Shown: positions 1-64,000 of the stretch, in pieces
How the letters are laid out: every line of letters starts with the position of its first letter
Numbering within the stretch: position 1 is the first letter of the stretch
DNA from: Alphaproteobacteria bacterium
GTDB taxonomy: Bacteria; Pseudomonadota; Alphaproteobacteria; Micropepsales; Micropepsaceae
NCBI GenBank assembly: GCA_947474565.1
Contig: CANJIS010000001.1
Location: forward strand, 62,001-126,000
DNA: 64,000 bases
Direction: 5' to 3'
Notes under the pieces: generated by a model
Databases searched by the model: none
What the model saw: only the letters and a program-made list of their open reading frames with translations
What the model was told of the DNA's origin: nothing
Translations under genes and position numbers: made by a program

Positions 1-23
1 TAATACTCAGTCGGGTTGGTCAT
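1..23 (-). CDS. clpP: ATP-dependent Clp protease proteolytic subunit (5' end only, tentative)
   Basis: Only the first seven codons lie in the window (M-T-N-P-T-E-Y), read leftward from an ATG whose complement CAT is at 21-23. An AAAGGCC stretch about eight bases upstream could be its ribosome binding site. The identification rests mainly on position: in alphaproteobacteria clpP normally follows tig on the same strand, and this start lies just downstream of the tig terminator. The visible residues are compatible with a ClpP N terminus, but too few are present to prove the family. Confidence 0.45.
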
Positions 24-115
24 GGGCGCAGGCCTTTGATTCGGATCGGATGCTCTCAATATAGGGTGCCGAATCCCCAATGTCATTCCCGGCACTCCAC
101 GGCGCCCGCCAAACA

Positions 116-143
116 AAAAGGCCGGGCTTTCGCCCGGCCTTTT
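116..143 (-). terminator. Rho-independent terminator of tig
   Basis: A perfect 12-base-pair stem (AAAAGGCCGGGC / GCCCGGCCTTTT) closes on a TTTC loop, with T-runs on both strands. It lies immediately after the tig stop codon. Near-identical hairpins follow glnA (7893-7920) and sit between the acylase gene and pckA (10516-10545), so this is a reused terminator cassette. Confidence 0.85.
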
Positions 144-145
144 GA

Positions 146-1504
146 TTAGCCCTTGATGCTCTCCGGAATATCATCCGGGTCGTGGAACAGGGTTTCGCGG
201 TCCACGGCCTTGTCGGTGACCTGGGCCAGTTCCGCGATGAAGTCCACCACCTTGTCTTCGAAGATGGGGGCGCGGATTTCGGCCTGAGCCTGTTGGTTGG
301 AGCTGTAGAACTTGAACACTTCCTGCTCCTGGCCGGGGAACTGGCGGGCGCGGCTCATGATGGCGCGCTGCACTTCGTCGTTGGCCACGGTGATGCCGTT
401 CTGCTCACCGATCTTGCCCAGCACCAGGCCAAGGCGCACGCGGCGTTCGGCGATGCGCCGATACTCCTCGCGCAGCTTTTCTTCCGAACCGGCTTCTTCT
501 TCGGCGGTCTTGCCTTCGCGCTTCAGTTCATCGAGCACCTGGGCCCAGATATTGGCGAACTCGGTTTCCACCATGGCGGGCGGCAGCGGGAAATCATGCG
601 CTTCGTCCAGCGCGTCCAGAATGCGGCGCTTCAGATGCACGCGGCTGGCGCGGGTGTAATCGGCCTTGATCTGCTCGCGGATGCGTTCGCTGAGCTGGCC
701 CAGATCGGTCATGCCCAGCTTCTGCGCCAGGGCGTCATCGATCTTGGATTCTTCCGGCGCCTTCACCTCATTAACGGTGACCTTGAACAAAGCGGCTTTG
801 CCGGCCAGGTCGGGGGCGTGATACTCGGCGGGGAACGACACGTTCACATCGCGGGCTTCACCGGCCTTGGCGCCGATCAGCTGTTCTTCAAAGCCCGGAA
901 TGAACTGGCCCGAGCCGAGCGTAAGGTTAAAGCCTTCGCCCTTGCCGCCTTCGAATTCCACGCCATAGACGCTGCCGATGAAATCGATCACCACGGTGTC
1001 GTCTTTCTGGGCGGCTTCGCCTTCGGCGCGGGCGACATAGTTGCGGCTCTGCTTGGCGATATTGTCCAGCGCTTCCTTCACATCGGCGTCGCCAACGTCT
1101 GAGGTCAGGCGCTCAACCTTGAGCTGGCTGACATCGGTGGTGGTGAACTCCGGCATAAGGTCCACGGTGACGGTGAACTGAAGGTCGGCCTTGCCGTCCA
1201 CCACTTCCTGCACATCGCCAACCGGCTCGATGCGCGGCGTGATGGCGGGCTTGAGCTGATTGTCGCTGATCGCCTTCTGGCTGCCCTCGTCCACCGCTTC
1301 CTGCACGACTTCGCCCATCACGGACTTGCCGAACTGCTTTTTCAGGAACGAGACCGGCGCCTTGCCCGGACGAAAGCCCTTGAGATTGACGCGGCCCTTC
1401 ATCTCTTCGAGCCGCTTGGTGACGCGGCTGTCGAGCTCGCTGGCGGGGATGGTCACCGCATATACGCGGCGCAGGTCCTCGGAAGCGGTTTGGGTAATCT
1501 GCAT
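146..1504 (-). CDS. tig: Trigger factor, ribosome-associated chaperone and peptidyl-prolyl isomerase
   Basis: This is a 452-residue protein of normal length for trigger factor. The N-terminal ribosome-binding domain carries the signature GFRPGKAP at residues 43-50. The FKBP-type isomerase domain lies at about 155-250 (DDTVVIDFIG, then GSGQFIPGFEEQLIG), followed by a long helical chaperone region. It binds at the ribosomal exit tunnel and shields nascent chains in the cytoplasm. The gene is followed by its own terminator and then by a probable clpP start, the usual alphaproteobacterial order linking folding to proteolysis. The ATG at 1504 directly precedes the conserved MQITQT start. Confidence 0.97.
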   Translation of the reverse strand: MQITQTASEDLRRVYAVTIPASELDSRVTKRLEEMKGRVNLKGFRPGKAPVSFLKKQFGKSVMGEVVQEAVDEGSQKAISDNQLKPAITPRIEPVGDVQEVVDGKADLQFTVTVDLMPEFTTTDVSQLKVERLTSDVGDADVKEALDNIAKQSRNYVARAEGEAAQKDDTVVIDFIGSVYGVEFEGGKGEGFNLTLGSGQFIPGFEEQLIGAKAGEARDVNVSFPAEYHAPDLAGKAALFKVTVNEVKAPEESKIDDALAQKLGMTDLGQLSERIREQIKADYTRASRVHLKRRILDALDEAHDFPLPPAMVETEFANIWAQVLDELKREGKTAEEEAGSEEKLREEYRRIAERRVRLGLVLGKIGEQNGITVANDEVQRAIMSRARQFPGQEQEVFKFYSSNQQAQAEIRAPIFEDKVVDFIAELAQVTDKAVDRETLFHDPDDIPESIKG

Positions 1505-1719
1505 GGCTACGTCCCTTACTCTTATATATCTGTGTTGCCCGGCTGGCCCTGGCGGACCCTAAATCCCGGCACCGCCTGGATTTTCGCGGAATTGTTGGAT
1601 TTGGGCGTGCCGATTTACCCGTTTCCCCCTGTCACCGCAACTGGCCGCAACATGCGGGGTTCAAAGGGGTTTGGCCGTCTATGAATGGTGGGATTTCCTG
1701 GCTTATACAGACCCCGCGT

Positions 1720-1802
1720 GCGGTCGTGGCGAAATTGGTAGACGCAGCAGATTTAGGTTCTGCCGGGCAACCGTGGGGGTTCAAGTCCCTCCGACCGCAC
1801 CA
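1720..1802 (+). tRNA. tRNA-Leu (anticodon UAG)
   Basis: The acceptor stem GCGGTCG (1720-1726) pairs with CGACCGC (1792-1798). The anticodon arm GCAGA-TTTAGGT-TCTGC gives anticodon TAG. A long variable arm and the T-arm GGGTTCAAGTCCC follow. The discriminator is A, and CCA is encoded at 1800-1802. The long variable arm and the anticodon fit leucine. The last 22 bases overlap, antisense, the 3' end of the nnr gene on the other strand. Confidence 0.96.
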
Positions 1803-3283
1803 TTCCGAGTGTCGTGAAACAACGCCGCCAGACTTTCCGGCAACATTTCCGGAATGTCTTCGGCAATCAGTCCCGGGCCGAAGCGGCCCGCCGCATCGCC
1901 ATGCAGCCAGGCGGCGGCGGCGGCGGCGGAGCCGGCCTCCATGCCGGCTGCGAACAAGCCGCCGATCATGCCGGCCAGCACATCGCCCGATCCGGCGGTG
2001 GCCAGTGTGGCCGGGGCATTGGCGTTGATGGTGGCGCCGCCGTCGGGGCGGGCGATCACCGTGTCGGCGCCTTTCAGCAATACAATCGCGCCCGCGCGGA
2101 CGGCGGCCGCGCGCACCGCGTCCAGCTTGCTGTCGCTTTCATCCAGCAGGCCGGGAAACAGCCGCTCGAATTCGCCCTCATGCGGCGTGAGGATCGCAGC
2201 ACCCGGGCGGAGGCGATTGAACAGAGCTTCGGGATCATCGGCAAAAACACTGAGCGCATCGGCATCCAGCACCACTTTGCGCCAGGGCGGCCCGGCCAAT
2301 GCCGCTTCCACCAACTGGCGCGCATCTTCATGCACGCCCAGCCCCGGCCCCATCACCACGGTGGAGAGGCGCGTGTCGTCAAACAGATCGGCCAGCCCCC
2401 GCGCGCCTTCGAACGGCTTGATCATGATGGCGGTCAGATGCGCGGCATGGATCGCTACCGCATCCAGCGGCGAGGCCACGCTCACCAGCCCTGCACCGAC
2501 GCGCAGTGCGCCACGCGCCGCCAGCCTTGCTGCGCCGGTGGCATGGGCCGGTCCCGACACCACCACCAGATGGCCGCGGGTGTATTTGTGCCCGCCTGCT
2601 TTCGGCCAGGGATATTTGTCGCCCCACATGGCGGGCGAGCTTTCGCTCAGGTTGGGGCGGATCAGATCCAGCGCACTGTCCGGCAAGCCGATATCGGCCA
2701 GCACGATTTCGCCGCAGGCCTCACGCCCCGGCAGCAGCAGATGCGCCGGTTTCTTGCGGAAGAAAGTGACAGTGAGATCGGCCTTGATGGAGGCGTCGCC
2801 AAGCGCCCTCCCAGTATCGCCGGAAATGCCGCTGGGCACATCCACCGCCACCACCGGGATTTTCAATTCCGTGCATGCCAGCGCCAGATCGCGCGCTCCG
2901 CCTTCCAGCGGCCGCGACAGGCCCGCGCCGAACAGGGCGTCCACCGCCAGCGCTGCGCCATCCAGCACTTTGGGATGCAGCGTCTCGGTGCCGCCACTCC
3001 ATTTGTCGGCCATGGCGGCGGCGTCACCTTTATAGGTCTCGGCTGCCGCCAGCCGCACCTTGAAGCCGCGCTCGCTGAGCAGCCGCGCCACGACAAAACC
3101 ATCGCCGCCATTGTTGCCGGGGCCGCACAGCACCGCAACGGCGCAAGGCGCGAACCGCGCCGCGATGGCGTCTGCCACGGCGCGCCCGGCATTTTCCATC
3201 AGGGTGCGCGTGGGCACGCCCGACATGGCGGCGAAATTGTCGGCCGCCGCCATCTGGGCATTGGTAAGAACTTCGCCGCTCAT
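1781..3283 (-). CDS. nnr: Bifunctional NAD(P)H-hydrate repair enzyme (epimerase plus ADP-dependent dehydratase)
   Basis: This 500-residue protein fuses two domains. The N-terminal YjeF-type epimerase (about 1-210) shows GPGNNGGDGFVVARLL. The C-terminal ADP-dependent dehydratase (about 225-490) shows TPHEGEFERLFPG and the nucleotide-binding AGSGDVLAGMIGGL. Together they restore hydrated NADH and NADPH damaged by heat or by GAPDH. Its start overlaps the amidase stop codon (ATGA type), so the two are probably cotranscribed. The stop codon lies inside the T-arm of the convergent tRNA-Leu, so the last eight codons are the complement of the tRNA 3' end. An nnr gene next to glnB-glnA is common in alphaproteobacteria. 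Confidence 0.95.
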   Translation of the reverse strand: MSGEVLTNAQMAAADNFAAMSGVPTRTLMENAGRAVADAIAARFAPCAVAVLCGPGNNGGDGFVVARLLSERGFKVRLAAAETYKGDAAAMADKWSGGTETLHPKVLDGAALAVDALFGAGLSRPLEGGARDLALACTELKIPVVAVDVPSGISGDTGRALGDASIKADLTVTFFRKKPAHLLLPGREACGEIVLADIGLPDSALDLIRPNLSESSPAMWGDKYPWPKAGGHKYTRGHLVVVSGPAHATGAARLAARGALRVGAGLVSVASPLDAVAIHAAHLTAIMIKPFEGARGLADLFDDTRLSTVVMGPGLGVHEDARQLVEAALAGPPWRKVVLDADALSVFADDPEALFNRLRPGAAILTPHEGEFERLFPGLLDESDSKLDAVRAAAVRAGAIVLLKGADTVIARPDGGATINANAPATLATAGSGDVLAGMIGGLFAAGMEAGSAAAAAAWLHGDAAGRFGPGLIAEDIPEMLPESLAALFHDTRNGAVGGT

Positions 3284-4689
3284 GAAAATCCTTTGGGCGC
3301 TGTCTCGAAATGCGGATCGGCGCGTTGATAGGCCCGCGCCGCCGCCAGCACCCCCGCATCGTCAACCATGCGGCCTGCGATCTGCAAGCCCACCGGCAGC
3401 CCGGCGCGGGTAAAGCCGCAAGGAACAGAAGCGGCAGGCTGCTGGGTGAGGTTGAAAGGAATGGAGAACGGCGTCCAGCTTAGCCATTCAAAGCCATCCT
3501 CCGGCCAGGGCGAAATCTTCTCCACCTCAAAGGCGGGCACCGCCACAGACGGCGTGAGCAGGAAATCAAACCGGGTCATGAATTGGCGCATGGCGCTGGC
3601 GAAGGATAGCCGCGCCATGGTGGCCTGCTGGAAGCGCTTCAGGGAAATCGCTGCCCCCTCCTCCACCATGCGGCGGAAACCCGGATCGAACAGCGCCTTC
3701 TTTTCTTCAGACGCATCGCCGAACAGATAGCCAGCCCCGCTCCACCACAGGGTCTTGAAATCCGCCCTGGCATCGCCGCCTTCGAACAAAGGCGGATCGA
3801 TCTGCTCCACCACCGCGCCCAATTGTTCAAAGCGCTTGGCGGCGGCGGCCACCAGCGCCGCCACTTCGCTGTCGATGTGTTTGGCAAAACCCATGGCGGG
3901 GCTGAAGGCAATGCGTTTGCCTTTCAAGCTCTGGTCCGCCGCGAAAGACTCCGTGACGGGCAGCAGAGCGTGAGGATCGCGCGCATCAGCCTGCGCGATC
4001 ACATCCAGCAGCATCGCGCTGCCTTCGACATCGCGGCTCATCGGCCCGACATGCGCCAGCGTGCCGAACGGCGACAGTGGATAAGCGGGCACCATTCCAT
4101 AGGTCGGCTTCAGGCCGAACACGCCGCTGAAACTTGCGGGAATGCGGATCGAGCCGCCACCATCGGTGCCCAAGGCCAGCGGCGCCAGCCGCGCCGCCAA
4201 AGCCGCCGATGAGCCGCCCGACGATCCGCCCGGCGTCATGTTCAGATTCCAGGGATTGCGCGTGATGCCGGTGAGCGGCGAGTCCGTCACGCCCTTCCAG
4301 CCATATTCGGGCGTGGTGGTCTTGCCCAGCAGCACCGCGCCGGCTTCGCGCAGCCGCGCCACCGACGGTGCATCTTCATTCCAGGCCTGGTTCGGATCAA
4401 CCGTGCGCGAGCCGCGCAATGTGGGCCAGCCCTTGGTCCAGAGCAGATCCTTGATCGCCACCGGCACGCCATCCAGTGCCGAACGGCCTTCGCACTTGGT
4501 CCAGCGCGCTTCGGATTTGCGCGCCTGCTCCAGAGTCGCCGCTTCATCAATCAGGCAAAAGGCGTTGGTGCTTTTGTCCAGCGTGGCGATGCGCCCCAGC
4601 AGCGATTTGGCAACCTCCACCGGCGAGATGCGCTTTGTCTTGAAGCCATCCGACAAGGCGGCGGCGTTCAGCTCCCACAGCTCAGCCAC
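3280..4689 (-). CDS. Amidase-signature family hydrolase
   Basis: This 469-residue protein has the complete amidase-signature catalytic set: Lys80 in VPVAIKD, the cis-serine in GGSSGGSSA (154-162), and the acyl-nucleophile Ser180 in GTDGGGSIRIP. The family hydrolyses amides (GatA, FAAH and aryl amidases). The context gives no substrate. There is no gatB or gatC nearby, so this is unlikely to be the GatA subunit of the amidotransferase. It overlaps the aminotransferase stop by eight bases upstream and nnr by four bases downstream, forming a three-gene minus-strand unit. No signal peptide is seen, so it is probably cytoplasmic. Confidence 0.88.
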   Translation of the reverse strand: MAELWELNAAALSDGFKTKRISPVEVAKSLLGRIATLDKSTNAFCLIDEAATLEQARKSEARWTKCEGRSALDGVPVAIKDLLWTKGWPTLRGSRTVDPNQAWNEDAPSVARLREAGAVLLGKTTTPEYGWKGVTDSPLTGITRNPWNLNMTPGGSSGGSSAALAARLAPLALGTDGGGSIRIPASFSGVFGLKPTYGMVPAYPLSPFGTLAHVGPMSRDVEGSAMLLDVIAQADARDPHALLPVTESFAADQSLKGKRIAFSPAMGFAKHIDSEVAALVAAAAKRFEQLGAVVEQIDPPLFEGGDARADFKTLWWSGAGYLFGDASEEKKALFDPGFRRMVEEGAAISLKRFQQATMARLSFASAMRQFMTRFDFLLTPSVAVPAFEVEKISPWPEDGFEWLSWTPFSIPFNLTQQPAASVPCGFTRAGLPVGLQIAGRMVDDAGVLAAARAYQRADPHFETAPKGFS

Positions 4690-5830
4690 ACAGCCAGACC
4701 TTCAGCCGCGCCAGCGCTTCTTCAATCACCGCGCGCTGCTTGCAGAAGGCAAAGCGCACATAAATCTGGGGACCGCCTTCGGCATAGAAAGCCGAGAGCG
4801 GGATTGCCGCCACCCCGCCTTCCCGCGCCATGCGTTCGCAGAAGGCGCGGTCATTCTCATTGCTGATGCCATCAATGGACGCGGTGAGAAAATAGGTGCC
4901 TTCCGCCGGCAGCACACCGAAGCCCAGCGCCGTCAATCCTTGCGCCAGAAGATCGCGCTTCTGCTGCAGCGCCTTGTTCAACTCCAAAGGAAAATCCATT
5001 TCCCCAGTCAACCCGTGCGCCACGCCCAGTTGCTGCGCCGGCGGCGCGGCAAAGGTGACGAACTGGTGCACATTGGCGATGGCGGTGATCATGTCCTTGG
5101 GGCCCATCACCCAGCCCACGCGCCAGCCGGTGAAGGAAAAGATTTTCCCCGCCGAGCCGATGCGGACACTGCGCTCGCGCATCCCCGGCAGCGACGCGAA
5201 TGGAACATGCTTGCGGCCGTCAAAACTGAAATGCTCATACACTTCATCCGAGATCACCACCGCATCCGTGTTGCGCACGGCATCGGCCAGCAGAGTCAAT
5301 TCCTCTTGGCTGAAGACACGCCCGATGGGGTTGACCGGATTGTTCAGCAGCACCGCCTTCGTCCTGGGCGTGATTGCGGCTTTCAACGCCTCGGCGGTCA
5401 GGCGCCAATCCGGCGGCGACAGAGTGATGGTATTCACCACCAGGCCCGCCGCCTGCGCCAGTGGACGGTAAATATCGAAGGCCGGCTCGATCAGCACGAT
5501 CTCTTCGCCCGGCGCCACCAGGGCAATCAGCGTATCGGCCACCGCTTCGGTGGCCCCCGCCGCCACCACGATTTCGGAGGCGGGGTCGTACTCCAAGCCA
5601 TAGAAGCTGCGGGCATGATCGGCGATGGCCTGGCGCAACGGGAGCACGCCGCGCATCAGGGGATACTGATTGGGGCCTTCCATCAGCGCCTTGGCGGCCA
5701 CGGCGCGCATGCTCACCGGCCCGTCCTGGTCGGGAAAGCCCTGGCCCAGATTGACGGCCTTATGCTCCACGGCCAGGGCGCTCATGGCGGTGAAGATGTT
5801 GGTGGGCATGCGGGAAAAGAGCGGATTCAT
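4682..5830 (-). CDS. Class I/II pyridoxal-phosphate aminotransferase
   Basis: This is a fold-type I aminotransferase of about 382 residues, close to the kynurenine/methionine aminotransferase group. Supporting motifs are GQGFPDQDG near the start, NNPVNPIGRVFS, ISDEVYEHFSFDG (PLP-binding Asp and Tyr), and SAGKIFSFTGWRVGW with the Schiff-base lysine. I chose the ATG at 5830 (MNPLFSRMPTNIF) because the conserved sequence begins there. The reading frame stays open 25 codons further upstream, but that extension runs through the NtrC-like palindrome of the divergent glnB promoter. The exact amino-acid substrate cannot be read from sequence. It is the first gene of a unit with the amidase and nnr. 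Confidence 0.9.
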   Translation of the reverse strand: MNPLFSRMPTNIFTAMSALAVEHKAVNLGQGFPDQDGPVSMRAVAAKALMEGPNQYPLMRGVLPLRQAIADHARSFYGLEYDPASEIVVAAGATEAVADTLIALVAPGEEIVLIEPAFDIYRPLAQAAGLVVNTITLSPPDWRLTAEALKAAITPRTKAVLLNNPVNPIGRVFSQEELTLLADAVRNTDAVVISDEVYEHFSFDGRKHVPFASLPGMRERSVRIGSAGKIFSFTGWRVGWVMGPKDMITAIANVHQFVTFAAPPAQQLGVAHGLTGEMDFPLELNKALQQKRDLLAQGLTALGFGVLPAEGTYFLTASIDGISNENDRAFCERMAREGGVAAIPLSAFYAEGGPQIYVRFAFCKQRAVIEEALARLKVWLCG

Positions 5831-5898
5831 GGGCAGCCACAATCGCAAAGCTTCGCGGCTGCGGAAACCCGGCAAAACAGCCCCATAAACAGGCAGTT

Positions 5899-5915
5899 TG
5901 CACAATTACTGTGCA
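5899..5915 (+). promoter_or_regulatory. Candidate NtrC binding site upstream of glnB
   Basis: TGCAC-N7-GTGCA is a 17-base palindrome with the half-sites and spacing of NtrC (NRI) enhancer sites. It lies about 70 bases upstream of the -24 element of a sigma54-type promoter, which is a typical enhancer distance. The sequence match is clear. NtrC binding itself is inferred, and no ntrC gene is in the window. Confidence 0.7.
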
Positions 5916-5985
5916 TGTTTATTAGCCCCTTTTGCGGGCATAATATTCAAGCCATTGATAGGAAACACAATTTTTTACCGCAAAA

Positions 5986-6003
5986 CCGGCACAAGTCCTG
6001 CAA
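5986..6003 (+). promoter_or_regulatory. Sigma54 (-24/-12) promoter of glnB-glnA
   Basis: CCGGCACAAGTCCTGCAA contains the GG (5988-5989) and GC (6000-6001) separated by exactly ten bases, with GGCAC and TGCA around them as in the -24/-12 consensus. Transcription would start near 6013, leaving a leader of about 40 bases before the glnB ATG. Together with the upstream palindrome it predicts nitrogen-regulated transcription of glnBA. Confidence 0.75.
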
Positions 6004-6012
6004 ATTCGTTAA

Positions 6013-6390
<378 letters not shown>

Positions 6391-6441
6391 CCCCCCGCGA
6401 ACTGATTTCAAGCATCAACTGTTGAAGGGAAGACCAAGACA

Positions 6442-7866
6442 ATGGCCGACAAGAAAGCGACGACTGCTGCCGACATCCTGAAGCTGATCAAGGAGAAGGA
6501 GGTCAAGTATGTGGACATCCGCTTCACCGATCCCAAGGGCAAGTGGCAGCATGTGACCTTCGACCTGATGATGGTCGATGATGACTTCCTGAACAACGGC
6601 ACCATGTTCGACGGCTCCTCGATCGCCGGCTGGAAGGCGATCAATGAGTCCGACATGCTGTTGAAGCCGGATCTGGAAACCGCCGTCATCGATCCCTTCT
6701 TCGCCCAGACCACGCTGATCCTGATCTGCGACGTGCTGGAGCCGACCACCAACCAGAATTACGGCCGTTGCCCGCGCTCCATCGCCAAGGCGGCGGAAGC
6801 CTATGTCAACGCGTCGGGCGTTGGCGACACCACCTATTTCGGCCCGGAAGCCGAATTCTTCATCTTCGACGATGTGCGTTTCGGCGTCGAAATGAACAAG
6901 GGCTATTACTTCCTGGATTCCAAGGAAGGCGCCTACAACACCGGCACCGAATATGAAGGCGGCAATCTGGGCCATCGCCCGGGCGTCAAGGGCGGCTACT
7001 TCCCCGTTCCGCCGGTGGACCATGAACAGGACATGCGCGGCGAAATGCTGGCGATCATGGGCGACATGGGCATCCAGCCGGAAAAGCATCACCACGAAGT
7101 CGCCACCGCGCAGCATGAACTTGGCTTCAAGTTCAACACGCTGACCAAGTGCGGCGATTACATGCAGATCTACAAGTATGTGATCCACCAGGTCGCCAAC
7201 AGCTACGGCAAGTCGGCCACCTTCATGCCCAAGCCCATCAAGGGCGACAATGGTTCGGGCATGCATGTGCATCAGTCGATCTGGAAGGGCGGCAAGCCGC
7301 TCTTCGCCGGTTCGGGCTATGCCGACCTGTCGGACACATGCCTGTTCTATATCGGCGGCATCATCAAGCACGCCAAGGCGCTGAACGCCTTCACCAACCC
7401 GCTCACCAACAGCTACAAGCGCCTGATCCCGGGCTTTGAAGCGCCGGTGCTGCTGGCTTACTCCTCGCGCAACCGTTCGGCGTCCTGCCGCATTCCGTTC
7501 ACCTCGAACCCCAAGGGCAAGCGCGTTGAAGTGCGTTTCCCCGATCCGGGTGCGAACCCCTATCTCGCCTATGCCGCCATGCTGATGGCCGGCCTGGACG
7601 GGATCGAGAACAAGATCCATCCGGGTGGTCCGATGGACAAGGACCTGTATGCGCTGCCGCCGGAAGAATTGGCGAAGGTGCCGCAGGTTTGCGGTTCGCT
7701 GCGCGAAGCGCTGGACAATCTCAAGGCCGACCATGGCTTCCTGCTCAAGGGCGGCGTGTTCAGCCAGGACTTCATCGAGTCCTATATCGATCTGAAGATG
7801 GAAGACGTGTATGCCTTCGAGCACACCCCCCATCCGGTCGAATTCAAGATGTACTATTCGGTCTGA
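6442..7866 (+). CDS. glnA: Type I glutamine synthetase
   Basis: This 474-residue GSI-beta type enzyme makes glutamine from glutamate, ammonia and ATP. It shows the N-terminal FDGSSIAGW signature, the metal and ATP-binding segments PEAEFFIFD and [10 protein letters not shown], and ASCRIPF. The adenylylation tyrosine is in DLYALPPEE, which points to control by GlnE as well as by transcription. It is the second gene of the glnB-glnA operon and ends in a strong terminator hairpin (7893-7920). Confidence 0.98.
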
Positions 7867-7892
7867 TCCGACCGACCCAGTTAGAGGGGCAA

Positions 7893-7920
7893 GAAAGGCC
7901 GGGCGAAAGCCCGGCCTTTC
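7893..7920 (+). terminator. Terminator of the glnB-glnA operon
   Basis: GAAAGGCCGGGC pairs perfectly with GCCCGGCCTTTC over 12 bases around a GAAA tetraloop, followed by TGTTTCTG. An imperfect second copy of the whole stretch (from GGGGCAA through the T-run) occurs at 8015-8054, on the far side of a palindromic repeat element. Confidence 0.85.
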
Positions 7921-7935
7921 TGTTTCTGAGACGCT

Positions 7936-8012
7936 GCCCTCGCTTACGCTCGGGCGTTCGTCGCTCGAAATGGTCCACTGGACCATTTCGTTCGCTACGC
8001 GAACCGCTCCTC
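7936..8012 (+). repeat. Triple-hairpin intergenic repeat, copy A
   Basis: Three hairpins follow each other. The first (7936-7955) has a GCCC/GGGC stem with a TC/TC internal loop. The second is a 25-base palindrome (7966-7990) with core GGTCCACTGGACC. The third is GTTCGC-TAC-GCGAAC (7990-8004). The element ends CTCACGG. Related copies lie at 20327-20391 and 50124-50205. It is flanked by two imperfect copies of the glnA terminator region (7886-7925 and 8015-8054). The rest of the gap to 8148 holds nothing else I recognise. Confidence 0.8.
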
Positions 8013-8148
8013 ACGGGGCAAAAGGCCGGGCGAAAGCGCGCCCTTTTTGCTTGGGTTCGCAGCCGCACAATTGACTCCGCCGGCGCAAGGACAATGATCC
8101 TCAAGGGGAAAATGTCCCGCCATCCAGGCGGGCTTCCGGGAGGGTCTT

Positions 8149-10497
8149 ATGCGCCAATCTCATCTGATGTCCGCTGTGTGCCTGGCTGCGCTCACCATGT
8201 TTGGCTGCAAGCCCGCGCCGAAAGTCGCCGAAGCGCCCAAGACGCTGGATGAGCTGGCCAAGCAATCGCTCGCCACGCTCGATGGCACTGCGAAGATCGC
8301 CGGGCTGAAACAGCCGGTGGAGATCATCCGCGACAACCAGGGCATTCCCCATATCTATGCCAAGAATGACGACGATCTGTTCTTCGCCCAGGGCTATGTC
8401 ATGGCCCAGGACCGGCTGTGGCAGATCGAAATGTGGCGCCGCTGGCGCGAAGGCACGCTGGCGGAAGTCATCGGCCCCGATGCCTATGACTATGACGTGC
8501 GCGCCCGGCTGATGAAATTCCGCGGCCCCTGGGATGACAAGGAGTGGAACAGCTATCACCCCGACGCCAAGCGCCTCTTCACAGCCTGGGCCAATGGCCT
8601 GAACGCCTGGGTCGCGGCCCATTCCGACAATCTGCCGGTGGAATTCAAGCTCACCGGCATCAAGCCCGCGCCCTGGACGGCGGAAACCGTGGCATTGCGC
8701 TGGGCCAACCTGAACATCGACAGCACCAGCGGCGGCCCCAGCGCCGAGATTCAACTGGCGCTGGATGTGAAGACCATGGGCGCCGCCGCCGCCAACAAGA
8801 AGAACGCACCCAATCCCTATGCCGATTTGAAAGTGCCAGAGGGCCTGGACCTGAAGTGGATCACCGAAGAAGCCCTGGCGGCGTCACGCAAGGGCGAAGG
8901 CGATCCCTTCGCGCCCGGCAAGCTGCCTTCGCCCGGCATCGTGGCGGCCTATCAGCCGCTGGTGTCGCCCAAGCAGGAAGCGCGCCTGATGCCCCGGATG
9001 CAGGACCCGGATGGCAGCAACAACTGGGTGGTCAGCGGCAAGCATACCGCCAGCGGCAAGGTCATCCTCTCCAACGATCCGCACCGCACCGTGTCGCTGC
9101 CGGCGCTGCGCTATTTCGTGCAACTGGAGTCGCCCAACTTCCATGTCATCGGCGGCGGCGAGCCGCCCTTTGTCGGCGTCGATCTGGGCAACAACCAGCA
9201 CATGGCCTGGGGCGTGACCTTCGCCAATGTCGATGTCACCGACACCTTTGTCGAACAGACCAATCCCGGCAATGCCAATGAGACCAAATTCAACGGCGCC
9301 TGGGTGCCGATGAAGATCATCCATGAGCAGATCAAGGTGAAGGGCGAAGACAAGCCCCGCGAAGTGGACCTGAAATACTCCCAGCACGGGCCGGTGTTCT
9401 ATGAAGACGCGGCGCAGCACATCGCCTTTGTCGCCAAGTCGCCCAACCAGGAGCCGGGCACCGCGCCCTTGCGTGGCAGCTTCGCGCTGTACCAGGCGGC
9501 AAGCTGCGAAGAGTTTTTCGACCGCGCCATGGCCTGGACGGTGCCGTCGCACAATCTGATCTGCGGCGACGACAAGGGGAATATCGCGCTGCAGGTTTCC
9601 GCCTGGGCGCCGGACCGCGATGGCTTTGACGGGCGTCTGCCCGTTCCCGGCACGGGCAAATACGCCTGGAAGGGCCGCCGCCCCGACCTGCCCCGCGTGA
9701 TGAATCCGCCCAAGGGCTACATCGCCACCGCCAACAACAACACCCAGGCGACGGCGGGCTTCAAGGGCAAGCCTGTCTTCTACAACGCCACCAGGGCCGC
9801 GGATGGTCCCGATGCCCGCGTCACGCGCATCGAGCAGGATCTCGACGCCCAGATCGCGTCGGGCAAGAAGTTCACCATCGAGGACATGGAGCGCATCCAG
9901 CAGGACAGCTATTCGCTGCGGGCCGAGCATGATGCGCCTTTGTTCAAGGGCTGGACCGCCAAGGACGCCAATGCCGAAAAGGCGCGCGCCGCCATCGAGG
10001 CCTGGGATCGTGTCCTGACCGCCAACACGGTACCGGGCGCCATGTATGTACGCTGGACGACGTCGGAATCCGGCGGCAAGGCCGCCGCTGCCAAAGGCGC
10101 GGCCCAGCATGCCCTGGTCGAACAGGGCCTGATCGAAGCCTTGGACCAGATGACCAAGGACTGGGGCGCCGACCAGACCCAGTGGCGCTATGGCCGCATC
10201 AATGAAAGCCCGCTGCAGCACCAGTTCATCGACAAGTTCAGCCTGCAGCCGGTGGAACGACCGGGCGGATTCAATGACGTCAACGCCACCGGGGCGCATT
10301 TCCGCCGCATCATCGACTTTGCCGATCTCGACAAGACGATGGCGACCGATGCGCCGGGACAATCGGCGCAGCCCGGCAGTCCTTATTATGGCAACTGGCG
10401 GACCAAGCTGGCCGACGGCGTCTATTTCAACCTGCCCTTCACCCGGGCGGAGCTGGACAAGCAGACGGCGCACAAGCTGACGCTTGAGCCGCAATAG
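8149..10497 (+). CDS. Penicillin acylase family Ntn-hydrolase, probable lipoprotein
   Basis: This 782-residue protein belongs to the penicillin G acylase / acyl-homoserine-lactone acylase family. The alpha segment includes EIIRDNQGIPHIYA and FAQGYVMAQDRLWQ. The autocatalytic cleavage site leaves Ser290 (DGSNNWVVSG) as the N-terminal nucleophile of the beta chain, and LSNDPH follows. The start MRQSHLMSAVCLAALTMFGC suggests export, possibly with lipidation at Cys20, although the -3 Met is a weak lipobox residue. Substrates in this family range from beta-lactam side chains to quorum-sensing AHLs and cannot be told apart here. The ATG follows GGGAGG. It is a single-gene unit, convergent with pckA and sharing a terminator. 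Confidence 0.9.
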   Translation: MRQSHLMSAVCLAALTMFGCKPAPKVAEAPKTLDELAKQSLATLDGTAKIAGLKQPVEIIRDNQGIPHIYAKNDDDLFFAQGYVMAQDRLWQIEMWRRWREGTLAEVIGPDAYDYDVRARLMKFRGPWDDKEWNSYHPDAKRLFTAWANGLNAWVAAHSDNLPVEFKLTGIKPAPWTAETVALRWANLNIDSTSGGPSAEIQLALDVKTMGAAAANKKNAPNPYADLKVPEGLDLKWITEEALAASRKGEGDPFAPGKLPSPGIVAAYQPLVSPKQEARLMPRMQDPDGSNNWVVSGKHTASGKVILSNDPHRTVSLPALRYFVQLESPNFHVIGGGEPPFVGVDLGNNQHMAWGVTFANVDVTDTFVEQTNPGNANETKFNGAWVPMKIIHEQIKVKGEDKPREVDLKYSQHGPVFYEDAAQHIAFVAKSPNQEPGTAPLRGSFALYQAASCEEFFDRAMAWTVPSHNLICGDDKGNIALQVSAWAPDRDGFDGRLPVPGTGKYAWKGRRPDLPRVMNPPKGYIATANNNTQATAGFKGKPVFYNATRAADGPDARVTRIEQDLDAQIASGKKFTIEDMERIQQDSYSLRAEHDAPLFKGWTAKDANAEKARAAIEAWDRVLTANTVPGAMYVRWTTSESGGKAAAAKGAAQHALVEQGLIEALDQMTKDWGADQTQWRYGRINESPLQHQFIDKFSLQPVERPGGFNDVNATGAHFRRIIDFADLDKTMATDAPGQSAQPGSPYYGNWRTKLADGVYFNLPFTRAELDKQTAHKLTLEPQ

Positions 10498-10515
10498 GAC
10501 GGACGCTTCTCAAAG

Positions 10516-10545
10516 AAAAAGGCCGGGCGTTTGCCCGGCCTTTTT
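10516..10545. terminator. Bidirectional terminator between the acylase gene and pckA
   Basis: A 13-base-pair stem (AAAAAGGCCGGGC / GCCCGGCCTTTTT) with loop GTTT has A/T tracts on both sides. It therefore works for both convergent genes, and the TAA stop of pckA lies in its T-run. It is the same hairpin cassette as after tig and glnA. Confidence 0.88.
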
Positions 10546-12155
10546 TATTCCGCCGCCGCCACCAGTTCCGGGGCGGCCTGCAATACATCCGGGTCCACAT
10601 GGGCTTCGAATTTGCGGAAATTGTCCCGGAACAAACCCACCAGCTTGCGGGCCTGGGCGTCATAGGCAGCCTGATCGGACCAGGTGGCACGTGGATTGAG
10701 GATCGCGGCTTCCACGCCCGGCACCGCCACCGGCACCCGGAATTTGAAATGCGGATCAATGCGCATTTCGCCATCGGCCAGGCTGCCGTCCAGTGCGGCA
10801 TTCAGCAGGGCGCGCGTCACCTTGATCGGCATGCGCCTGCCGGTGCCGAAGGCGCCGCCGGTCCAGCCGGTATTGACCAGCCAGCAATCGGCGCCATGGG
10901 CCGCAATCTGGTCGTGCAGCAAATTTCCATAGACGGAAGGGTGGCGCGGCATGAACGGCGCACCGAAGCAGGTGGAGAAAGTCGGCTGCGGTTCCTTGCC
11001 CAGACCCTTTTCGGTGCCGGCCACCTTGGCGGTGAAGCCCGAAAGGAAATGATACATGGCCTGGCTGGGCGTGAGGCGTGCGATGGGCGGCAAGACACCG
11101 AAGGCATCCGCCGTCAGCATGATGACATTGCGCGGATGCCCGGTGCGGCCGGTTTCGCTGGCGTTGGGGATGAAATCGATGGGATAGGCGGCGCGGGTGT
11201 TTTCCGCGTGGCGATTGTCGTTGAGGTCGAGCTTTCCGGCCTCGTCCATCACCACATTCTCCAGCACCGTGCCGAAGCGTTCGGTGGTGGAGAAGATTTC
11301 CGGCTCGGCTTCCCGGGACAGGTTGATGACCTTGGCATAGCAGCCGCCTTCAACATTGAAGATGCCCTGCTCGCTCCAGCCATGTTCGTCATCGCCAATC
11401 AGGATGCGTGACGCATCGGCCGACAGCGTGGTCTTGCCGGTGCCGGACAGGCCGAAGAAAATCGCGGCGCTGCCGTCCTTGCCCACATTCGCCGAGCAGT
11501 GCATCGACATGACGCGCTTGGCCGGCAGCAGATAGTTCATGATGGTGAAAACGGATTTCTTCATTTCGCCGGCATAGGAGGTGCCGCCGATCAGCACCAT
11601 CTTCTTGGTGAAATTGACCGCGATCACCGTCTGGCTGGCGCAGCCATACTTTTTCGGGTCGGCGGCGAAGCTGGGCAGGTCAATGATGGTGAATTCGGGA
11701 TCGAATCCTTCCAGCTCCTTGGGTGTGGGCCGGATCAGGAGCTGATGCACGAACAAGGAGTGCCAGGCATATTCGCCGATCACCCGCACCTTGATGCGGT
11801 GGGTCAGGTCGGCGCCGCCGAACAGATCCTTGGCAAAAAGTTCGCGCCCTTCGGCATGCGCCATCATGTCGGCCTGCAGGGCGTCAAAATGCGCCTGGCT
11901 CATGGGCTTGTTGTTGTCCCACCAGACCTGGGATTCGGTATGGGCATCGCGCACCACGAATTTGTCGGTGGCCGAGCGGCCGGTGTGCTGGCCGGTCAAC
12001 ACCACCAGCGGACCATCCTTGGCCAGCTTGCCTTCGCTGCGGCGAATGGATTCCTCATAGAGTTGTGGAACGGTCAGGTTCCACTTCACGGCTTTGAGTT
12101 TTCGAAATCCGTGGCGTTCCAGACCGAACGCGCTGTTGCCGCTTGTGTCCGACAT
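10545..12155 (-). CDS. pckA: Phosphoenolpyruvate carboxykinase (ATP)
   Basis: This 536-residue enzyme converts oxaloacetate plus ATP to PEP and CO2, the first committed step of gluconeogenesis. The kinase P-loop [13 protein letters not shown] and the family segments [29 protein letters not shown] and TGWTGG are present. I chose the ATG at 12155 ([16 protein letters not shown]). The frame is open for 68 more codons upstream, but that part reads as out-of-frame translation of the neighbouring membrane-protein stump. The promoter must lie inside that stump. The stop codon is inside the shared terminator. Confidence 0.96.
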
Positions 12156-12564
12156 TGCCGCCGCGCGACACCACCAGCCCGGCGGTGATGGCGATGCTGA
12201 GGCCGGCCAGGAACAGGTGATTGACCGGATTTCCGGGCTGCCACAGCAGCCAGGGCATGATGCCCCAGGCCGCCGAGATCGCCGCCTGCATGCCGGTAAA
12301 GCGCAGGAACCAGGCCTGGATGGTGGGCAAGTCCACCACGCCCGCAGTGCGCGTGACATAGACCGCGGTCATGCTGGAGCAAACGGCAATCGCCAGGGTC
12401 ACGATCATCGGCAGATAGAGCGCCCTCGCAAGGGCGGTATTGCCGAACAAGCCGATCAGATCGCTTGCCACCAGCGCCAGCACCAGCGAGCGCACGATCG
12501 AGTGCAACCGGGTCTGCTGAATCACGCCCGCCGTGAGGTCGAGCTGCGCCTTCAGTACCCGCAC
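12055..12564 (-). pseudogene. N-terminal stump of a membrane sensor (GGDEF or histidine-kinase type)
   Basis: From a possible GTG at 12564 the frame encodes about four hydrophobic helices ([65 protein letters not shown]). This resembles the multi-helix sensor region that precedes GGDEF or kinase domains in many proteobacterial proteins. The recognisable sequence stops at SRGGN, exactly where the pckA start codon begins in another frame. The remaining 30 codons are the shadow of pckA. No output domain exists, so I read it as a truncated relic. A short functional membrane protein is less likely. Confidence 0.55.
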
Positions 12565-12826
12565 ATCACCGCGGCCAAGTTTCAAAAGGGTCGAGATGCC
12601 GATCAAAACGAAAAAATCCCATGCCCTATGGGGGCTTCTGGCTGAAATTCTAGGGGAATGCGCGTTAAGGAAGTGCTGCCGCATCCTTGAGCGGCCCGGA
12701 CAAAAACGCCGCATTTCCGGGACGAAAATTTCCGCGCCTGCCGCAATGCTTTCCGAGAGGTAAATATAGGCGTTGGGCGGCGCATGACGCTAAGTTGGCG
12801 TGCGTTCTTCCCGATTCGTCAGCACC

Positions 12827-14800
<1,974 letters not shown>

Positions 14801-14801
14801 T

Positions 14802-14830
14802 CCTCACCCTGAGCCCGTCGAAGGGTGAGG
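14802..14830. terminator. Hairpin between parE and the convergent M28 peptidase gene
   Basis: CCTCACCCT pairs with AGGGTGAGG around an 11-base loop. The sequence is one of the widely dispersed palindromes of the CACCCTTCGAC-AAGCTCAGGGTG type. A second one lies at 32185-32211. It occupies the whole gap between the two convergent stop codons, so it may act as a terminator in both directions, though it lacks a T-run. Confidence 0.6.
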
Positions 14831-14831
14831 G

Positions 14832-17021
14832 TTACTCCGGCACCGCGACATCCACCGCCGCGAACGACATGTCGCCCTGCCCGGCTGGCACCGCCCAATC
14901 GGACCGCGCCTTCAACAGAAACGCCGCATCCGATGGCAGGCCATAACGGGTTTCCGCCAGGATGACGCTTTTCGCCACCGGGCCGGTGAAGTTCAAAACG
15001 ATATGGGCATTGGCGCAGTCCTTGCCGCCGCAGGAGACAAAATTCTGCTCGCCGCTGCCGGAAATGGTCTGCACCGGCGCATCATTGATGCTGACGCTGC
15101 CCAATCCCGCCGGCACCATCAGCACCATGCCATTGGCGTCGTCGGAGCCGTGCAAATCCAAAGTCACCGTGGCGCTGTTGCGCGTAACGGTGGCGGACGG
15201 CGCGGGCAATTGCACAACGCCTGCGGGCGCGACATAGCCGCGCCACGCCGCCAGCATCAGCGGATCCTTGGAGAAAGCGGAGGCGGTGCGCATGGCGGCG
15301 GGAAGGGTGTTCACCGGATCGGCCAGCCACCAGGATTTTCCATCCTTCTCGACATAGCGAATGTTCAGCCGTTCCGGCGTGGCCGTACTGAAAGCCGGTT
15401 GCAGGCCCGCCGTCAGGCACGCGCCCAGCGCCACTAGCAGCGACAGCGCCACCGAGAATTGCCGGAAGCCTTCGCTCATTTTCTGCGCCCCCATCAAGGG
15501 CAACAGCGCCAGCAAGCCGATGGCGGCGGGCACGGTGAACAGCGGGTGCGCAGCGATACCCATGATCGCTTCGCCCTGGGCGACAAAGCCGATCCAAACC
15601 ACCAGCATCACCAGGGCTGAAATCAGCAGCGCAAAACTGCGGCCAAAACCGATAGTGAACAGCATCAGCACCGCGGCCACCAGCGAGGGAAACAGGAAAT
15701 AGGGTGAGAGGCCGGGCACGAAGACGGCGCAAGCGATGCCAAGGCCCGCCAGCCACAGCCAGCTTGCCGTCGCCCCGGCCCCCTCCATGCAGAGCAAAGC
15801 CAGTATCCAGACGGCCGCGGCCAGCGATACGCGCAAGGCGGTGGGATAGGCGGACGGCACATCGCCGCCGATCAATCCCGCCAAAGATGTGAGCGCAAAG
15901 CCCGCCGCGACGCAGCTTGCCAGGAACAACAGCGGCATGATCGCGGCGGTGAACTTGCCACGTGTGGGTTTCCTCCCGCGGCCATTGAGCCAACCGGCAA
16001 TGGCGATGGCGAAGAACACCGCCAGCGACAAGGGTAAGGCCAGACTGACGGGAAGCCGCGGCAGGAAACGGCCCAGCACATCGAAATAGATGGCGCCGGT
16101 GGATTTCAGATTGGCCCAATCCGCATTTTCCAAGCCGCGCGCCGTGCCCAGCACGGCATCGCCCTGGGATTGAATGGTGGCGGGATTGAGATTTTCTTTG
16201 CGGTCCAGCCCGGTGTGGTACTGGCCGGCATTGCCGATGAACGCGAAATTATAGGCTGGGAAACCCGCCTGCAGGAACGGCGTCAGATCCGTGTCGTTGG
16301 GCAGATAGTGATAAATGGTGTCATAGAGCGATGACGCCGATGGACGCGCGACATTCCTGGCGTAAATATCAATCAGTTGGGCGTCGCCGTCGCTGGTCTG
16401 GAACAGATAGCTTTTGCCCTGGTTGCCGCGCGCTTCGACATTGATCACCGCGCCGACACGATCCCGCCACGCCGGATCGTCCAGGAACAGATGGGCGCCC
16501 AGCAGCCCCATCTCTTCGCCATCGGTGAACAGCAGCATCAGGGGATGGCGGTGATCGTCTTTGGCATTCAAGGCGCGCGCCACTTCCAGCACAATCGCCA
16601 CGCCGGATTGATCGTCGCCCGCGCCCGGCCCTGCCGCCACCGAATCCATATGCGCCATGAGCAACAGCGCCTTGCCGTCGCCGGGAATGGCTTCGGCGGC
16701 GATGTCAGTGACCGTGCCGCAGGTCACGCCGCCGCGCCCGCCACGGCAGCTCATGCCGGAGATGGTTTGTCCGGTGAGGCCCAGCTTGGACAATTCCTCC
16801 ATCAGCCGCGTATGCACCGCTTCGTTTTCGGGCGTGCCGGCGGGATGGGGTTTCTGCTCGCCCAGGATGCGGGCGAGACTCTCACTCGCCCGTCCGGCGG
16901 AAAATTCCTGTGTGGGCGCATCCGATTTCAGCGGAACCGGAAGCGGTGTGCCATATCCGGCCAGGAACCACGCCCCCACCGCCAACAGGCCAAGCAGCCA
17001 GACTCGCAAACCCGCAACCAT
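14832..17021 (-). CDS. M28 family zinc aminopeptidase with polytopic C-terminal membrane domain
   Basis: This 729-residue protein starts with a signal-anchor (GLRVWLLGLLAVGAWFLAGY). An M28 peptidase domain (about 40-330) has metal and catalytic residues His124 (MAHMDS), Asp136 (GAGDDQSG) and Glu169-Glu170 (TDGEEMG). About nine hydrophobic helices follow (330-560), then a C-terminal soluble beta-rich domain. This peptidase-plus-membrane layout matches the ERMP1 / vacuolar membrane protease type, here with the active site predicted in the periplasm. The substrate is unknown. It is divergent from the DEAD-box gene and convergent with parE. Confidence 0.88.
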   Translation of the reverse strand: MVAGLRVWLLGLLAVGAWFLAGYGTPLPVPLKSDAPTQEFSAGRASESLARILGEQKPHPAGTPENEAVHTRLMEELSKLGLTGQTISGMSCRGGRGGVTCGTVTDIAAEAIPGDGKALLLMAHMDSVAAGPGAGDDQSGVAIVLEVARALNAKDDHRHPLMLLFTDGEEMGLLGAHLFLDDPAWRDRVGAVINVEARGNQGKSYLFQTSDGDAQLIDIYARNVARPSASSLYDTIYHYLPNDTDLTPFLQAGFPAYNFAFIGNAGQYHTGLDRKENLNPATIQSQGDAVLGTARGLENADWANLKSTGAIYFDVLGRFLPRLPVSLALPLSLAVFFAIAIAGWLNGRGRKPTRGKFTAAIMPLLFLASCVAAGFALTSLAGLIGGDVPSAYPTALRVSLAAAVWILALLCMEGAGATASWLWLAGLGIACAVFVPGLSPYFLFPSLVAAVLMLFTIGFGRSFALLISALVMLVVWIGFVAQGEAIMGIAAHPLFTVPAAIGLLALLPLMGAQKMSEGFRQFSVALSLLVALGACLTAGLQPAFSTATPERLNIRYVEKDGKSWWLADPVNTLPAAMRTASAFSKDPLMLAAWRGYVAPAGVVQLPAPSATVTRNSATVTLDLHGSDDANGMVLMVPAGLGSVSINDAPVQTISGSGEQNFVSCGGKDCANAHIVLNFTGPVAKSVILAETRYGLPSDAAFLLKARSDWAVPAGQGDMSFAAVDVAVPE

Positions 17022-17073
17022 GGCTTAAGGCTGGCGCGGCGAAGGAACTCGGTCAATGGAGCGTCGGCCAGGA

Positions 17074-17124
17074 GCCCATAGCGACAGCGTATGGGCGTGG
17101 CCTCGCCTGCCCACGCTGTCGCTA
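17074..17124 (+). promoter_or_regulatory. Leader with two mutually exclusive hairpins upstream of the DEAD-box gene
   Basis: GCCCATA (17074-17080) can pair with TATGGGC (17090-17096). Alternatively, TAGCGACAGCG plus TATGGGC can pair with GCCCACGCTGTCGCTA (17109-17124). The two folds share bases and exclude each other, as in attenuators. A strong AAGGAGG with ATG follows at 17154-17169. A further hairpin CGCCCGGTG/CACCGGGCG (17243-17270) with TTTGCTT after it looks like a weak terminator. The rest of the 17022-17400 region holds the promoter listed next. Confidence 0.4.
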
Positions 17125-17166
17125 GGCAGTTCCGTCCGGCCGCGCGACCAAACAAGGAGGAACACG

Positions 17167-19080
17167 ATGACAAAGCTTCCGTTATCAGGGCTCCAGGAAG
17201 GCGGACCCGAAAGGGTTGGAACTTCATTTTCGCCTTCGGCAGCGCCCGGTGCACCCCCCTCCACCGGGCGTTTGCTTGTCCAAAAGCCGGAAACATTGAC
17301 TTTCCAGCATTTGCCCCTATGTTCCGGTCCGAAGAGTCGCGCGGCCAATACGGGCTGCGGCGGACTTGGGCGCGGCGACTGCGCCCCTATTCAGGAGCGT
17401 GCTACGACCAAAGTGACGAGCTCCGGCGCGGAAGCCGGAACCAGCGAAGTTATTGATCCTTCTATTCCTTCGCCTGTGGCGCCCGCCGGTTTTGACGGCC
17501 TGGGCCTTTCACCCGAAATCCTCAAGTCTGTCGTCGATAGCGGCTACACCACGCCGACGCCGATCCAGTCTCAGGCGATTCCCTATGTGCTGCAGCGGCG
17601 CGATGTCATCGGCATCGCCCAGACCGGCACCGGCAAGACCGCCAGCTTCACCCTGCCCATGATCGAGCTGTTGTCGCGCGGCCGCGCCAAGGCGCGCATG
17701 CCCCGCGCCCTGGTGCTGGAGCCGACCCGCGAATTGGCCGACCAGGTGGCGGAAAGCTTCGACAAATACAGCAAATATTCCAAGCTCTCCCACGCCCTGT
17801 TGATCGGCGGCACCTCGATGGACGAGCAGGCCAAGAAGCTGGATCGCGGCGTGGACGTTTTGATCGCCACCCCCGGCCGCTTGCTGGATCATTTCGGGCG
17901 CGGACGGCTGATGCTGTCCCAGGTGAACATCCTGGTGATCGATGAAGCCGACCGCATGCTGGACATGGGCTTCATTCCCGACGTGGAAGAAATCTGCAAA
18001 AAGCTGCCCTTCACCCGCCAGACGCTTTTCTATTCGGCCACCATGCCGCCGGAAATTCAGCGGCTGACCGATCAGTTCCTGCACAATGCCGTCCGCATTG
18101 AGGTGTCGCGCCCCGCCACCACCGCCATCAACATCGCGCAAGAGCTGGTGGAAATTCCCAACAATGACTGGGCCAAGCGCGAAGCGCTGCGCCGCCTGAT
18201 CCGGGAAGAAGAAGCGGGCCTGACCAACGCCATCATCTTCTGCAACCGCAAGCGCGATGTCGATGTGGTGGCCAAGTCCCTCACCAAGCATGGTTTCGAC
18301 GCCTCGCCGATTCATGGCGATCTGGACCAGTCGCTCCGCACCAAGACCCTGGACCGTTTCCGCGGCGGCGAATTGAAAATCCTGGTTGCTTCCGACGTGG
18401 CGGCGCGCGGGTTGGACGTTCCGTCCGTCAGCCATGTCTTCAATTTCGACGTGCCGATCCATGCCGACGATTATGTTCACCGCATTGGCCGCACCGGCCG
18501 CGCCGGGCGCAGCGGCAAGGCCTTCATGCTGGCCTCATCGCGCGACGTCAAATATGTCGATGTGATCGAAAAACTCACCGGCAACAAGTTCAGCCGCCGG
18601 CAAATGACCGACATCGAAGTGCGGGAAGACAACCGTCCGCGCCGCGATGATCGTGGCGGACGCGGCGGCCGTGATCGCGGCCGTGGCGGCAAGGATGGCA
18701 AGCGCCGCGGCTTTTCCCCGCCGGACGGCAAATATCACGACCAGGTGGCGAATATCGAACCGACCGACGCAACGGCGCAAAGCCAGACCGCGCCGGTGGA
18801 AACCAGCGCCCCCACTCCCGCCATTGCCGATGCCCCCGCGCGCCCGAAGCCGGAACGGCACTCTAATGATCGTCAGGGGCAGGATCGCCAGCAGCAGCAG
18901 CGGCATGAAAATCGTCCGCCCAAGCAGCCGCATAATCACGACAAGCAAGACCGGAACGACAAGGGCCGCCAGCATCGCCACAACGAACAGGCGCGCCAGC
19001 CGGAAGCGGTGGACAAGAGCCAGCTTCCCGCCTTCCTGTTCCGCCCCGTGCCGGTGAAGAAGCCCGATCCCAGCAAGTAA
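17167..19080 (+). CDS. DEAD-box ATP-dependent RNA helicase (RhlE type)
   Basis: All helicase motifs are present: the Q-motif region FDGLGLSPEIL...TTPTPIQSQAIP, motif I AQTGTGKT, motif II VIDEADRMLD, SAT, and HRIGRTGRAGR. The C-terminal tail is rich in Arg, Gly, Gln and His (DRGGRGGRDRGRGGKDG), typical of RhlE-like helicases in RNA degradosomes and cold response. The start is uncertain. The ATG at 17167 has the best ribosome binding site (AAGGAGG), but the first 80 or so residues look non-conserved. The GTG at 17413 lies just before the conserved core, about 15 bases after AGGAG. The region upstream contains structured RNA. Confidence 0.88.
   Translation: MTKLPLSGLQEGGPERVGTSFSPSAAPGAPPSTGRLLVQKPETLTFQHLPLCSGPKSRAANTGCGGLGRGDCAPIQERATTKVTSSGAEAGTSEVIDPSIPSPVAPAGFDGLGLSPEILKSVVDSGYTTPTPIQSQAIPYVLQRRDVIGIAQTGTGKTASFTLPMIELLSRGRAKARMPRALVLEPTRELADQVAESFDKYSKYSKLSHALLIGGTSMDEQAKKLDRGVDVLIATPGRLLDHFGRGRLMLSQVNILVIDEADRMLDMGFIPDVEEICKKLPFTRQTLFYSATMPPEIQRLTDQFLHNAVRIEVSRPATTAINIAQELVEIPNNDWAKREALRRLIREEEAGLTNAIIFCNRKRDVDVVAKSLTKHGFDASPIHGDLDQSLRTKTLDRFRGGELKILVASDVAARGLDVPSVSHVFNFDVPIHADDYVHRIGRTGRAGRSGKAFMLASSRDVKYVDVIEKLTGNKFSRRQMTDIEVREDNRPRRDDRGGRGGRDRGRGGKDGKRRGFSPPDGKYHDQVANIEPTDATAQSQTAPVETSAPTPAIADAPARPKPERHSNDRQGQDRQQQQRHENRPPKQPHNHDKQDRNDKGRQHRHNEQARQPEAVDKSQLPAFLFRPVPVKKPDPSK
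17296..17323 (+). promoter_or_regulatory. Possible sigma70-type promoter within the DEAD-box leader
   Basis: TTGACT and TATGTT are separated by 16 bases. If it is used, transcription would start near 17330, so the helicase would begin at the in-frame GTG 17413 rather than at the ATG 17167. Confidence 0.4.
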
Positions 19081-19260
19081 GCAGGACCGCGCCGAAGGCG
19101 CCGCCCTGGCCAGAATATGAGCCGGGCCAGCCTTCCCGCTGACATTTCGATACAAAATCCGCCCATTCAGCCAGGGTTTAGGCGTCTGCCTTAACGCTTT
19201 TTTACGAAGGTCAGCGCCAACATTGCCTCGTCAAGCTGCCAAGCGGCTGTGGGGGTATGC

Positions 19261-20310
19261 GTGTTTAAATCTGACCGGGAACAAGCGCTCGCAAAAACTG
19301 CGGTCGCCCTGATGGGCGAATGCAATGTCGTTCCCGCGCCCGAAAATTTCGAACTCTTCTATGCCTATGCCGCCGGCGAGAACCCGGGTGTCACCCAGGT
19401 GATCGGCGCCATGGTGGCGGCGAAGAAGCCCTTCACCCCCGAAATTCTTTCCGACCTGCGGATGCGCTGCCTGAGCGGCGCGCGCGCCGCCCGTGCCATG
19501 GATACCGTCGGCACCGGCATGTCGCAGACCATTGACCAGGTGCTGGTCAAGCTGGAAGCCGCCGCCCGCCATACCGAGGCGTATAGCAGCACGCTGTCCG
19601 CCGCCAGCGGCGAGCTTTCCGCCGGCCAGTCGCCGGCCGACCTGCGCAAGCTGGTGGAAGATTTGATCGGCGCCACCCGCGCCATGGAATCCAAGACCAA
19701 GGCGCTGGAAAGCGAATTGCAGAAATCCTCGGATCAGGTAGTCGAATTGCGCGGCGCGCTGGCCGATGTGCGCAAGGAAACCATGACCGACCCCTTGACC
19801 GCCATTGCCAACCGCAAGGCGTTCGATGCCGCCATGGATGCCGCGCTGATGGCGGTAGCCAAAGGCGACAATGTCTCGCTGATGATGTGCGACATCGATC
19901 ATTTCAAGAAATTCAATGACAGTTGGGGCCATCAGACCGGTGACCAGGTGCTGCGCCTGGTGGCGAGCTGCCTGTCGGAAAATGTCAAAGGCCGCGACAC
20001 CGCCGCCCGTTATGGCGGTGAGGAATTCGGCGTGCTGCTGCGCGGCGCCAGCATCACCGATGCCGCCCGCATCGCCGAACAGATCCGCTTGGCGGTGCAG
20101 GGCCGCAAGCTGGTGAAGAAATCCACCGGCACCACGCTGGGCACCATCACCATTTCCATCGGCATCGCCCAGTTCAAGGCGGGCGACACGGCGGAAAGCG
20201 CGATCCGCCTGGCCGATGCCTGCCTGTACGGCGCCAAGCAGAATGGCCGCAATATGGTCATGAGCGAAGGTGATTCCCGCATGGTAACGCTGGAATCCAC
20301 GGCCGCCTAA
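19261..20310 (+). CDS. GGDEF domain protein, probable diguanylate cyclase
   Basis: This soluble protein of about 349 residues has a conserved N-terminal helical region (FELFYAYAAGENPGV), a coiled-coil stretch, and a C-terminal GGDEF domain with an intact active-site loop RYGGEEFG and MCDIDHFKKFND, so it should make cyclic di-GMP. The product-inhibition I-site RxxD is degenerate: the expected position reads KGRD. The GTG at 19261 follows a GGGGG stretch. An in-frame GTG at 19249 is the alternative. The last nine codons are repeated, slightly altered, 109 bases downstream beyond a palindromic element. Confidence 0.88.
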   Translation: MFKSDREQALAKTAVALMGECNVVPAPENFELFYAYAAGENPGVTQVIGAMVAAKKPFTPEILSDLRMRCLSGARAARAMDTVGTGMSQTIDQVLVKLEAAARHTEAYSSTLSAASGELSAGQSPADLRKLVEDLIGATRAMESKTKALESELQKSSDQVVELRGALADVRKETMTDPLTAIANRKAFDAAMDAALMAVAKGDNVSLMMCDIDHFKKFNDSWGHQTGDQVLRLVASCLSENVKGRDTAARYGGEEFGVLLRGASITDAARIAEQIRLAVQGRKLVKKSTGTTLGTITISIGIAQFKAGDTAESAIRLADACLYGAKQNGRNMVMSEGDSRMVTLESTAA

Positions 20311-20326
20311 CTGAGCGTGTTTCCGA

Positions 20327-20391
20327 GCCCGCTTCGCGGGCGTTCGGCCGGGCAAAAGGTCCACTGGACCTTTTGCTAACACCGGCCTCAC
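20327..20391 (+). repeat. Intergenic palindromic repeat, copy B, flanked by a duplicated gene end
   Basis: The first hairpin is GCCCGC-TTC-GCGGGC (20327-20341). The second is the 25-base palindrome 20352-20376 with core GGTCCACTGGACC, followed by a tail ending CTCACGG. The third hairpin seen in copies A and C is mostly lost. The 28 bases at 20283-20310, which end the GGDEF gene, recur at 20392-20419 with 24 identities, including the in-frame stop. The element therefore sits between two copies of the gene's 3' end. Confidence 0.8.
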
Positions 20392-20428
20392 GGTTGCCCT
20401 GGAATCCACCGCCGCCTAATCTCGCCCT

Positions 20429-21205
20429 ATGGCGAACAGCTTCGATCGCGTGACCGTGACCGCACATGATTCCGTGGCGGTGCTGGCTTTCCATCAACCC
20501 GAAGTGATGAACGCCTTATCCGCCCGCATGATCGCTGGCGCCATGGCGGCTTTGGACCACATTCAGGCCGACGGTTTTCGCGCCTTGGTGCTGACCGGCA
20601 CGGGCAAGGCCTTTTGCGCCGGGGCCAACCTGGCGGAAGTGGAACCCGGTCTATCCGCCGGCGACATGCTGGAGCGGGTCTATCATCCCTTTCTGTACCG
20701 CCTGCGCGATTATCCCCTGCCCGTGATCACGGCGGTGAATGGCGCGGCGGTGGGCATCGGTATGAGCTTCGCCTTGTCGGGCGATCTGTGCATTGCCGAC
20801 CGGCTGGCGTTTTTCCAGCAAGGCTTCGGCAAGCTGGGGCTGGTGCCGGATGGCGGCTCGACCTGGCTGCTGCCGCGCCTGATCGGGCTGGCGCGGGCGC
20901 GCGAGCTGGCGCTGCTGAATGAAAAGCTGGCGGCCGAGACGGCGCTGGATTGGGGCCTGATCAATCAGGTCGCCGAGGATGGACGCTTGATACAAACCGC
21001 GATTCATTGGGCGAAACAGTTGGCGGCGGGGCCTTCATCCATCGCCCTCACCCGCAAGCTGTTCCGGGACAGCCCCGGCAACAGCTATGAACAGCAATTG
21101 GCGGCGGAACAGCAGGCCCAGCAACAGGCCGCTGGGAGCCAGGATTTTCAGGAAGGGCTGGCGGCATTCCAGGCCAAGCGCCCGCCTAACTTCACGGGGA
21201 AGTGA
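20429..21205 (+). CDS. Enoyl-CoA hydratase/isomerase family protein (PaaG-like)
   Basis: This 258-residue crotonase-fold protein has the oxyanion-hole segments AFCAGANLAEVE and NGAAVGIGMSFALSGDL. It also has GFGKLGLVPDGGSTWLLPRLIG. The PDGGSTW form, with Asp in place of a hydratase glutamate, is typical of PaaG-type isomerases. It could act in phenylacetate or fatty-acid degradation, but no partner genes are nearby. The stop codon overlaps a GTGA, so it is close-coupled to the downstream M13 peptidase gene. Confidence 0.88.
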   Translation: MANSFDRVTVTAHDSVAVLAFHQPEVMNALSARMIAGAMAALDHIQADGFRALVLTGTGKAFCAGANLAEVEPGLSAGDMLERVYHPFLYRLRDYPLPVITAVNGAAVGIGMSFALSGDLCIADRLAFFQQGFGKLGLVPDGGSTWLLPRLIGLARARELALLNEKLAAETALDWGLINQVAEDGRLIQTAIHWAKQLAAGPSSIALTRKLFRDSPGNSYEQQLAAEQQAQQQAAGSQDFQEGLAAFQAKRPPNFTGK

Positions 21206-21207
21206 TT

Positions 21208-23229
21208 ATGCGGAAATGGGTGTTGGCGGGTTTGATGCTCTCTGTCGCGCTTCCGGCGCTGGCGCTGACCGGCGTGACGCAAAGCTACATGGACAAGAGC
21301 GTGGCGCCGGGGAAAGACTTTTTCCTCTATGGCAATGGCGGCTGGGCCAAGAGCGCCGTGATCCCGCCCGATCGCACCTATGCCGGGGTCAATCTGGAAC
21401 TGAACAAGCAGAATGACGATAGGCTGAAGGCGATTATCGCCGAGTTGGCCAGGAAGCCCGACGCTTCGGTGACGCCGGAAGAACGCAAGCTGCGCAATTT
21501 CTATGCCGGTTACATGGATGTGCCTGCGATCAATAAGGCGGGCATGGCCCCGGCCAAGCCGGATTTGGACCGCATTGCGGCGGCCAAGGACTTGAATGAT
21601 GTCGCCAAGCTGATGGGCGATGCGGCGCTCAATCTGGATGGGCCGTTCGGCTTTTATATCTACTCCGATGAAAAGCATCCCAACCAGTATGCCGTGCATC
21701 TGGGCCAGTCGGGCCTGGGGATGCCGGATCGCGATTATTACCTGAAGGCCGACAAGGCGCTGGCGGCCAACCGCGATGCTTATAAAGTCTGGCTGGAAAA
21801 GGCGCTTGGCTTTGCCGGTGTAGCAGATACCAAAGCCCGCGCCGCCGCTGTCTTTGATCTGGAAGTGAAGATCGCCCAGGCGTCCTGGCCCGCCGCCGAC
21901 CGCCGCGACCAGGATAAAATCTACAACCCCAGCACCATCGCCGATTTGCAGAAAAGCGCGCCGGAATTTCCGTGGGGCACTTACATGCAGGCTTCCGGCA
22001 TTTCAGAAAAGAGTCCGCGCGGCGCACGCGTGATGATCGTGGCGGAAAACACCACCTTCCCCAAGCTGGCGAAGCTTTATGCCGCGACCCCGGTTGCGGT
22101 GTGGCGCGATTATCTGGCGACCCGCTACATCCATGGCTTTGCCGCTGTGCTGCCCAGCGCGGTGGACGATGCCAATTTCGCTTTCTTCAGCACTGCCCTG
22201 AACGGCAGCACCAAGCAGATTGATCGTTCCGAGCGTGCGGTGCAGATGCTGAATTACCGGATGGGCGAAGGCTTGGGCAAACTCTATGTCGCACGCTGGT
22301 TTCCGCCCGCCGCCAAGGCCAAGGCCGATCTGCTGGTGCAAAACCTAATCAAGGCTTACGCCGAAGACATCAAGACCCTGGGCTGGATGACGCCGGAAAC
22401 GCGGGCCAAGGCGCTGGTGAAGCTGAACAAGATCGCGCGCAAGATCGGCTATCCCGATCACTGGCGCGATTATTCCGCACTGGCGGTACCGAAGGGCCAG
22501 CCGTTGAAGGCGTTCCAGAATGCGCTGGTGTTTGAATCGAACCGCCAGACCGCGCGCATTGATAAGCCGGTGGACCGCAGCGAATGGATCATGACTCCGT
22601 CCACCAACAACGCCTATTACGATCCCAGCCTGAATGAGATCGCCTTTCCGGCGGGCATCCTTCAGCCGCCCTATTTCGATGCCAATGCCGATGATGCGGT
22701 GAATTATGGCGGCATCGGCGCCACCATCGGCCATGAGATCAGCCATGGCTTTGACGACCAGGGCAGCAAGTTCGATGGCGACGGCGTGTTCCAGAATTGG
22801 TGGACGGCGGCCGACCGCAAGAATTTCGACGCCCGCACCAAGGCACTGGCCAAGCAGTATGACGGCTATACGCCCCTGACGGGGCTGCACATCAACGGCC
22901 AGCTGACGCTGGGTGAGAATATCGCCGACCTGGCGGGGCTGGAGATTGCGCTCAAAGCCTATCGCATCTCCCTGAACGGCAAGCCCGCGCCGGTGATTGA
23001 CGGATTCACCGGCGATCAACGTTTCTATATCGCCTATTCCCAGAGCTGGCGGGAGATATGGCGCGAAGGCCGCACCCGGCAGATTGTGCTGTCCAATCCG
23101 CACAGCCCGTCCAACTATCGCGTCAATGGCGTGGTGCGCAATTCCGACGGCTGGTACGCGGCGTTTCCCGCGATCAAGCCCGGCGACGCGTTTTACCTGC
23201 CGGCTTCCGAGCGCGTGAAGTTGTGGTGA
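21208..23229 (+). CDS. M13 family (neprilysin-like) zinc metallopeptidase, exported
   Basis: This protein of about 673 residues has a signal peptide (KWVLAGLMLSVALPALA), an all-helical N-terminal M13 domain (PGKDFFLYGNGGW), then the zinc site GHEISHGFDDQGSKFDGDG and the third ligand GENIADLAGLEIAL. M13 enzymes cleave small peptides and would act in the periplasm. The ATG at 21208 is chosen over an in-frame GTG at 21202. Its 3' end overlaps the convergent TfoX-like gene by about 56 bases. Confidence 0.93.
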   Translation: MRKWVLAGLMLSVALPALALTGVTQSYMDKSVAPGKDFFLYGNGGWAKSAVIPPDRTYAGVNLELNKQNDDRLKAIIAELARKPDASVTPEERKLRNFYAGYMDVPAINKAGMAPAKPDLDRIAAAKDLNDVAKLMGDAALNLDGPFGFYIYSDEKHPNQYAVHLGQSGLGMPDRDYYLKADKALAANRDAYKVWLEKALGFAGVADTKARAAAVFDLEVKIAQASWPAADRRDQDKIYNPSTIADLQKSAPEFPWGTYMQASGISEKSPRGARVMIVAENTTFPKLAKLYAATPVAVWRDYLATRYIHGFAAVLPSAVDDANFAFFSTALNGSTKQIDRSERAVQMLNYRMGEGLGKLYVARWFPPAAKAKADLLVQNLIKAYAEDIKTLGWMTPETRAKALVKLNKIARKIGYPDHWRDYSALAVPKGQPLKAFQNALVFESNRQTARIDKPVDRSEWIMTPSTNNAYYDPSLNEIAFPAGILQPPYFDANADDAVNYGGIGATIGHEISHGFDDQGSKFDGDGVFQNWWTAADRKNFDARTKALAKQYDGYTPLTGLHINGQLTLGENIADLAGLEIALKAYRISLNGKPAPVIDGFTGDQRFYIAYSQSWREIWREGRTRQIVLSNPHSPSNYRVNGVVRNSDGWYAAFPAIKPGDAFYLPASERVKLW

Positions 23230-23560
23230 CGCTCTTCTTTTTCGGTGCGGTATCGGTAACGCCTTCTGCCTGACGCACCCATTGCGCGAACTCATCCGGC
23301 TCGTCGTAAAGCCGCTCCGGAATGGCGTAATAGCGCAACGAAATGCCCTTGCCCGTCTTCTTCTGGTAGGTGAAGGGCTTGCACTTTTCCGCCAGGAAAA
23401 CTTTCCGGCTTTCCTCATCGGTTTTCAGGTAGATGCGGTCGCGGACGATGATGCCGACAATCTTGCCACCCACATACATGCCGAAGCCGCCGAACATGCG
23501 CCTGGTCTGGATGGCGCCGCCGAACAGATCGGCGAAGGGATGATCAGTTTTGCTTGGCAT
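23174..23560 (-). CDS. TfoX N-terminal domain protein
   Basis: This protein of about 128 residues holds a TfoX N-terminal domain: FADLFGGAIQTRRMFGGFGMYVGGKIVGIIVRD, then YYAIPERLYDEPDEFAQWV. A basic tail follows (KKKS...RKPAGKTRRRA). Stand-alone proteins of this domain are widespread and of unknown role. A direct part in competence is not implied. The ATG at 23560 (MPSKTDHPF) overlaps the sufA 3' end, which makes it the last gene of the SUF operon by position. Its tail overlaps the convergent M13 gene. Confidence 0.8.
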   Translation of the reverse strand: MPSKTDHPFADLFGGAIQTRRMFGGFGMYVGGKIVGIIVRDRIYLKTDEESRKVFLAEKCKPFTYQKKTGKGISLRYYAIPERLYDEPDEFAQWVRQAEGVTDTAPKKKSVTTTSRARKPAGKTRRRA

Positions 23561-23936
23561 CCGAGGCAGGCGTGATCGACACGGACTCGCCGCAGCCACA
23601 CGCAGCCGTCTGGTTCGGGTTTTTGAACACGAAGCGCGAGCCCAGCTTGGTGGTTTCGAAATCCAGTTCGGTGCCGATCAGGAACAGGATGGCCTTGGGC
23701 TCGATGAAAATCTTCACGCCATGGTCTTCCATCACTTCGTCCAGCGGGCCGGTCTCGGTGGCGTAGTTCATGGTGTAGCTCATGCCGGCGCAGCCGCCAT
23801 TGGTCACGCCTACGCGCACGCCGAGATACTTGCCTTCGGAGTCCGTCATGATCTGGGTCAGGCGCGAAGCCGCCGCGTCGGTCAGGCGGACCGGCTTGGG
23901 GCGTTCTCTGCGGGGTCTTTGGATTTGCGTTTCCAT
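23544..23936 (-). CDS. sufA: A-type Fe-S cluster carrier
   Basis: This 130-residue HesB/IscA family protein has the three conserved cysteines, one in TNGGCAGMSY and two in the C-terminal ACGCGESVSI. It carries nascent Fe-S clusters from the SufBCD scaffold to apoproteins. A basic N terminus (RPRRERPKPVRLTDAAASRL) leads into the fold. Its start codon abuts the DUF59 gene stop at 23936. The position inside the SUF operon favours the name sufA over iscA or erpA. Confidence 0.9.
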   Translation of the reverse strand: METQIQRPRRERPKPVRLTDAAASRLTQIMTDSEGKYLGVRVGVTNGGCAGMSYTMNYATETGPLDEVMEDHGVKIFIEPKAILFLIGTELDFETTKLGSRFVFKNPNQTAACGCGESVSITPASDAKQN

Positions 23937-24289
23937 CAGAACATATTCAGTTCGAGTTTGGCTTCTTCACTCATCCGGTCGGGCGTCCAGGGCGGATCGA
24001 ACGTCATGTTGACCGTCACCGCACCGATGGTTTCCACCTTTTCCAGCGCGCCCTTGACCATGCCGGGCATTTCGCCGGCCACGGGACAGTTGGGAGCGGT
24101 CAGCGTCATATCCACGGTGACGTCCTTGTTGTCGGCCACATCGACCTTATAGATAAGACCGAGTTCGTAAATGTCCACCGGGATCTCCGGGTCATAGACG
24201 GTCTTGAGGGCGATAATCAGCTTGCTGGTGAATTCGTCCAGCTCTTCCTTGGAAAGAGCCGATTGCTGTTGCAGGGCGGTCTCGTTCAT
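23936..24289 (-). CDS. SUF-system DUF59 (MIP18-like) Fe-S assembly protein
   Basis: This 117-residue protein has the DUF59 core: KLIIALKTVYDPEIPVDIYELGLIY, then the MTLTAPNCPVAGEMPG cysteine loop and NMTFDPPWTPDRMSEEAKLELNMF. Such proteins accompany suf operons and help mature Fe-S proteins. Biochemical detail is limited. It overlaps sufU by four bases upstream and abuts sufA downstream. Confidence 0.9.
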   Translation of the reverse strand: MNETALQQQSALSKEELDEFTSKLIIALKTVYDPEIPVDIYELGLIYKVDVADNKDVTVDMTLTAPNCPVAGEMPGMVKGALEKVETIGAVTVNMTFDPPWTPDRMSEEAKLELNMF

Positions 24290-24729
24290 GCCGCGCCCTC
24301 CTCAATAGCATTGGAGAAGGTGTGCCAGGCCAGGGTGGCGCATTTGATCCGCATGGGGAACTCCGACAGGCCCGCCATGACATCGAGATGTTCGCGGTCA
24401 TCGGGCGACAGATCGGTGGCATCTTCGCCTTTCACCAGATGGATAAAGCCGTCCATCAGCTTCTGGGCTTCTTCCAAGCTGCGGCCGGCCAGCATTTCGG
24501 CCATCATCGAGGCCGAAGCCTGGCTGATGGCGCAGCCCTTGCCGGTGAAGTTGATATCGGCGACGCGGCTGTCCGCATCCAGCACCAGGGTGACATGGAC
24601 CTTGTCGCCGCACAGCGGGTTGTAGCCCTCCGCCTTGTGGGTCGGGTGTTCCAGCGTCCCGAAATGCCGGGGGTGGCGGGAATGATCCAGGATCATTTCC
24701 TGGTACAGCTCACGCAATGACTCATCCAT
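24286..24729 (-). CDS. sufU: SUF scaffold/sulfur-transfer protein SufU
   Basis: This 147-residue NifU-N family protein has the three metal-binding cysteines in NPLCGDKVHV, GKGCAISQASASMMAE and MRIKCATLAWHTF, plus the SUF-type insert between the second and third. SufU receives persulfide from SufS and passes it to SufBCD. It lies four bases after the sufS stop and overlaps the next gene. Its pairing with sufS rather than a sufE is consistent with the U-type SUF pathway. Confidence 0.92.
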   Translation of the reverse strand: MDESLRELYQEMILDHSRHPRHFGTLEHPTHKAEGYNPLCGDKVHVTLVLDADSRVADINFTGKGCAISQASASMMAEMLAGRSLEEAQKLMDGFIHLVKGEDATDLSPDDREHLDVMAGLSEFPMRIKCATLAWHTFSNAIEEGAA

Positions 24730-24732
24730 GAC

Positions 24733-25992
24733 TTAACCCAAAATCTCCCACGCCTTGTGAAGACCCGCCATCAGCGCATCCACATCGGCGCGGGTGTTGT
24801 ACAGGGCAAAACTCGCCCGGCTGGTGGAGGTGACGCCGAAACGCTCCATCAGCGGCTGGGCGCAGTGGTGCCCGGCGCGCACCGCCACGCCTTCACGATC
24901 CAATATGGTGGCGAGGTCGTGGGCATGCATCCCCTCGGCTTCGAATGACAGGATTGCGCCTTTGCCGGGGGCATCGCCGATGACCTTCAGCCAGTTCAAC
25001 TCGGCCACCCGGGCACGGGCGTAATCATAGATGTCGTGCTCATGCGCCATGACCGCATTACGGTCGAAGCCGTTCAGGTAATCCATCGCCGCTGCCAGAC
25101 CCACCGCTTCGATGATCGCAGGTGTTCCGGCTTCGAAACGAGCGGGGGCGTCGGCATAAGTGATGCGGTCCTGGGCCACTTCCCGGATCATTTCGCCGCC
25201 GCCATTGAAGGGGCGCATGGCTTTCAGATAGGCGCGCTTGGCATACAGCGCGCCGATGCCGGTGGGGCCGTAAATCTTGTGGCCGGTGATGGCGTAGAAA
25301 TCCACATCCAGATCCACCACGTCGATGATTTCGTGCACCGCGCCCTGGGCGCCATCGGCCAGCACCGGCACGCCCTTGGCGTGGGCGCGGGCGACAATGT
25401 CCTTCAGCGGCGTCACCGTGCCCAGGACATTGGACATATGGGTGATAGCGACCAGCTTGGTTTTGGAATTGATGGCGGCGTCCAGCGCCTCGATATCAAG
25501 GCTGCCGTCATCGCGCACATCCACCCAGCGCAGCACCGCGCCATTGCGTTCGCGCAGGAAGTGCCAGGGCACGATGTTGGAATGATGCTCCATCACCGAC
25601 AGAACGATCTCATCGCCCAGCTGAATCTTGGGCGCGAGGAAGGAATAGGAAACGAGGTTGATCGCCTCGGTGCCGCCCTTGGTGAAGATGATTTCGTCTT
25701 CGCGGGCCGCACCCAGGAATTTCTGCACCGTGCGGCGGGCCGCTTCATAAGCGTCGGTGGCCGCGCCCGACAGGTAATGCACGCCGCGATGGACATTGGC
25801 GTAATCGGTGCGGGCGAATTCGTTCATCCTGTCCAGAACAATGCGCGGCTTCTGGGCGGACGCACCGCTGTCCAGATAGACCAGCGGCTTGCCATGGACG
25901 GTGCGCGACAGGATGGGAAAATCGGCGCGGGCCGCCGCCACATCGAAGGCGCGATTGATTTTGCCTGTTATATTTGTAAAGGGGGCAGTCAT
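24733..25992 (-). CDS. sufS: Cysteine desulfurase SufS (type II)
   Basis: This 419-residue PLP enzyme releases sulfur from cysteine as an enzyme-bound persulfide. The PLP lysine is in ITGHKIYGPTGIGALYAK, and the catalytic cysteine is in VRAGHHCAQPLMERFG, the form found in type II (SufS-like) enzymes. It overlaps sufD by four bases and precedes sufU. A second, type I desulfurase sits at the other end of the same operon. Confidence 0.95.
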   Translation of the reverse strand: MTAPFTNITGKINRAFDVAAARADFPILSRTVHGKPLVYLDSGASAQKPRIVLDRMNEFARTDYANVHRGVHYLSGAATDAYEAARRTVQKFLGAAREDEIIFTKGGTEAINLVSYSFLAPKIQLGDEIVLSVMEHHSNIVPWHFLRERNGAVLRWVDVRDDGSLDIEALDAAINSKTKLVAITHMSNVLGTVTPLKDIVARAHAKGVPVLADGAQGAVHEIIDVVDLDVDFYAITGHKIYGPTGIGALYAKRAYLKAMRPFNGGGEMIREVAQDRITYADAPARFEAGTPAIIEAVGLAAAMDYLNGFDRNAVMAHEHDIYDYARARVAELNWLKVIGDAPGKGAILSFEAEGMHAHDLATILDREGVAVRAGHHCAQPLMERFGVTSTSRASFALYNTRADVDALMAGLHKAWEILG

Positions 25993-27044
25993 GCCGAGAC
26001 CCGCTCCAGGGCATCGTTGACCTGATCCAGCACCAGCCCCAACGCCATCTCGGGGATGGCTTCTTCCAGGAAGGCGTGAAGCAACAGATTGCGGGCTTCA
26101 TTTTCCGACAGGCCGCGGGCGCGCAGATAGAACAGCGAATCCGCATCCAGATCGCCCACCGCCGCGCCATGGGCGCATTTGACGTCATCGGCGAGAATTT
26201 CCAGCTCGGGCTTCAGGTCTGCTTCGGCCTGACTGCCGAGCAGAATGGCCTTGGCGGTCTGGCGGCTGTCCACGCCATCGGCACCAACGGCGACACTGAC
26301 CTTGCCCTGATAGACGGCGCGGGATTTGCCCGCCGCCACCTTCTTGAAAAATTGCGTGCTGTGGGTCTGGGCCACGGCATGATGCATGCGGGTGGTGATA
26401 TCGGCATGGTCGTTGTTGATGACGCAAACGCCGGTGAGGTGCGCTTCAGCGCCTTCGCCTTCCAGGGCGATATACATTTCCAGGCGCGACAGCTTCGAAC
26501 CGAACGCGGCGTTGTGGAAATGATAGCGGGCGTGGCGCGCCAGGGTGATTGCCACTTCTTCCACCTGCACGGCAGCGCCGGCGGCGGGCGACAGGCGCAC
26601 ATGATTCAATTGGGCATTGGCGCCCAGCACGATTTCAAAACCAATATTGCGGGTGTCACTGCCGCTCAGGCTTTCGTGAAGCGTGAGCGAAGCCCCCTCC
26701 TCCAGCACCAGCAGGGCGCGGACATGGCCCGCGCCACTGAAATTCAACGTCACGGCCTCCACGGCCTGGTTCTTGCGCACCCGAAGGGCGACACCGCCCT
26801 TGGCCAGGGCCAGCGACACGGCGCTGACGGTGTTGGATTTCAAGGTGCCGTAAACGTCGGTCACCCAGGCCGGGCGGTTGGCGTCGTCGAGATAGAAGCA
26901 TTCCAGCCCTTGCGGCAACGGCCCCAGCGCGGCGCGGGCAAAGCCCGAACCGAAACCTTCATCGCCCAACGCGGCGCGCAGGTCGGAGTATTTCCACTCC
27001 TCCACCCGGCGGGTCGGCAGCGCAATGACGGCGGCGCTGGTCAT
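25989..27044 (-). CDS. sufD: Fe-S assembly scaffold subunit SufD
   Basis: This 351-residue SufBD-family protein has a divergent N terminus and the conserved beta-helix core and tail (GKVSVAVGADGVDSRQTAKAILL, then DDVKCAHGAAVGDLDADSLFYLRARGLSENEARNLLL). The CAHGA motif holds the histidine conserved in SufD. It forms the SufBC2D scaffold with its neighbours. Its start overlaps the sufC stop and its end overlaps the sufS start, which implies coupled translation. Confidence 0.95.
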   Translation of the reverse strand: MTSAAVIALPTRRVEEWKYSDLRAALGDEGFGSGFARAALGPLPQGLECFYLDDANRPAWVTDVYGTLKSNTVSAVSLALAKGGVALRVRKNQAVEAVTLNFSGAGHVRALLVLEEGASLTLHESLSGSDTRNIGFEIVLGANAQLNHVRLSPAAGAAVQVEEVAITLARHARYHFHNAAFGSKLSRLEMYIALEGEGAEAHLTGVCVINNDHADITTRMHHAVAQTHSTQFFKKVAAGKSRAVYQGKVSVAVGADGVDSRQTAKAILLGSQAEADLKPELEILADDVKCAHGAAVGDLDADSLFYLRARGLSENEARNLLLHAFLEEAIPEMALGLVLDQVNDALERVSA

Positions 27045-27796
27045 GCCGCGTCCTTGATGATCTGGTCGTAGCCCTTGGCTTCCAGTTCCTTGGCCAATTC
27101 CTTGCCGCCTTCAGCGACGATCTTGCCCTTGGCCAACACATGAATGCGGTCGGGCACGATGTAATCGAGCAGGCGCTGGTAATGGGTGATGACCAGCATG
27201 GCGCGGGACGGATCGCGCAAACTGTTGACCCCTTCGGCCACGAGCTTCAGGGCGTCGATGTCGAGGCCGGAATCGGTTTCGTCCAGGATCGCCAGCTTGG
27301 GTTCGAACAGCTTCATCTGGAGAATTTCCAGGCGCTTCTTTTCGCCGCCCGAGAAGCCGACATTCAAGGCGCGCTTGAGCATCTCTTCCGAGACATTCAG
27401 CGTCGCGGCCTTCTGGCGCACGATCTTGAGCACGCCGATGGCATCCAGTTCCTTTTCGCCGCGCGCCCGGCGCTGGGCGTTCAAGGCGCTTTTCAGGAAC
27501 ATCATGGTGGTGACGCCGGGAATCTCGACCGGATACTGCATCGCCAGGAAGACGCCCTTGGCGGCGCGGGCTTCCGGGGCCAAGGCGCCCAGGTCTTCAC
27601 CGTTGTAGGTGATGGTGCCTTGCGTGATGTCATAACCGGCGCGGCCCGCCAGCACATAAGACAGCGTGGACTTGCCCGAGCCGTTGGGGCCCATGATGGC
27701 ATGGACCTGACCGGCAGCCAGCGACAGGTTCAATCCCTTGAGGATTTCCTTGTCGCCGACTTTGACATGAAGATTTTTGATCTCAAGCATGCTCAC
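27041..27796 (-). CDS. sufC: SUF ATPase SufC
   Basis: This 251-residue ABC-type ATPase has Walker [17 protein letters not shown], the signature [14 protein letters not shown] and Walker [15 protein letters not shown], ending in the SufC-typical [17 protein letters not shown]. It powers conformational change of the SufBC2D scaffold in the cytoplasm and is not a transporter. It overlaps both sufB and sufD by four bases. Confidence 0.97.
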
Positions 27797-29244
27797 CCAA
27801 CCGAACCTTCTAAAGAGATACCAACCAGCTTCTGCGCTTCAACCGCGAATTCCATCGGCAGCTGCTGCAGAACTTCCTTGCAGAAGCCATTGACGATCAG
27901 GGCCACCGCTTCCTCCTGCCCCAGCCCGCGCTGCAGGCAGTAGAACAATTGATCATCGGCGATCTTGGAGGTGGTGGCTTCGTGCTCGATCTTGGCCGAA
28001 GGGTTCCGGCTTTCGATATAGGGCACGGTGTGCGCGCCGCATTCCTTGCCGATCAGCAGGGAGTCGCATTGCGTGAAATTGCGGGCATTGTCCGCCTTGC
28101 CCAGCACCGAGACCAGGCCGCGATAGGTGTTGTGCGCCTTGCCGGCGCTGATGCCCTTGGAAATGATCCGGCTGCGGGTGTTCTTGCCGATATGGATCAT
28201 CTTGGTGCCGGTATCGGCCTGCTGGTAATGATTGGCGATGGCGATGGAATAGAACTCGCCCACGCTGCCGTCGCCGCGCAGAATGCAGGACGGATATTTC
28301 CAGGTGATGGCCGAGCCGGTTTCCACCTGGGTCCAGGAAATCTTGGAGCGGTCGCCCCGGCAATCGCCGCGCTTGGTGACGAAATTGAAAATGCCGCCGA
28401 CGCCGTTTTCGTCGCCCGGATACCAGTTCTGCACGGTCGAGTATTTGATCTCGGCCCCTTCCAGCGCCACCAGTTCAACCACGGCGGCATGAAGCTGGTT
28501 CTCATCGCGCTTGGGCGCGGTGCAGCCTTCCAGATAGGAAACGTAGGAGCCTTCATCGGCAATGATCAGCGTGCGCTCGAACTGGCCGGTCTCGCTGGCA
28601 TTGATGCGGAAATAGGTGGACAGCTCCATCGGGCAGCGCACGCCCTTGGGCACATAGACAAAGGTGCCGTCGGAAAAGACCGCCGAATTCAGGGTGGCGA
28701 AGAAATTGTCCGTCACCGGCACCACGGTGCCGAGATACTTCTGCACCATTTCCGGGTAATCGCGGATGGCTTCGCTGATCGGGCAGAAGATCACGCCCAC
28801 CTCGTTGAGCTTTTCCTTGAAGGTGGTGGCGACCGAAACCGAGTCGAACACCGCATCCACCGCCACACCGGCCAGCGCCATCTGTTCGTTCAGCGGAATG
28901 CCCAGCTTTTTGTAGGTCTCGAGCAGCTTGGGATCGACTTCGTCCAGTGACTGCAACTTGGGCGTCTGCTTGGGCGCGGCGTAATAATAAGCGTTCTGAT
29001 AGTCGATCTTGGGGTAATGCACCCGGGCCCAGCTGGGCTCTTTCATATCGAGCCAGCGTTTGAACGCAGCCAGACGCCATTCCAGCATCCAGGCCGGTTC
29101 ATTCTTCTTGGCGGAGACATACCGCACCGTGTCTTCGTTCAGGCCCTTGGGGGCCTTTTCGGTTTCGATCTCGGTGACGAAGCCATACTTATACTTTTCG
29201 CCAAGGGCGGCGACGGTGTTCTTGGTGTCAGCAGCGGACGACAT
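27793..29244 (-). CDS. sufB: Fe-S scaffold subunit SufB
   Basis: This 483-residue SufB is the main scaffold on which clusters form. Family segments include [66 protein letters not shown] and [14 protein letters not shown], and it ends [20 protein letters not shown]. The ATG shares one base with the stop of the preceding desulfurase gene (TGATG), so translation is coupled. It is the first suf structural gene after the desulfurase. Confidence 0.97.
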
Positions 29245-30419
29245 CAGGCGGCCCTCATTTTTACGCGGCTGCTGAGACGAACAAGCGCGGCGATCACGGC
29301 ATCGGCGTCTTCCTTGCTGGAATTCCAGCCGAAGCTGACGCGCAAGGAAGCACCCGCCAGATTCTCATCCAAGCCCATCGCCGACAGCACATGCGACGGG
29401 GTGATCTTGCCCGAGGAGCAGGACGATCCGGACGACACCAGCACGCCATCCAGATCCAGCGCGATGACGATATTCTCACCCGACAGGCCGGGAATGGCGG
29501 CGTTGGTGGTGTTGGAAAGGCGTTGGCTGCCTTCCCCGAACACGACGGCGCCGGGAATGGCGGCCTTCAGGGATTTTTCAAATCCGTCGCGGATGGAAGC
29601 AATGCGGGCGCGTTCTTCGCCATCATTGAGAACGGCCTTGGCCGCCGCGCCGAAACCGGCAATGCCGGAAAGATTTTCGGTACCGGCGCGCAGGCCCTTT
29701 TGCTGGCCGCCGCCCAGAATTTGCGCCGCGAAGGGCGCGCCTTCACGCACGATCAGCGCGCCGGAGCCTTGCGGCCCACCCAGCTTGTGCGCGGACAGCG
29801 TCATGTAATCGCATAGCGAAAAATCCAGATCCATTTTGCCGGCGGCGGTGACCGCATCGACCAGCAGCAAGGCGCTCGCTTCGCGCGCCAGGCGGGAGAT
29901 TTCGCCAAGCGGCTGGATCACGCCGGTTTCGTTGTTGGCGGCCATCACGGCAATGAGCGTGCGGCCCTTGCCTTCGCGCAGCATCACACGCAGCGCTTCG
30001 GTATCCACCGCGCCATCCGCCGTCACCGGAATCAGATCAAGCCGCAGGCCCGGGCTGCGATCCGCCAGATGCTGGGCGGTTTTCAAAACCGAAGAATGTT
30101 CAATGGCGGAAACGAACAGGCGCGTGATGCGCACGGGCCCCTTTCCACTAACAATGTCGCCCGTAACAGCCGCGCCTTCGACCGCGCCGTTCAAGGCAAG
30201 CGCGTTGGATTCGGTGGCGCCGCTGGTGAAGATCACATCATCGGCATTGGCGCCCGCCAGCCTGGCGACCCATTCGCGCGCGTCTTCCGTCACGGCGCGG
30301 GCAGCACGGCCCGCCGCATGCACCGAAGACGGATTGCCGCCGATGGACAGAGACCGGATTACCGCTTCACGGCTTTCAGGCCGCAAAGGTGCGGTGGCGT
30401 TGTGATCACAAAAATACAT
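29244..30419 (-). CDS. Cysteine desulfurase, NifS/IscS-like (type I)
   Basis: This 391-residue PLP-dependent desulfurase has [13 protein letters not shown] at the start, [13 protein letters not shown], the PLP lysine in [15 protein letters not shown] and the mobile-loop cysteine in [18 protein letters not shown]. The long loop marks it as type I (IscS/NifS), unlike sufS in the same operon. It is located between iscR (5-base gap) and sufB (1-base overlap). It may feed sulfur to SufBCD or to tRNA and cofactor pathways. Which one cannot be decided here. Confidence 0.93.
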
Positions 30420-30424
30420 TTTCT

Positions 30425-30919
30425 CTACTCAGCAGCCACGATGTCCGAATGGCCGAAAAGATCGCTGCAAGGCTTGGCACGGCCCAAGACCCGCTTCTCC
30501 ACCACATCGGCCAGCGACACGGAGGAAAGGAACACATGAATTTGCTGGCCCAGCTCTTCCCAAAGGTCATGGGTGACGCAACGTGCGCCGGTCTTGGTGC
30601 AGCCGCGCACGCTGCCCTGCTTGCAGCGGGTGGCGGCGATGGGTTCGTCCACCGCCATGATGATGTCGGCGATGCGCAGCGCATCGGACGCGCGCGACAG
30701 GCGATAACCGCCGCCCGGGCCGCGCACACTGGTCACAAGACCGCCGCGGCGGAGCTTGGCGAAAAGCTGTTCCAGATAGGACAGGGAAATCTCCTGCCGC
30801 TGGGCAATGTCGGCCAGCGCCACCGGCTTGATCTCTTCGTCCGCACCGGCATGACCGGCATGACCGGCCAGGTCGGCCATCGCCATCACCGCGTAACGCC
30901 CTTTGGTACTCAGCCGCAT
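30425..30919 (-). CDS. iscR: Rrf2-family Fe-S-sensing transcriptional regulator IscR
   Basis: This 164-residue winged-helix regulator begins MRLSTKGRYAVMAMADLA. It has the recognition segment SLSYLEQLFAKLRRGGLVTSVRGPGGGY and three cysteines at 99, 107 and 114 with His117, which match the cluster ligands of IscR, although the spacings are wider than in E. coli. It should bind [2Fe-2S] and adjust suf expression to Fe-S demand. The frame is open 60 codons upstream, but the conserved N terminus fixes the ATG at 30919. It is the first gene of the ten-gene SUF operon. Confidence 0.94.
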   Translation of the reverse strand: MRLSTKGRYAVMAMADLAGHAGHAGADEEIKPVALADIAQRQEISLSYLEQLFAKLRRGGLVTSVRGPGGGYRLSRASDALRIADIIMAVDEPIAATRCKQGSVRGCTKTGARCVTHDLWEELGQQIHVFLSSVSLADVVEKRVLGRAKPCSDLFGHSDIVAAE

Positions 30920-31021
30920 ACGGAGCTCCTCGTTTGGGCGATTTTTCTTGGGGTGGCGGAAGCGCTTGGTGTAAGAAGCCCGGCCTTTCCTGAGAAAAAC
31001 CCCTGTCGGTCCAGCGGTCTG

Positions 31022-31050
31022 GTTGTAGATTTCCATACCATGGTGGTCAA
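31022..31050 (-). promoter_or_regulatory. Candidate promoter of the iscR-suf operon
   Basis: On the minus strand TTGACC (31045-31050) and TACAAC (31022-31027) are 17 bases apart. A small palindrome ACCATGGT lies in the spacer, where a repressor such as IscR could bind. The leader to the iscR ATG would be about 95 bases. The divergent hydrolase gene must use the same intergenic region (30920-31165). Confidence 0.45.
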
Positions 31051-31165
31051 GTATTCGCCGCATGCCCTCCCAAGAATATATAAGCACCTGAAATTTCACG
31101 TATTTTTTGACGGAACTTTGCGGTCGAAACCCGAGTAGACCGCTATGCCAAACAGGGGACGTTGA

Positions 31166-31822
31166 GTGCCTGACATTATTCTTCCGGGATCAGCCGGCCG
31201 TATCGAGGCCCGCTATCAGCGCCAAAAGGCCCCCGGCGCCCCCATGGCCCTGGTTCTGCACCCCCATCCCCAGTTCGGGGGGACCATGAACAACCCCCTG
31301 GTCTATGACCTTTTCCATATGTTCCACGGCCTGGGCTGCACCACGGTGCGGTTCAATTTCCGCGGCGTGGGCCGCAGCCAGGGTTCGTTCGACAATGGCT
31401 CGGGCGAATTGTCCGACGCCGCCGCCGTGCTGGACTGGATGAACACGCTGTACCCCAACCCGTCGAATGTGTGGGTGTGCGGCATATCCTTCGGCGCCTG
31501 GATCGGGATGCAGCTTTTGATGCGCCGGCCGGAGATCACCGGCTTTGTTTCCATCGCCCCGCCCGCCAGCATGTATGACTTTGCGTTTCTCGCGCCCTGC
31601 CCCGCTTCGGGCCTGATCGTGCATGGCACCAAGGACAATGTGGTGCCCGAGCCCGATGTGCAGAAGCTGGTGGACCGGCTGACCGCCCAGAAGGGCATCA
31701 AGATCACCTATGACAAGATCGAAGGCGCCAACCACTTCTTCGACAAGCGCGAATCCGATGTTGTCGAAACGGTGAAGGGCTATGTTCACAATATGATGAG
31801 CAAGCCCCGAGAAGGTAGATAA
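31166..31822 (+). CDS. Alpha/beta hydrolase (COG2945-like)
   Basis: This 218-residue serine hydrolase has the HPHPQFGGTMNNPLVY segment, RFNFRGVGRSQG, nucleophile Ser in CGISFGAWIG, the aspartate region HGTKDNVVPEPDV, and the catalytic His in EGANHFFDKRE. The closest recognisable group is the COG2945 hydrolases with no defined substrate. Translation starts at GTG 31166, after AGGGGACG. It is divergent from iscR. A small membrane-anchored orphan follows by three bases and may be cotranscribed. Confidence 0.85.
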   Translation: MPDIILPGSAGRIEARYQRQKAPGAPMALVLHPHPQFGGTMNNPLVYDLFHMFHGLGCTTVRFNFRGVGRSQGSFDNGSGELSDAAAVLDWMNTLYPNPSNVWVCGISFGAWIGMQLLMRRPEITGFVSIAPPASMYDFAFLAPCPASGLIVHGTKDNVVPEPDVQKLVDRLTAQKGIKITYDKIEGANHFFDKRESDVVETVKGYVHNMMSKPREGR

Positions 31823-31825
31823 GGC

Positions 31826-32182
31826 ATGCGGTGGCTGCGAAACGCCGCCATCGTATTGTTCCTGATACTTGCCTTTCCGGTCGGTCTGATAGCTGCCATT
31901 TTTTCCAAAATGGGGGAAATGGCAGGCATTTTCTCTAAAGGAAGAAAGTGTACACCGCAGGAGTTTGCTGCAGAGCTGCAAAAATTTGCAGACGGCCAAG
32001 AAGGACCAAGAGACTGGGATTATCTGGAATCCGTCTCAATACTGAATGCTCAGCTCGAAGCCGTACGGCGCGAAGCTTGTATGCTTGCCCCGCCCATAAA
32101 GGCTGACGATCTACTGAAAATGCGGGCGAAAATGGCTGCTCTTGCAGAACGGGCGCGAATGATTTCCGAAAGCGACCGATAA
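31826..32182 (+). CDS. Hypothetical small membrane-anchored protein
   Basis: This 118-residue protein is of no family I recognise. Residues 5-28 form one hydrophobic segment (NAAIVLFLILAFPVGLIAAIF), followed by a polar, probably helical region with two cysteines (RKCTPQEF and REACMLAPP). The base composition is visibly poorer in GC than the neighbours, which hints at recent acquisition or weak selection. It begins three bases after the hydrolase stop. A dispersed hairpin and a 101-base structured repeat follow. Confidence 0.6.
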   Translation: MRWLRNAAIVLFLILAFPVGLIAAIFSKMGEMAGIFSKGRKCTPQEFAAELQKFADGQEGPRDWDYLESVSILNAQLEAVRREACMLAPPIKADDLLKMRAKMAALAERARMISESDR

Positions 32183-32184
32183 AA

Positions 32185-32211
32185 CTCACCCTTCGACAAG
32201 CTCAGGGTGAG
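32185..32211. repeat. CACCCTTCGAC-type palindrome
   Basis: CTCACCCT and AGGGTGAG form an 8-base-pair stem. It is the same dispersed sequence as at 14802-14830 (after parE), here directly after the small orphan gene. It may serve as a terminator, but no T-run follows. Confidence 0.65.
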
Positions 32212-32221
32212 GATACTGCTC

Positions 32222-32322
32222 GGCGCGAGGAATTTTGCGGCGTGAGCAGGAGCGCCTAGCGATGTGTGCAAGACGCACATGAGCGACGGCGCGACGAACT
32301 CACGACGCAAAAGGACCGCGCC
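32222..32322 (+). repeat. About 101-base structured intergenic repeat, copy 1
   Basis: The ends GGCGCG and CGCGCC pair, then TTTTGCG with CGCAAAA, CGTGAG with CTCACG, and an inner ATGTG with CACAT. A second copy lies at 42569-42670 with about four fifths identity, and several of its differences keep pairing. No reading frame is evident. It ends two bases before the anmK stop codon. Confidence 0.75.
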
Positions 32323-32324
32323 CG

Positions 32325-33434
32325 TTAAGGCTTTCGGTGCAGCTTTCCGCCGGTCAGCGGTTGTTGAACGCCGGTGGTCGTGGGAAGCGATAGCGGCAAG
32401 CCCTTCTTGGCCCGCATTGCCAGATAAGCGAAGCCTTCCGCTTCCAGTGCGTCGCCGTTCCAGCCGGCTTCCTCGGCGGAAAGCACCGGCGCATTCACGC
32501 GGGCTTTAAGTTGCGCCATCAGGAATTTGTTGTGCCGCCCGCCGCCGGAAACGATCCAGGTGTGGGCCGGTTCGGGGAAATGTTCGCGCGCCCGCGCCAG
32601 CGAGGCAGCGGTGAAGGCGGTTAGTGTGGCGGCGCCATCGGCAGGCGGCAGATGCGCTGCCGTCTCCATGCCGAAATCGAGACGGTCGAGGGATTTGGGC
32701 GGCTTGCGGTCAAAGAAGGCATTGGCGAGCATTTTATCCAGCGCGGCATCGTTGATCTTGCCGCTGGCGGCGAAGGCGCCGTCCTGATCCACCGGGGTGC
32801 CGTGATGATGCTGCATCCAGTCGTCAATCGGCGCGTTGCCGGGGCCGGTGTCGAAGGCGAGGATGGTGTCGCCGCTTATATAAGTGACCTGCGCCACGCC
32901 GCCGATATTCACCACCACAGTCGGCTCCGGCAGGTTTGAAGCGCGGGCCCGCACCACATGATACAGCGGCATCAGCGGCGCGCCCTGGCCGCCGGCCTTC
33001 ACATCGGTGCTGCGGAAATCATTGACCACGTCGATGCCGGTAAGCCGCGCCAGCAAGGCGCCATCGCCGATCTGCCAGGTCCAGCGCCGGTCCGGCCGGT
33101 GCAGGATGGTCTGGCCATGAAAGCCGATCAGGCCGATCTGTTCGGGTTTGAGCCCTGCCTTGTCCAGCAGCGCTGCCACCGCTTGCGCATGCCATTGGGT
33201 CGAGGCGATTTCGGCTTCACGGATCAGGAAGGGCTGCAGGCCGCCGGGCATGGAAACATCGCGGGCCGCCAGCAGCGCCTGGTGCAGCAGGTCGCGGATT
33301 TCCAGGTCATATTCCAGGGTCAGGGCCGGGCCGGGCCGGGCGATGGTTTCGCCGTCGTTCTCCAGAATGGCGGCATCCACCCCGTCCAGCGAGGTGCCGC
33401 TCATCAGGCCGATGACTTTTTGAACTTCCGGCAT
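32325..33434 (-). CDS. anmK: Anhydro-N-acetylmuramic acid kinase
   Basis: This 369-residue enzyme phosphorylates 1,6-anhydroMurNAc recovered from wall turnover. The ASKHA nucleotide-binding segments [39 protein letters not shown] and [13 protein letters not shown] are present, then [13 protein letters not shown] and [11 protein letters not shown]. It is divergent from tyrS with only 39 bases between the start codons, so the tyrS promoter is probably inside anmK or in this short gap. Pairing of anmK and tyrS is common in alphaproteobacteria. Confidence 0.95.
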
Positions 33435-33473
33435 TTGTGCTATTCCCGGCTCACCCTAACGCGACTCTATACC

Positions 33474-34721
33474 ATGCCCGCCGCACCAATTTTCAAATCC
33501 GACTTTCTGCGCACCTTCGCGGAGCGCGGGGCCTATTACGACTGCTCGGGCGCCGAGGAGCTGGACAAGCTGTTCGCCACGGAACGGGTCACCACCTATA
33601 TCGGCTTCGATTGCACCGCAGACAGTTTGCATGTCGGCAGCCTGGTGCAATTGATGACCCTGCGCCGGTTGCAGCAGGCGGGCCACAAGCCGATCCTGTT
33701 GATGGGCGGCGGCACCACCAAGGCGGGCGACCCCAGCGGCAAGGACGAAACGCGCCAGCTTCTCACCAACGAACAGATCGAAGCCAACAAGAATTCCATC
33801 CTGTCGGGTGTGCAGCATCTGCTGAAATTCGGCGATGGCCCCTCCGACGCCGTGCTGGTGGACAATGCCGAATGGCTGGACAAGATCGAATGGATTCCCT
33901 TCCTGCGCGAAGTGGGGCGGCATTTCTCGGTCAACCGCATGCTGACCATGGAAAGCGTGAAGATAAGGCTGGAGCGCGAGCAGCCGCTGTCGTTTCTGGA
34001 ATTCAACTATTCCATCATGCAGGCCTATGATTTTGTCGAACTCTACAAGCGCTATGGCTGCCGCCTGCAGTCATCGGGTTCGGACCAATGGGGCAATGTC
34101 GTCTCCGGCATCGATCTGGGCCACCGGCTGGCGAATGTGCAGCTTTATGGTTTGACCACGCCACTGATCACCACCGCCTCGGGCGCCAAGATGGGCAAGA
34201 CCGCGGCCGGCGCGGTGTGGCTGAATGCGGGCCGGGTGTCGCCCTATGATTACTGGCAATTCTGGCGCAACACCGAAGACGGCGATGTCGGCCGTTTCCT
34301 GCGCCTGTTCACCGACATGAAGCTGGATGAAATCACGCGGCTGGAGAGTTTGCAGGGCGCGGAGCTGAACGAGGCCAAGAAGATTCTGGCCACCGAAGCC
34401 ACTGCCATTCTGCATGGCCGCGAGGCGGCGGATAAAGCCGCCGGTACCGCGCGCCAGGCGTTTGAGCAAGGCGGCATGGCGGAAGGCCTGCCCACCATCA
34501 GCGCCACATTGCCGGACGGCATTTTGAATCTGGCGGTGGCGGCGGGACTGGTGGCATCCAATTCCGAAGCGCGGAAATTAATTGCCAACAATGGCCTGAA
34601 GCTGAATGATGTTGCGATCAGCGATCCGAAATTCATGGTGGAAGCTTCCGCCTTGAACGCGGACGGTGTTTTGAAGCTGAGCAGCGGCAAGAAAAAGCAC
34701 GTTTTGATGAAACCGGCCTGA
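33474..34721 (+). CDS. tyrS: Tyrosyl-tRNA synthetase
   Basis: This 415-residue class I synthetase has the HIGH-equivalent motif in [17 protein letters not shown], the tyrosine-binding [12 protein letters not shown] and [11 protein letters not shown], the KMSKS loop as AKMGKT, and a C-terminal S4 RNA-binding domain ([20 protein letters not shown]). The ATG at 33474 starts the conserved sequence. The frame stays open far upstream but there overlaps anmK in antisense. No T-box or other leader element fits in the short upstream gap. Confidence 0.96.
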
Positions 34722-34731
34722 CCGCACTCAC

Positions 34732-34892
34732 TTGTCATGGCCGACCGGAGTGTCGGCCATCCAGTTGAAGCCTGCTCCATTGTCGAAAACGAGACTAAGT
34801 CACCTGGATGGCCCGCATTCGCGGGCCATGACAAGTTGGCTTGGCCCGCTTTAGCTTAGCAATTCTTGGCGAACGCAGAGAGCCTTAGAATT
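34732..34892. repeat. Pair of inverted ATGGCC-type hairpins plus a third hairpin
   Basis: Hairpin one (34732-34765) is CTTGTC-ATGGCCGAC...GTCGGCCAT-CCAG. Hairpin two (34805-34836) has the same ends in reverse (CTGG-ATGGCCCGC...GCGGGCCAT-GACAAG), so the block reads as one large inverted repeat around a 39-base centre. Further on, AGCAATTCT (from about 34858) pairs with AGAATTGCT. These fill most of the 241-base gap between tyrS and the AsmA-like gene. Nothing else is seen there. Confidence 0.75.
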
Positions 34893-34962
34893 GCTTGCCC
34901 CTCTTCGAGCGCGAAGCACGAGGGAGGCGCGGGAATGACAATAATGGTGTAGGTCGGCGTGT

Positions 34963-37900
34963 CTACTGTGCTTGAGGCTTGGCTGCCGGCGCCGCATTCG
35001 ACTGTGCAGCAGGTGGCGGCGCGGGCGCGGCGTCTGGAATCGTGTCCCCCGCTGCATTCGTTACCGGTGCATTCGCCCCAGGCGCATTGGACGGCGCGTT
35101 GGCGGCGTCAGGCATGCGGCCCTGGAAGATGCGGCGCAGAATGCCCGGCGTCAGAGCCGACAGCGGATTGACGCTGATCACCGGTTCATCGGCGCTGCCG
35201 GTGGCCGAATAGGTGACGCCGATAATTCCCTCGCCTTTCTTGGATGCGAGAAGATCGCCCAGCAGCGGCACATTGGAGATGATGGAATTGAGGCCATAGG
35301 CCGGAACCATCGAGCCTTTCAGCGCGATCTGGTTCTTGGGCCGGTCGATATAGCCTTCTGCCGTGCCGCCCACGGCCGGGCCGGACACGATGCTGTCATG
35401 CACGCTGATGACATTGTTCTTGGAAGTGAAAGGCACATCCAGCTTGTCGACGCTGATGCCCGATCCGCCCAGAAGATCGCCCACACCGACCAGCGAACCG
35501 GCGGAGAATAACCGGCTGAGGAAGGACTGGTTCAGCATGGTGAAATCGGTGATGTCGAGGTTGCCGGCATAGTCGGGCTGACCCGGACCAGCCGGCGGAT
35601 CGATGGCGCGGCCCGGCAGGCTGGCCGTCAGCACCATCTTGCCGCCGCGCATGGATTCAAACGCAAACATGCCGCGCAGCAACAGCCCGGCATCGCCGGC
35701 CTGGAGATTGAACTGGCGGCCCTGCGCGGTCGGCGTGATGCTGCCGGTGATCGCGCCGGTTGTTGTGACGCCGGTACGGTTGAGCGTACCGCTCAGATTC
35801 AATGTGCCGGGCTTTTCGCCCACGCCGCTGAGATCAAGATTGAACGGCGCGATGAAAACATTGTCGCGCATCGCCAGCCGTTCCAGCTTGGCGTCAATGC
35901 GATACGGCCCGGCGGGCGTTTCATTCGGCGGCGGCGCGGACGCATTGACGCCCGGGTTGCCCGGCTTGGTGTCGCCATTGCGGCCCACCAGCGAGCCGTC
36001 CATCGAACGGCCGCGCACGGTGTAGGTGTCGCCGGTCTGGGCATTGCGCGCCAGGACAAAAGACAGATCGTTCAGCGTGCCCATTTTGACCGAGGGAAAA
36101 TTCAACTGGGTCAGCGCGCCGGTCTTGTCGAAATACGCAGTGCCGTTGGCGGCAAGATTAGGGCCGGTAACGCGCAGCGTTTCATCCTGAAGATTGTTGC
36201 CCTGGCCAAAATTGATGGTGACGCGCGCACTGGCCGCCTGCCCCGCCGGTTTGCCCAAATGCACAATGGGAATGAGGATGGCGGCGGGCGTCAGGTCAAG
36301 CTGCAGATCGGCGGTGCGAAGCTCGCCATGGCTGCCGGTCAGCGTGCCCTGAACGGGCACCGGGCCGGTGAGAATGGTGGTGAGGCCGACATTCAGCGCG
36401 GCGCGGGCCGCTTCGGTGATCTGGCCTTTTACATTCAGATGCGTGGTGATGGGCAGTTTGGAATTGAGGTCTTCGACCCAATCCACATTCAGCTTTGTGT
36501 CGGCAAGCTGCGCGATGCCGGTCTGGTGCAGCGTGTTGTTGTCCACGGTGAAATCAACATCGCCATTGCTGAGATGCAGGTGGCCCAGCGCCACGGCGAA
36601 ATCATTGACATGCGCCTTCACCAGTATGCCGATCTTGTCGGCATTGTGATCCAGAATCGGCACCTGAAGGGAAAGATCGATCCCGGCGGTGCCCAGCGTG
36701 GTCTTGGTATCGACGCCGAACCGGGTGGGATATTGCAGCGGTTTCTGGTCGATCAGCGCCATTACGTCCGGCATCGCGCCGTCGATATGGCCTCTGAACT
36801 GGCTCACCGTGCCATGGACATGCAGGGTTGGGATCAGAGCATGACCCCTGGTGACGATCAGATTGCCGATCCGGCCGCCGGTGAAATCGGCGGTGAACGT
36901 GTCGCCCGTCAGCGTGGCATTACCCGACACGTTGGTGAGATGGGTCATGCCCGTCAGGTAATTGCCTTCCACCCCGTTCATATCGAAGGTGAGCAGCAGA
37001 GAGTCGTCGGGCAGCACCGGCATATCCAGCATGCCGGGCGCGAAATGGGTCTCGAAGCTGATTGGGCCCATGACGCCGGCGAAAATATCTTCCGCGATCC
37101 ATTCGCGCGCGCCCGGGGCGACCTGCAGCGGCCAATATTGCAGCAACCGAAGCACCGGAAGCTGGGCAATGCTGCCGGTGACATTCAGGCCCGGCGCCTG
37201 GCCGGGCTTGGCGTTCAACTGGACCTGGCCTTTCAGCTCCAGATTGAACTGCGGCGCGGCGACAGCAGCGCGCGCAATGTCGAAGGTGTTTTCCGCCGCG
37301 TGATAGACGGCCTTGAAGACGGCGCTCTGCAGGGTCACCGGTTGCGGCAGCATCCCGGCCAGGTTCAGCACCGCGCGGGTGGTGGCGATATCGGCGGACA
37401 CGCTTTCCAGCTCGCCATTGGCGTAGACCATGTCGGCGCCGCCCTTGAAGCGGATATCGGCCTGTTTGGCGTCCAGGTGCGCTTCGTTCAACGACAGATG
37501 CTTGGTGACGCCGTCATAATGACCCGTCAGGCGCAGCTCATTCACATTCAGCGCCTTGGTGGTCAGCCACGACAAGGGAATGTCGCCCTGCGCCTTCACA
37601 TCAAAATCGGTTTCGGTGATGCGGCCATCGGGCTCGATGGAGAATTTTGTGGTCAGGTCCGTCGCCAGCGCCAGACTGTGCAGCGGCCGGAACAGATCGG
37701 CATTGGCGCTGAGCGCCGGAAGATCCAGATGGCTGACGGTGGCGGTGCCGGTGATCGGGTCCTTGTCGGACGCGGGCAGGATCAGGTCGGCTTTCACGTG
37801 TGCCGGCTTGCCGGTGACCATCACATCGGAATCGAAATTGGTGGCCAGGCTGGCGTCGGGGCGGGCGGTGATGGACAGGTTGGCGCGCGTCGCGGTGAGA

Positions 37901-38472
37901 TTGAGGCCGGTCACTTCGTCCAGCAGCTTCAGGTTGGCATTGCGCACCGCAAAGCTTTTAAGCGTGGAGCTTTGCGAACTCTTGGCGGTGATCAGATCGC
38001 TGAGGCGTTCATAGACATCTTTGGCGCTGCCGCCTTCCGTGCCCAGACGGATGCCGCCGCTTTTCAGATGCACCAGCGTGAACGAGACGCCGACCAGTGT
38101 AATGCGCTGCACCGCGATCTTGCCTCGCAGGAACGGCCCGGCGGCCAGTTGAATGTCAGCCTTGGGCGCGGAGGCGACGATGCGGCCATCGCGGTCCAGA
38201 ATACGGGTGCCCAGCACCACCAGTTCGACCCGGTTCTGGTCCCGGTCCCATTCGATGGCGGCTTTGTCATAGGCCAGGGTGATGCCCGGCACGGCCTGGC
38301 TGATCGCCCCGGCCAGGGTGGTCTGCAGGGGGCCCAGCGACACCGGCCCGACCAGAAGCCGGACAAACGCCCCCACCGCAAAAAACACCACCGCCGCCAC
38401 GACCGCCCCCAGGCTAAGGGCGGCGTGGCTGATGTGGTGGCGCTTTACATAGGCGGAAAAGGGCAGTTTCAA
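34963..38472 (-). CDS. AsmA-like / DUF3971 (YhdP-type) inner-membrane protein
   Basis: This is a 1169-residue protein with one N-terminal membrane helix (LSLGAVVAAVVFFAVGAFVRLLV) and a very long periplasmic beta-rich region with repeated amphipathic strands. It includes a DUF3971-like part and an AsmA C-terminal-like part (ITDFTMLNQSFLSRLFSAGSLVGVGDLLGGSGISVDKLDVPF). An Ala/Pro-rich, probably disordered tail ends it. YhdP and other AsmA-like proteins are thought to bridge the periplasm and carry phospholipids to the outer membrane. This role is inferred from the family. It is transcribed alone, divergent from bcp. Confidence 0.85.
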   Translation of the reverse strand: MKLPFSAYVKRHHISHAALSLGAVVAAVVFFAVGAFVRLLVGPVSLGPLQTTLAGAISQAVPGITLAYDKAAIEWDRDQNRVELVVLGTRILDRDGRIVASAPKADIQLAAGPFLRGKIAVQRITLVGVSFTLVHLKSGGIRLGTEGGSAKDVYERLSDLITAKSSQSSTLKSFAVRNANLKLLDEVTGLNLTATRANLSITARPDASLATNFDSDVMVTGKPAHVKADLILPASDKDPITGTATVSHLDLPALSANADLFRPLHSLALATDLTTKFSIEPDGRITETDFDVKAQGDIPLSWLTTKALNVNELRLTGHYDGVTKHLSLNEAHLDAKQADIRFKGGADMVYANGELESVSADIATTRAVLNLAGMLPQPVTLQSAVFKAVYHAAENTFDIARAAVAAPQFNLELKGQVQLNAKPGQAPGLNVTGSIAQLPVLRLLQYWPLQVAPGAREWIAEDIFAGVMGPISFETHFAPGMLDMPVLPDDSLLLTFDMNGVEGNYLTGMTHLTNVSGNATLTGDTFTADFTGGRIGNLIVTRGHALIPTLHVHGTVSQFRGHIDGAMPDVMALIDQKPLQYPTRFGVDTKTTLGTAGIDLSLQVPILDHNADKIGILVKAHVNDFAVALGHLHLSNGDVDFTVDNNTLHQTGIAQLADTKLNVDWVEDLNSKLPITTHLNVKGQITEAARAALNVGLTTILTGPVPVQGTLTGSHGELRTADLQLDLTPAAILIPIVHLGKPAGQAASARVTINFGQGNNLQDETLRVTGPNLAANGTAYFDKTGALTQLNFPSVKMGTLNDLSFVLARNAQTGDTYTVRGRSMDGSLVGRNGDTKPGNPGVNASAPPPNETPAGPYRIDAKLERLAMRDNVFIAPFNLDLSGVGEKPGTLNLSGTLNRTGVTTTGAITGSITPTAQGRQFNLQAGDAGLLLRGMFAFESMRGGKMVLTASLPGRAIDPPAGPGQPDYAGNLDITDFTMLNQSFLSRLFSAGSLVGVGDLLGGSGISVDKLDVPFTSKNNVISVHDSIVSGPAVGGTAEGYIDRPKNQIALKGSMVPAYGLNSIISNVPLLGDLLASKKGEGIIGVTYSATGSADEPVISVNPLSALTPGILRRIFQGRMPDAANAPSNAPGANAPVTNAAGDTIPDAAPAPPPAAQSNAAPAAKPQAQ

Positions 38473-38561
38473 CGACTTTGTCCCAGCAAGCTTGGAACTT
38501 CTAGCCTATCTGTTGGGCCCAAAAAGGGGAGGAAGTCCAGCATCTTGTAAACTGCTCTGGC

Positions 38562-38590
38562 TTGATTTGGCTGCTTTAGACCCGCATAAA
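38562..38590 (+). promoter_or_regulatory. Possible promoter of bcp
   Basis: TTGATT and CATAAA are 17 bases apart, ending 19 bases before the bcp ATG. The -10 match is weak. The rest of the 137-base divergent gap should hold the promoter of the AsmA-like gene. Confidence 0.35.
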
Positions 38591-38609
38591 CTGTGTTAAG
38601 GGCTGAAGA

Positions 38610-39080
38610 ATGGGCACTATAGCGTTGGCTGCGGGCGATAAGGCCCCCAATTTCAAGCTGGAAAGCGACCTGGGCGTCCTGTCACGGACCGCCCTGTTGG
38701 GTAAGCCGTACGTCGTCTATTTTTACCCCAAGGACGACACCGCGGGCTGCACCAAGCAAGCCATCGACTTCACCGCGGCCGCCAAGAAATTCGAAAAGCT
38801 GGGCGTTTTCGTGATGGGCGTGTCCAAGGACAGCCTCGCATCCCATGAGAAATTCCGCGCCAAGCACAAGTTGAAGATCGCGCTGGGCTCAGACCCCGAC
38901 ATCAAGATGGCGAAAGGCTGGGACGTCTGGGGCGAGAAGACGCTCTATGGCCGCAAGTATAGGGGCATGGAGCGCGCCACGTTTCTGGTAAACGCCAAGG
39001 GCGTCATCGCCGAGGCCTGGCACAAGGTAAAAGTCCCCGGCCATGTCGAAGCGGTGCTGGAAAAGGCGAAAAACCTGTGA
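38610..39080 (+). CDS. bcp: Thioredoxin-dependent peroxiredoxin, Bcp/PrxQ type, single cysteine
   Basis: This 156-residue peroxiredoxin has peroxidatic Cys47 in YPKDDTAGCTKQ. In most Bcp proteins a resolving cysteine follows five residues later (GCTKEAC). Here that position (52) is isoleucine, and no other cysteine exists in the protein. It is thus a 1-Cys form that would need an outside thiol to be recycled. It removes H2O2 and organic peroxides in the cytoplasm. A single-gene unit, upstream of the M23 gene. Confidence 0.92.
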   Translation: MGTIALAAGDKAPNFKLESDLGVLSRTALLGKPYVVYFYPKDDTAGCTKQAIDFTAAAKKFEKLGVFVMGVSKDSLASHEKFRAKHKLKIALGSDPDIKMAKGWDVWGEKTLYGRKYRGMERATFLVNAKGVIAEAWHKVKVPGHVEAVLEKAKNL

Positions 39081-39195
39081 AAAAGCGCCCCTCCTCCAGC
39101 GTCTTTGGACCCCGGTTAACCTCACGCTCCTTTTTCTGGCAGCGCGGCTTGAACGGCAAGGACGGCAAGGTTGAAATGCCGCTTGGGGTGTGGGC

Positions 39196-40674
39196 ATGAC
39201 GCCTGACACGGTGAAGAAGACCTCATTGCTGGAACGCATCTGGGCCTGGCTGCATCGCACCTTCCCGGAACGGCAGATCTATATCCGCAGCGATGGCCGG
39301 GTGCAGTTCTTCACCTTCGGCCCATCGCTGCAGGCGACCCTGGCCGGGCTGGCGCTGATCTTCCTGGGCTGGATCGCGTTCGCCACCGTCAATGTGGTGT
39401 TCAAGGACCGCATCATCGCGGCCAAGGACAATCGCTTCCAGCAGATGCAGTCGGCTTACGAGAACCGCCTCGCCGACCTTCAGATTTCCTATGATGAACT
39501 GAATGGCGCGCTGGTCGGGGCCGAAGACAAATTCAAGGCCACCGCGGACGCCCTGACCGCCAAGCAGAACGCCATCAGCGGGTTCCTCAGCCGCAAGAAC
39601 CGTCTTGAGAACGCCATCACCGCGCGCACTGCCGGCGACACCGGCGGCGTGACCGTGGCGGGTGCCAGCCATCTGGTGCCGGCTGGGGCGGCGCGCGACA
39701 GCGGCATCGCTTCCGACAGTGTCGGTTTTGCCGGCGCGCCCATCGACACCGACATTGACGAGAATGCCGACAGCAGCCTGACGGTGATGCCCGATCCGCC
39801 AATGCCGCAGCCGCGCGTAAAGAAAACCTCCAGGGCCAACATTCTGAACTTCGACGGAATGTGGAAAGGCCTGAGTAAGCTTGCTTCGGCTTTGATGGAG
39901 CGCAGAGCCCCGTCCCTGGGCCAAATCCGCACGGCCTATGCGGAACATCCCTTGCTCAAATCTCTCGATAATCAGACCAGGCGTCTGGCGGCCTTGTCCG
40001 GCACCGAAGCGCAGTTGATGGCCCAGACGCAGCTCGTGCTGGACGGCGACGTCAATTTGCTGCGCGCCGCCGTAAAGCGCACCGGCATCAACCCCGATCA
40101 ATTCCTGCGCAAGGTGCAGGCGACCGAAGGCGTGGGCGGCCCGGAAATTCCGCTGGACCAGGTCCATGTCGCCGGCGTTGCCGATCCGAATTTCGACACG
40201 GCTTATTTGAAGGCCGTTGCGGTGCTGGCGCAGCTGGATACGCTTTCCTCCGAAATGGGACATATCCCCCTGGCCGTGCCGGTGACTGGCGCGCAGTTCG
40301 ACCGCTCCAGCGGTTTCGGGGCGCGCATTGACCCCTTCACCCGCCGCTATGCCTTCCATCCGGGCGTGGATTTCGCCGGTCCCTGGGGCGCGCCGGTGGC
40401 GTCGACCGCGCCGGGCACCATTGTTTTCGCTGGCAACCGGGACGGTTACGGCAACATGGTGGAAATCGATCACGGATTTGGCATACACACACGCTATGGT
40501 CATCTTTCCAAGATTACCGTGGCTGTAGGTTCCAAGGTGAACAAGGGTTCCATGGTGGGCAAAATGGGTTCCACCGGCCGCAGCACCGGCCCCCATGTTC
40601 ACTACGAAGTCTGGTATGATGATGTGGTTCGCAACCCGAGCAATTTCATAGAGGCAGGCCGTCATGTTCTCTAA
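39196..40674 (+). CDS. M23 (LytM-type) metallopeptidase, membrane-anchored
   Basis: This protein of about 492 residues has one N-terminal transmembrane helix (LQATLAGLALIFLGWIAFATVNVVF), a coiled-coil region, and a C-terminal LytM domain with the zinc residues in HPGVDFAGPWGAP and the HVHYEV end motif (GPHVHYEVWYDD). It should cut peptidoglycan cross-links or act as an amidase activator. The LytM His and Asp are present, so it looks active. The ATG at 39196 follows an in-frame GTG. It overlaps the bactofilin gene by 11 bases, a pairing linked to local wall shaping in other bacteria. Confidence 0.92.
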   Translation: MTPDTVKKTSLLERIWAWLHRTFPERQIYIRSDGRVQFFTFGPSLQATLAGLALIFLGWIAFATVNVVFKDRIIAAKDNRFQQMQSAYENRLADLQISYDELNGALVGAEDKFKATADALTAKQNAISGFLSRKNRLENAITARTAGDTGGVTVAGASHLVPAGAARDSGIASDSVGFAGAPIDTDIDENADSSLTVMPDPPMPQPRVKKTSRANILNFDGMWKGLSKLASALMERRAPSLGQIRTAYAEHPLLKSLDNQTRRLAALSGTEAQLMAQTQLVLDGDVNLLRAAVKRTGINPDQFLRKVQATEGVGGPEIPLDQVHVAGVADPNFDTAYLKAVAVLAQLDTLSSEMGHIPLAVPVTGAQFDRSSGFGARIDPFTRRYAFHPGVDFAGPWGAPVASTAPGTIVFAGNRDGYGNMVEIDHGFGIHTRYGHLSKITVAVGSKVNKGSMVGKMGSTGRSTGPHVHYEVWYDDVVRNPSNFIEAGRHVL

Positions 40675-41203
40675 AAAAGATCCTGTTTCCCCAGCTCCCA
40701 GCGTCAACACCATTCCGGCGGCACCGGCCAAGCGCAGCGCGCGCGGCACCGTGCCCTCCATCATCAGCGCCGACCTCACCGTCACCGGCACGCTGATCTC
40801 CACCGGCGACATCCAGATTGACGGCATTGTCGAAGGCGATGTCCGCAGCGTCGGCCTGGTGATCGGCGAGAAGGCCGAAATTCACGGCGAGATCATGGCC
40901 GAAGACCTGACCGTGCGCGGACGGGTGATGGGCCGCATCCGCGCCCGCAAGGTGCAGCTCTCCGCCACCAGCCATGTCGAAGGCGACATTCTGCATGAAG
41001 CCTTTGCGGTGGAAGCCGGCGCCTTCTTTGAAGGCAATTGCCGCCATTCCGACAATCCGCTGGGTGATGAAAGTCTTCACCTCGCCTCGCCGCCCGCCAA
41101 GCCATCCGCCCCGGGTCCGATGCAGACGGCGGTGCAGACTGCTTTCCGCGAAGTACAGACCGGCCTTGCCGGTTTGACGCCGGTTGGTCAGCCCGCCGAG
41201 TGA
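40664..41203 (+). CDS. Bactofilin
   Basis: This 179-residue protein has a disordered N terminus, the central bactofilin beta-helix (SIISADLTVTGTLISTGDIQIDGIVEGDV, GEIMAEDLTVRGRVMGRIRA), and a proline-rich C-terminal tail. Bactofilins form nucleotide-free filaments on the membrane and recruit wall enzymes, such as M23 peptidases in Helicobacter or PBPC in Caulobacter. The 11-base overlap with the M23 gene supports such a partnership here. Structured repeats follow the stop. Confidence 0.94.
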   Translation: MFSKKDPVSPAPSVNTIPAAPAKRSARGTVPSIISADLTVTGTLISTGDIQIDGIVEGDVRSVGLVIGEKAEIHGEIMAEDLTVRGRVMGRIRARKVQLSATSHVEGDILHEAFAVEAGAFFEGNCRHSDNPLGDESLHLASPPAKPSAPGPMQTAVQTAFREVQTGLAGLTPVGQPAE

Positions 41204-41209
41204 TGAGCG

Positions 41210-41275
41210 GTTCGCCGTTTTAGGCGAACGAAACGATCCGTCGCTAGCTGCAGCGTAGCGCGACGATCGTTTCGA
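41210..41275. repeat. Two hairpins after the bactofilin gene
   Basis: GTTCGCC-GTTTTA-GGCGAAC forms a perfect 7-base-pair hairpin. It is followed by an imperfect long stem in which CGAAACGATC pairs with GATCGTTTCG around a structured interior. The layout resembles the triple-hairpin family (7936, 20327, 50124) but lacks the GGTCCACTGGACC core, so it is at best a diverged relative. It may also terminate the operon. Confidence 0.55.
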
Positions 41276-41323
41276 GCGATGAACGCGCCGAGCTTAGGCG
41301 AGGCGCAGCGGACACAAACTCAC

Positions 41324-41382
41324 CACCTGGGTCCCCTTCCCTCCCATCACCGCTGCGCGGTTGATGGTCGCTGGGGATGACT
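41324..41382 (+). repeat. Intergenic repeat of the CCTGGGTCCCCTTCCCTC...GGGGATGAC family, copy a
   Basis: The element begins CCTGGGTCCCCTTCCCTC, contains a small GC-rich hairpin region (CCGCTGCGCGG), and ends GCTGGGGATGAC. Other copies are at 54275-54333 and 57414-57462, with an inverted copy at 57330-57390. It fills the gap up to the prfB stop codon. Confidence 0.7.
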
Positions 41383-41388
41383 GTTGCG

Positions 41389-42520
41389 TTAATCCAGGTC
41401 TTCGATCTTCTCTTTGGGTTTGCCGCCCACTTCCTGGGCCAGCGCGGCGGCCATGAAGGGATCCAGATCGCCGTCCAGCACGTCGGACGGAATGCGGCTT
41501 TCCACGCCGGTGCGCAGGTCTTTCACCAGTTGATAGGGCTGCAGCACATACGAGCGGATCTGGTGGCCCCAGCCGATCTCGGCCTTCTCGCCGACAAAGG
41601 CGCCGGTTTCATCCTTCTTCTTCTTGAGTTCAATCTCGTACAGCTTGGCCTTGAGCATGTCCCAGCAATTGGCGCGGTTCTGGTGCTGGCTGCGTTCGGT
41701 CTGGCAGGCCACCGCAATGCCGGTGGGAAGATGGGTGATGCGCACGGCGCTTTCGGTCTTGTTGACGTGCTGGCCGCCGGCGCCGCTGGCGCGATAGACG
41801 TCGATTCGGACATCTTTTTCCGCGACATCGATTTCGATGGTCTGGTCGATCACCGGATAAACCGTGACCGATGAAAAAGAGGTGTGGCGACGGGCGTTGG
41901 AATCGAACGGCGAGATGCGCACCAGCCGGTGCACGCCCTGCTCGGTCTTCAGCCAGCCATAGGCATTGTCGCCATTGACCCGGATGGTGGCGGATTTCAG
42001 CCCGGCGGACTCGCCTTCGCTTTCCTCGATCAGCTGCAATTTATAGTCATGCTGCTCGGCCCAGCGCATGTACATGCGGAACAGCATCGAAGCCCAATCC
42101 TGGCTTTCGGTGCCGCCGGCCCCGGCATGGATTTCCAGATAGGCGTCGTTGCCATCGGCTTCGCCCGACAGCATGGATTGCAGCCGCTGTTTTTCGGCGC
42201 GGGCGGCAATGGCGGCGATCTGTTTTTCGGTGTCGGCCACCATGGCGGCATCGCCTTCGGCTTCGGCCATCTCGATCAGGCCGGTGGCGTCGGACAATTC
42301 ATTTTCCAGGGAGCGCACGGTGCCCAGCGCCGAATCCAGCTTCTGGCGCTCGCGCATCAATTTCTGCGCGTTCTGCGGATCGTTCCAGAGTGCGGCGTCT
42401 TCGGCCTTGGCGTTCAGTTCGTCGAGGCGGCGAACGGCTTTATCCCAGTCAAAGATGCCTCCTCAGCAGGGCGATGGCCTGCTCGATGTCGGCTGTCTGG
42501 CGTTGGATTTCAGGGCGCAT
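41389..42520 (-). CDS. prfB: Peptide chain release factor 2, with programmed +1 frameshift
   Basis: Translation starts at ATG 42520 and reads 23 codons to an in-frame TGA (42449-42451). The site AGG-AGG-CAT-CTT-TGA-C is the classic RF2 autoregulatory shift, with a Shine-Dalgarno-like AGGAGG three bases before CTT. Skipping the T at 42451 joins the first 23 codons to the remaining 353 residues, giving a protein of about 376. The body holds the stop-recognition SPF (VRISPFDSN) and the catalytic GGQ ([14 protein letters not shown]). RF2 reads UGA and UAA. Low RF2 favours the shift, so its own level is controlled. Confidence 0.96.
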
Positions 42521-42568
42521 GAGGCGGATATAAGGGCATCCAGCACGGACGTAAAGGATTGAACGTTA

Positions 42569-42670
42569 GGCGCGAGGAATTTTGCGGACTGAGAAGGAGC
42601 GAGGAGCGATGTGGGCGAATAGACCCATGAGCGACGAGCGACGCACTTCAGGTCGCAAAAGAACCGCGCC
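42569..42670 (+). repeat. About 101-base structured intergenic repeat, copy 2
   Basis: This is homologous to 32222-32322: the same GGCGCGAGGAATTTTGCGG start and CGCAAAAG..ACCGCGCC end. The inner stem is changed from ATGTG/CACAT to ATG(TG)GG/CCCAT. Its last base is the first base of the mrcA stop codon. It occupies most of the 149 bases between prfB and mrcA. Confidence 0.75.
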
Positions 42671-45228
42671 TAATAAAGGCCGCCGGTGCCCTCTCCAATA
42701 CCGCCAGAAGACGAACGGCCCGTGGGCGCCCCGGGCTGGGGCGCACCAGCCGAAACGGTAGCCGCACCCGGATCGACGCCGACATCAATCACACCGCCGA
42801 TGGGCGCATTATATTCGCCCGGCGCGGTGCCGGCCTTGAAGGCTTCCATGATGGCGCCGCGCGAACCGGGCGTCACCGGGTCGCCGGAATGGCCATCCAC
42901 CGCCACCAGTTCAATGCCCGGCGCGACGCGGAACGGCGTCGGCGGGGAATCCGCCAGCGCGTTCTTCATAAAGTCGCGGAAGATGGGCGCCGAAACCGTG
43001 GCGCCCTGTTCATCCTGACCGATATTGTCATGGCCCAGGGTGCGCGGATTGTCGAAGCCGACATACACACCGGCGGCCAGATCGGGCGAGAAGCCGATGA
43101 ACCAAACGCTTTGCGAATCCTGCGAGGTGCCGGTCTTGCCCGCCAGCGGCTTGCCCACCGCCGAGACGGAGCGGCCGGTGCCGTACAGCACCACGCCTTC
43201 CAGCATGGAAACCATCTGGTAGGCAGTGCGCGGGTCGAGCACCTGGGCGCGGGTATCGGCCAGGAGCGGCTCTTCCTGGTTATGCCAGGCGGCATCGTTG
43301 CAGCCATCGCAATCGCGCGCGTCATGGCGCCAGATGGTGCGGCCATTGCGATCCTGGATGCGGTCGATCAGCGAGGGCGTGATTTTCTTGCCGCCATTCA
43401 CGAATTCGGAATAGCCGGTGACGATGCGGATCAGCGTGGTTTCGCCGGAGCCGAGCGACATGGCCAGCATCGGCGAGAGCTTGTCATAGACGCCCATGCG
43501 GATCGGGATCGGCACCACCTTGTCCATGCCCAGCTGCGACGCAAGGCGCACGGTCATGACGTTGCGCGACAGCTCCAGGCCGCGGCGCAGCGTGGTGTCG
43601 CCCAGGAATTCCCCCTTTTCGAAATTATCAGGACGCCAGATACCCTGCCCCGGTCCCATATCCATCACAAACGGCGCATCCAGAACTTTGCTGGACGGCG
43701 TGTAGCCATTCTCAAGCGCGGCAGCATAGACGAACGGCTTGAAGGACGAGCCGGGCTGACGCTGCGCCTGCATGGCGCGATCAAATTGCGACGAGGCATA
43801 AGAGAAGCCACCCGACAGCGCCAAAACGCGGCCGGTATGCGGATCCATCGCCACAATGGCGCCGTTCACTTCTGGAATCTGGCGCAGCGCGAATTGACCG
43901 GGCTTGTTGCCCGCATCCTTGGGATTCATCGGTTCGGCAAAAACCACATCGCCCTGCTTGACGACTTTCTCGGGCCTGTCCGGCACCGGGCCCCAGGTCT
44001 GGTTCTTCAGTTCGGGCTTGGCCCATTTGTAACCGTCATACGGCATGGTGCCGGTCGAGCCGTCGGCGAAGCCCAACTGAATGTCCTTGCCCGTAAAGCC
44101 CAGCACCAGGGCCAGCTTCCAGCTTTCAATACCCGATTGCAGCTTGGCGTCGGAGGAAAGCTTGGTCAGCCCCGCCTTCCAGTCGCTGTTCACTTCGAGA
44201 TGGTTCTTGGCGCCGCGCCAGCCATGGCGGCGGTCATAGCGGACCAAGCCGCTGCGCAAGGCTTCCACGGCGTAATTCTGCAACCGCGTGTCGAGTGAGG
44301 CGCGTACTTGCAGGCCGCCGTCATACAGTGCCTGCGAACCATATTGCTTCTGCAACTGGCGGCGAACTTCTTCGACATAATAATCCACGTCGGCGGCCTG
44401 GCTGCCCAGCGCGCGCATTTGCGTCACCAGCGGCGCGGCCTTAGCGGCGGCGGCTTGTTCCCTGGTGATGTAGCCATTGTCTTCCATCTGGCCGATCACA
44501 TAGTTGCGGCGATCAACGGCGGCGTCGTGATAAAAGCGCGGATCGTAATTGGCCGGGCCCTTGGGCAGCGCCGCCAGGAAGGCGACTTCCGGGATATCCA
44601 GCTCGTCGAGAGACTTGCCGAAATAATTCAGCGCCGCAGCGGCGACGCCGTAGGAATGCTGGCCGAGATAAATCTCATTCAGATAAAGTTCGAGAACCTT
44701 GTCCTTCGGATAGGTCGCATCGATGCGGATGGCCAGAATGGCTTCGCGGATCTTGCGCGCCAGCTTGACATCGGAGTTCAACAGAAAATCGCGCGCCACC
44801 TGTTGCGTAATCGTGGAAGCGCCCTGGGGACGGTGACCTTCGATCACCAGGCCCACGTCTTTGATCGCGGCGCGCAGGATGCCGGACGGATCGACGCCAG
44901 GATGGGTATAGAAATTGCGGTCTTCGGCCGAGGTGAACGCTTCCGATACCAGCTTGGGAATGAAGCTGACGGGAATAAAGACGCGGGACTCGCTGGCATA
45001 CTCGCCGAGCACCGTGCCGTTACCGGCATAGACGCGGGTGGTGACCGGCGGGGTGTAATTCTGCAGCGCCTCAACCGAGGGCAGATCACGGGTGATGGTG
45101 TAGACATAAAAGCCTGCGGCCATCATGCCGATTACGGCCAGAGCGGCAGCGCCAAAACCGGCATAGACAAGAAGTTTGCGAAGCATGGCGGTCTTATAAT
45201 CCTTTTTCCGGCCAAAAAGAGGCACCAA
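42670..45228 (-). CDS. mrcA: Penicillin-binding protein 1A (bifunctional glycosyltransferase/transpeptidase)
   Basis: This 852-residue class A PBP has a membrane anchor (FGAAALAVIGMMAAGFYVYTI). The GT51 domain has catalytic Glu in TSAEDRNFYTHPGVD and GASTITQQVARDFLL. The transpeptidase carries SSFKPF (nucleophile Ser), the middle SxN region and KTGTSQDSQ. A Pro/Gly-rich tail ends it. It builds and cross-links glycan strands. It is downstream of the AMIN amidase gene with a 9-base gap, so synthesis and cleavage enzymes are cotranscribed. An alternative ATG 14 codons in is possible. Confidence 0.95.
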   Translation of the reverse strand: MVPLFGRKKDYKTAMLRKLLVYAGFGAAALAVIGMMAAGFYVYTITRDLPSVEALQNYTPPVTTRVYAGNGTVLGEYASESRVFIPVSFIPKLVSEAFTSAEDRNFYTHPGVDPSGILRAAIKDVGLVIEGHRPQGASTITQQVARDFLLNSDVKLARKIREAILAIRIDATYPKDKVLELYLNEIYLGQHSYGVAAAALNYFGKSLDELDIPEVAFLAALPKGPANYDPRFYHDAAVDRRNYVIGQMEDNGYITREQAAAAKAAPLVTQMRALGSQAADVDYYVEEVRRQLQKQYGSQALYDGGLQVRASLDTRLQNYAVEALRSGLVRYDRRHGWRGAKNHLEVNSDWKAGLTKLSSDAKLQSGIESWKLALVLGFTGKDIQLGFADGSTGTMPYDGYKWAKPELKNQTWGPVPDRPEKVVKQGDVVFAEPMNPKDAGNKPGQFALRQIPEVNGAIVAMDPHTGRVLALSGGFSYASSQFDRAMQAQRQPGSSFKPFVYAAALENGYTPSSKVLDAPFVMDMGPGQGIWRPDNFEKGEFLGDTTLRRGLELSRNVMTVRLASQLGMDKVVPIPIRMGVYDKLSPMLAMSLGSGETTLIRIVTGYSEFVNGGKKITPSLIDRIQDRNGRTIWRHDARDCDGCNDAAWHNQEEPLLADTRAQVLDPRTAYQMVSMLEGVVLYGTGRSVSAVGKPLAGKTGTSQDSQSVWFIGFSPDLAAGVYVGFDNPRTLGHDNIGQDEQGATVSAPIFRDFMKNALADSPPTPFRVAPGIELVAVDGHSGDPVTPGSRGAIMEAFKAGTAPGEYNAPIGGVIDVGVDPGAATVSAGAPQPGAPTGRSSSGGIGEGTGGLY

Positions 45229-45237
45229 AAGGTGACA

Positions 45238-46599
45238 TCAGCGCTGGAACTTTGGCTTGGGCGCAGTGGCGGTTTGCGTGTCCGGTTCCGGGGCAAAATG
45301 GCGGTCCACCGTTTCGGCGATGGCCTGGGCGACATTGGCGCGCCAGCGGTCGGTGTTCATCTGGGCGGCGTCCGCGCGATTGGACAGATAACCCAGCTCG
45401 ATCAGCACCGCCGGAACGTCGGGGGCGACAAGCACGGCCAGACTGGCGGAACGGTGCGGCTGGCGGGGCAATATGTCGGTGACGGTGCCAAGCCGGCTGA
45501 GTGCGCTTTCAGCAAAACGTGATGATCTGTTGATGGTGTCGCGCTGGGCCAGATTGATCAGGATCGGCGCCACCGGATTGTTGTCGCCGGACAGGTCCAC
45601 GCCCGCGATCACATCGGACTGGTTTTCACGCCTTGCCAGGGCGCTGGCTTCGCGGTCGGAGCGGCCATCATTCAGGGTGTAGATCGAAAGCCCGCTGACC
45701 GAGGAATCCGGATTGGAATCGGCATGCAGGGAGATCAGAAGATCGGCTTTGTATTTGCGCGCAATCGCCACCCGCTTGGGCAGCGGAATGAAACTGTCCT
45801 TGTCGCGGGTCATGTGGACGCTGTAACCGCGCGTCTTGAGCATTTGGCTGAGCCGCAGCGCTTCGGCCAGCACCAGGTCTTTTTCCAGCGACCCGTTGAC
45901 GCCGCTGGTGCCGGAATCCAGGCCCCCGTGACCGGCATCGATCACCACGATCTTCTTGCCGCCGGTGGGGGGCGCCATCGCCATGGCGGCTTTTTCCGCA
46001 TCGCTTTCGCGCTGCTTCAGGTCGGCGGGCCAGCCGGCATCGCTTTCGAACTTGGCCTGCAGCACGGGGAACATGTCGATCACCACCCGGTAGCCGAAGC
46101 CACCGGAGGGCGGCAGCACCAGGGCATTGGCGACGCTGACCGGCTTGTTGAGATCGATCACCATGCGGCTGTCGCCTTCTCGGAACAGGCCGTAGCGATA
46201 GGATTTGATGGCGCCGTTGGCGGAAGGCTGGGGCGGCGCGCCCAGGCGCCAGGAGACTTGGGGCATATCCACGATCACCCGGTCCGGGTTGGCCAGGGTG
46301 AAGGTGCGCAAATTGACGGGGTCGGACAGTTCCAGGACCAGCCGGGTGCGGTCTTCATGCTCGCCGATGCGGGCGCTCATCACCACGGGGGCCTGACCCA
46401 CCGGCATGGCGCCCGGAGACGGACCGGCATTCTGGAATGCGGGGATCGGCTTGGCCGGAGCGGTGGGCCGCTTTTCGCTGGCAGTGCCGCCCGACAGCAG
46501 CCGGGCGATGGGATCATCGGCATTCGGGGCCGCAGCAACGCCCAGGCCGCAAAAAGCACCGGCCGCCAGCACCACCGCTATGATCTTGAATTTCAACAA
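45238..46599 (-). CDS. N-acetylmuramoyl-L-alanine amidase with AMIN domain
   Basis: This 453-residue AmiC-type protein has a signal peptide (KIIAVVLAAGAFCGLGVAAA), an AMIN domain (about 75-190: RIGEHEDRTRLVLELSD, DRVIVDMPQVSW) that targets the septum, and an Amidase_3 zinc domain (VVIDAGHGGLDSGTSG, LEKDLVLAEAL, LISLHADSN, VLIELGYLSNRADA). It cuts the bond between MurNAc and the stem peptide during cell separation. It precedes mrcA in the same unit. Amidases of this family usually need a LytM activator. The M23 protein at 39196 is a candidate by proximity only. Confidence 0.94.
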   Translation of the reverse strand: MLKFKIIAVVLAAGAFCGLGVAAAPNADDPIARLLSGGTASEKRPTAPAKPIPAFQNAGPSPGAMPVGQAPVVMSARIGEHEDRTRLVLELSDPVNLRTFTLANPDRVIVDMPQVSWRLGAPPQPSANGAIKSYRYGLFREGDSRMVIDLNKPVSVANALVLPPSGGFGYRVVIDMFPVLQAKFESDAGWPADLKQRESDAEKAAMAMAPPTGGKKIVVIDAGHGGLDSGTSGVNGSLEKDLVLAEALRLSQMLKTRGYSVHMTRDKDSFIPLPKRVAIARKYKADLLISLHADSNPDSSVSGLSIYTLNDGRSDREASALARRENQSDVIAGVDLSGDNNPVAPILINLAQRDTINRSSRFAESALSRLGTVTDILPRQPHRSASLAVLVAPDVPAVLIELGYLSNRADAAQMNTDRWRANVAQAIAETVDRHFAPEPDTQTATAPKPKFQR

Positions 46600-47000
46600 T
46601 TTTTCAATCCGATCGGCACCGATCCGCTAAAATCCGCCTAAAACCCTTTACGTTTCGTTAGGCCCCAGCCCCCAAGCTTCCACAGGTTGCACCTTGCCGT
46701 ACCGGCATATGGCACCTACAAGAGTCCAAGGCTGCGCCGGACCGGGATTCCACCGGCACGGCGCGGTGGCCGCGAACGAGACAGCGTCGCTGATTCTCCC
46801 CCGCTGAGGCCATCGCCGCCAGCCCAATCCCCCGCGAATTGCGGGCCCGAATTAAGTGATTTTGATGACAACCCTGTCGCGAACCCTCACCCCAGCCCTG
46901 CCAGAGCAGATGGCTGTCCGGGATCGCGCCCCAACAACGCCGCCCACCCCAAGCCTCGCGTTCACACGCGAGCGGGCACGCGCGGCCATCGGAGAATTCC
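46600..47000 (+). promoter_or_regulatory. Long 5' leader of rne and divergent promoter region
   Basis: There is no gene in these 401 bases. The left part near 46600-46660 is AT-richer and should hold the divergent promoters. The rest is GC-rich with several short stems (for example CGCGAATTGCGGGCCCG near 46835). Long leaders that let RNase E cleave its own mRNA are known for rne in other bacteria. That role here is an inference. I see no riboswitch consensus. Confidence 0.4.
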
Positions 47001-49784
47001 ATGAAAAAGCGCATGCTGATCGACGCCAGCCACCCGGAAGAAACCCGCGTGGTTATTCTCGACGGCTCGAAGGTCGAAGAATTTGACTTCGAGGCTGCCT
47101 CCCGGCGGCCGCTCAAGGGCAATATCTATCTGGCGAAGGTGACGCGGGTTGAACCGTCGTTGCAGGCCGCCTTTGTCGAGTATGGCGGCAACCGCCAGGG
47201 CTTCCTGGCCTTCTCGGAAATCCATCCCGACTATTACCAGATCCCCGCCGCCGACCGGCAGGCCCTGATAGCCGAGCAGGAGGCCGAAGCCCGCCGCCGC
47301 TCCGAGGACGACATTGAATCCTTCGACATCGGCGGCAAGCCGGAAGCCGATGACAGCGACGACGCCAAGGACGAAGGCGACGACGATACCGGTCATGAGG
47401 ACGGCGAAGACGAAGGCCAGGTGCTGGATGCCGCCACCATCGGCGTGCCGGAACCTTCCGCGGAAGAGCCGGCCGAAGAACGCTCCCATGATGACAGGGG
47501 GCCCGCCGCCGACGACCATGGCGATGACCACGAAGATGTCTTCGTCAATCACGTCAACCGTCCCGACGAAGAACATGATGACCATCATCATGACGAAGAC
47601 GAGCTGAGCAAGGCGCAGGCCGCCGAAGCTCACGAAGACGATTATCAGGGCGATGGCGACAGCCTGGCCGCCGGCCATGCCGAAGATCATGAAGGCGAGA
47701 TCGAGGCTGTTTCGGGCGAGCTGGCTGAAGGTGGCGATGCCGCTGCGCAAGCCAACGAAGAGAATGAAGGCGCCATCGAGCCGGTGAGCGGCGAAGAAGG
47801 CGGCGACGCCCAGGCTTTGCAGGCGGCGCGGCCGTCGCAGAAATGGGTGCGCCGCAAGCACTACAAGATTCAGGAAGTCATCAAGCGCCGCCAGATCATC
47901 CTGGTGCAGGTCGTGAAGGAAGAACGCGGCAACAAGGGCGCGGCGCTGACCACCTATATGTCGCTGGCCGGCCGCTATTGCGTGCTGATGCCCAACACCC
48001 CGCGCGGCGGCGGCATTTCCCGCAAGATCACCAATCCCGCCGACCGCAAGCGCCTGAAGAGCGCGGCGCAGGGCCTGGAACTGCCCGAGGGCATGGGGCT
48101 GATTATCCGCACGGCAGGTGAAAACCGCAGCAAGATCGAAATCCGCCGCGACTATGAATATCTGATGCGGCTATGGGACACGATCCGCGAGAAAACGCTG
48201 TCGTCCAATGCGCCCGCCAACGTCTATGAGGAAGGCGACCTTATTAAACGGGTGATCCGCGATCTTTACACCAAGGACGTCCAGGACGTTGTGGTCGAAG
48301 GCGAACAGGGCCACCGCAACGCCAAGGACTTTATGCGGATGCTGATGCCCAGCCATGCGCGCAATGTCCATCAGTACCGGGACTCGGTGCCGCTGTTCCA
48401 GCGCATGCATATCGAATCCCAGCTCGACGCGATGTTCTCGCCCACCGTCACCTTGAAGTCGGGCGGCTATATCGTGATCAACCAGACCGAAGCGCTGGTT
48501 TCGATCGACGTGAACTCCGGCCGCGCCACGCGCGAACATTCCATCGAGGAAACCGCGCGCAAGACCAACCTGGAAGCCGCCGACGAGGTTGGCCGCCAGC
48601 TTCGCCTGCGCGACCTGGCCGGCCTGATCGTGATCGACTTCATCGACATGGAAGAAGGCCGCAACGACCGCGAAGTCGAAAAGCGGATGCGCGATGCGGT
48701 GAAGAATGATCGCGCCCGAGTGCAGATCGGAAAGATTTCCCAGTTCGGCCTGTTGGAAATGTCGCGCCAGCGTTTGCGCGCCGGTGTGCTGGCGGGCTCC
48801 ACCGTCACCTGTTCGCATTGCGGCGGCGCCGGTATCGTCCGCTCGGTCGAATCCACCACCCTGCGCCTGCTGCGCTCCCTGGAAGAAGAAGGCGAAAAGA
48901 ACCGCGCCAGCGCCGTCACCGTGAAGGTGGCGTCCGATATCGCGCTCTATGCCCTGAACCAGAAGCGCCGCGAACTGGCGCGTATCGAAGCCGAATACGG
49001 CATGGAAATTTCCTTTGCCCCGACCGAAGGGCTGCAGGCCGGCAATTTTGAACTGGAGCGCACCCGCTCCAAGGAACCCGGCGCGCAGCCGCGTTCCAGC
49101 GCCGTCAGCATCGAAGCCGGTTTTGTGCCCTCCGATGAGCCGGAAGACGATGTGCCGCCGGACGAGGACGAGGAAGAAGAAGAAATTCTGGACGACGCCG
49201 ACACCGAAACCGAAACGGTGCGCGGCGAAGCCGTGCCGGACAGCGACGGTGAATCCCGCCCCCGCAATAACAATGGTGGTGGTGGTGGTAACAGTGAAGA
49301 GCGCGGCGGAAAACGCCGCCGCCGCCGTGGTGGACGCGGCCGCAACCGTGACCGTGGCCCGCGCGCCGATACGGGCGGCGAAGCCTCCCCTGCCATCGCA
49401 GCGGACGGCGAAGCCGGTGAACAGCATATCGCGCAAAGCAATGACGCCCCGAGCCAAGGCGCACCGCCGCAAGCAGCCGGTGGCGACGTCACTGCCGAAG
49501 GACAACGCCGCCGCCGCCGCCGTGGCCGCCGTGGCGGGCGTGACCGCCAGCCGGGCGAACAGGGCCAGGCGGGCGAAACCCAGGAGGGAACCGCAGCAGC
49601 TTTTGTGGATGACCGCTTCGGCAGCGCCCCGGATGAAATCGACACCACGCCCCGCAACGACGGGCGCGCCGGTTCGCCGTCCACTCCGGTCTGGTCGCTG
49701 AAGGACGATGTTCCCGACACCACCCCGACGGACGACGCAAAGCCCAAAAAGGGCTGGTGGCAAAGAACGTTTAGCGGCGAGTGA
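47001..49784 (+). CDS. rne: Ribonuclease E
   Basis: This 927-residue endonuclease organises mRNA decay and rRNA processing. The N-terminal S1 domain is interrupted by an acidic insertion (about 95-285, runs of Asp, Glu and His), a known alphaproteobacterial trait. The catalytic DNase-I-like part has VSIDVNSGRATRE and IVIDFIDMEEGRNDREVEKR. The zinc-link CSHCGGAG joins protomers. The C-terminal half is disordered and rich in Arg/Gly (KRRRRRGGRGRNRDRG), a scaffold for RNA and degradosome partners. The DEAD-box helicase at 17-19 kb is a possible partner. The ATG at 47001 follows GGAGAAT. Confidence 0.95.
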   Translation: MKKRMLIDASHPEETRVVILDGSKVEEFDFEAASRRPLKGNIYLAKVTRVEPSLQAAFVEYGGNRQGFLAFSEIHPDYYQIPAADRQALIAEQEAEARRRSEDDIESFDIGGKPEADDSDDAKDEGDDDTGHEDGEDEGQVLDAATIGVPEPSAEEPAEERSHDDRGPAADDHGDDHEDVFVNHVNRPDEEHDDHHHDEDELSKAQAAEAHEDDYQGDGDSLAAGHAEDHEGEIEAVSGELAEGGDAAAQANEENEGAIEPVSGEEGGDAQALQAARPSQKWVRRKHYKIQEVIKRRQIILVQVVKEERGNKGAALTTYMSLAGRYCVLMPNTPRGGGISRKITNPADRKRLKSAAQGLELPEGMGLIIRTAGENRSKIEIRRDYEYLMRLWDTIREKTLSSNAPANVYEEGDLIKRVIRDLYTKDVQDVVVEGEQGHRNAKDFMRMLMPSHARNVHQYRDSVPLFQRMHIESQLDAMFSPTVTLKSGGYIVINQTEALVSIDVNSGRATREHSIEETARKTNLEAADEVGRQLRLRDLAGLIVIDFIDMEEGRNDREVEKRMRDAVKNDRARVQIGKISQFGLLEMSRQRLRAGVLAGSTVTCSHCGGAGIVRSVESTTLRLLRSLEEEGEKNRASAVTVKVASDIALYALNQKRRELARIEAEYGMEISFAPTEGLQAGNFELERTRSKEPGAQPRSSAVSIEAGFVPSDEPEDDVPPDEDEEEEEILDDADTETETVRGEAVPDSDGESRPRNNNGGGGGNSEERGGKRRRRRGGRGRNRDRGPRADTGGEASPAIAADGEAGEQHIAQSNDAPSQGAPPQAAGGDVTAEGQRRRRRRGRRGGRDRQPGEQGQAGETQEGTAAAFVDDRFGSAPDEIDTTPRNDGRAGSPSTPVWSLKDDVPDTTPTDDAKPKKGWWQRTFSGE

Positions 49785-49818
49785 GTTCGTGCTAGCGTGT
49801 CACCAACAGGGATTTGCC

Positions 49819-50109
49819 ATGCGTAATGTCGTTGTTTTTGTCCTGACGTTTACGCTGATCGCAAGCACCTCGCTTGCAGCGGCAGAAAATGGCGCGCTTC
49901 CCCAGGGTCAACCTGCGGGCGTCGTACAAGCGCAGAAGGGCATCAACACATTCTGGGTGGTGAGCGGCGCCGTGGCCTTGCTGGGATTGGGTGCACTGCT
50001 GATTTCCACGCAGAAGAGCACCACCAGCAGCATCCATTTCGACGTCAACGACAATAACGTGATCCCGGTCAACAACACCGTGATCAGCACCTCGACGACA
50101 GGCAGCTAA
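49819..50109 (+). CDS. Hypothetical small exported membrane protein
   Basis: This 96-residue protein has a signal peptide (MRNVVVFVLTFTLIASTSLAAA), a short polar stretch, one transmembrane helix (TFWVVSGAVALLGLGALLIST), and a Ser/Thr/Asn-rich tail. No family is recognised. The helix-then-polar-tail layout resembles small envelope proteins with a glycine-rich helix. The ATG at 49819 gives a clean signal peptide. The frame is also open upstream into the end of rne. It lies 34 bases after rne. Confidence 0.6.
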   Translation: MRNVVVFVLTFTLIASTSLAAAENGALPQGQPAGVVQAQKGINTFWVVSGAVALLGLGALLISTQKSTTSSIHFDVNDNNVIPVNNTVISTSTTGS

Positions 50110-50123
50110 GCCGAGATCGCGTG

Positions 50124-50205
50124 CCGCTCGCTTTAGCTCGCGGCGTTCGCTCCTTTCGCAGGTCCACTGGACCTGCTCACGCGCTACGCGCGCCGTCGCT
50201 CACAG
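50124..50205 (+). repeat. Triple-hairpin intergenic repeat, copy C
   Basis: Hairpin one is CCGC-TC-GC...GC-TC-GCGG (50124-50143), with the TC/TC internal loop also seen in copy A. Hairpin two is the 19-base palindrome 50158-50176 with core GGTCCACTGGACC. Hairpin three is CGCGC-TAC-GCGCG (50080-type loop TAC, at 50180-50192). It ends CTCACAG. Unlike copies A and B, I see no duplicated flank. Confidence 0.8.
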
Positions 50206-50212
50206 CGCAATT

Positions 50213-51586
50213 TCACTTGGTCGCTATCGGCCGATCCACCGACGCACCCAGACCGCTGCCACCCGGATCGGGCAACGCAACGCACAGGCCGTTCTGGCAG
50301 GCGATGGTGTTGGCGGTGGCGAACGGCGCCAGCCCCGTGGAACGCAAATCCGTGGGCCGCGTCACACCGGCCCCGGCCGCACGGCGCAGCAAGGCATACA
50401 CCATCGCACCGCTGCCATTGGGTCCGCCGGAACCGGCGCCGGCCAGCGTCACCGCGCCTGACGAATCCGTGACGATCATGGGCGTGAGGAAGGCGCTGGA
50501 AATTCCATTGGGCGCAGACGGCGATGCCGCCAGTGTCACGCCGCTGTCGGCCGCGCTATGGCCCGAACCGAACGGACCATTCAATGTCACGGCACAGGCG
50601 ACCGCCTGGCCATTTTTATCCATCGCGGCAAAGCCGGTGGCGCCCAGATCCGGCGGCACCGTCGCGATATTGAAAGAGGCCAGCGTGCGGCGCAGGCCGT
50701 TCACGATCGCGCCCTGCGGTTCGCCTGTGCCGGTGTTGGTGACGAGGGCCGCGATAAACGCGCCCGCGCCGGTGGACGGGCCGGGCATGGCGGCGCTGAC
50801 TTCACCGCGGCGCTGGATGCGGGGCTGAACCAATGCGGCGCGATAGGCGGCAAGTTCGGCCAGATTGAGCGGGCGGCCACCCTCAGCGGAGGCGCGGACC
50901 AGGCTGCCGGCCACCGCTTCTTTATAAAAGCCGTCAGCGCCGGACAGACGCACTTGCGCCAGGGTTTGCGCCAGCGCCGTGTTGGCCACCACGCTGCCTT
51001 CGGGCTTGAGCGTGCCGTCGCTCATGAACTCCGCTGCCAGCAAGGGATCCTGCGCGACGATGGATTGAATCACCGAAAGGCGCTGGGCCAGAACATGGCT
51101 GATGGGGAAACCGGCGCCGGCATAGGCTTCGGCTGGCGCGACAACGCGCTGCCATGGCAACGCGCCATACGCCTTCTGCATGTCATAGAAACCCGCCACC
51201 GCGCCAGGAACGGCGTAGGCGCCGCCGCTGCCCGCGGCCTGGGCGAGAAAATCATACTCCGCGATGCGGCCCTTGTCGTTGCGGACCAGACAGATGCCGC
51301 CGCCGCCCAGGCCTGCCGCCACCGGATAGGTGACGGACAATGTAAAGAACATCGCGGCGGCCGCATCGGCGGCGCTGCCGCCTTGAGACAGAATGGCGGT
51401 GCCTGCCTTGGCGGCGAAGGGTTCATCGCTCACCGCCAGGCCTGTCATATCGGCCCGCTGCGAGACCTGGCCGCCGACGATATCGGCAAGAAAAATATTG
51501 GGCGCGCTGGGCATGATGCTGTCCATGGACGAGCAGCCCGCCAGAAGCGACGCGGTCAGAAGCGAGACAATGCGGCGATAGGCCAT
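50213..51586 (-). CDS. Gamma-glutamyltransferase-like Ntn-hydrolase, lipoprotein, divergent active site
   Basis: This protein of about 457 residues has a lipoprotein signal (VSLLTASLLAGCSS, Cys at about 18). The GGT fold is visible in FAAKAGTAILSQGGSAADAAAAM, GLGGGGICLV, AVPGAVAGFYDMQKAYGALPW, and the autoprocessing region GATGFAAMDKNGQAVACAVTLN. The nucleophile Thr (about 317) is kept, but the following residue is Gly where GGTs have His (TTH). The arginine of DFRE that binds the glutamyl carboxylate is Leu (YDFLAQ). It may have another substrate than glutathione. It is transcribed alone. The ATG at 51586 is preferred over the adjoining GTG. Confidence 0.82.
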   Translation of the reverse strand: MAYRRIVSLLTASLLAGCSSMDSIMPSAPNIFLADIVGGQVSQRADMTGLAVSDEPFAAKAGTAILSQGGSAADAAAAMFFTLSVTYPVAAGLGGGGICLVRNDKGRIAEYDFLAQAAGSGGAYAVPGAVAGFYDMQKAYGALPWQRVVAPAEAYAGAGFPISHVLAQRLSVIQSIVAQDPLLAAEFMSDGTLKPEGSVVANTALAQTLAQVRLSGADGFYKEAVAGSLVRASAEGGRPLNLAELAAYRAALVQPRIQRRGEVSAAMPGPSTGAGAFIAALVTNTGTGEPQGAIVNGLRRTLASFNIATVPPDLGATGFAAMDKNGQAVACAVTLNGPFGSGHSAADSGVTLAASPSAPNGISSAFLTPMIVTDSSGAVTLAGAGSGGPNGSGAMVYALLRRAAGAGVTRPTDLRSTGLAPFATANTIACQNGLCVALPDPGGSGLGASVDRPIATK

Positions 51587-51799
51587 CACGGCGGGGTAAT
51601 CCTTGTTGGGTGGGCGCCGAAAAACGAGCCCGCCCGACCATAATAGAGCCGGTTATGCCCCACCCCCGGATTTACCGCTAGACGCTTGTTTGCTTTTGGC
51701 CTTTGGGGACTTTACCCTCTGATTTGGGTGGGGACCCGCGTTCAGACGGGCCAAGGGGCGATCAGCCACGAAGCGGCTGACAGAAGGAGTTTGGCTCAC

Positions 51800-53224
51800 T
51801 TGCGCTTATTCCCTGTATTGGGGCACCCCGCTTTTCAGCGCCTCTCCCGCTATGCGCGCCCATTTCTTCGCGCAAGACCTTGGGCTTTTGCCGTGGGTTT
51901 TGCCGCCAGCATGGCCGGCGCCAACCTGCCCGCCATGGCCCAGGGCATCCAGCTTCTGCGCGATACCGAAACCGAGGAGATGCTGCGCTCCTATGAAGAG
52001 CCGCTGGCCAAGGCCGCGGGACTGAACCCCTCGCCCCGCGTCTGGCTTCTGGGCAATGGCGACATCAACGCATTCGCCACCTTCGGCGATGGCGGTGAAA
52101 ATATCTTCATCTTCGCCGGCATCCTGATGTTCACAAAAACGCCCAACGAACTGATCGGCGTGATGGCGCATGAGACCGGCCATATCAGCGGCGGTCACAT
52201 CATCAGCGGCGGCATCGCCGCGCGCAAAGCCGCCACGCCGATGCTGCTGGCCATGCTGGCGGGCGTCGCCGCCATGCTCGCGGGCGCAGGTCAAGCCGGC
52301 ATGGTGCTGATGGGTGCGGGCCAGGCCATCGCCCAGGCGCAGATGTCGGCTTTCTCCCGAGTGCAGGAATCCGCCGCCGACCAGATCGCTCTCAATCTGT
52401 TGCTGCGCACGCGCCAGTCGCCGCGCGGCATCTATGACACCTTCAACCGCTTCGCCCAGGATGAAGCGCGCAGCGCCTACAAGATCAACCCGTTCGCGGT
52501 GGACCATCCGGTGGGTCAGGATCGCCTGGCCAATATCGAAACCAAGATGGAAGCCTCGCCCTATCGGGATGTGAAGGACAGCCCGCAGGTCACGCACACG
52601 TTCGAAATGGTGCAGGCCAAGCTGGCGGGTTACACCCTGCCCATGGCCGAAGCCTTGAAGCGTTTTCCCGAGACCGACACATCGGAACCGGCGCGCTATG
52701 CCCGCGCCATGGTTTATCTGCGCCAGCCGCAATTGCAGAAGGCGCTGGCCGAGATCGGCGCCCTGATTCAGGAAGAACCCAACAACCCCTATTTCTACGA
52801 AGTGCAGGGGCAGATTTATCTGTCCATGGCCAAGCCGGACCTGGCCATTCCGTCCTACCAGAAAGCGGTGAACCTGAAGCCCATCGCCGCGCCCCAGCTG
52901 CGGCTGGCGCTGGCAGTGGCGCAGTTGGCGACCGACCGGACCGACATGTCCCAGGCCGCGCTTTCCAACCTGAAAATCGCCAGCCTGACGGAAAATGACG
53001 ACGCGTTTACCTGGTATGAAACAGCCCAGGCGTACAGCAACCTGAAGAATGAACCCATGGCCACCCTGGCCACCGCCGAATTCCATTATTCCGGCGGCGA
53101 CTATAAACAGGCGGCGCAGTTCGCCGCCCGCGCCCGCGCCAAGCTCACGCAAGGCACCGGCGATTGGGAACGGGCCAATGATATTATCGGTGCTTCGGCG
53201 CAGCAGACGCGGGACCAGAACTAA
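51800..53224 (+). CDS. M48 family metallopeptidase with TPR region (BepA-like), exported
   Basis: This protein of about 474 residues has a twin-part signal region (LRARPWAFAVGFAASMAGANLPAMAQG), the M48 domain with zinc motif MAHETGHISGGH and the third ligand after SAFSRVQESAADQIAL, and a C-terminal TPR domain (EEPNNPYFYEVQGQIYLSMAKPDLAIPSYQKAVNLKP). BepA-type proteins police outer-membrane protein assembly in the periplasm. I place the start at TTG 51800, ten bases after AAGGAG. The frame is open further upstream without a better site. It is followed after 11 bases by a DsbA-like gene. Confidence 0.9.
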   Translation: MRLFPVLGHPAFQRLSRYARPFLRARPWAFAVGFAASMAGANLPAMAQGIQLLRDTETEEMLRSYEEPLAKAAGLNPSPRVWLLGNGDINAFATFGDGGENIFIFAGILMFTKTPNELIGVMAHETGHISGGHIISGGIAARKAATPMLLAMLAGVAAMLAGAGQAGMVLMGAGQAIAQAQMSAFSRVQESAADQIALNLLLRTRQSPRGIYDTFNRFAQDEARSAYKINPFAVDHPVGQDRLANIETKMEASPYRDVKDSPQVTHTFEMVQAKLAGYTLPMAEALKRFPETDTSEPARYARAMVYLRQPQLQKALAEIGALIQEEPNNPYFYEVQGQIYLSMAKPDLAIPSYQKAVNLKPIAAPQLRLALAVAQLATDRTDMSQAALSNLKIASLTENDDAFTWYETAQAYSNLKNEPMATLATAEFHYSGGDYKQAAQFAARARAKLTQGTGDWERANDIIGASAQQTRDQN

Positions 53225-53235
53225 CGAGGACCAGA

Positions 53236-53991
53236 ATGCGTGACCTGACCACCATCATCGCCGGCGCTCTTGGCGGCGCCTTGATCGCTCTCGTGATCGT
53301 GTTCGCGGCGGCCCAGAACGGCATGCTGCCGGGCACGGCGAACGGCGGCTCGGGAGAAGCCATCCGCGCCTATCTTCTGGCCCATCCGGAAATTGCCGGC
53401 GAGATGAACGACAAGCTGGCCGAGCGCCAGGCTGCCAACCAGCAACAGGCCAGCGCCGACGCCATCAAGCGCATCGGGCTGAACGCCTTCTTCGATCCCA
53501 GGATCGCTTTTGTCACCGGCCCGGCCAATGCCAAGAAGAGCGTGGTGGAGCTGTCCGACTATAACTGCCCCTATTGCCGCGCTTCGGCGCCGGCGATGGA
53601 AAAATTCTATGCGCTGCACAAGAACGACACGCGCTTCTCGTTCATCGAATTCCCCATCAAGGGACCGGACTCCATCGTCGCCTCCAAGGTGGCGCTGGCG
53701 GCGCGCAACCAGCCCGACAAATATGTGGCGCTGCATTTCGCGATGATGAGCGAGACCAAGCCGGTGGACGCCGATGTGATCATGCAGGCGGCGGTGAAGG
53801 CGGGTCTGGACCTGAACAAGCTCAAGGCCGACATGGAGAAGCCGGAGATCACTGCGGCGATCGACCAGAGCCATGCCCTGGCGCGCAGCGCCGGGATCGA
53901 CGGCACACCGACCTTCATCGTCAACGGGATCATGCATCCCGGCGCGGTGGATGACGCGACCCTGGCCGAACTGGCGGCCAAGGAAAGCTAG
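53236..53991 (+). CDS. DsbA-family thiol:disulfide oxidoreductase
   Basis: This 251-residue protein has a membrane anchor or signal (TTIIAGALGGALIALVIVFAAA), a helical spacer (YLLAHPEIAGEMNDKLAERQ) and a DsbA/Com1-type thioredoxin domain with active site NCPYCRA and the cis-proline region GIDGTPTFIVNG. It would form or isomerise disulfides in periplasmic proteins. It is cotranscribed with the M48 peptidase, so the two may act together on envelope protein folding. Confidence 0.92.
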   Translation: MRDLTTIIAGALGGALIALVIVFAAAQNGMLPGTANGGSGEAIRAYLLAHPEIAGEMNDKLAERQAANQQQASADAIKRIGLNAFFDPRIAFVTGPANAKKSVVELSDYNCPYCRASAPAMEKFYALHKNDTRFSFIEFPIKGPDSIVASKVALAARNQPDKYVALHFAMMSETKPVDADVIMQAAVKAGLDLNKLKADMEKPEITAAIDQSHALARSAGIDGTPTFIVNGIMHPGAVDDATLAELAAKES

Positions 53992-54007
53992 CGCGCCCTT
54001 GCCGCGT

Positions 54008-54142
54008 GATGCCGGCGTGGTGGGCGTTGGTGCGGCAGTCGCCGTCGCCGACAATGCCAGCATCCAGCTGCGCTATGACGGCCAATATTCCGGCAATGCG
54101 GCGTCCCATACGATCAGCGCCGGGTTGGCGGTGCACTGGTAA
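54008..54142 (+). pseudogene. Relic of an autotransporter beta-barrel C terminus
   Basis: About 44 codons (VGVGAAVAVADNASIQLRYD, then GQYSGNAASHTISAGLAVHW and stop) have the alternating pattern and terminal aromatic residue of the last two strands of an autotransporter beta-barrel. No upstream barrel or passenger is present. The region directly before is the unrelated DsbA-like gene. It is the remaining 3' stub of a lost gene. There is no start codon or ribosome binding site of its own. Confidence 0.65.
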
Positions 54143-54234
54143 GGCTACGCGGCCTGCAACCGCCGGAAGGTTGAAAGGGGTCGGGCGCGCAAGAACCTCG
54201 CCTCGGTGGCGCGCTGCCGCTTAGCGTAAAAGAA

Positions 54235-54264
54235 AAGCGCGGCACACCGGAGTGCACCGCGCTT
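54235..54264 (+). terminator. Hairpin with T-run after the autotransporter relic
   Basis: AAGCGCGG pairs with CCGCGCTT, with a further CAC/GTG pairing inside, and GTTTTGG follows. It may be the original terminator of the lost gene. The preceding 54143-54234 holds nothing else recognised. Confidence 0.65.
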
Positions 54265-54274
54265 GTTTTGGAAG

Positions 54275-54333
54275 CCTGGATCCCCTCCCCTCACATCGCG
54301 GCTTGCGCCGCGCTGTTTGCTGGGGATGACAGG
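54275..54333 (+). repeat. CCTGGATCCCC...GGGGATGACAG repeat, copy b
   Basis: The element begins CCTGGATCCCCTCCCCTC, has an inner stem (GCGG...CCGC), and ends GCTGGGGATGACAGG. It belongs to the same family as 41324-41382 and 57414-57462. It ends six bases before the cytochrome gene stop. Confidence 0.7.
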
Positions 54334-54339
54334 AAAGTT

Positions 54340-54621
54340 CTATTTGGCGGGGAAAGCCTTCGATAAATACGCCACGATCTGGGCGAATTCGGCTTCGGTG
54401 CCGCGGGCGCCGTTGGACTCCATCTGATCCACCAGATCCTTCCAGCCTTTTTCGTCGAAGCTCTGCTCCGCCGCGATCGAGGGATCATGGCATTTGGTGC
54501 AGACCTTCATCACCACATCGCGGCCTTCGCCCGGGGGCAATTTGGCCCCTGGATCTTCCTGCGCCGCCACCGGGACTGTGAGAAAAAAAATACCGGCAGC
54601 GGCGAAGAGAAAGCGATGCAT
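54340..54621 (-). CDS. Small periplasmic c-type cytochrome
   Basis: This 93-residue protein has a signal peptide (FLFAAAGIFFLTVPVAAQ) and one haem site VCTKCHD, with a C-terminal helix (EFAQIVAYLSKAFP). An internal methionine (DQMESNG) could be the second axial ligand. It lies 30 bases downstream of the PQQ dehydrogenase gene on the same strand, so it is probably the electron acceptor of that enzyme. Confidence 0.88.
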   Translation of the reverse strand: MHRFLFAAAGIFFLTVPVAAQEDPGAKLPPGEGRDVVMKVCTKCHDPSIAAEQSFDEKGWKDLVDQMESNGARGTEAEFAQIVAYLSKAFPAK

Positions 54622-54651
54622 GACAAATCCTGACTTGTGCTGTTGTTGCGA

Positions 54652-56562
54652 TTACTTGGGCAAACCCCAGGCGTAGAGCGTGTCGCCCTCAACCGCGGTC
54701 GTAGCCGTACCGATACCGCCGCCCGTGGCCACGGCCGCGATGAATTGGCGGCCGTCAGCAGCGCGATAGGTGATGGGGCTGTCCTCGATCGACGCGTCGA
54801 TCTTGGTTTCCCAAACCATTTCGCCGGTGGTGGTGCGGAAGGCGCGGAAGCGCTTGTCGTCCGTGCCGCCCAGGAAGGTCAGGCCCGACGCGGTGGTGAA
54901 AGCGCCCGAGCCGGTGGGACGGCCGGTGTTCTGGTACTGCGGCGCCAGCATGTCGGAAACGCCGACGCTCTTCTTATAGACGGTATCGCCCGTATCCATG
55001 TTCACGGCGACCAACTCACCCCAGGGGGTCGGGCCGCAGAGAAGATGACGATCCATATCGCCGAAGCGGCGCAGGCCGGCCAGCGGACCCTGATTGGCCC
55101 AGGTGCCGTCCGGACGCTGCGTCAGGCGCATCGGCTGGAAGACGTTCGACACGTTGGTGACGAAGAGATTGTTCTTGGGGTCGAAGGTGCCGCCCCAGAA
55201 GTTCACGCCGCCCGCCGGGCCCGGAGGAGAGATCGAATACTGCTCCTTGGCGATGGGCAGGAACGGCCCGCCCAGCTTCATCTTGTTATCGTCCACCATC
55301 TTCTCGCAGTAAGCCTGAAGCGTGGGGTCGCCCTTATAGAGATTGTCGCGGCTGACCGTGTGCTGGCCAATCGGTTCGGGCTTGGACGGGAAAGGCTGGG
55401 TCGGCGACATCTTTTCGCCGGGAATGTCGGACTGCGGCACCGGGCGTTCTTCGACCGGGAAGATGGGCTTGCCGGTGGTGCGATCCAGCGTGAACAGCAG
55501 CGCCGCCTTGTCCATCGCGAGCACGACCGGAATGGTCTTGCCGCCCTTCTTGATGTCGGCCAGCAGCGGCGCTTCCGGGGCGTCATAGTCCCAGGCGTCG
55601 TGATGCACCATCTGGAAGTGCCACAGATACTTGCCGGTGTTGGCGTCCACCGCCACGACGGATGAGCCGAACAAGCCATTGCCCGGACGGTCGATGCCGA
55701 CGCGGTCATTGTTGGGCGCGCCCAGCGGCATCACCAGGATGCCGCGCTTTTCATCGACCGACATATAGCCCCAGACATTGACGCCGGAGCGGGCGATGGT
55801 GGATTCGGGATTGTCCCAGCTGTCGTAGCCGACTTCGCCTTCGCGCGGCACGGTGTGGAAGGTCCAGACCAGCTTGCCGGTGCGGGCGTCGAAGGCGCGG
55901 GTGTCGCCGGACGGGCCTGCGCCGCCAGCCGAACCGCCGGGGCCTTCGCCGGTGCCGGCGCCGGTGATGATCAGGTTCTTGTAGATGGTCGGCGCCGAAA
56001 GAATGCCGTAGGGCACCTTGAAGCCGTTCATCACTTCGGGCGTCTTGACGTCGATCTTGCCGCCGTCACCGAAAGAGGCGGTGGGCTTGCCGGTGGCCGC
56101 ATCCAGTTCCCACAGGAAGCCGTCGCCGGTGCCGAACACGATTTGCGGCTTGATGCCGCCGCCGCCGGCCCAATAGCCGATGCCGCGCTTGGCGGATACG
56201 TCTTCGTTCGGCAGGCGGAATTTCCAGAGCTCTTTGCCGGTGGTGGCGTTCAGGGCGATGACTTCGCCATAGGGCGTGCCCAGATATATGGTGTTGCCGA
56301 TGACGATCGGAATGGATTCGTCATAGATCAGCTTGCCCTGCCAGTCGGCGGGCTTGATGTGATAGGTCCACTGCACGGCAAGGTTCTTGACGTTGCCGGC
56401 GTTGATCTGGGTCAGCGGCGAATAGCGCACCGAGGTGTTGTCGTGATTGGCGGCCGGCCAATCGGTACGCGCGGCCTGGCCCATGGCAGAGCCCGCAGCG
56501 ACCGACAAAGCGGCAACAGAAATGGAAAGGCCAAGGGCCTTTTTGAACTTCAACATGCACAT
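54652..56562 (-). CDS. PQQ-dependent dehydrogenase (quinoprotein, glucose/alcohol type), exported
   Basis: This 636-residue eight-bladed propeller enzyme has a signal peptide (LGLSISVAALSVAAGSAMGQA). Propeller repeats include NAGNVKNLAVQWTYHI, LGTPYGEVIALNATTGKELWKF, VVAVDANTGKYLWHFQMVHHDAWDYD and the terminal VEGDTLYAWGLPK. The CysCys ring of methanol dehydrogenases is not seen, and there is no membrane domain like that of membrane glucose dehydrogenase, so it resembles the soluble GDH-like branch. The substrate is unclear. No pqq biosynthesis genes are in the window. Start could also be the ATG two codons in. The upstream gap 56563-56750 shows AT-rich promoter-like sequence only. Confidence 0.9.
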   Translation of the reverse strand: MCMLKFKKALGLSISVAALSVAAGSAMGQAARTDWPAANHDNTSVRYSPLTQINAGNVKNLAVQWTYHIKPADWQGKLIYDESIPIVIGNTIYLGTPYGEVIALNATTGKELWKFRLPNEDVSAKRGIGYWAGGGGIKPQIVFGTGDGFLWELDAATGKPTASFGDGGKIDVKTPEVMNGFKVPYGILSAPTIYKNLIITGAGTGEGPGGSAGGAGPSGDTRAFDARTGKLVWTFHTVPREGEVGYDSWDNPESTIARSGVNVWGYMSVDEKRGILVMPLGAPNNDRVGIDRPGNGLFGSSVVAVDANTGKYLWHFQMVHHDAWDYDAPEAPLLADIKKGGKTIPVVLAMDKAALLFTLDRTTGKPIFPVEERPVPQSDIPGEKMSPTQPFPSKPEPIGQHTVSRDNLYKGDPTLQAYCEKMVDDNKMKLGGPFLPIAKEQYSISPPGPAGGVNFWGGTFDPKNNLFVTNVSNVFQPMRLTQRPDGTWANQGPLAGLRRFGDMDRHLLCGPTPWGELVAVNMDTGDTVYKKSVGVSDMLAPQYQNTGRPTGSGAFTTASGLTFLGGTDDKRFRAFRTTTGEMVWETKIDASIEDSPITYRAADGRQFIAAVATGGGIGTATTAVEGDTLYAWGLPK

Positions 56563-56750
56563 CTCCCCGAGAATCCCCCGCCTCTAGGGCGGATTTGCGG
56601 CTAGCTGATAATAAAGAAGGTGTGCTGTCAAACCGCCAGCAACGGCGGGAGTATTGTCCGTAAGGCCATGATTATAAAGAAAAAATCTGTAACAGAGTCT
56701 GTCATTTCTGCTCCAGCGGGCAGACAGAAGTGCGGCAGCGCCCGGCGGCG

Positions 56751-57209
56751 CTAAATCGCCGACAGCACGGGTTTGGAAATCGGGCGGCTGTTCGGCGGCG
56801 CCGTCATCTCGCCCGTGACGTTCATCTGGATCACGACATCGCTGGTGTATTGATTGTCGGCGCCGGTCGCGGAATCCACGGCGGACGAAACGCCCATGGT
56901 CAGAAGTATGTCTGCGGCAACACTCGCCGCCACCATGCCGACCAGGCCGGAATGGTTCACATACGTCGCTTCGCCATAACCGGGCTTATCGCATTTGATG
57001 ATGATGTCGTACTTGCGCCGATCCACCAGAAGCCTGCCCGGTGTCCGGTTGATCGTGCCGATGGCGGAGCCTTCGCGATAAAAGGTACAGGACGCACCCA
57101 CCGGCGTCGTCGCCACAGAAATGGTTTGGGTGTGGCCCTCGCCGACAACAGACGCGCAGCCAGAAAGACCGATCACGCTGATGGCAGCGACAAGATGTTG
57201 AAGCTTCAT
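56751..57209 (-). CDS. Hypothetical lipoprotein (PEGA-like fold)
   Basis: This 152-residue lipoprotein has signal and lipobox in LVAAISVIGLSGCAS (Cys18). The mature part has a surface-layer or PEGA-like pattern (TISVATTPVGASCTFYREGSAIGTI, RKYDIIIKCDKPGYGEATY) and a hydrophobic glycine-rich stretch (GLVGMVAASVAADILLTMGV). No specific function can be given. The ATG at 57209 (MKLQHLV) gives the clean signal peptide. It stands alone between the PQQ dehydrogenase promoter region and a compound repeat. Confidence 0.75.
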   Translation of the reverse strand: MKLQHLVAAISVIGLSGCASVVGEGHTQTISVATTPVGASCTFYREGSAIGTINRTPGRLLVDRRKYDIIIKCDKPGYGEATYVNHSGLVGMVAASVAADILLTMGVSSAVDSATGADNQYTSDVVIQMNVTGEMTAPPNSRPISKPVLSAI

Positions 57210-57329
57210 GCGAGCCCTCGAACCAGACGCCCTTACCGTCCGATAGGGGCGGGTTGGCAAGTGATTCGCGCAACTATATCAGAGCCGAATCAGTGGGCTA
57301 AGCGCGCAAGTGTTAACGCAGCGCACAGC

Positions 57330-57462
57330 TGTCGTTCCCGGCCGAGCGGGACTTCCGCAGGAAGTCCCGGGAGGGGAAGGGAATCCAGGCGGGCGACGAT
57401 GCGAGAGTCTTTGCGTGGGATCCCCTTCCCTCGGTTGCTTCGCAACCTCGCCGGGGATGACA
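57330..57462. repeat. Compound inverted pair of the GGATCCCC...GGGGATGAC repeats
   Basis: An inverted copy (57330-57390, reading GTCGTTCCCGG...GGAATCCAGG) faces a direct copy (57414-57462, GTGGGATCCCCTTCCCTC...CCGGGGATGACAGGT). Each has its own inner hairpin (GGGACTTCC/GGAAGTCCC and GGTTGCTTCGCAACC). The pair fills the gap before the thiSG stop codon, and the sequence between is a short spacer. Confidence 0.72.
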
Positions 57463-57468
57463 GGTGAG

Positions 57469-58467
57469 TTAGATCAGTCCCGCCAACGGACTCGAAGGAT
57501 CGGCGTAGCGTTTCTTCGGCATACGGCCTGCGAGATAAGCGAGACGCCCCGCCTTCACGGCATGCTTCATCGCTTCGGCCATCAGCACCGGGTTCTTGGC
57601 TTCGGCGATGGCGGTGTTCATCAACACGCCGTCGCAGCCCAGCTCCATGGCAATGGCGGCATCCGACGCCGTGCCGACGCCCGCATCCACAATCACCGGC
57701 ACCTTGGCCTGTTCGATGATGAGGCGGATGCCGACCGGGTTCTGCACCCCCAGGCCCGAGCCGATGGGCGCGGCCAGCGGCATGATGGCGGCGCAGCCGA
57801 TCTCTTCCAGCCGCTTGGCCTGGATGGGATCGTCACTGCAATAGACCATCACCTGAAAGCCTTCCTTGATCAGCACCTCGGCGCTTTTCAAAGTCTCCGG
57901 CATGTTGGGATACAGCGTCTTCTGGTCGCCCAGCACTTCCAGCTTCACCAGCGTCCAGCCCCCGGCTTCGCGCGCCAGCCGCAACGTGCGCAGCGCATCC
58001 TCAGACGTAAAGCAGCCCGCCGTGTTGGGGAGGTAGGTGTATTTCTTGGGATCAATGAAATCGATCAGCTTGGGCTGATTGGGATCGGTGAGATTCACGC
58101 GGCGCACCGCCACCGTCACCATCTCGGCGCCGCTGGCTTCCAGGGCGGCGGCATTTTCGGCATAGGTCTTGTACTTGCCGGTGCCGATGATCAGGCGCGA
58201 CTTGTATTCCTTGCCCGCGATGATCAGCTTCTTGTTTTCGGGCGGCACACTGACCGGGGCGTTGCCGCCGCCGATGAAATGCACGATCTCATAGCGGTCG
58301 CCATCGGCCACCTGGACCTGGTCATAGGTCGAGCGCGGCACGATCTGAAGGTTACGCTCCACCGCGATCTTGGCGGGGTCGAGCCCCAGGCTGGACAGCA
58401 TGCCGGCCACGCTTAGGCCGTCGCCGATCCTCTTGTTCTCGCCGTTCAGGGTGACGTTCAGGGCCAT
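57469..58467 (-). CDS. Fused sulfur carrier ThiS and thiazole synthase ThiG
   Basis: This 332-residue protein joins ThiS (residues 1-68: [20 protein letters not shown] to [10 protein letters not shown]) directly to ThiG (about 75-332), with Lys175 in LVKLEVLGD as the probable Schiff-base residue and [15 protein letters not shown] near the phosphate site. ThiG makes the thiazole of thiamine with sulfur from the C-terminal thiocarboxylate of ThiS. In this fusion the GG is internal (66-68), so cleavage or a different sulfur route is required. The ATG at 58467 starts the ThiS domain. The other thiamine genes are not in the window. It is divergent from aroQ. Confidence 0.92.
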
Positions 58468-58538
58468 GGTTTTAAAGGTTTCCGTTCTAAGCAATGAGCG
58501 ATTATAAGACGTCAAACCCTGTTCGTTATAGGAAACTC

Positions 58539-59012
58539 GTGGCAAAAAAGCCAAGCAAATCAAAGGTATTTCCAATCCACATCCTCAACGGCCCCAACCT
58601 GAATCTGCTGGGGAGCCGGGAGCCTGAGATTTACGGCAAGACCACCCTGGCCCAGATCAAAAAAGCCTGCACCGCGCGGGCCAAGGATCATGGCTTTTCC
58701 ATCCTGTTCGATCAGTCGAACAAGGAAGGCGAATTGGTGGACATGATCCAGAAGGCGCGCACCAAAGCGGGCGCGGTGATCATCAATGCCGCCGCCTATA
58801 CCCATACCTCGGTGGCGGTGCTGGACGCCTTGAAGATGCTGACCGTGCCGGTGATCGAAGTGCATCTGTCCAATCCGGCGCGCCGCGAAAATTTCCGCCA
58901 TACCTCTTATGTGGCGATGGGCGCCACCGGCACCATTGCCGGTTTCGGCCTGAACTCTTATCTGCTGGCCATCGATGCGGTGGCGGACCTGCTTGGGGGC
59001 AAAAAGAAATGA
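58539..59012 (+). CDS. aroQ: 3-dehydroquinate dehydratase, type II
   Basis: This protein of about 157 residues removes water from 3-dehydroquinate in the shikimate pathway. Seen are [21 protein letters not shown], the catalytic Arg/Tyr region, NQ-type motif [26 protein letters not shown] and [19 protein letters not shown]. The GTG at 58539 ([10 protein letters not shown]) follows AGGAAAC. An ATG at 58494 is in frame, but it would leave only 26 bases to the divergent thiSG start. It overlaps accB by four bases, so it is cotranscribed with accBC. Confidence 0.94.
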
Positions 59013-59470
59013 CCGACGGCAAGAACAAAAAGCCCAAATCCGGAATCGACGCCGATGCGGTGCGCGAACTCTCGGCGCTGCTGAAGGAAACCGGGCTGAC
59101 GGAAATCGAAATTGAAAACAACGGCGCGCGCATTCGCGTGTCGCGTGCCGCCAGCGCCGCGCCCGTGGCTGCTGCCGCCGCGGCGCCGGTTGCCGCTGCG
59201 GCGCCCGCTGCCGCCGCCGCGCCCAGCGGCCCCCCCGCCGGCGCGGTACCCTCGCCCATGGTGGGCACCGCCTATACCGCCTCCGAACCGGGCAATCCGC
59301 CTTTCATCACGGTCGGCCAGACGGTGAAGGAAGGCGACACGCTGTTCATTATCGAAGCGATGAAGACCATGAACGCCATCCCCGCGCCGCGTTCCGGCAC
59401 GGTGAAGGAAATCCTGGTCGAGAACGGCTCGCCGGTCGAATTCGGCCAGACCCTCCTGGTGCTCGCCTAG
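59009..59470 (+). CDS. accB: Biotin carboxyl carrier protein of acetyl-CoA carboxylase
   Basis: This 153-residue BCCP has an N-terminal domain ([30 protein letters not shown]), an Ala/Pro-rich flexible linker, and a biotinyl domain with the target lysine in [11 protein letters not shown]. It carries CO2 as carboxybiotin from AccC to the carboxyltransferase in fatty-acid synthesis. Its start overlaps aroQ (ATGA) and its stop shares one base with the accC GTG (TAGTG), so the three genes are translationally linked. Confidence 0.97.
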
Positions 59471-60813
59471 TGTTCGAGAAAGTCCTCATCGCCAATCGTG
59501 GCGAGATCGCGCTCCGCATCAACCGCGCCTGCAAGGAAATGGGCATCGCCACGGTGGCGATCCATTCCACCGCCGACGCCGACGCCATGCATGTGCGCCT
59601 GGCCGATGAAAGCGTGTGTGTCGGCCCGCCCGCAGCGGCCCAATCCTATCTGAACATTCCCGCCATCATCGCGGCCTGCGAAATCACCGGCGCGGAAGCC
59701 ATCCATCCCGGCTATGGCTTTCTGTCGGAGAACGCCAAATTCGCCGACATTATTGAAGAACACGGCCTGACCTTTATCGGCCCCAAGGCCGATCACATCC
59801 GCATGATGGGCGACAAGATCACCGCCAAGCAGACGGTGAAGGATCTGGGCATTCCCACCGTGCCGGGTTCGGACGGCGAAGTGTCCGATAAAGACGCGGC
59901 CAAGATTGCCGAAGGCATCGGCTATCCGGTACTGATCAAGGCCACCGCCGGCGGCGGCGGACGCGGCATGAAGGTGGCGAAGAATGCCGGCGATCTGGAG
60001 TTCGCGCTGTCCACCGCCCGCAATGAAGCCAAGGCGGCGTTCGGCAACGACACCGTCTATATGGAGAAATATCTCCAGAAGCCGCGCCATATCGAAATCC
60101 AGATCTTGGCCGACGGTCATGGCAAGGTCGTGCATCTGGGCGAGCGCGATTGCTCGTTGCAGCGCCGCCACCAGAAGGTTTGGGAAGAAGCGGGCAGCCC
60201 GGCGCTGAACGCCGTCCAGCGCGACGAAATCGGCGCCATCTGCACCAAGGCGCTCACCAAGCTGGGCTATCTGGGCGCGGGCACCATCGAATTCCTCTAC
60301 GAAGATGGCCGCTTCTATTTCATCGAAATGAACACCCGTTTGCAGGTGGAGCATCCCGTCACCGAAGCCATTACCGGCATCGACATTGTGCGCGAGCAGA
60401 TTCGCATCGCCGCGGGCGGGCATCTGGAAATGCGCCAGGAAGACATTGTCTTCGAAGGCCATGCCATCGAATGCCGCATCAATGCGGAAAACGCGTTCAC
60501 CTTCTGCCCTTCGCCCGGGCTGATTACCCAGTTTCACGCACCCGGCGGTCTGGGCGTGCGCTTCGATTCGGCGATCTATGCCGGTTACAAAATCCCGCCC
60601 TATTACGACAGCCTGGCGGGCAAGCTGATCGTGCATGCGCGCAACCGCAATGAATGTCTGCTCCGCCTGCGCCGCGCCCTGGATGAGCTGGTGGTGGGCG
60701 GGATCGAAACCACCCTGCCCCTGTTCCAGAAGCTGGTACGCGAGCCGGACATCATCAACGGCGAGTACTCGATTCACTGGCTGGAGAAGTACTTGGCCAG
60801 CCTGGGCCATTAG
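59470..60813 (+). CDS. accC: Biotin carboxylase of acetyl-CoA carboxylase
   Basis: This 447-residue ATP-grasp enzyme has the N-terminal [16 protein letters not shown], the glycine-rich ATP lid [28 protein letters not shown], and [24 protein letters not shown]. It carboxylates biotin on AccB using bicarbonate and ATP. It starts with GTG at 59470, sharing one base with the accB stop. It is the last gene of aroQ-accB-accC. Confidence 0.97.
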
Positions 60814-60889
60814 CCCGCGCCCGCGCCCATGCGGGTTCCCGTTCGCCCGCTATAGTTGTCGTCATAAACAATAGCTGGGAGGGACTGTC

Positions 60890-61273
60890 ATGGATTTCTT
60901 GAACAAGTACGCATCCCAAATTGTCGGGATCACCCGCATCGTCACGGGTCTTTTGTTTCTGGAGCACGGAACATCAAAACTGCTGGGCTTTCCCATGCCC
61001 GCCAGCGGCAATACCGTGGCGCTGATGTCTTTTCCGGGCGGCGCTTCGGGCGCGATTGAACTGGTGGCAGGCGCCTTGATCGTGCTGGGCCTGTTCAGCC
61101 GCTGGGCGGCCTTCATCGCCTCGGGCGAAATGGCCGTGGCCTATTTCATGGCGCATTTCGCGCGCGGCCCCTTCCCCATCCTGAACGGCGGCGACGGCGC
61201 GGTGCTCTACTGCTTTATCTTCCTCACCCTGGCCGCCATCGGCCCGGGCGCCTTCGCATTGAATAAGAAGTAG
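60890..61273 (+). CDS. DoxX family membrane protein
   Basis: This 127-residue protein has four hydrophobic helices ([69 protein letters not shown]). The DoxX family signature includes the EHG near the first helix and the SGEMAVAYF segment. The family members are linked to redox or sulfur chemistry, but there is no firm function. The ATG follows GGGAGGGAC. The 76-base gap before it may hold a promoter. It sits between accC and aat, as a single gene. Confidence 0.88.
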
Positions 61274-61295
61274 TATCGACCTGACAAAACGCGTC

Positions 61296-61934
61296 GTGGC
61301 GAAACCCGCCGCGGCGCGTTATTGTTTGGACATGCACGGGCCCGGGCTTAGCCCCCAGATGCTGCTGGCTGCTTACGCGCAAGGGTTATTCCCCATGGCG
61401 GAGCGGCGCGACGATCCCACGCTGTATTGGATCAGCCCCGAAATGCGGGGCATCATTCCGCTCGATACCTTTCATGTGCCGCAGCGGCTGGCGCGCACGG
61501 TGCGCTCTGGGACCTTTATCGTCACCACCGATCAGGCCTTCCCGCAGGTGATGCAGGAATGCGCCGCCTCCCGCCCCGGCCGGGAGCAAAGCTGGATCAA
61601 CAGCGAAATCCTGCGGCTCTATTGCGCCCTGGCGGCCTCAAACCATGCCCATTCGGTGGAATGCTGGCGGGACGGCAAACTGGCCGGCGGCCTGTATGGC
61701 GTGATGCTGGGCGGGGCTTTCTTCGGCGAAAGCATGTTCTCCAATACCCGCGACGCCTCCAAGGTGGCGCTGGTCGCACTGGTGGAGCGGTTGAAGGCCG
61801 GCGGCTTTACGCTGCTGGACACCCAATTCATCACGCCGCATCTGGCGACCTTCGGCGCGATGGAGATTCCGCGCGCCGAATATCTGTTGCTGCTGGAAGA
61901 TGCGATCCGGCGGCAGGCGATATGGCTGCCATGA
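61296..61934 (+). CDS. aat: Leucyl/phenylalanyl-tRNA-protein transferase
   Basis: This 212-residue enzyme adds Leu or Phe to N-terminal Arg and Lys, marking proteins for ClpAP via ClpS. Conserved parts are [88 protein letters not shown] and [21 protein letters not shown]. The start is a GTG at 61296 or the ATG at 61332. The conserved part begins after the ATG, and neither has a clear ribosome binding site. It overlaps the MOSC gene (ATGA). Confidence 0.94.
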
Positions 61935-62578
61935 GTGCAACCGCATCCTTGCTGTCCGTGCATACCGGCGCGGTTGCGCCACTGGGGCCAGAAGCCGTGC
62001 CCAGCGCCTTCGTCAAACACAGCGTGTCGGGGACGATTGCCGTGACCGCATTGGGCCTGGCGGGCGACAGCCAAGCCGATCGGCAAGTGCATGGCGGTCC
62101 GGAGAAAGCCGTCTACGGCTATGCCGTTTCGCGTTACCCCGCGTGGCAAAAGCAATTTCCCGAACTGGCGGCGGCGTTTCAGCCCGGGGCGATGGGCGAA
62201 AATCTCTGCATCACCGGCCTGGACGAAACCGCGCTGTGTGTGGGTGACGTACACGGCATCGGCACCGCCCTGCTTCAGGTCTGCCAACCCCGCCAGCCCT
62301 GCTTTAAATTGTCTTTGCGCCACAACAACCGCGAGCTGCCGCGCGCCATGGTGCGCAATGGATTTTCCGGATGGTATTACCGCGTCTTGGCGACAGGAAC
62401 GCTGGCGGCGGGAAGTGCGGTGACACTGCAAGACCGCCCCCATCCGGATTTCCGTTTTGACCGGCTGGTGGAAATCGTCAATTACGGCAACGCGTCGAAG
62501 GACGAATTGCGCCAGATGGCGCAGATGCCCGAACTGGCTTCGCAATGGCGGACGCGCGCCCAAAGCCTGCTGGACTAG
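61931..62578 (+). CDS. MOSC domain protein (YiiM-like)
   Basis: This 215-residue protein has a beta-barrel MOSC domain: [50 protein letters not shown], and the conserved cysteine in [17 protein letters not shown] proteins bind sulfur or the molybdenum cofactor. YiiM-type members reduce N-hydroxylated bases. The exact role is unknown here. The ATG overlaps the aat stop by one codon. Its own stop interlocks with the DUF2155 stop on the other strand (CTAG). Confidence 0.9.
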
Positions 62579-63177
62579 CGTCCGGCTTCCAAAGGCAACT
62601 CTTCCAGCTTCTCTTTGTCGGAAGAATCCGGCGCCTTCACTTTAACGGGCGCGGTGGACGCGGTGGCGACGGGCGAGCCCGGCGCGGCGACATTGTTGCA
62701 GCTGATCGCCCACACATCATACAGCGGATGCTCCATGCCGTTCAGGCCAGGCGTCGAGGCATACATCCAGCCGGAGAAAATCGGCTTGTCCTTCTGCTCC
62801 GGGCGCTGATCCACCACCTGCACAAAGGCCGCGGTTTCCGGCGGCTCACTGGGCGGGGTGGAATAGCAATAGCGCACGGTGATCGAGAGGGTGACGAACT
62901 TGACCGGCTTGCCCATCGGCGCGGTGATGGTGGTGGGGTGGCCGGTGATCTTGTCCAGCCCGCGCAACGTCAGAACCGTGCCGCCTTTCGGCGCGGCGTC
63001 GATCTGCGCCGCCGGATCGCCGGCTTGCGGACCCGCGGGCGGCAAAATGGGCGCGGTGGTGCCGGGTTTGACCGGCATGCTTACGTTAGGCGTGGGGGCG
63101 CTGGGCTTGGGCGCAGGACCATTCTGCGCGAATGCCGCGCTGGAAATCAGAACAAACCCGAGAATGTGTTTCTTCAC
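62575..63177 (-). CDS. DUF2155 domain protein, exported
   Basis: This 200-residue protein has a signal peptide (MKKHILGFVLISSAAFAQ), a Pro-rich spacer, and a DUF2155 domain (TVLTLRGLDKITGHPTTIT, PVKFVTLSITVRYCYSTPPSEPPETAAFVQVVD, IFSGWMYASTPGLNGMEHPLYDVWAISC). Two cysteines could pair. The family is confined to alphaproteobacteria and almost always located next to aat, mlaD and NDUFA12, but its function is unknown. It overlaps mlaD by four bases. Confidence 0.9.
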   Translation of the reverse strand: MKKHILGFVLISSAAFAQNGPAPKPSAPTPNVSMPVKPGTTAPILPPAGPQAGDPAAQIDAAPKGGTVLTLRGLDKITGHPTTITAPMGKPVKFVTLSITVRYCYSTPPSEPPETAAFVQVVDQRPEQKDKPIFSGWMYASTPGLNGMEHPLYDVWAISCNNVAAPGSPVATASTAPVKVKAPDSSDKEKLEELPLEAGR

Positions 63178-63692
63178 GGTGATGGCGTTGCGCTCTGCGG
63201 TTGTTCCTGCTTGGGCGGGGCGCTGGAACTGCCGCCCATCACGCGTCCGGCCAGGCTCATCAGGTCGTTGCTGTTGGCGGCCTGCACTTCGGTGATCATG
63301 CCGCCTGGGGCGATGATCTTTTCATCACCGCCGGGGGTGATGGAAAGATACTGGCTGCCCAGTACGCCGGAGGCGGTGATGATCATCGAGGAATCGGTGG
63401 GAAGCTTGACGTCGCTGCGCAGGCTGATGTGCACCGTGACCAGGAAATTGGACGGATCAAGCTGCAGGTCGGTGATGCTGCCGACTTTGATGCCGGAAAT
63501 GCGCACGTCGGTGCCGATGCCAAGGCCATCGACCTTGGGCAGCTTGGCCAGCACTTCGTAGCCGGACAGGCTGCCGGTGCCGGTGCGCATATAGGTCAGC
63601 GCCAGAAACGCCAGCGCCACCAGGATGACGGCGGCGCCCATCAGAACTTCGGCGGCATTGCTTTGGCCGATGCTTTTACCTTGGGCGCTCAT
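63174..63692 (-). CDS. mlaD: MCE-family lipid-transport protein MlaD
   Basis: This 172-residue protein has an N-terminal transmembrane helix (AEVLMGAAVILVALAFLALTYM) and one MCE domain (YEVLAKLPKVDGLGIGTDVRISGIKVGSITDLQLDP), plus a short polar tail. MlaD forms a hexameric periplasmic ring that carries phospholipids between the membranes together with MlaEFB. Those partners are not in the window. The ATG at 63692 (MSAQGKSIG) overlaps the NDUFA12 stop by four bases. The frame is open upstream but there overlaps that gene. Confidence 0.92.
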   Translation of the reverse strand: MSAQGKSIGQSNAAEVLMGAAVILVALAFLALTYMRTGTGSLSGYEVLAKLPKVDGLGIGTDVRISGIKVGSITDLQLDPSNFLVTVHISLRSDVKLPTDSSMIITASGVLGSQYLSITPGGDEKIIAPGGMITEVQAANSNDLMSLAGRVMGGSSSAPPKQEQPQSATPSP

Positions 63693-64000
63693 TCCGGTTT
63701 CCAGGCCTGATAGTCGCCGGTGGCGGACGGGCGCTGGCCGCTTTTCTGCAAAGACCCTTCCGGGCGATAGGCATTGGCGGTGCCGCTGAGATTGGGCTGA
63801 TGTTCGGCTTCCCAGCTTTTGACCTTGAACGGCGCCTTGGTCGGCGGCTCGGCATAGGTGTGGTGCAGCCAGCCATGCCAATCGGGCGGCACGCGCGAGG
63901 CTTCCACGGTGCCGTTGTAAAGCACCCAGCGGCGGGCCCCTGTTTTGTTCTGGTAATAGCGATTGCCGAACTGGTCGGTGCCCACTGGCGCCCCTTGCGT
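63689..64000 (-). CDS. NADH:ubiquinone oxidoreductase accessory subunit NDUFA12 (5' end beyond the window)
   Basis: At least 103 residues of the C-terminal part are visible: GTDQFGNRYYQNK, RRWVLYNGTVEASRVPPDWHGWLHH, then a polar tail ending GDYQAWKPE. NDUFA12 is a small accessory subunit of complex I, shared by alphaproteobacteria and mitochondria. The frame runs out of the window at 64000, so the start codon is not seen. A GTG at 63985 is internal. It is the upstream partner of mlaD and DUF2155. Confidence 0.93.
   Translation of the reverse strand, partial: TQGAPVGTDQFGNRYYQNKTGARRWVLYNGTVEASRVPPDWHGWLHHTYAEPPTKAPFKVKSWEAEHQPNLSGTANAYRPEGSLQKSGQRPSATGDYQAWKPE

Follow-up and report, generated by a model that had tools for sequence, protein, structure and literature searches.

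Doubled gene ends beside palindromic repeats in a Rhizomicrobium-like genus: a GGDEF gene end as a possible recombination scar

Introduction

REP and BIME sequences are short, dispersed intergenic palindromes with compensatory changes. In Helicobacter, one type of insertion reportedly brings in whole gene units, and the repeats that flank them are said to be near identical. Insertion with long target duplication has been described in this organism by Nobusato et al. 2000, as cited in PMC3031569. Homology-facilitated illegitimate recombination, as described in PMC6382021, combines homology on one side with an illegitimate join on the other, and involves diverged donor DNA. Template-switch mutation, as introduced in PMC8794818, makes hairpins.

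Some genes in a little-known group of bacteria from fresh water and soil have their final codons in two copies, often on either side of a DNA hairpin. One such doubled end, that of a GGDEF-domain gene, lies in the window, by which we mean the whole stretch of 64,000 nucleotides that was analysed. As in the insertions reported from Helicobacter, long direct repeats flank inserted DNA and there is no classical transposon; unlike in those insertions, the spacers are short hairpins and the repeats have diverged silently. Homology on one side and an illegitimate join on the other, the hallmarks given in PMC6382021, are also proposed here, without a donor; the differences from that account are that the join lies at a hairpin edge and that ComEC was not found. 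The likeness to template switching, in the form introduced in PMC8794818, is that a reverse-complement arm adjoins its source and forms a stem, but such a switch alone gives neither silent differences nor a near-native second copy. The repeat in the window resembles REP/BIME in being a short, dispersed intergenic palindrome with compensatory changes, and differs from REP sequences with a RAYT transposase in that its own genome is without a Y1 transposase. The listed titles and abstract openings on illegitimate recombination, microhomology, natural transformation and long target duplication do not describe the pattern; no wider absence is claimed.

The GGDEF gene and its two ends

The gene (19249–20310, forward strand) is an open reading frame for a GGDEF-domain protein of 353 residues (PF00990, E = 5.5e-45) with the C-terminus ...VTLESTAA. 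Its translated end including the stop codon (copy 1, 20283–20310, forward strand) recurs downstream as an untranslated gene-end copy, also with a stop (copy 2, 20392–20419, forward strand). Alignment confirms what a sequence-only reading had reported, namely 24 identities over 28 positions and a downstream copy that would read V-A-L-E-S-T-A-A-stop; the gene itself reads V-T-L-E-S-T-A-A-stop. Between the two lies a palindromic repeat element of family 1 (20327–20391, forward strand; boundary drawn from matches across the genus). It consists of a hairpin (20327–20341), GTTCGGCCGG (20342–20351), an inner palindrome (20352–20376) and an end in ..CCGGCCTCAC at 20391. The element had been placed exactly between the copies. 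This holds on the right, where it ends at 20391 and copy 2 starts at 20392; on the left, 16 nt (20311–20326) separate the stop codon from the element, and the direct repeats thus abut it on one side only. A repeat search of the window extends the match to 34 nt at 82% (20277–20310 and 20386–20419), and the six extra bases in copy 2 are the end of the repeat element, for which the matches listed across the genus stop mostly at 20391–20393. An enoyl-CoA hydratase/isomerase gene follows downstream (20429–21205, forward strand; PF00378, E = 5.6e-55).

Chance similarity of the copies is ruled out by re-pairing controls, in which 1,181 gene ends from the window's own genome (G000) were set against the downstream DNA of other genes in five runs. 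The last 24 nt of the window gene match at 21/24, a level that re-paired ends reach about 0.2 times per run; with 30 nt and at least 22 matches, no re-paired end of the own genome did so in five runs. At Rfam gathering scores the sole match in the whole window is a tRNA at 1720–1799, with none at the gene-end locus.

Ala-Ala, encoded at 20302–20307, is the C-terminus of all 34 GGDEF-family proteins read. Such protein ends can be ClpXP degrons in Caulobacter, and a role of this kind would explain why the end of the GGDEF gene is guarded.

The same gene in related genomes

The GGDEF gene was searched for in 61 genomes, and 34 loci were read: that of G000 and 33 others, among them a partial match at 42% in G003. 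The named relatives include Rhizomicrobium electricum. No fixed threshold was applied, and some loci end less than 350 nt downstream of the gene. By 18-mer score G000 (0.94), G027 (0.83) and G035 (0.78) stand out, the next best being 0.72.

Three relatives are informative, besides which the other 29 of the 32 orthologs apart from G000 show no outstanding second end. In G009 (78% at the amino acid level), the same element occupies the corresponding position in like orientation; its inner palindrome is compensated (GCTCC/GGAGC), there is no second end, and the match to the element query stops at query position 192. In G035, a 30-nt gene end is duplicated around another, hairpin-rich spacer. In G027, an end of about 20 nt is repeated nearly adjacently, with no element. 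A second end is absent from 18 further genus loci taken from named records, some of them conspecific (best 13/18), and from G063, G078 and G074 within the 160 nt examined. One of the 18, L121, is with G009 one of the two nearest relatives of the window, at a similar distance, and lacks the element as well.

G035 and G027 duplicated their gene ends independently, and the arrival of an element is thus not enough to account for the duplication. The sequence-only reading had named, as evidence against a role of the element, relatives that carry the same tandem end without it. G027 does carry a tandem end with no element; the case is nevertheless only half made, because the duplications in G027 and G035 are lineage-specific and not the same sequence as that in the window.

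For G035, a relative with a single end is available. The gene body of L135 is 0.89 identical to the G035 gene, and the DNA behind its one end is the DNA that lies behind copy 2 in G035. The stop codon and the next two bases of L135 match G035 copy 1, and its end codons are equally near both copies (0.89 each). In G035, copy 2 closes with 21 nt, TGA included, that are identical to the native ends of G063 and G078. The single end of L135 and this match therefore indicate that a single-end site became double on the G035 branch, using a version of the end known elsewhere. As far as these alignments go, the double end would consist of a former single-end site plus the end version of other species, and either copy may be the newcomer.

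Palindromic repeat families

Family 1 is dispersed and palindromic: an outer hairpin is followed by GTTCGGCCGG and by an inner palindrome based on GGTCCACTGGACC, and the element ends in CCTCAC. The own genome measures 2.18 Mb, and in the 1.24 Mb searched sixteen copies pass the pattern and pairing test, counting only those with at least 8 of 11 inner pairs. Numbered by distance from the centre, inner pairs 7 and 8 are formed in 16/16 copies (with three pair types), pair 12 in 15/16, and pairs 10 and 11 in 10/16; these counts lean towards pairing, as the copies were picked for it, while this choice of copies does not account for the variety of pair types. The family is largely intergenic, 2/16 copies overlapping a called gene.

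Fifteen of the 16 copies adjoin a testable gene end, and by the gene-end test only the one in the window is accompanied by a duplicated end. The second family-1 palindrome of the window (7966–7990, forward strand) has no gene-end duplication beside it (best 12/24). The proposal that the element's landing made the duplication, and that this explains why such repeats are tolerated, is therefore not supported by 14 of the 15 testable copies in the own genome, nor by the relatives: G009 has the element without a second copy, L121 has neither, G035 is duplicated around another hairpin, and G027 has no element. The accompanying proposal, that coding function was preserved, fares better: the translated end keeps its sense (34/34 proteins end in Ala-Ala) and the differences between the copies respect the code.

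Across 69 genus genomes, the element query finds matches in 33, including matches to the gene part of the query. Most of the matches listed end at query positions 192–197, which correspond to 20391–20396 of the window, and the second gene end is absent from the matches listed, the own locus excepted. Of recombinases, only the Y1 (REP-type) transposase PF01797 was searched for; it was found in 13/41 genus genomes and in none of G000, G009 and G035, and family 1 could for this reason not be linked to a REP transposase.

G000 also has a second dispersed family of palindromes (TTGGTCGCGCGGCC ... GGCCGACGCTCC), with copies, for example, at C1:130358, C3:70507 and C7:11788. A strict pattern finds eight copies of family 2 in 1.24 Mb, and two of the eight stand at duplicated gene ends (DUF815 and ilvD/edd). 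In both of these, as in the window, the second copy starts at the element edge.

Doubled ends in other genes and species

At the DNA level, the last 30 nt of each gene were compared with the following 330 nt, at a threshold of at least 22 matches. This returned real cases at 4/1,180 gene ends in G000, 1/347 in G035, 0/348 in G006 and 1/262 in the 18 further genus loci; a lysine-rich low-complexity match (C4:35296) was left out. The random control gave 0 per run for G000, G006 and the outside loci, and 0.20 per run for G035 and the 18 genus loci. Six of 2,137 gene ends in the Rhizomicrobium-like genus, against 0/756 outside it (62 loci), is not a significant difference.

At the protein level, nine genes of G000 repeat at least 5 of their 8 C-terminal residues, compared with one in the control. 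The genes taken as real are the window GGDEF gene, an ilvD/edd-like dehydratase, DUF815, ftsK, ahcY, metW and kup. In kup, a potassium transporter gene (C2:91615–93579, L073), about the last 400 nt are copied again after about 20 nt, with no element and many silent differences; this tandem is perhaps a larger version of the same type of scar.

The end of ftsK is duplicated in 8/29 species read, four of which were flagged by script and four by eye; the partial G029 was dropped from this sample, as were seven matches without loci. Some of these cases are probably shared by descent, since G032 and G062 have a common altered first copy. In G030 (L269), end and spacer are repeated as a longer unit, and the stop is lost from the second copy.

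For closer comparison, 14 cases were picked by hand, which biases the set by residues. Left out were kup, with its second copy of about 400 nt and no element; C1:180026 and C6:14607, weak at 5/8 residues; C2:23886 of G006, which resembles a tandem paralog; L197, L150 and L167; and ftsK of G016, G030 and G032, whose second copies have no stop at the same place. In Pseudomonas tehranensis (L197, 4964–5380), an open reading frame's end is repeated, together with the adjoining downstream DNA, in an identical copy about 170 nt farther on; this repeat is of a different, younger kind.

Silent divergence and decay

In the six cases from the unbiased DNA scan, the copies differ at 5, 2 and 18 first, second and third codon positions. 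The third-position excess (18/25) has p = 9e-5 against an expectation of 1/3 and p = 0.02 against 1/2. The corresponding counts in the hand-picked 14 are 15, 3 and 75 (75/93 at third positions), making 67 silent and 12 replacement codons. The extreme is ilvD/edd, where 8/12 codons differ between the copies, all silently. The stop codons of the two copies differ in 8/14 cases. Because the differences sit at third codon positions, both ends appear to have diverged under coding constraint.

Some second copies have since decayed. In ftsK, copy 2 no longer has its stop in G016 and G030, and G032 has changed residues and a displaced stop. Third-position bias and decay together therefore imply that both copies were shaped as coding sequence and that the second now seems to be debris. 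The same decay led to the rejection of copy 2 as a functional peptide, and frame-linked recoding of copy 2 was rejected on the grounds that the spacing of the copies keeps no constant frame. Except in G030, the similarity ends at the stop codon.

Copy 1 has the rarer codons in 10/14 cases, by one codon table for all genomes, and the lower GC content in 10/14. Gene ends are generally less codon-adapted (0.59 vs 0.68). Over 865 genes of G000, the mean log codon weight falls across the last 20 codons, from -0.41 at position -20 to -0.91 at the last. Certain species-specific residues are common to both ftsK copies: ...ADR in G006, ...DDR in G035 and GF..DHDR in G000.

Orthologs were available for 11 of the 14 cases (metW, G035 C2 and L124 lack ortholog sets). 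On average copy 2 is nearer to them in 10/11 gapped comparisons, with a tie in G027, and in 11/11 ungapped ones. The margin of copy 2 over copy 1 is wide for ilvD/edd (0.83 vs 0.72) and for ftsK of G006 (0.79 vs 0.65) and G062 (0.79 vs 0.70), and small for ahcY (0.78 vs 0.77), G000 ftsK (0.69 vs 0.66) and the window, where gapped identity to 36 orthologs averages 0.57 vs 0.56. Measured against the nearest relative by gene body, copy 2 is closer in the window (G009), G027, ilvD/edd and ftsK of G000, G006 and G062; DUF815, G035 GGDEF and ftsK of G035 and G001 are ties, and copy 1 is closer in ahcY (G036). The downstream end looks like the older one in several loci other than that of the window. 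For the window itself, G009 is nearer copy 2 (0.50 vs 0.46) and L121, the second nearest relative, nearer copy 1 (0.71 vs 0.62), and the weak support that an ungapped comparison gave to an older copy 2 disappears in the gapped one with more relatives.

Origin of the doubled ends

The best explanation, to which we assign a probability of about 0.4, is that the doubled end is a recombination scar: a hairpin edge would be where two versions of the gene's 3′ end, already diverged, came to stand in tandem. Another lineage would have supplied homologous DNA, which matching sequence admitted on one side and which was joined illegitimately at the hairpin edge on the other. One end would then be translated, and the other left as debris beyond the hairpin. 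The palindromic repeat would mark, and probably shape, the join, be it as a hairpin edge, a splint or a stall; it would not have transposed there and made a target duplication in the same act. Either end may be the foreign one that entered, and the joining chemistry is conjectural. The scar is put first because it accords with the silent differences, with the single end found in the G035 relative L135, and with a junction lying at the hairpin edge. Independent cases occur with different hairpins.

This reading is weakened by several observations. The species-specific residues shared by the copies want a close donor, yet the silent sites are far diverged. The rarer codons and lower GC of copy 1 are not expected of ordinary alleles within one genus. 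The nearest relatives give a mixed picture, and a donor allele with the element was not found. Of the DNA uptake genes, DprA was found in the genome and ComEC was not. Upstream of GGDEF copy 1, the foreign-tract score is -7.7, compared with a mean of 1.0 (sd 5.0) in 11 controls, two of which are as low or nearly so.

A somewhat less probable explanation is that the hairpin templated a duplication in place: the gene end would pair with an inverted copy after the stop, a flap or template switch would duplicate the end, and copy 1 would then be silently recoded at speed, because selection favours a terminator loop with less structure or disfavours direct-repeat deletion, with copy 2 too young to decay. 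A perfect reverse complement (8–11 nt) of the start of the duplicated stretch indeed lies 1–12 nt after the first stop in ftsK (in three of five species tested), ilvD/edd, ahcY and metW, and the spacer can therefore pair with the start of copy 2. Inverted matches of at least 8 nt occur in 7/14 rows, against 5.2% of 400 control gene ends; 6/7 lie at most 5 nt from the copy boundary, three of these six rows being ftsK. A T-rich run often stands behind the arm, and the two may together act as a terminator. Spacers measure 2–91 nt across the 14 cases; all 13 tested have more structure than the mean random 3′ region, but only four of them fall in the lowest 5%. The residues common to both copies, the codons and GC of copy 1 and the longer repeat unit of G030 ftsK also agree with an origin in place. 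Strong selection on silent sites would be required, however: in ilvD/edd, 8 of the 12 codons of copy 1 would have to change silently, with copy 2 remaining close to the orthologs. Copy 1 weakens folding in only 7/14 cases, and the longest inverted match is just 6 nt in the window and in ftsK of G000 and G001.

An unlikely explanation, in line with the sequence-only reading, is that the palindromic element was inserted and duplicated a long target site that included the gene end. The right junction is the exact element end, and the family-2 elements at DUF815 and ilvD/edd also end at the copy. Landing does not fit all the same, because the family spreads without duplication (found at 1/15 testable copies of family 1 and 2/8 of family 2), the left side is 16 nt off, and the copies differ, mostly silently; the own genome, moreover, is without a Y1 transposase. 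At a similarly low probability, a recurrent process may swap the 3′ end of a gene for a silently recoded version plus hairpin and leave the old end behind, ftsK and the window GGDEF gene being repeated targets.

Still less likely is a tiny mobile or integrative cassette made of gene end and hairpin, which would carry a recoded end in the way that islands restore the gene they enter. Several loci at which a recoded first copy precedes a near-native end, and the 8/29 species struck at ftsK, would suit a cassette, but each gene would require a separate unit, spacers of 2–91 nt are small, and the element family spreads without a gene end. Least probable of all is an older tandem duplication unrelated to any element, with abundant repeats nearby by chance: the element-free tandem of G027, the 30/32 other orthologs without duplication and spacers whose structure exceeds that of other 3′ regions only modestly speak for it, and against it stand lineage-specific codons common to the copies (the EST order in the window, CTC in G035 and its relatives) and repeat edges that meet the copy at several loci.

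Biological significance

The doubled gene ends look like a recurring scar of DNA patching at gene ends rather than the work of a simple jumping element. Mostly silent divergence between neighbouring gene-end copies, one of them apparently dead, is a record of recombination or recoding that ordinary mutation hardly gives. If the pattern is general, it would provide a readable fossil of the replacement of gene ends together with their terminators, and sequence comparison could then test what part small palindromic repeats play at recombination joints.
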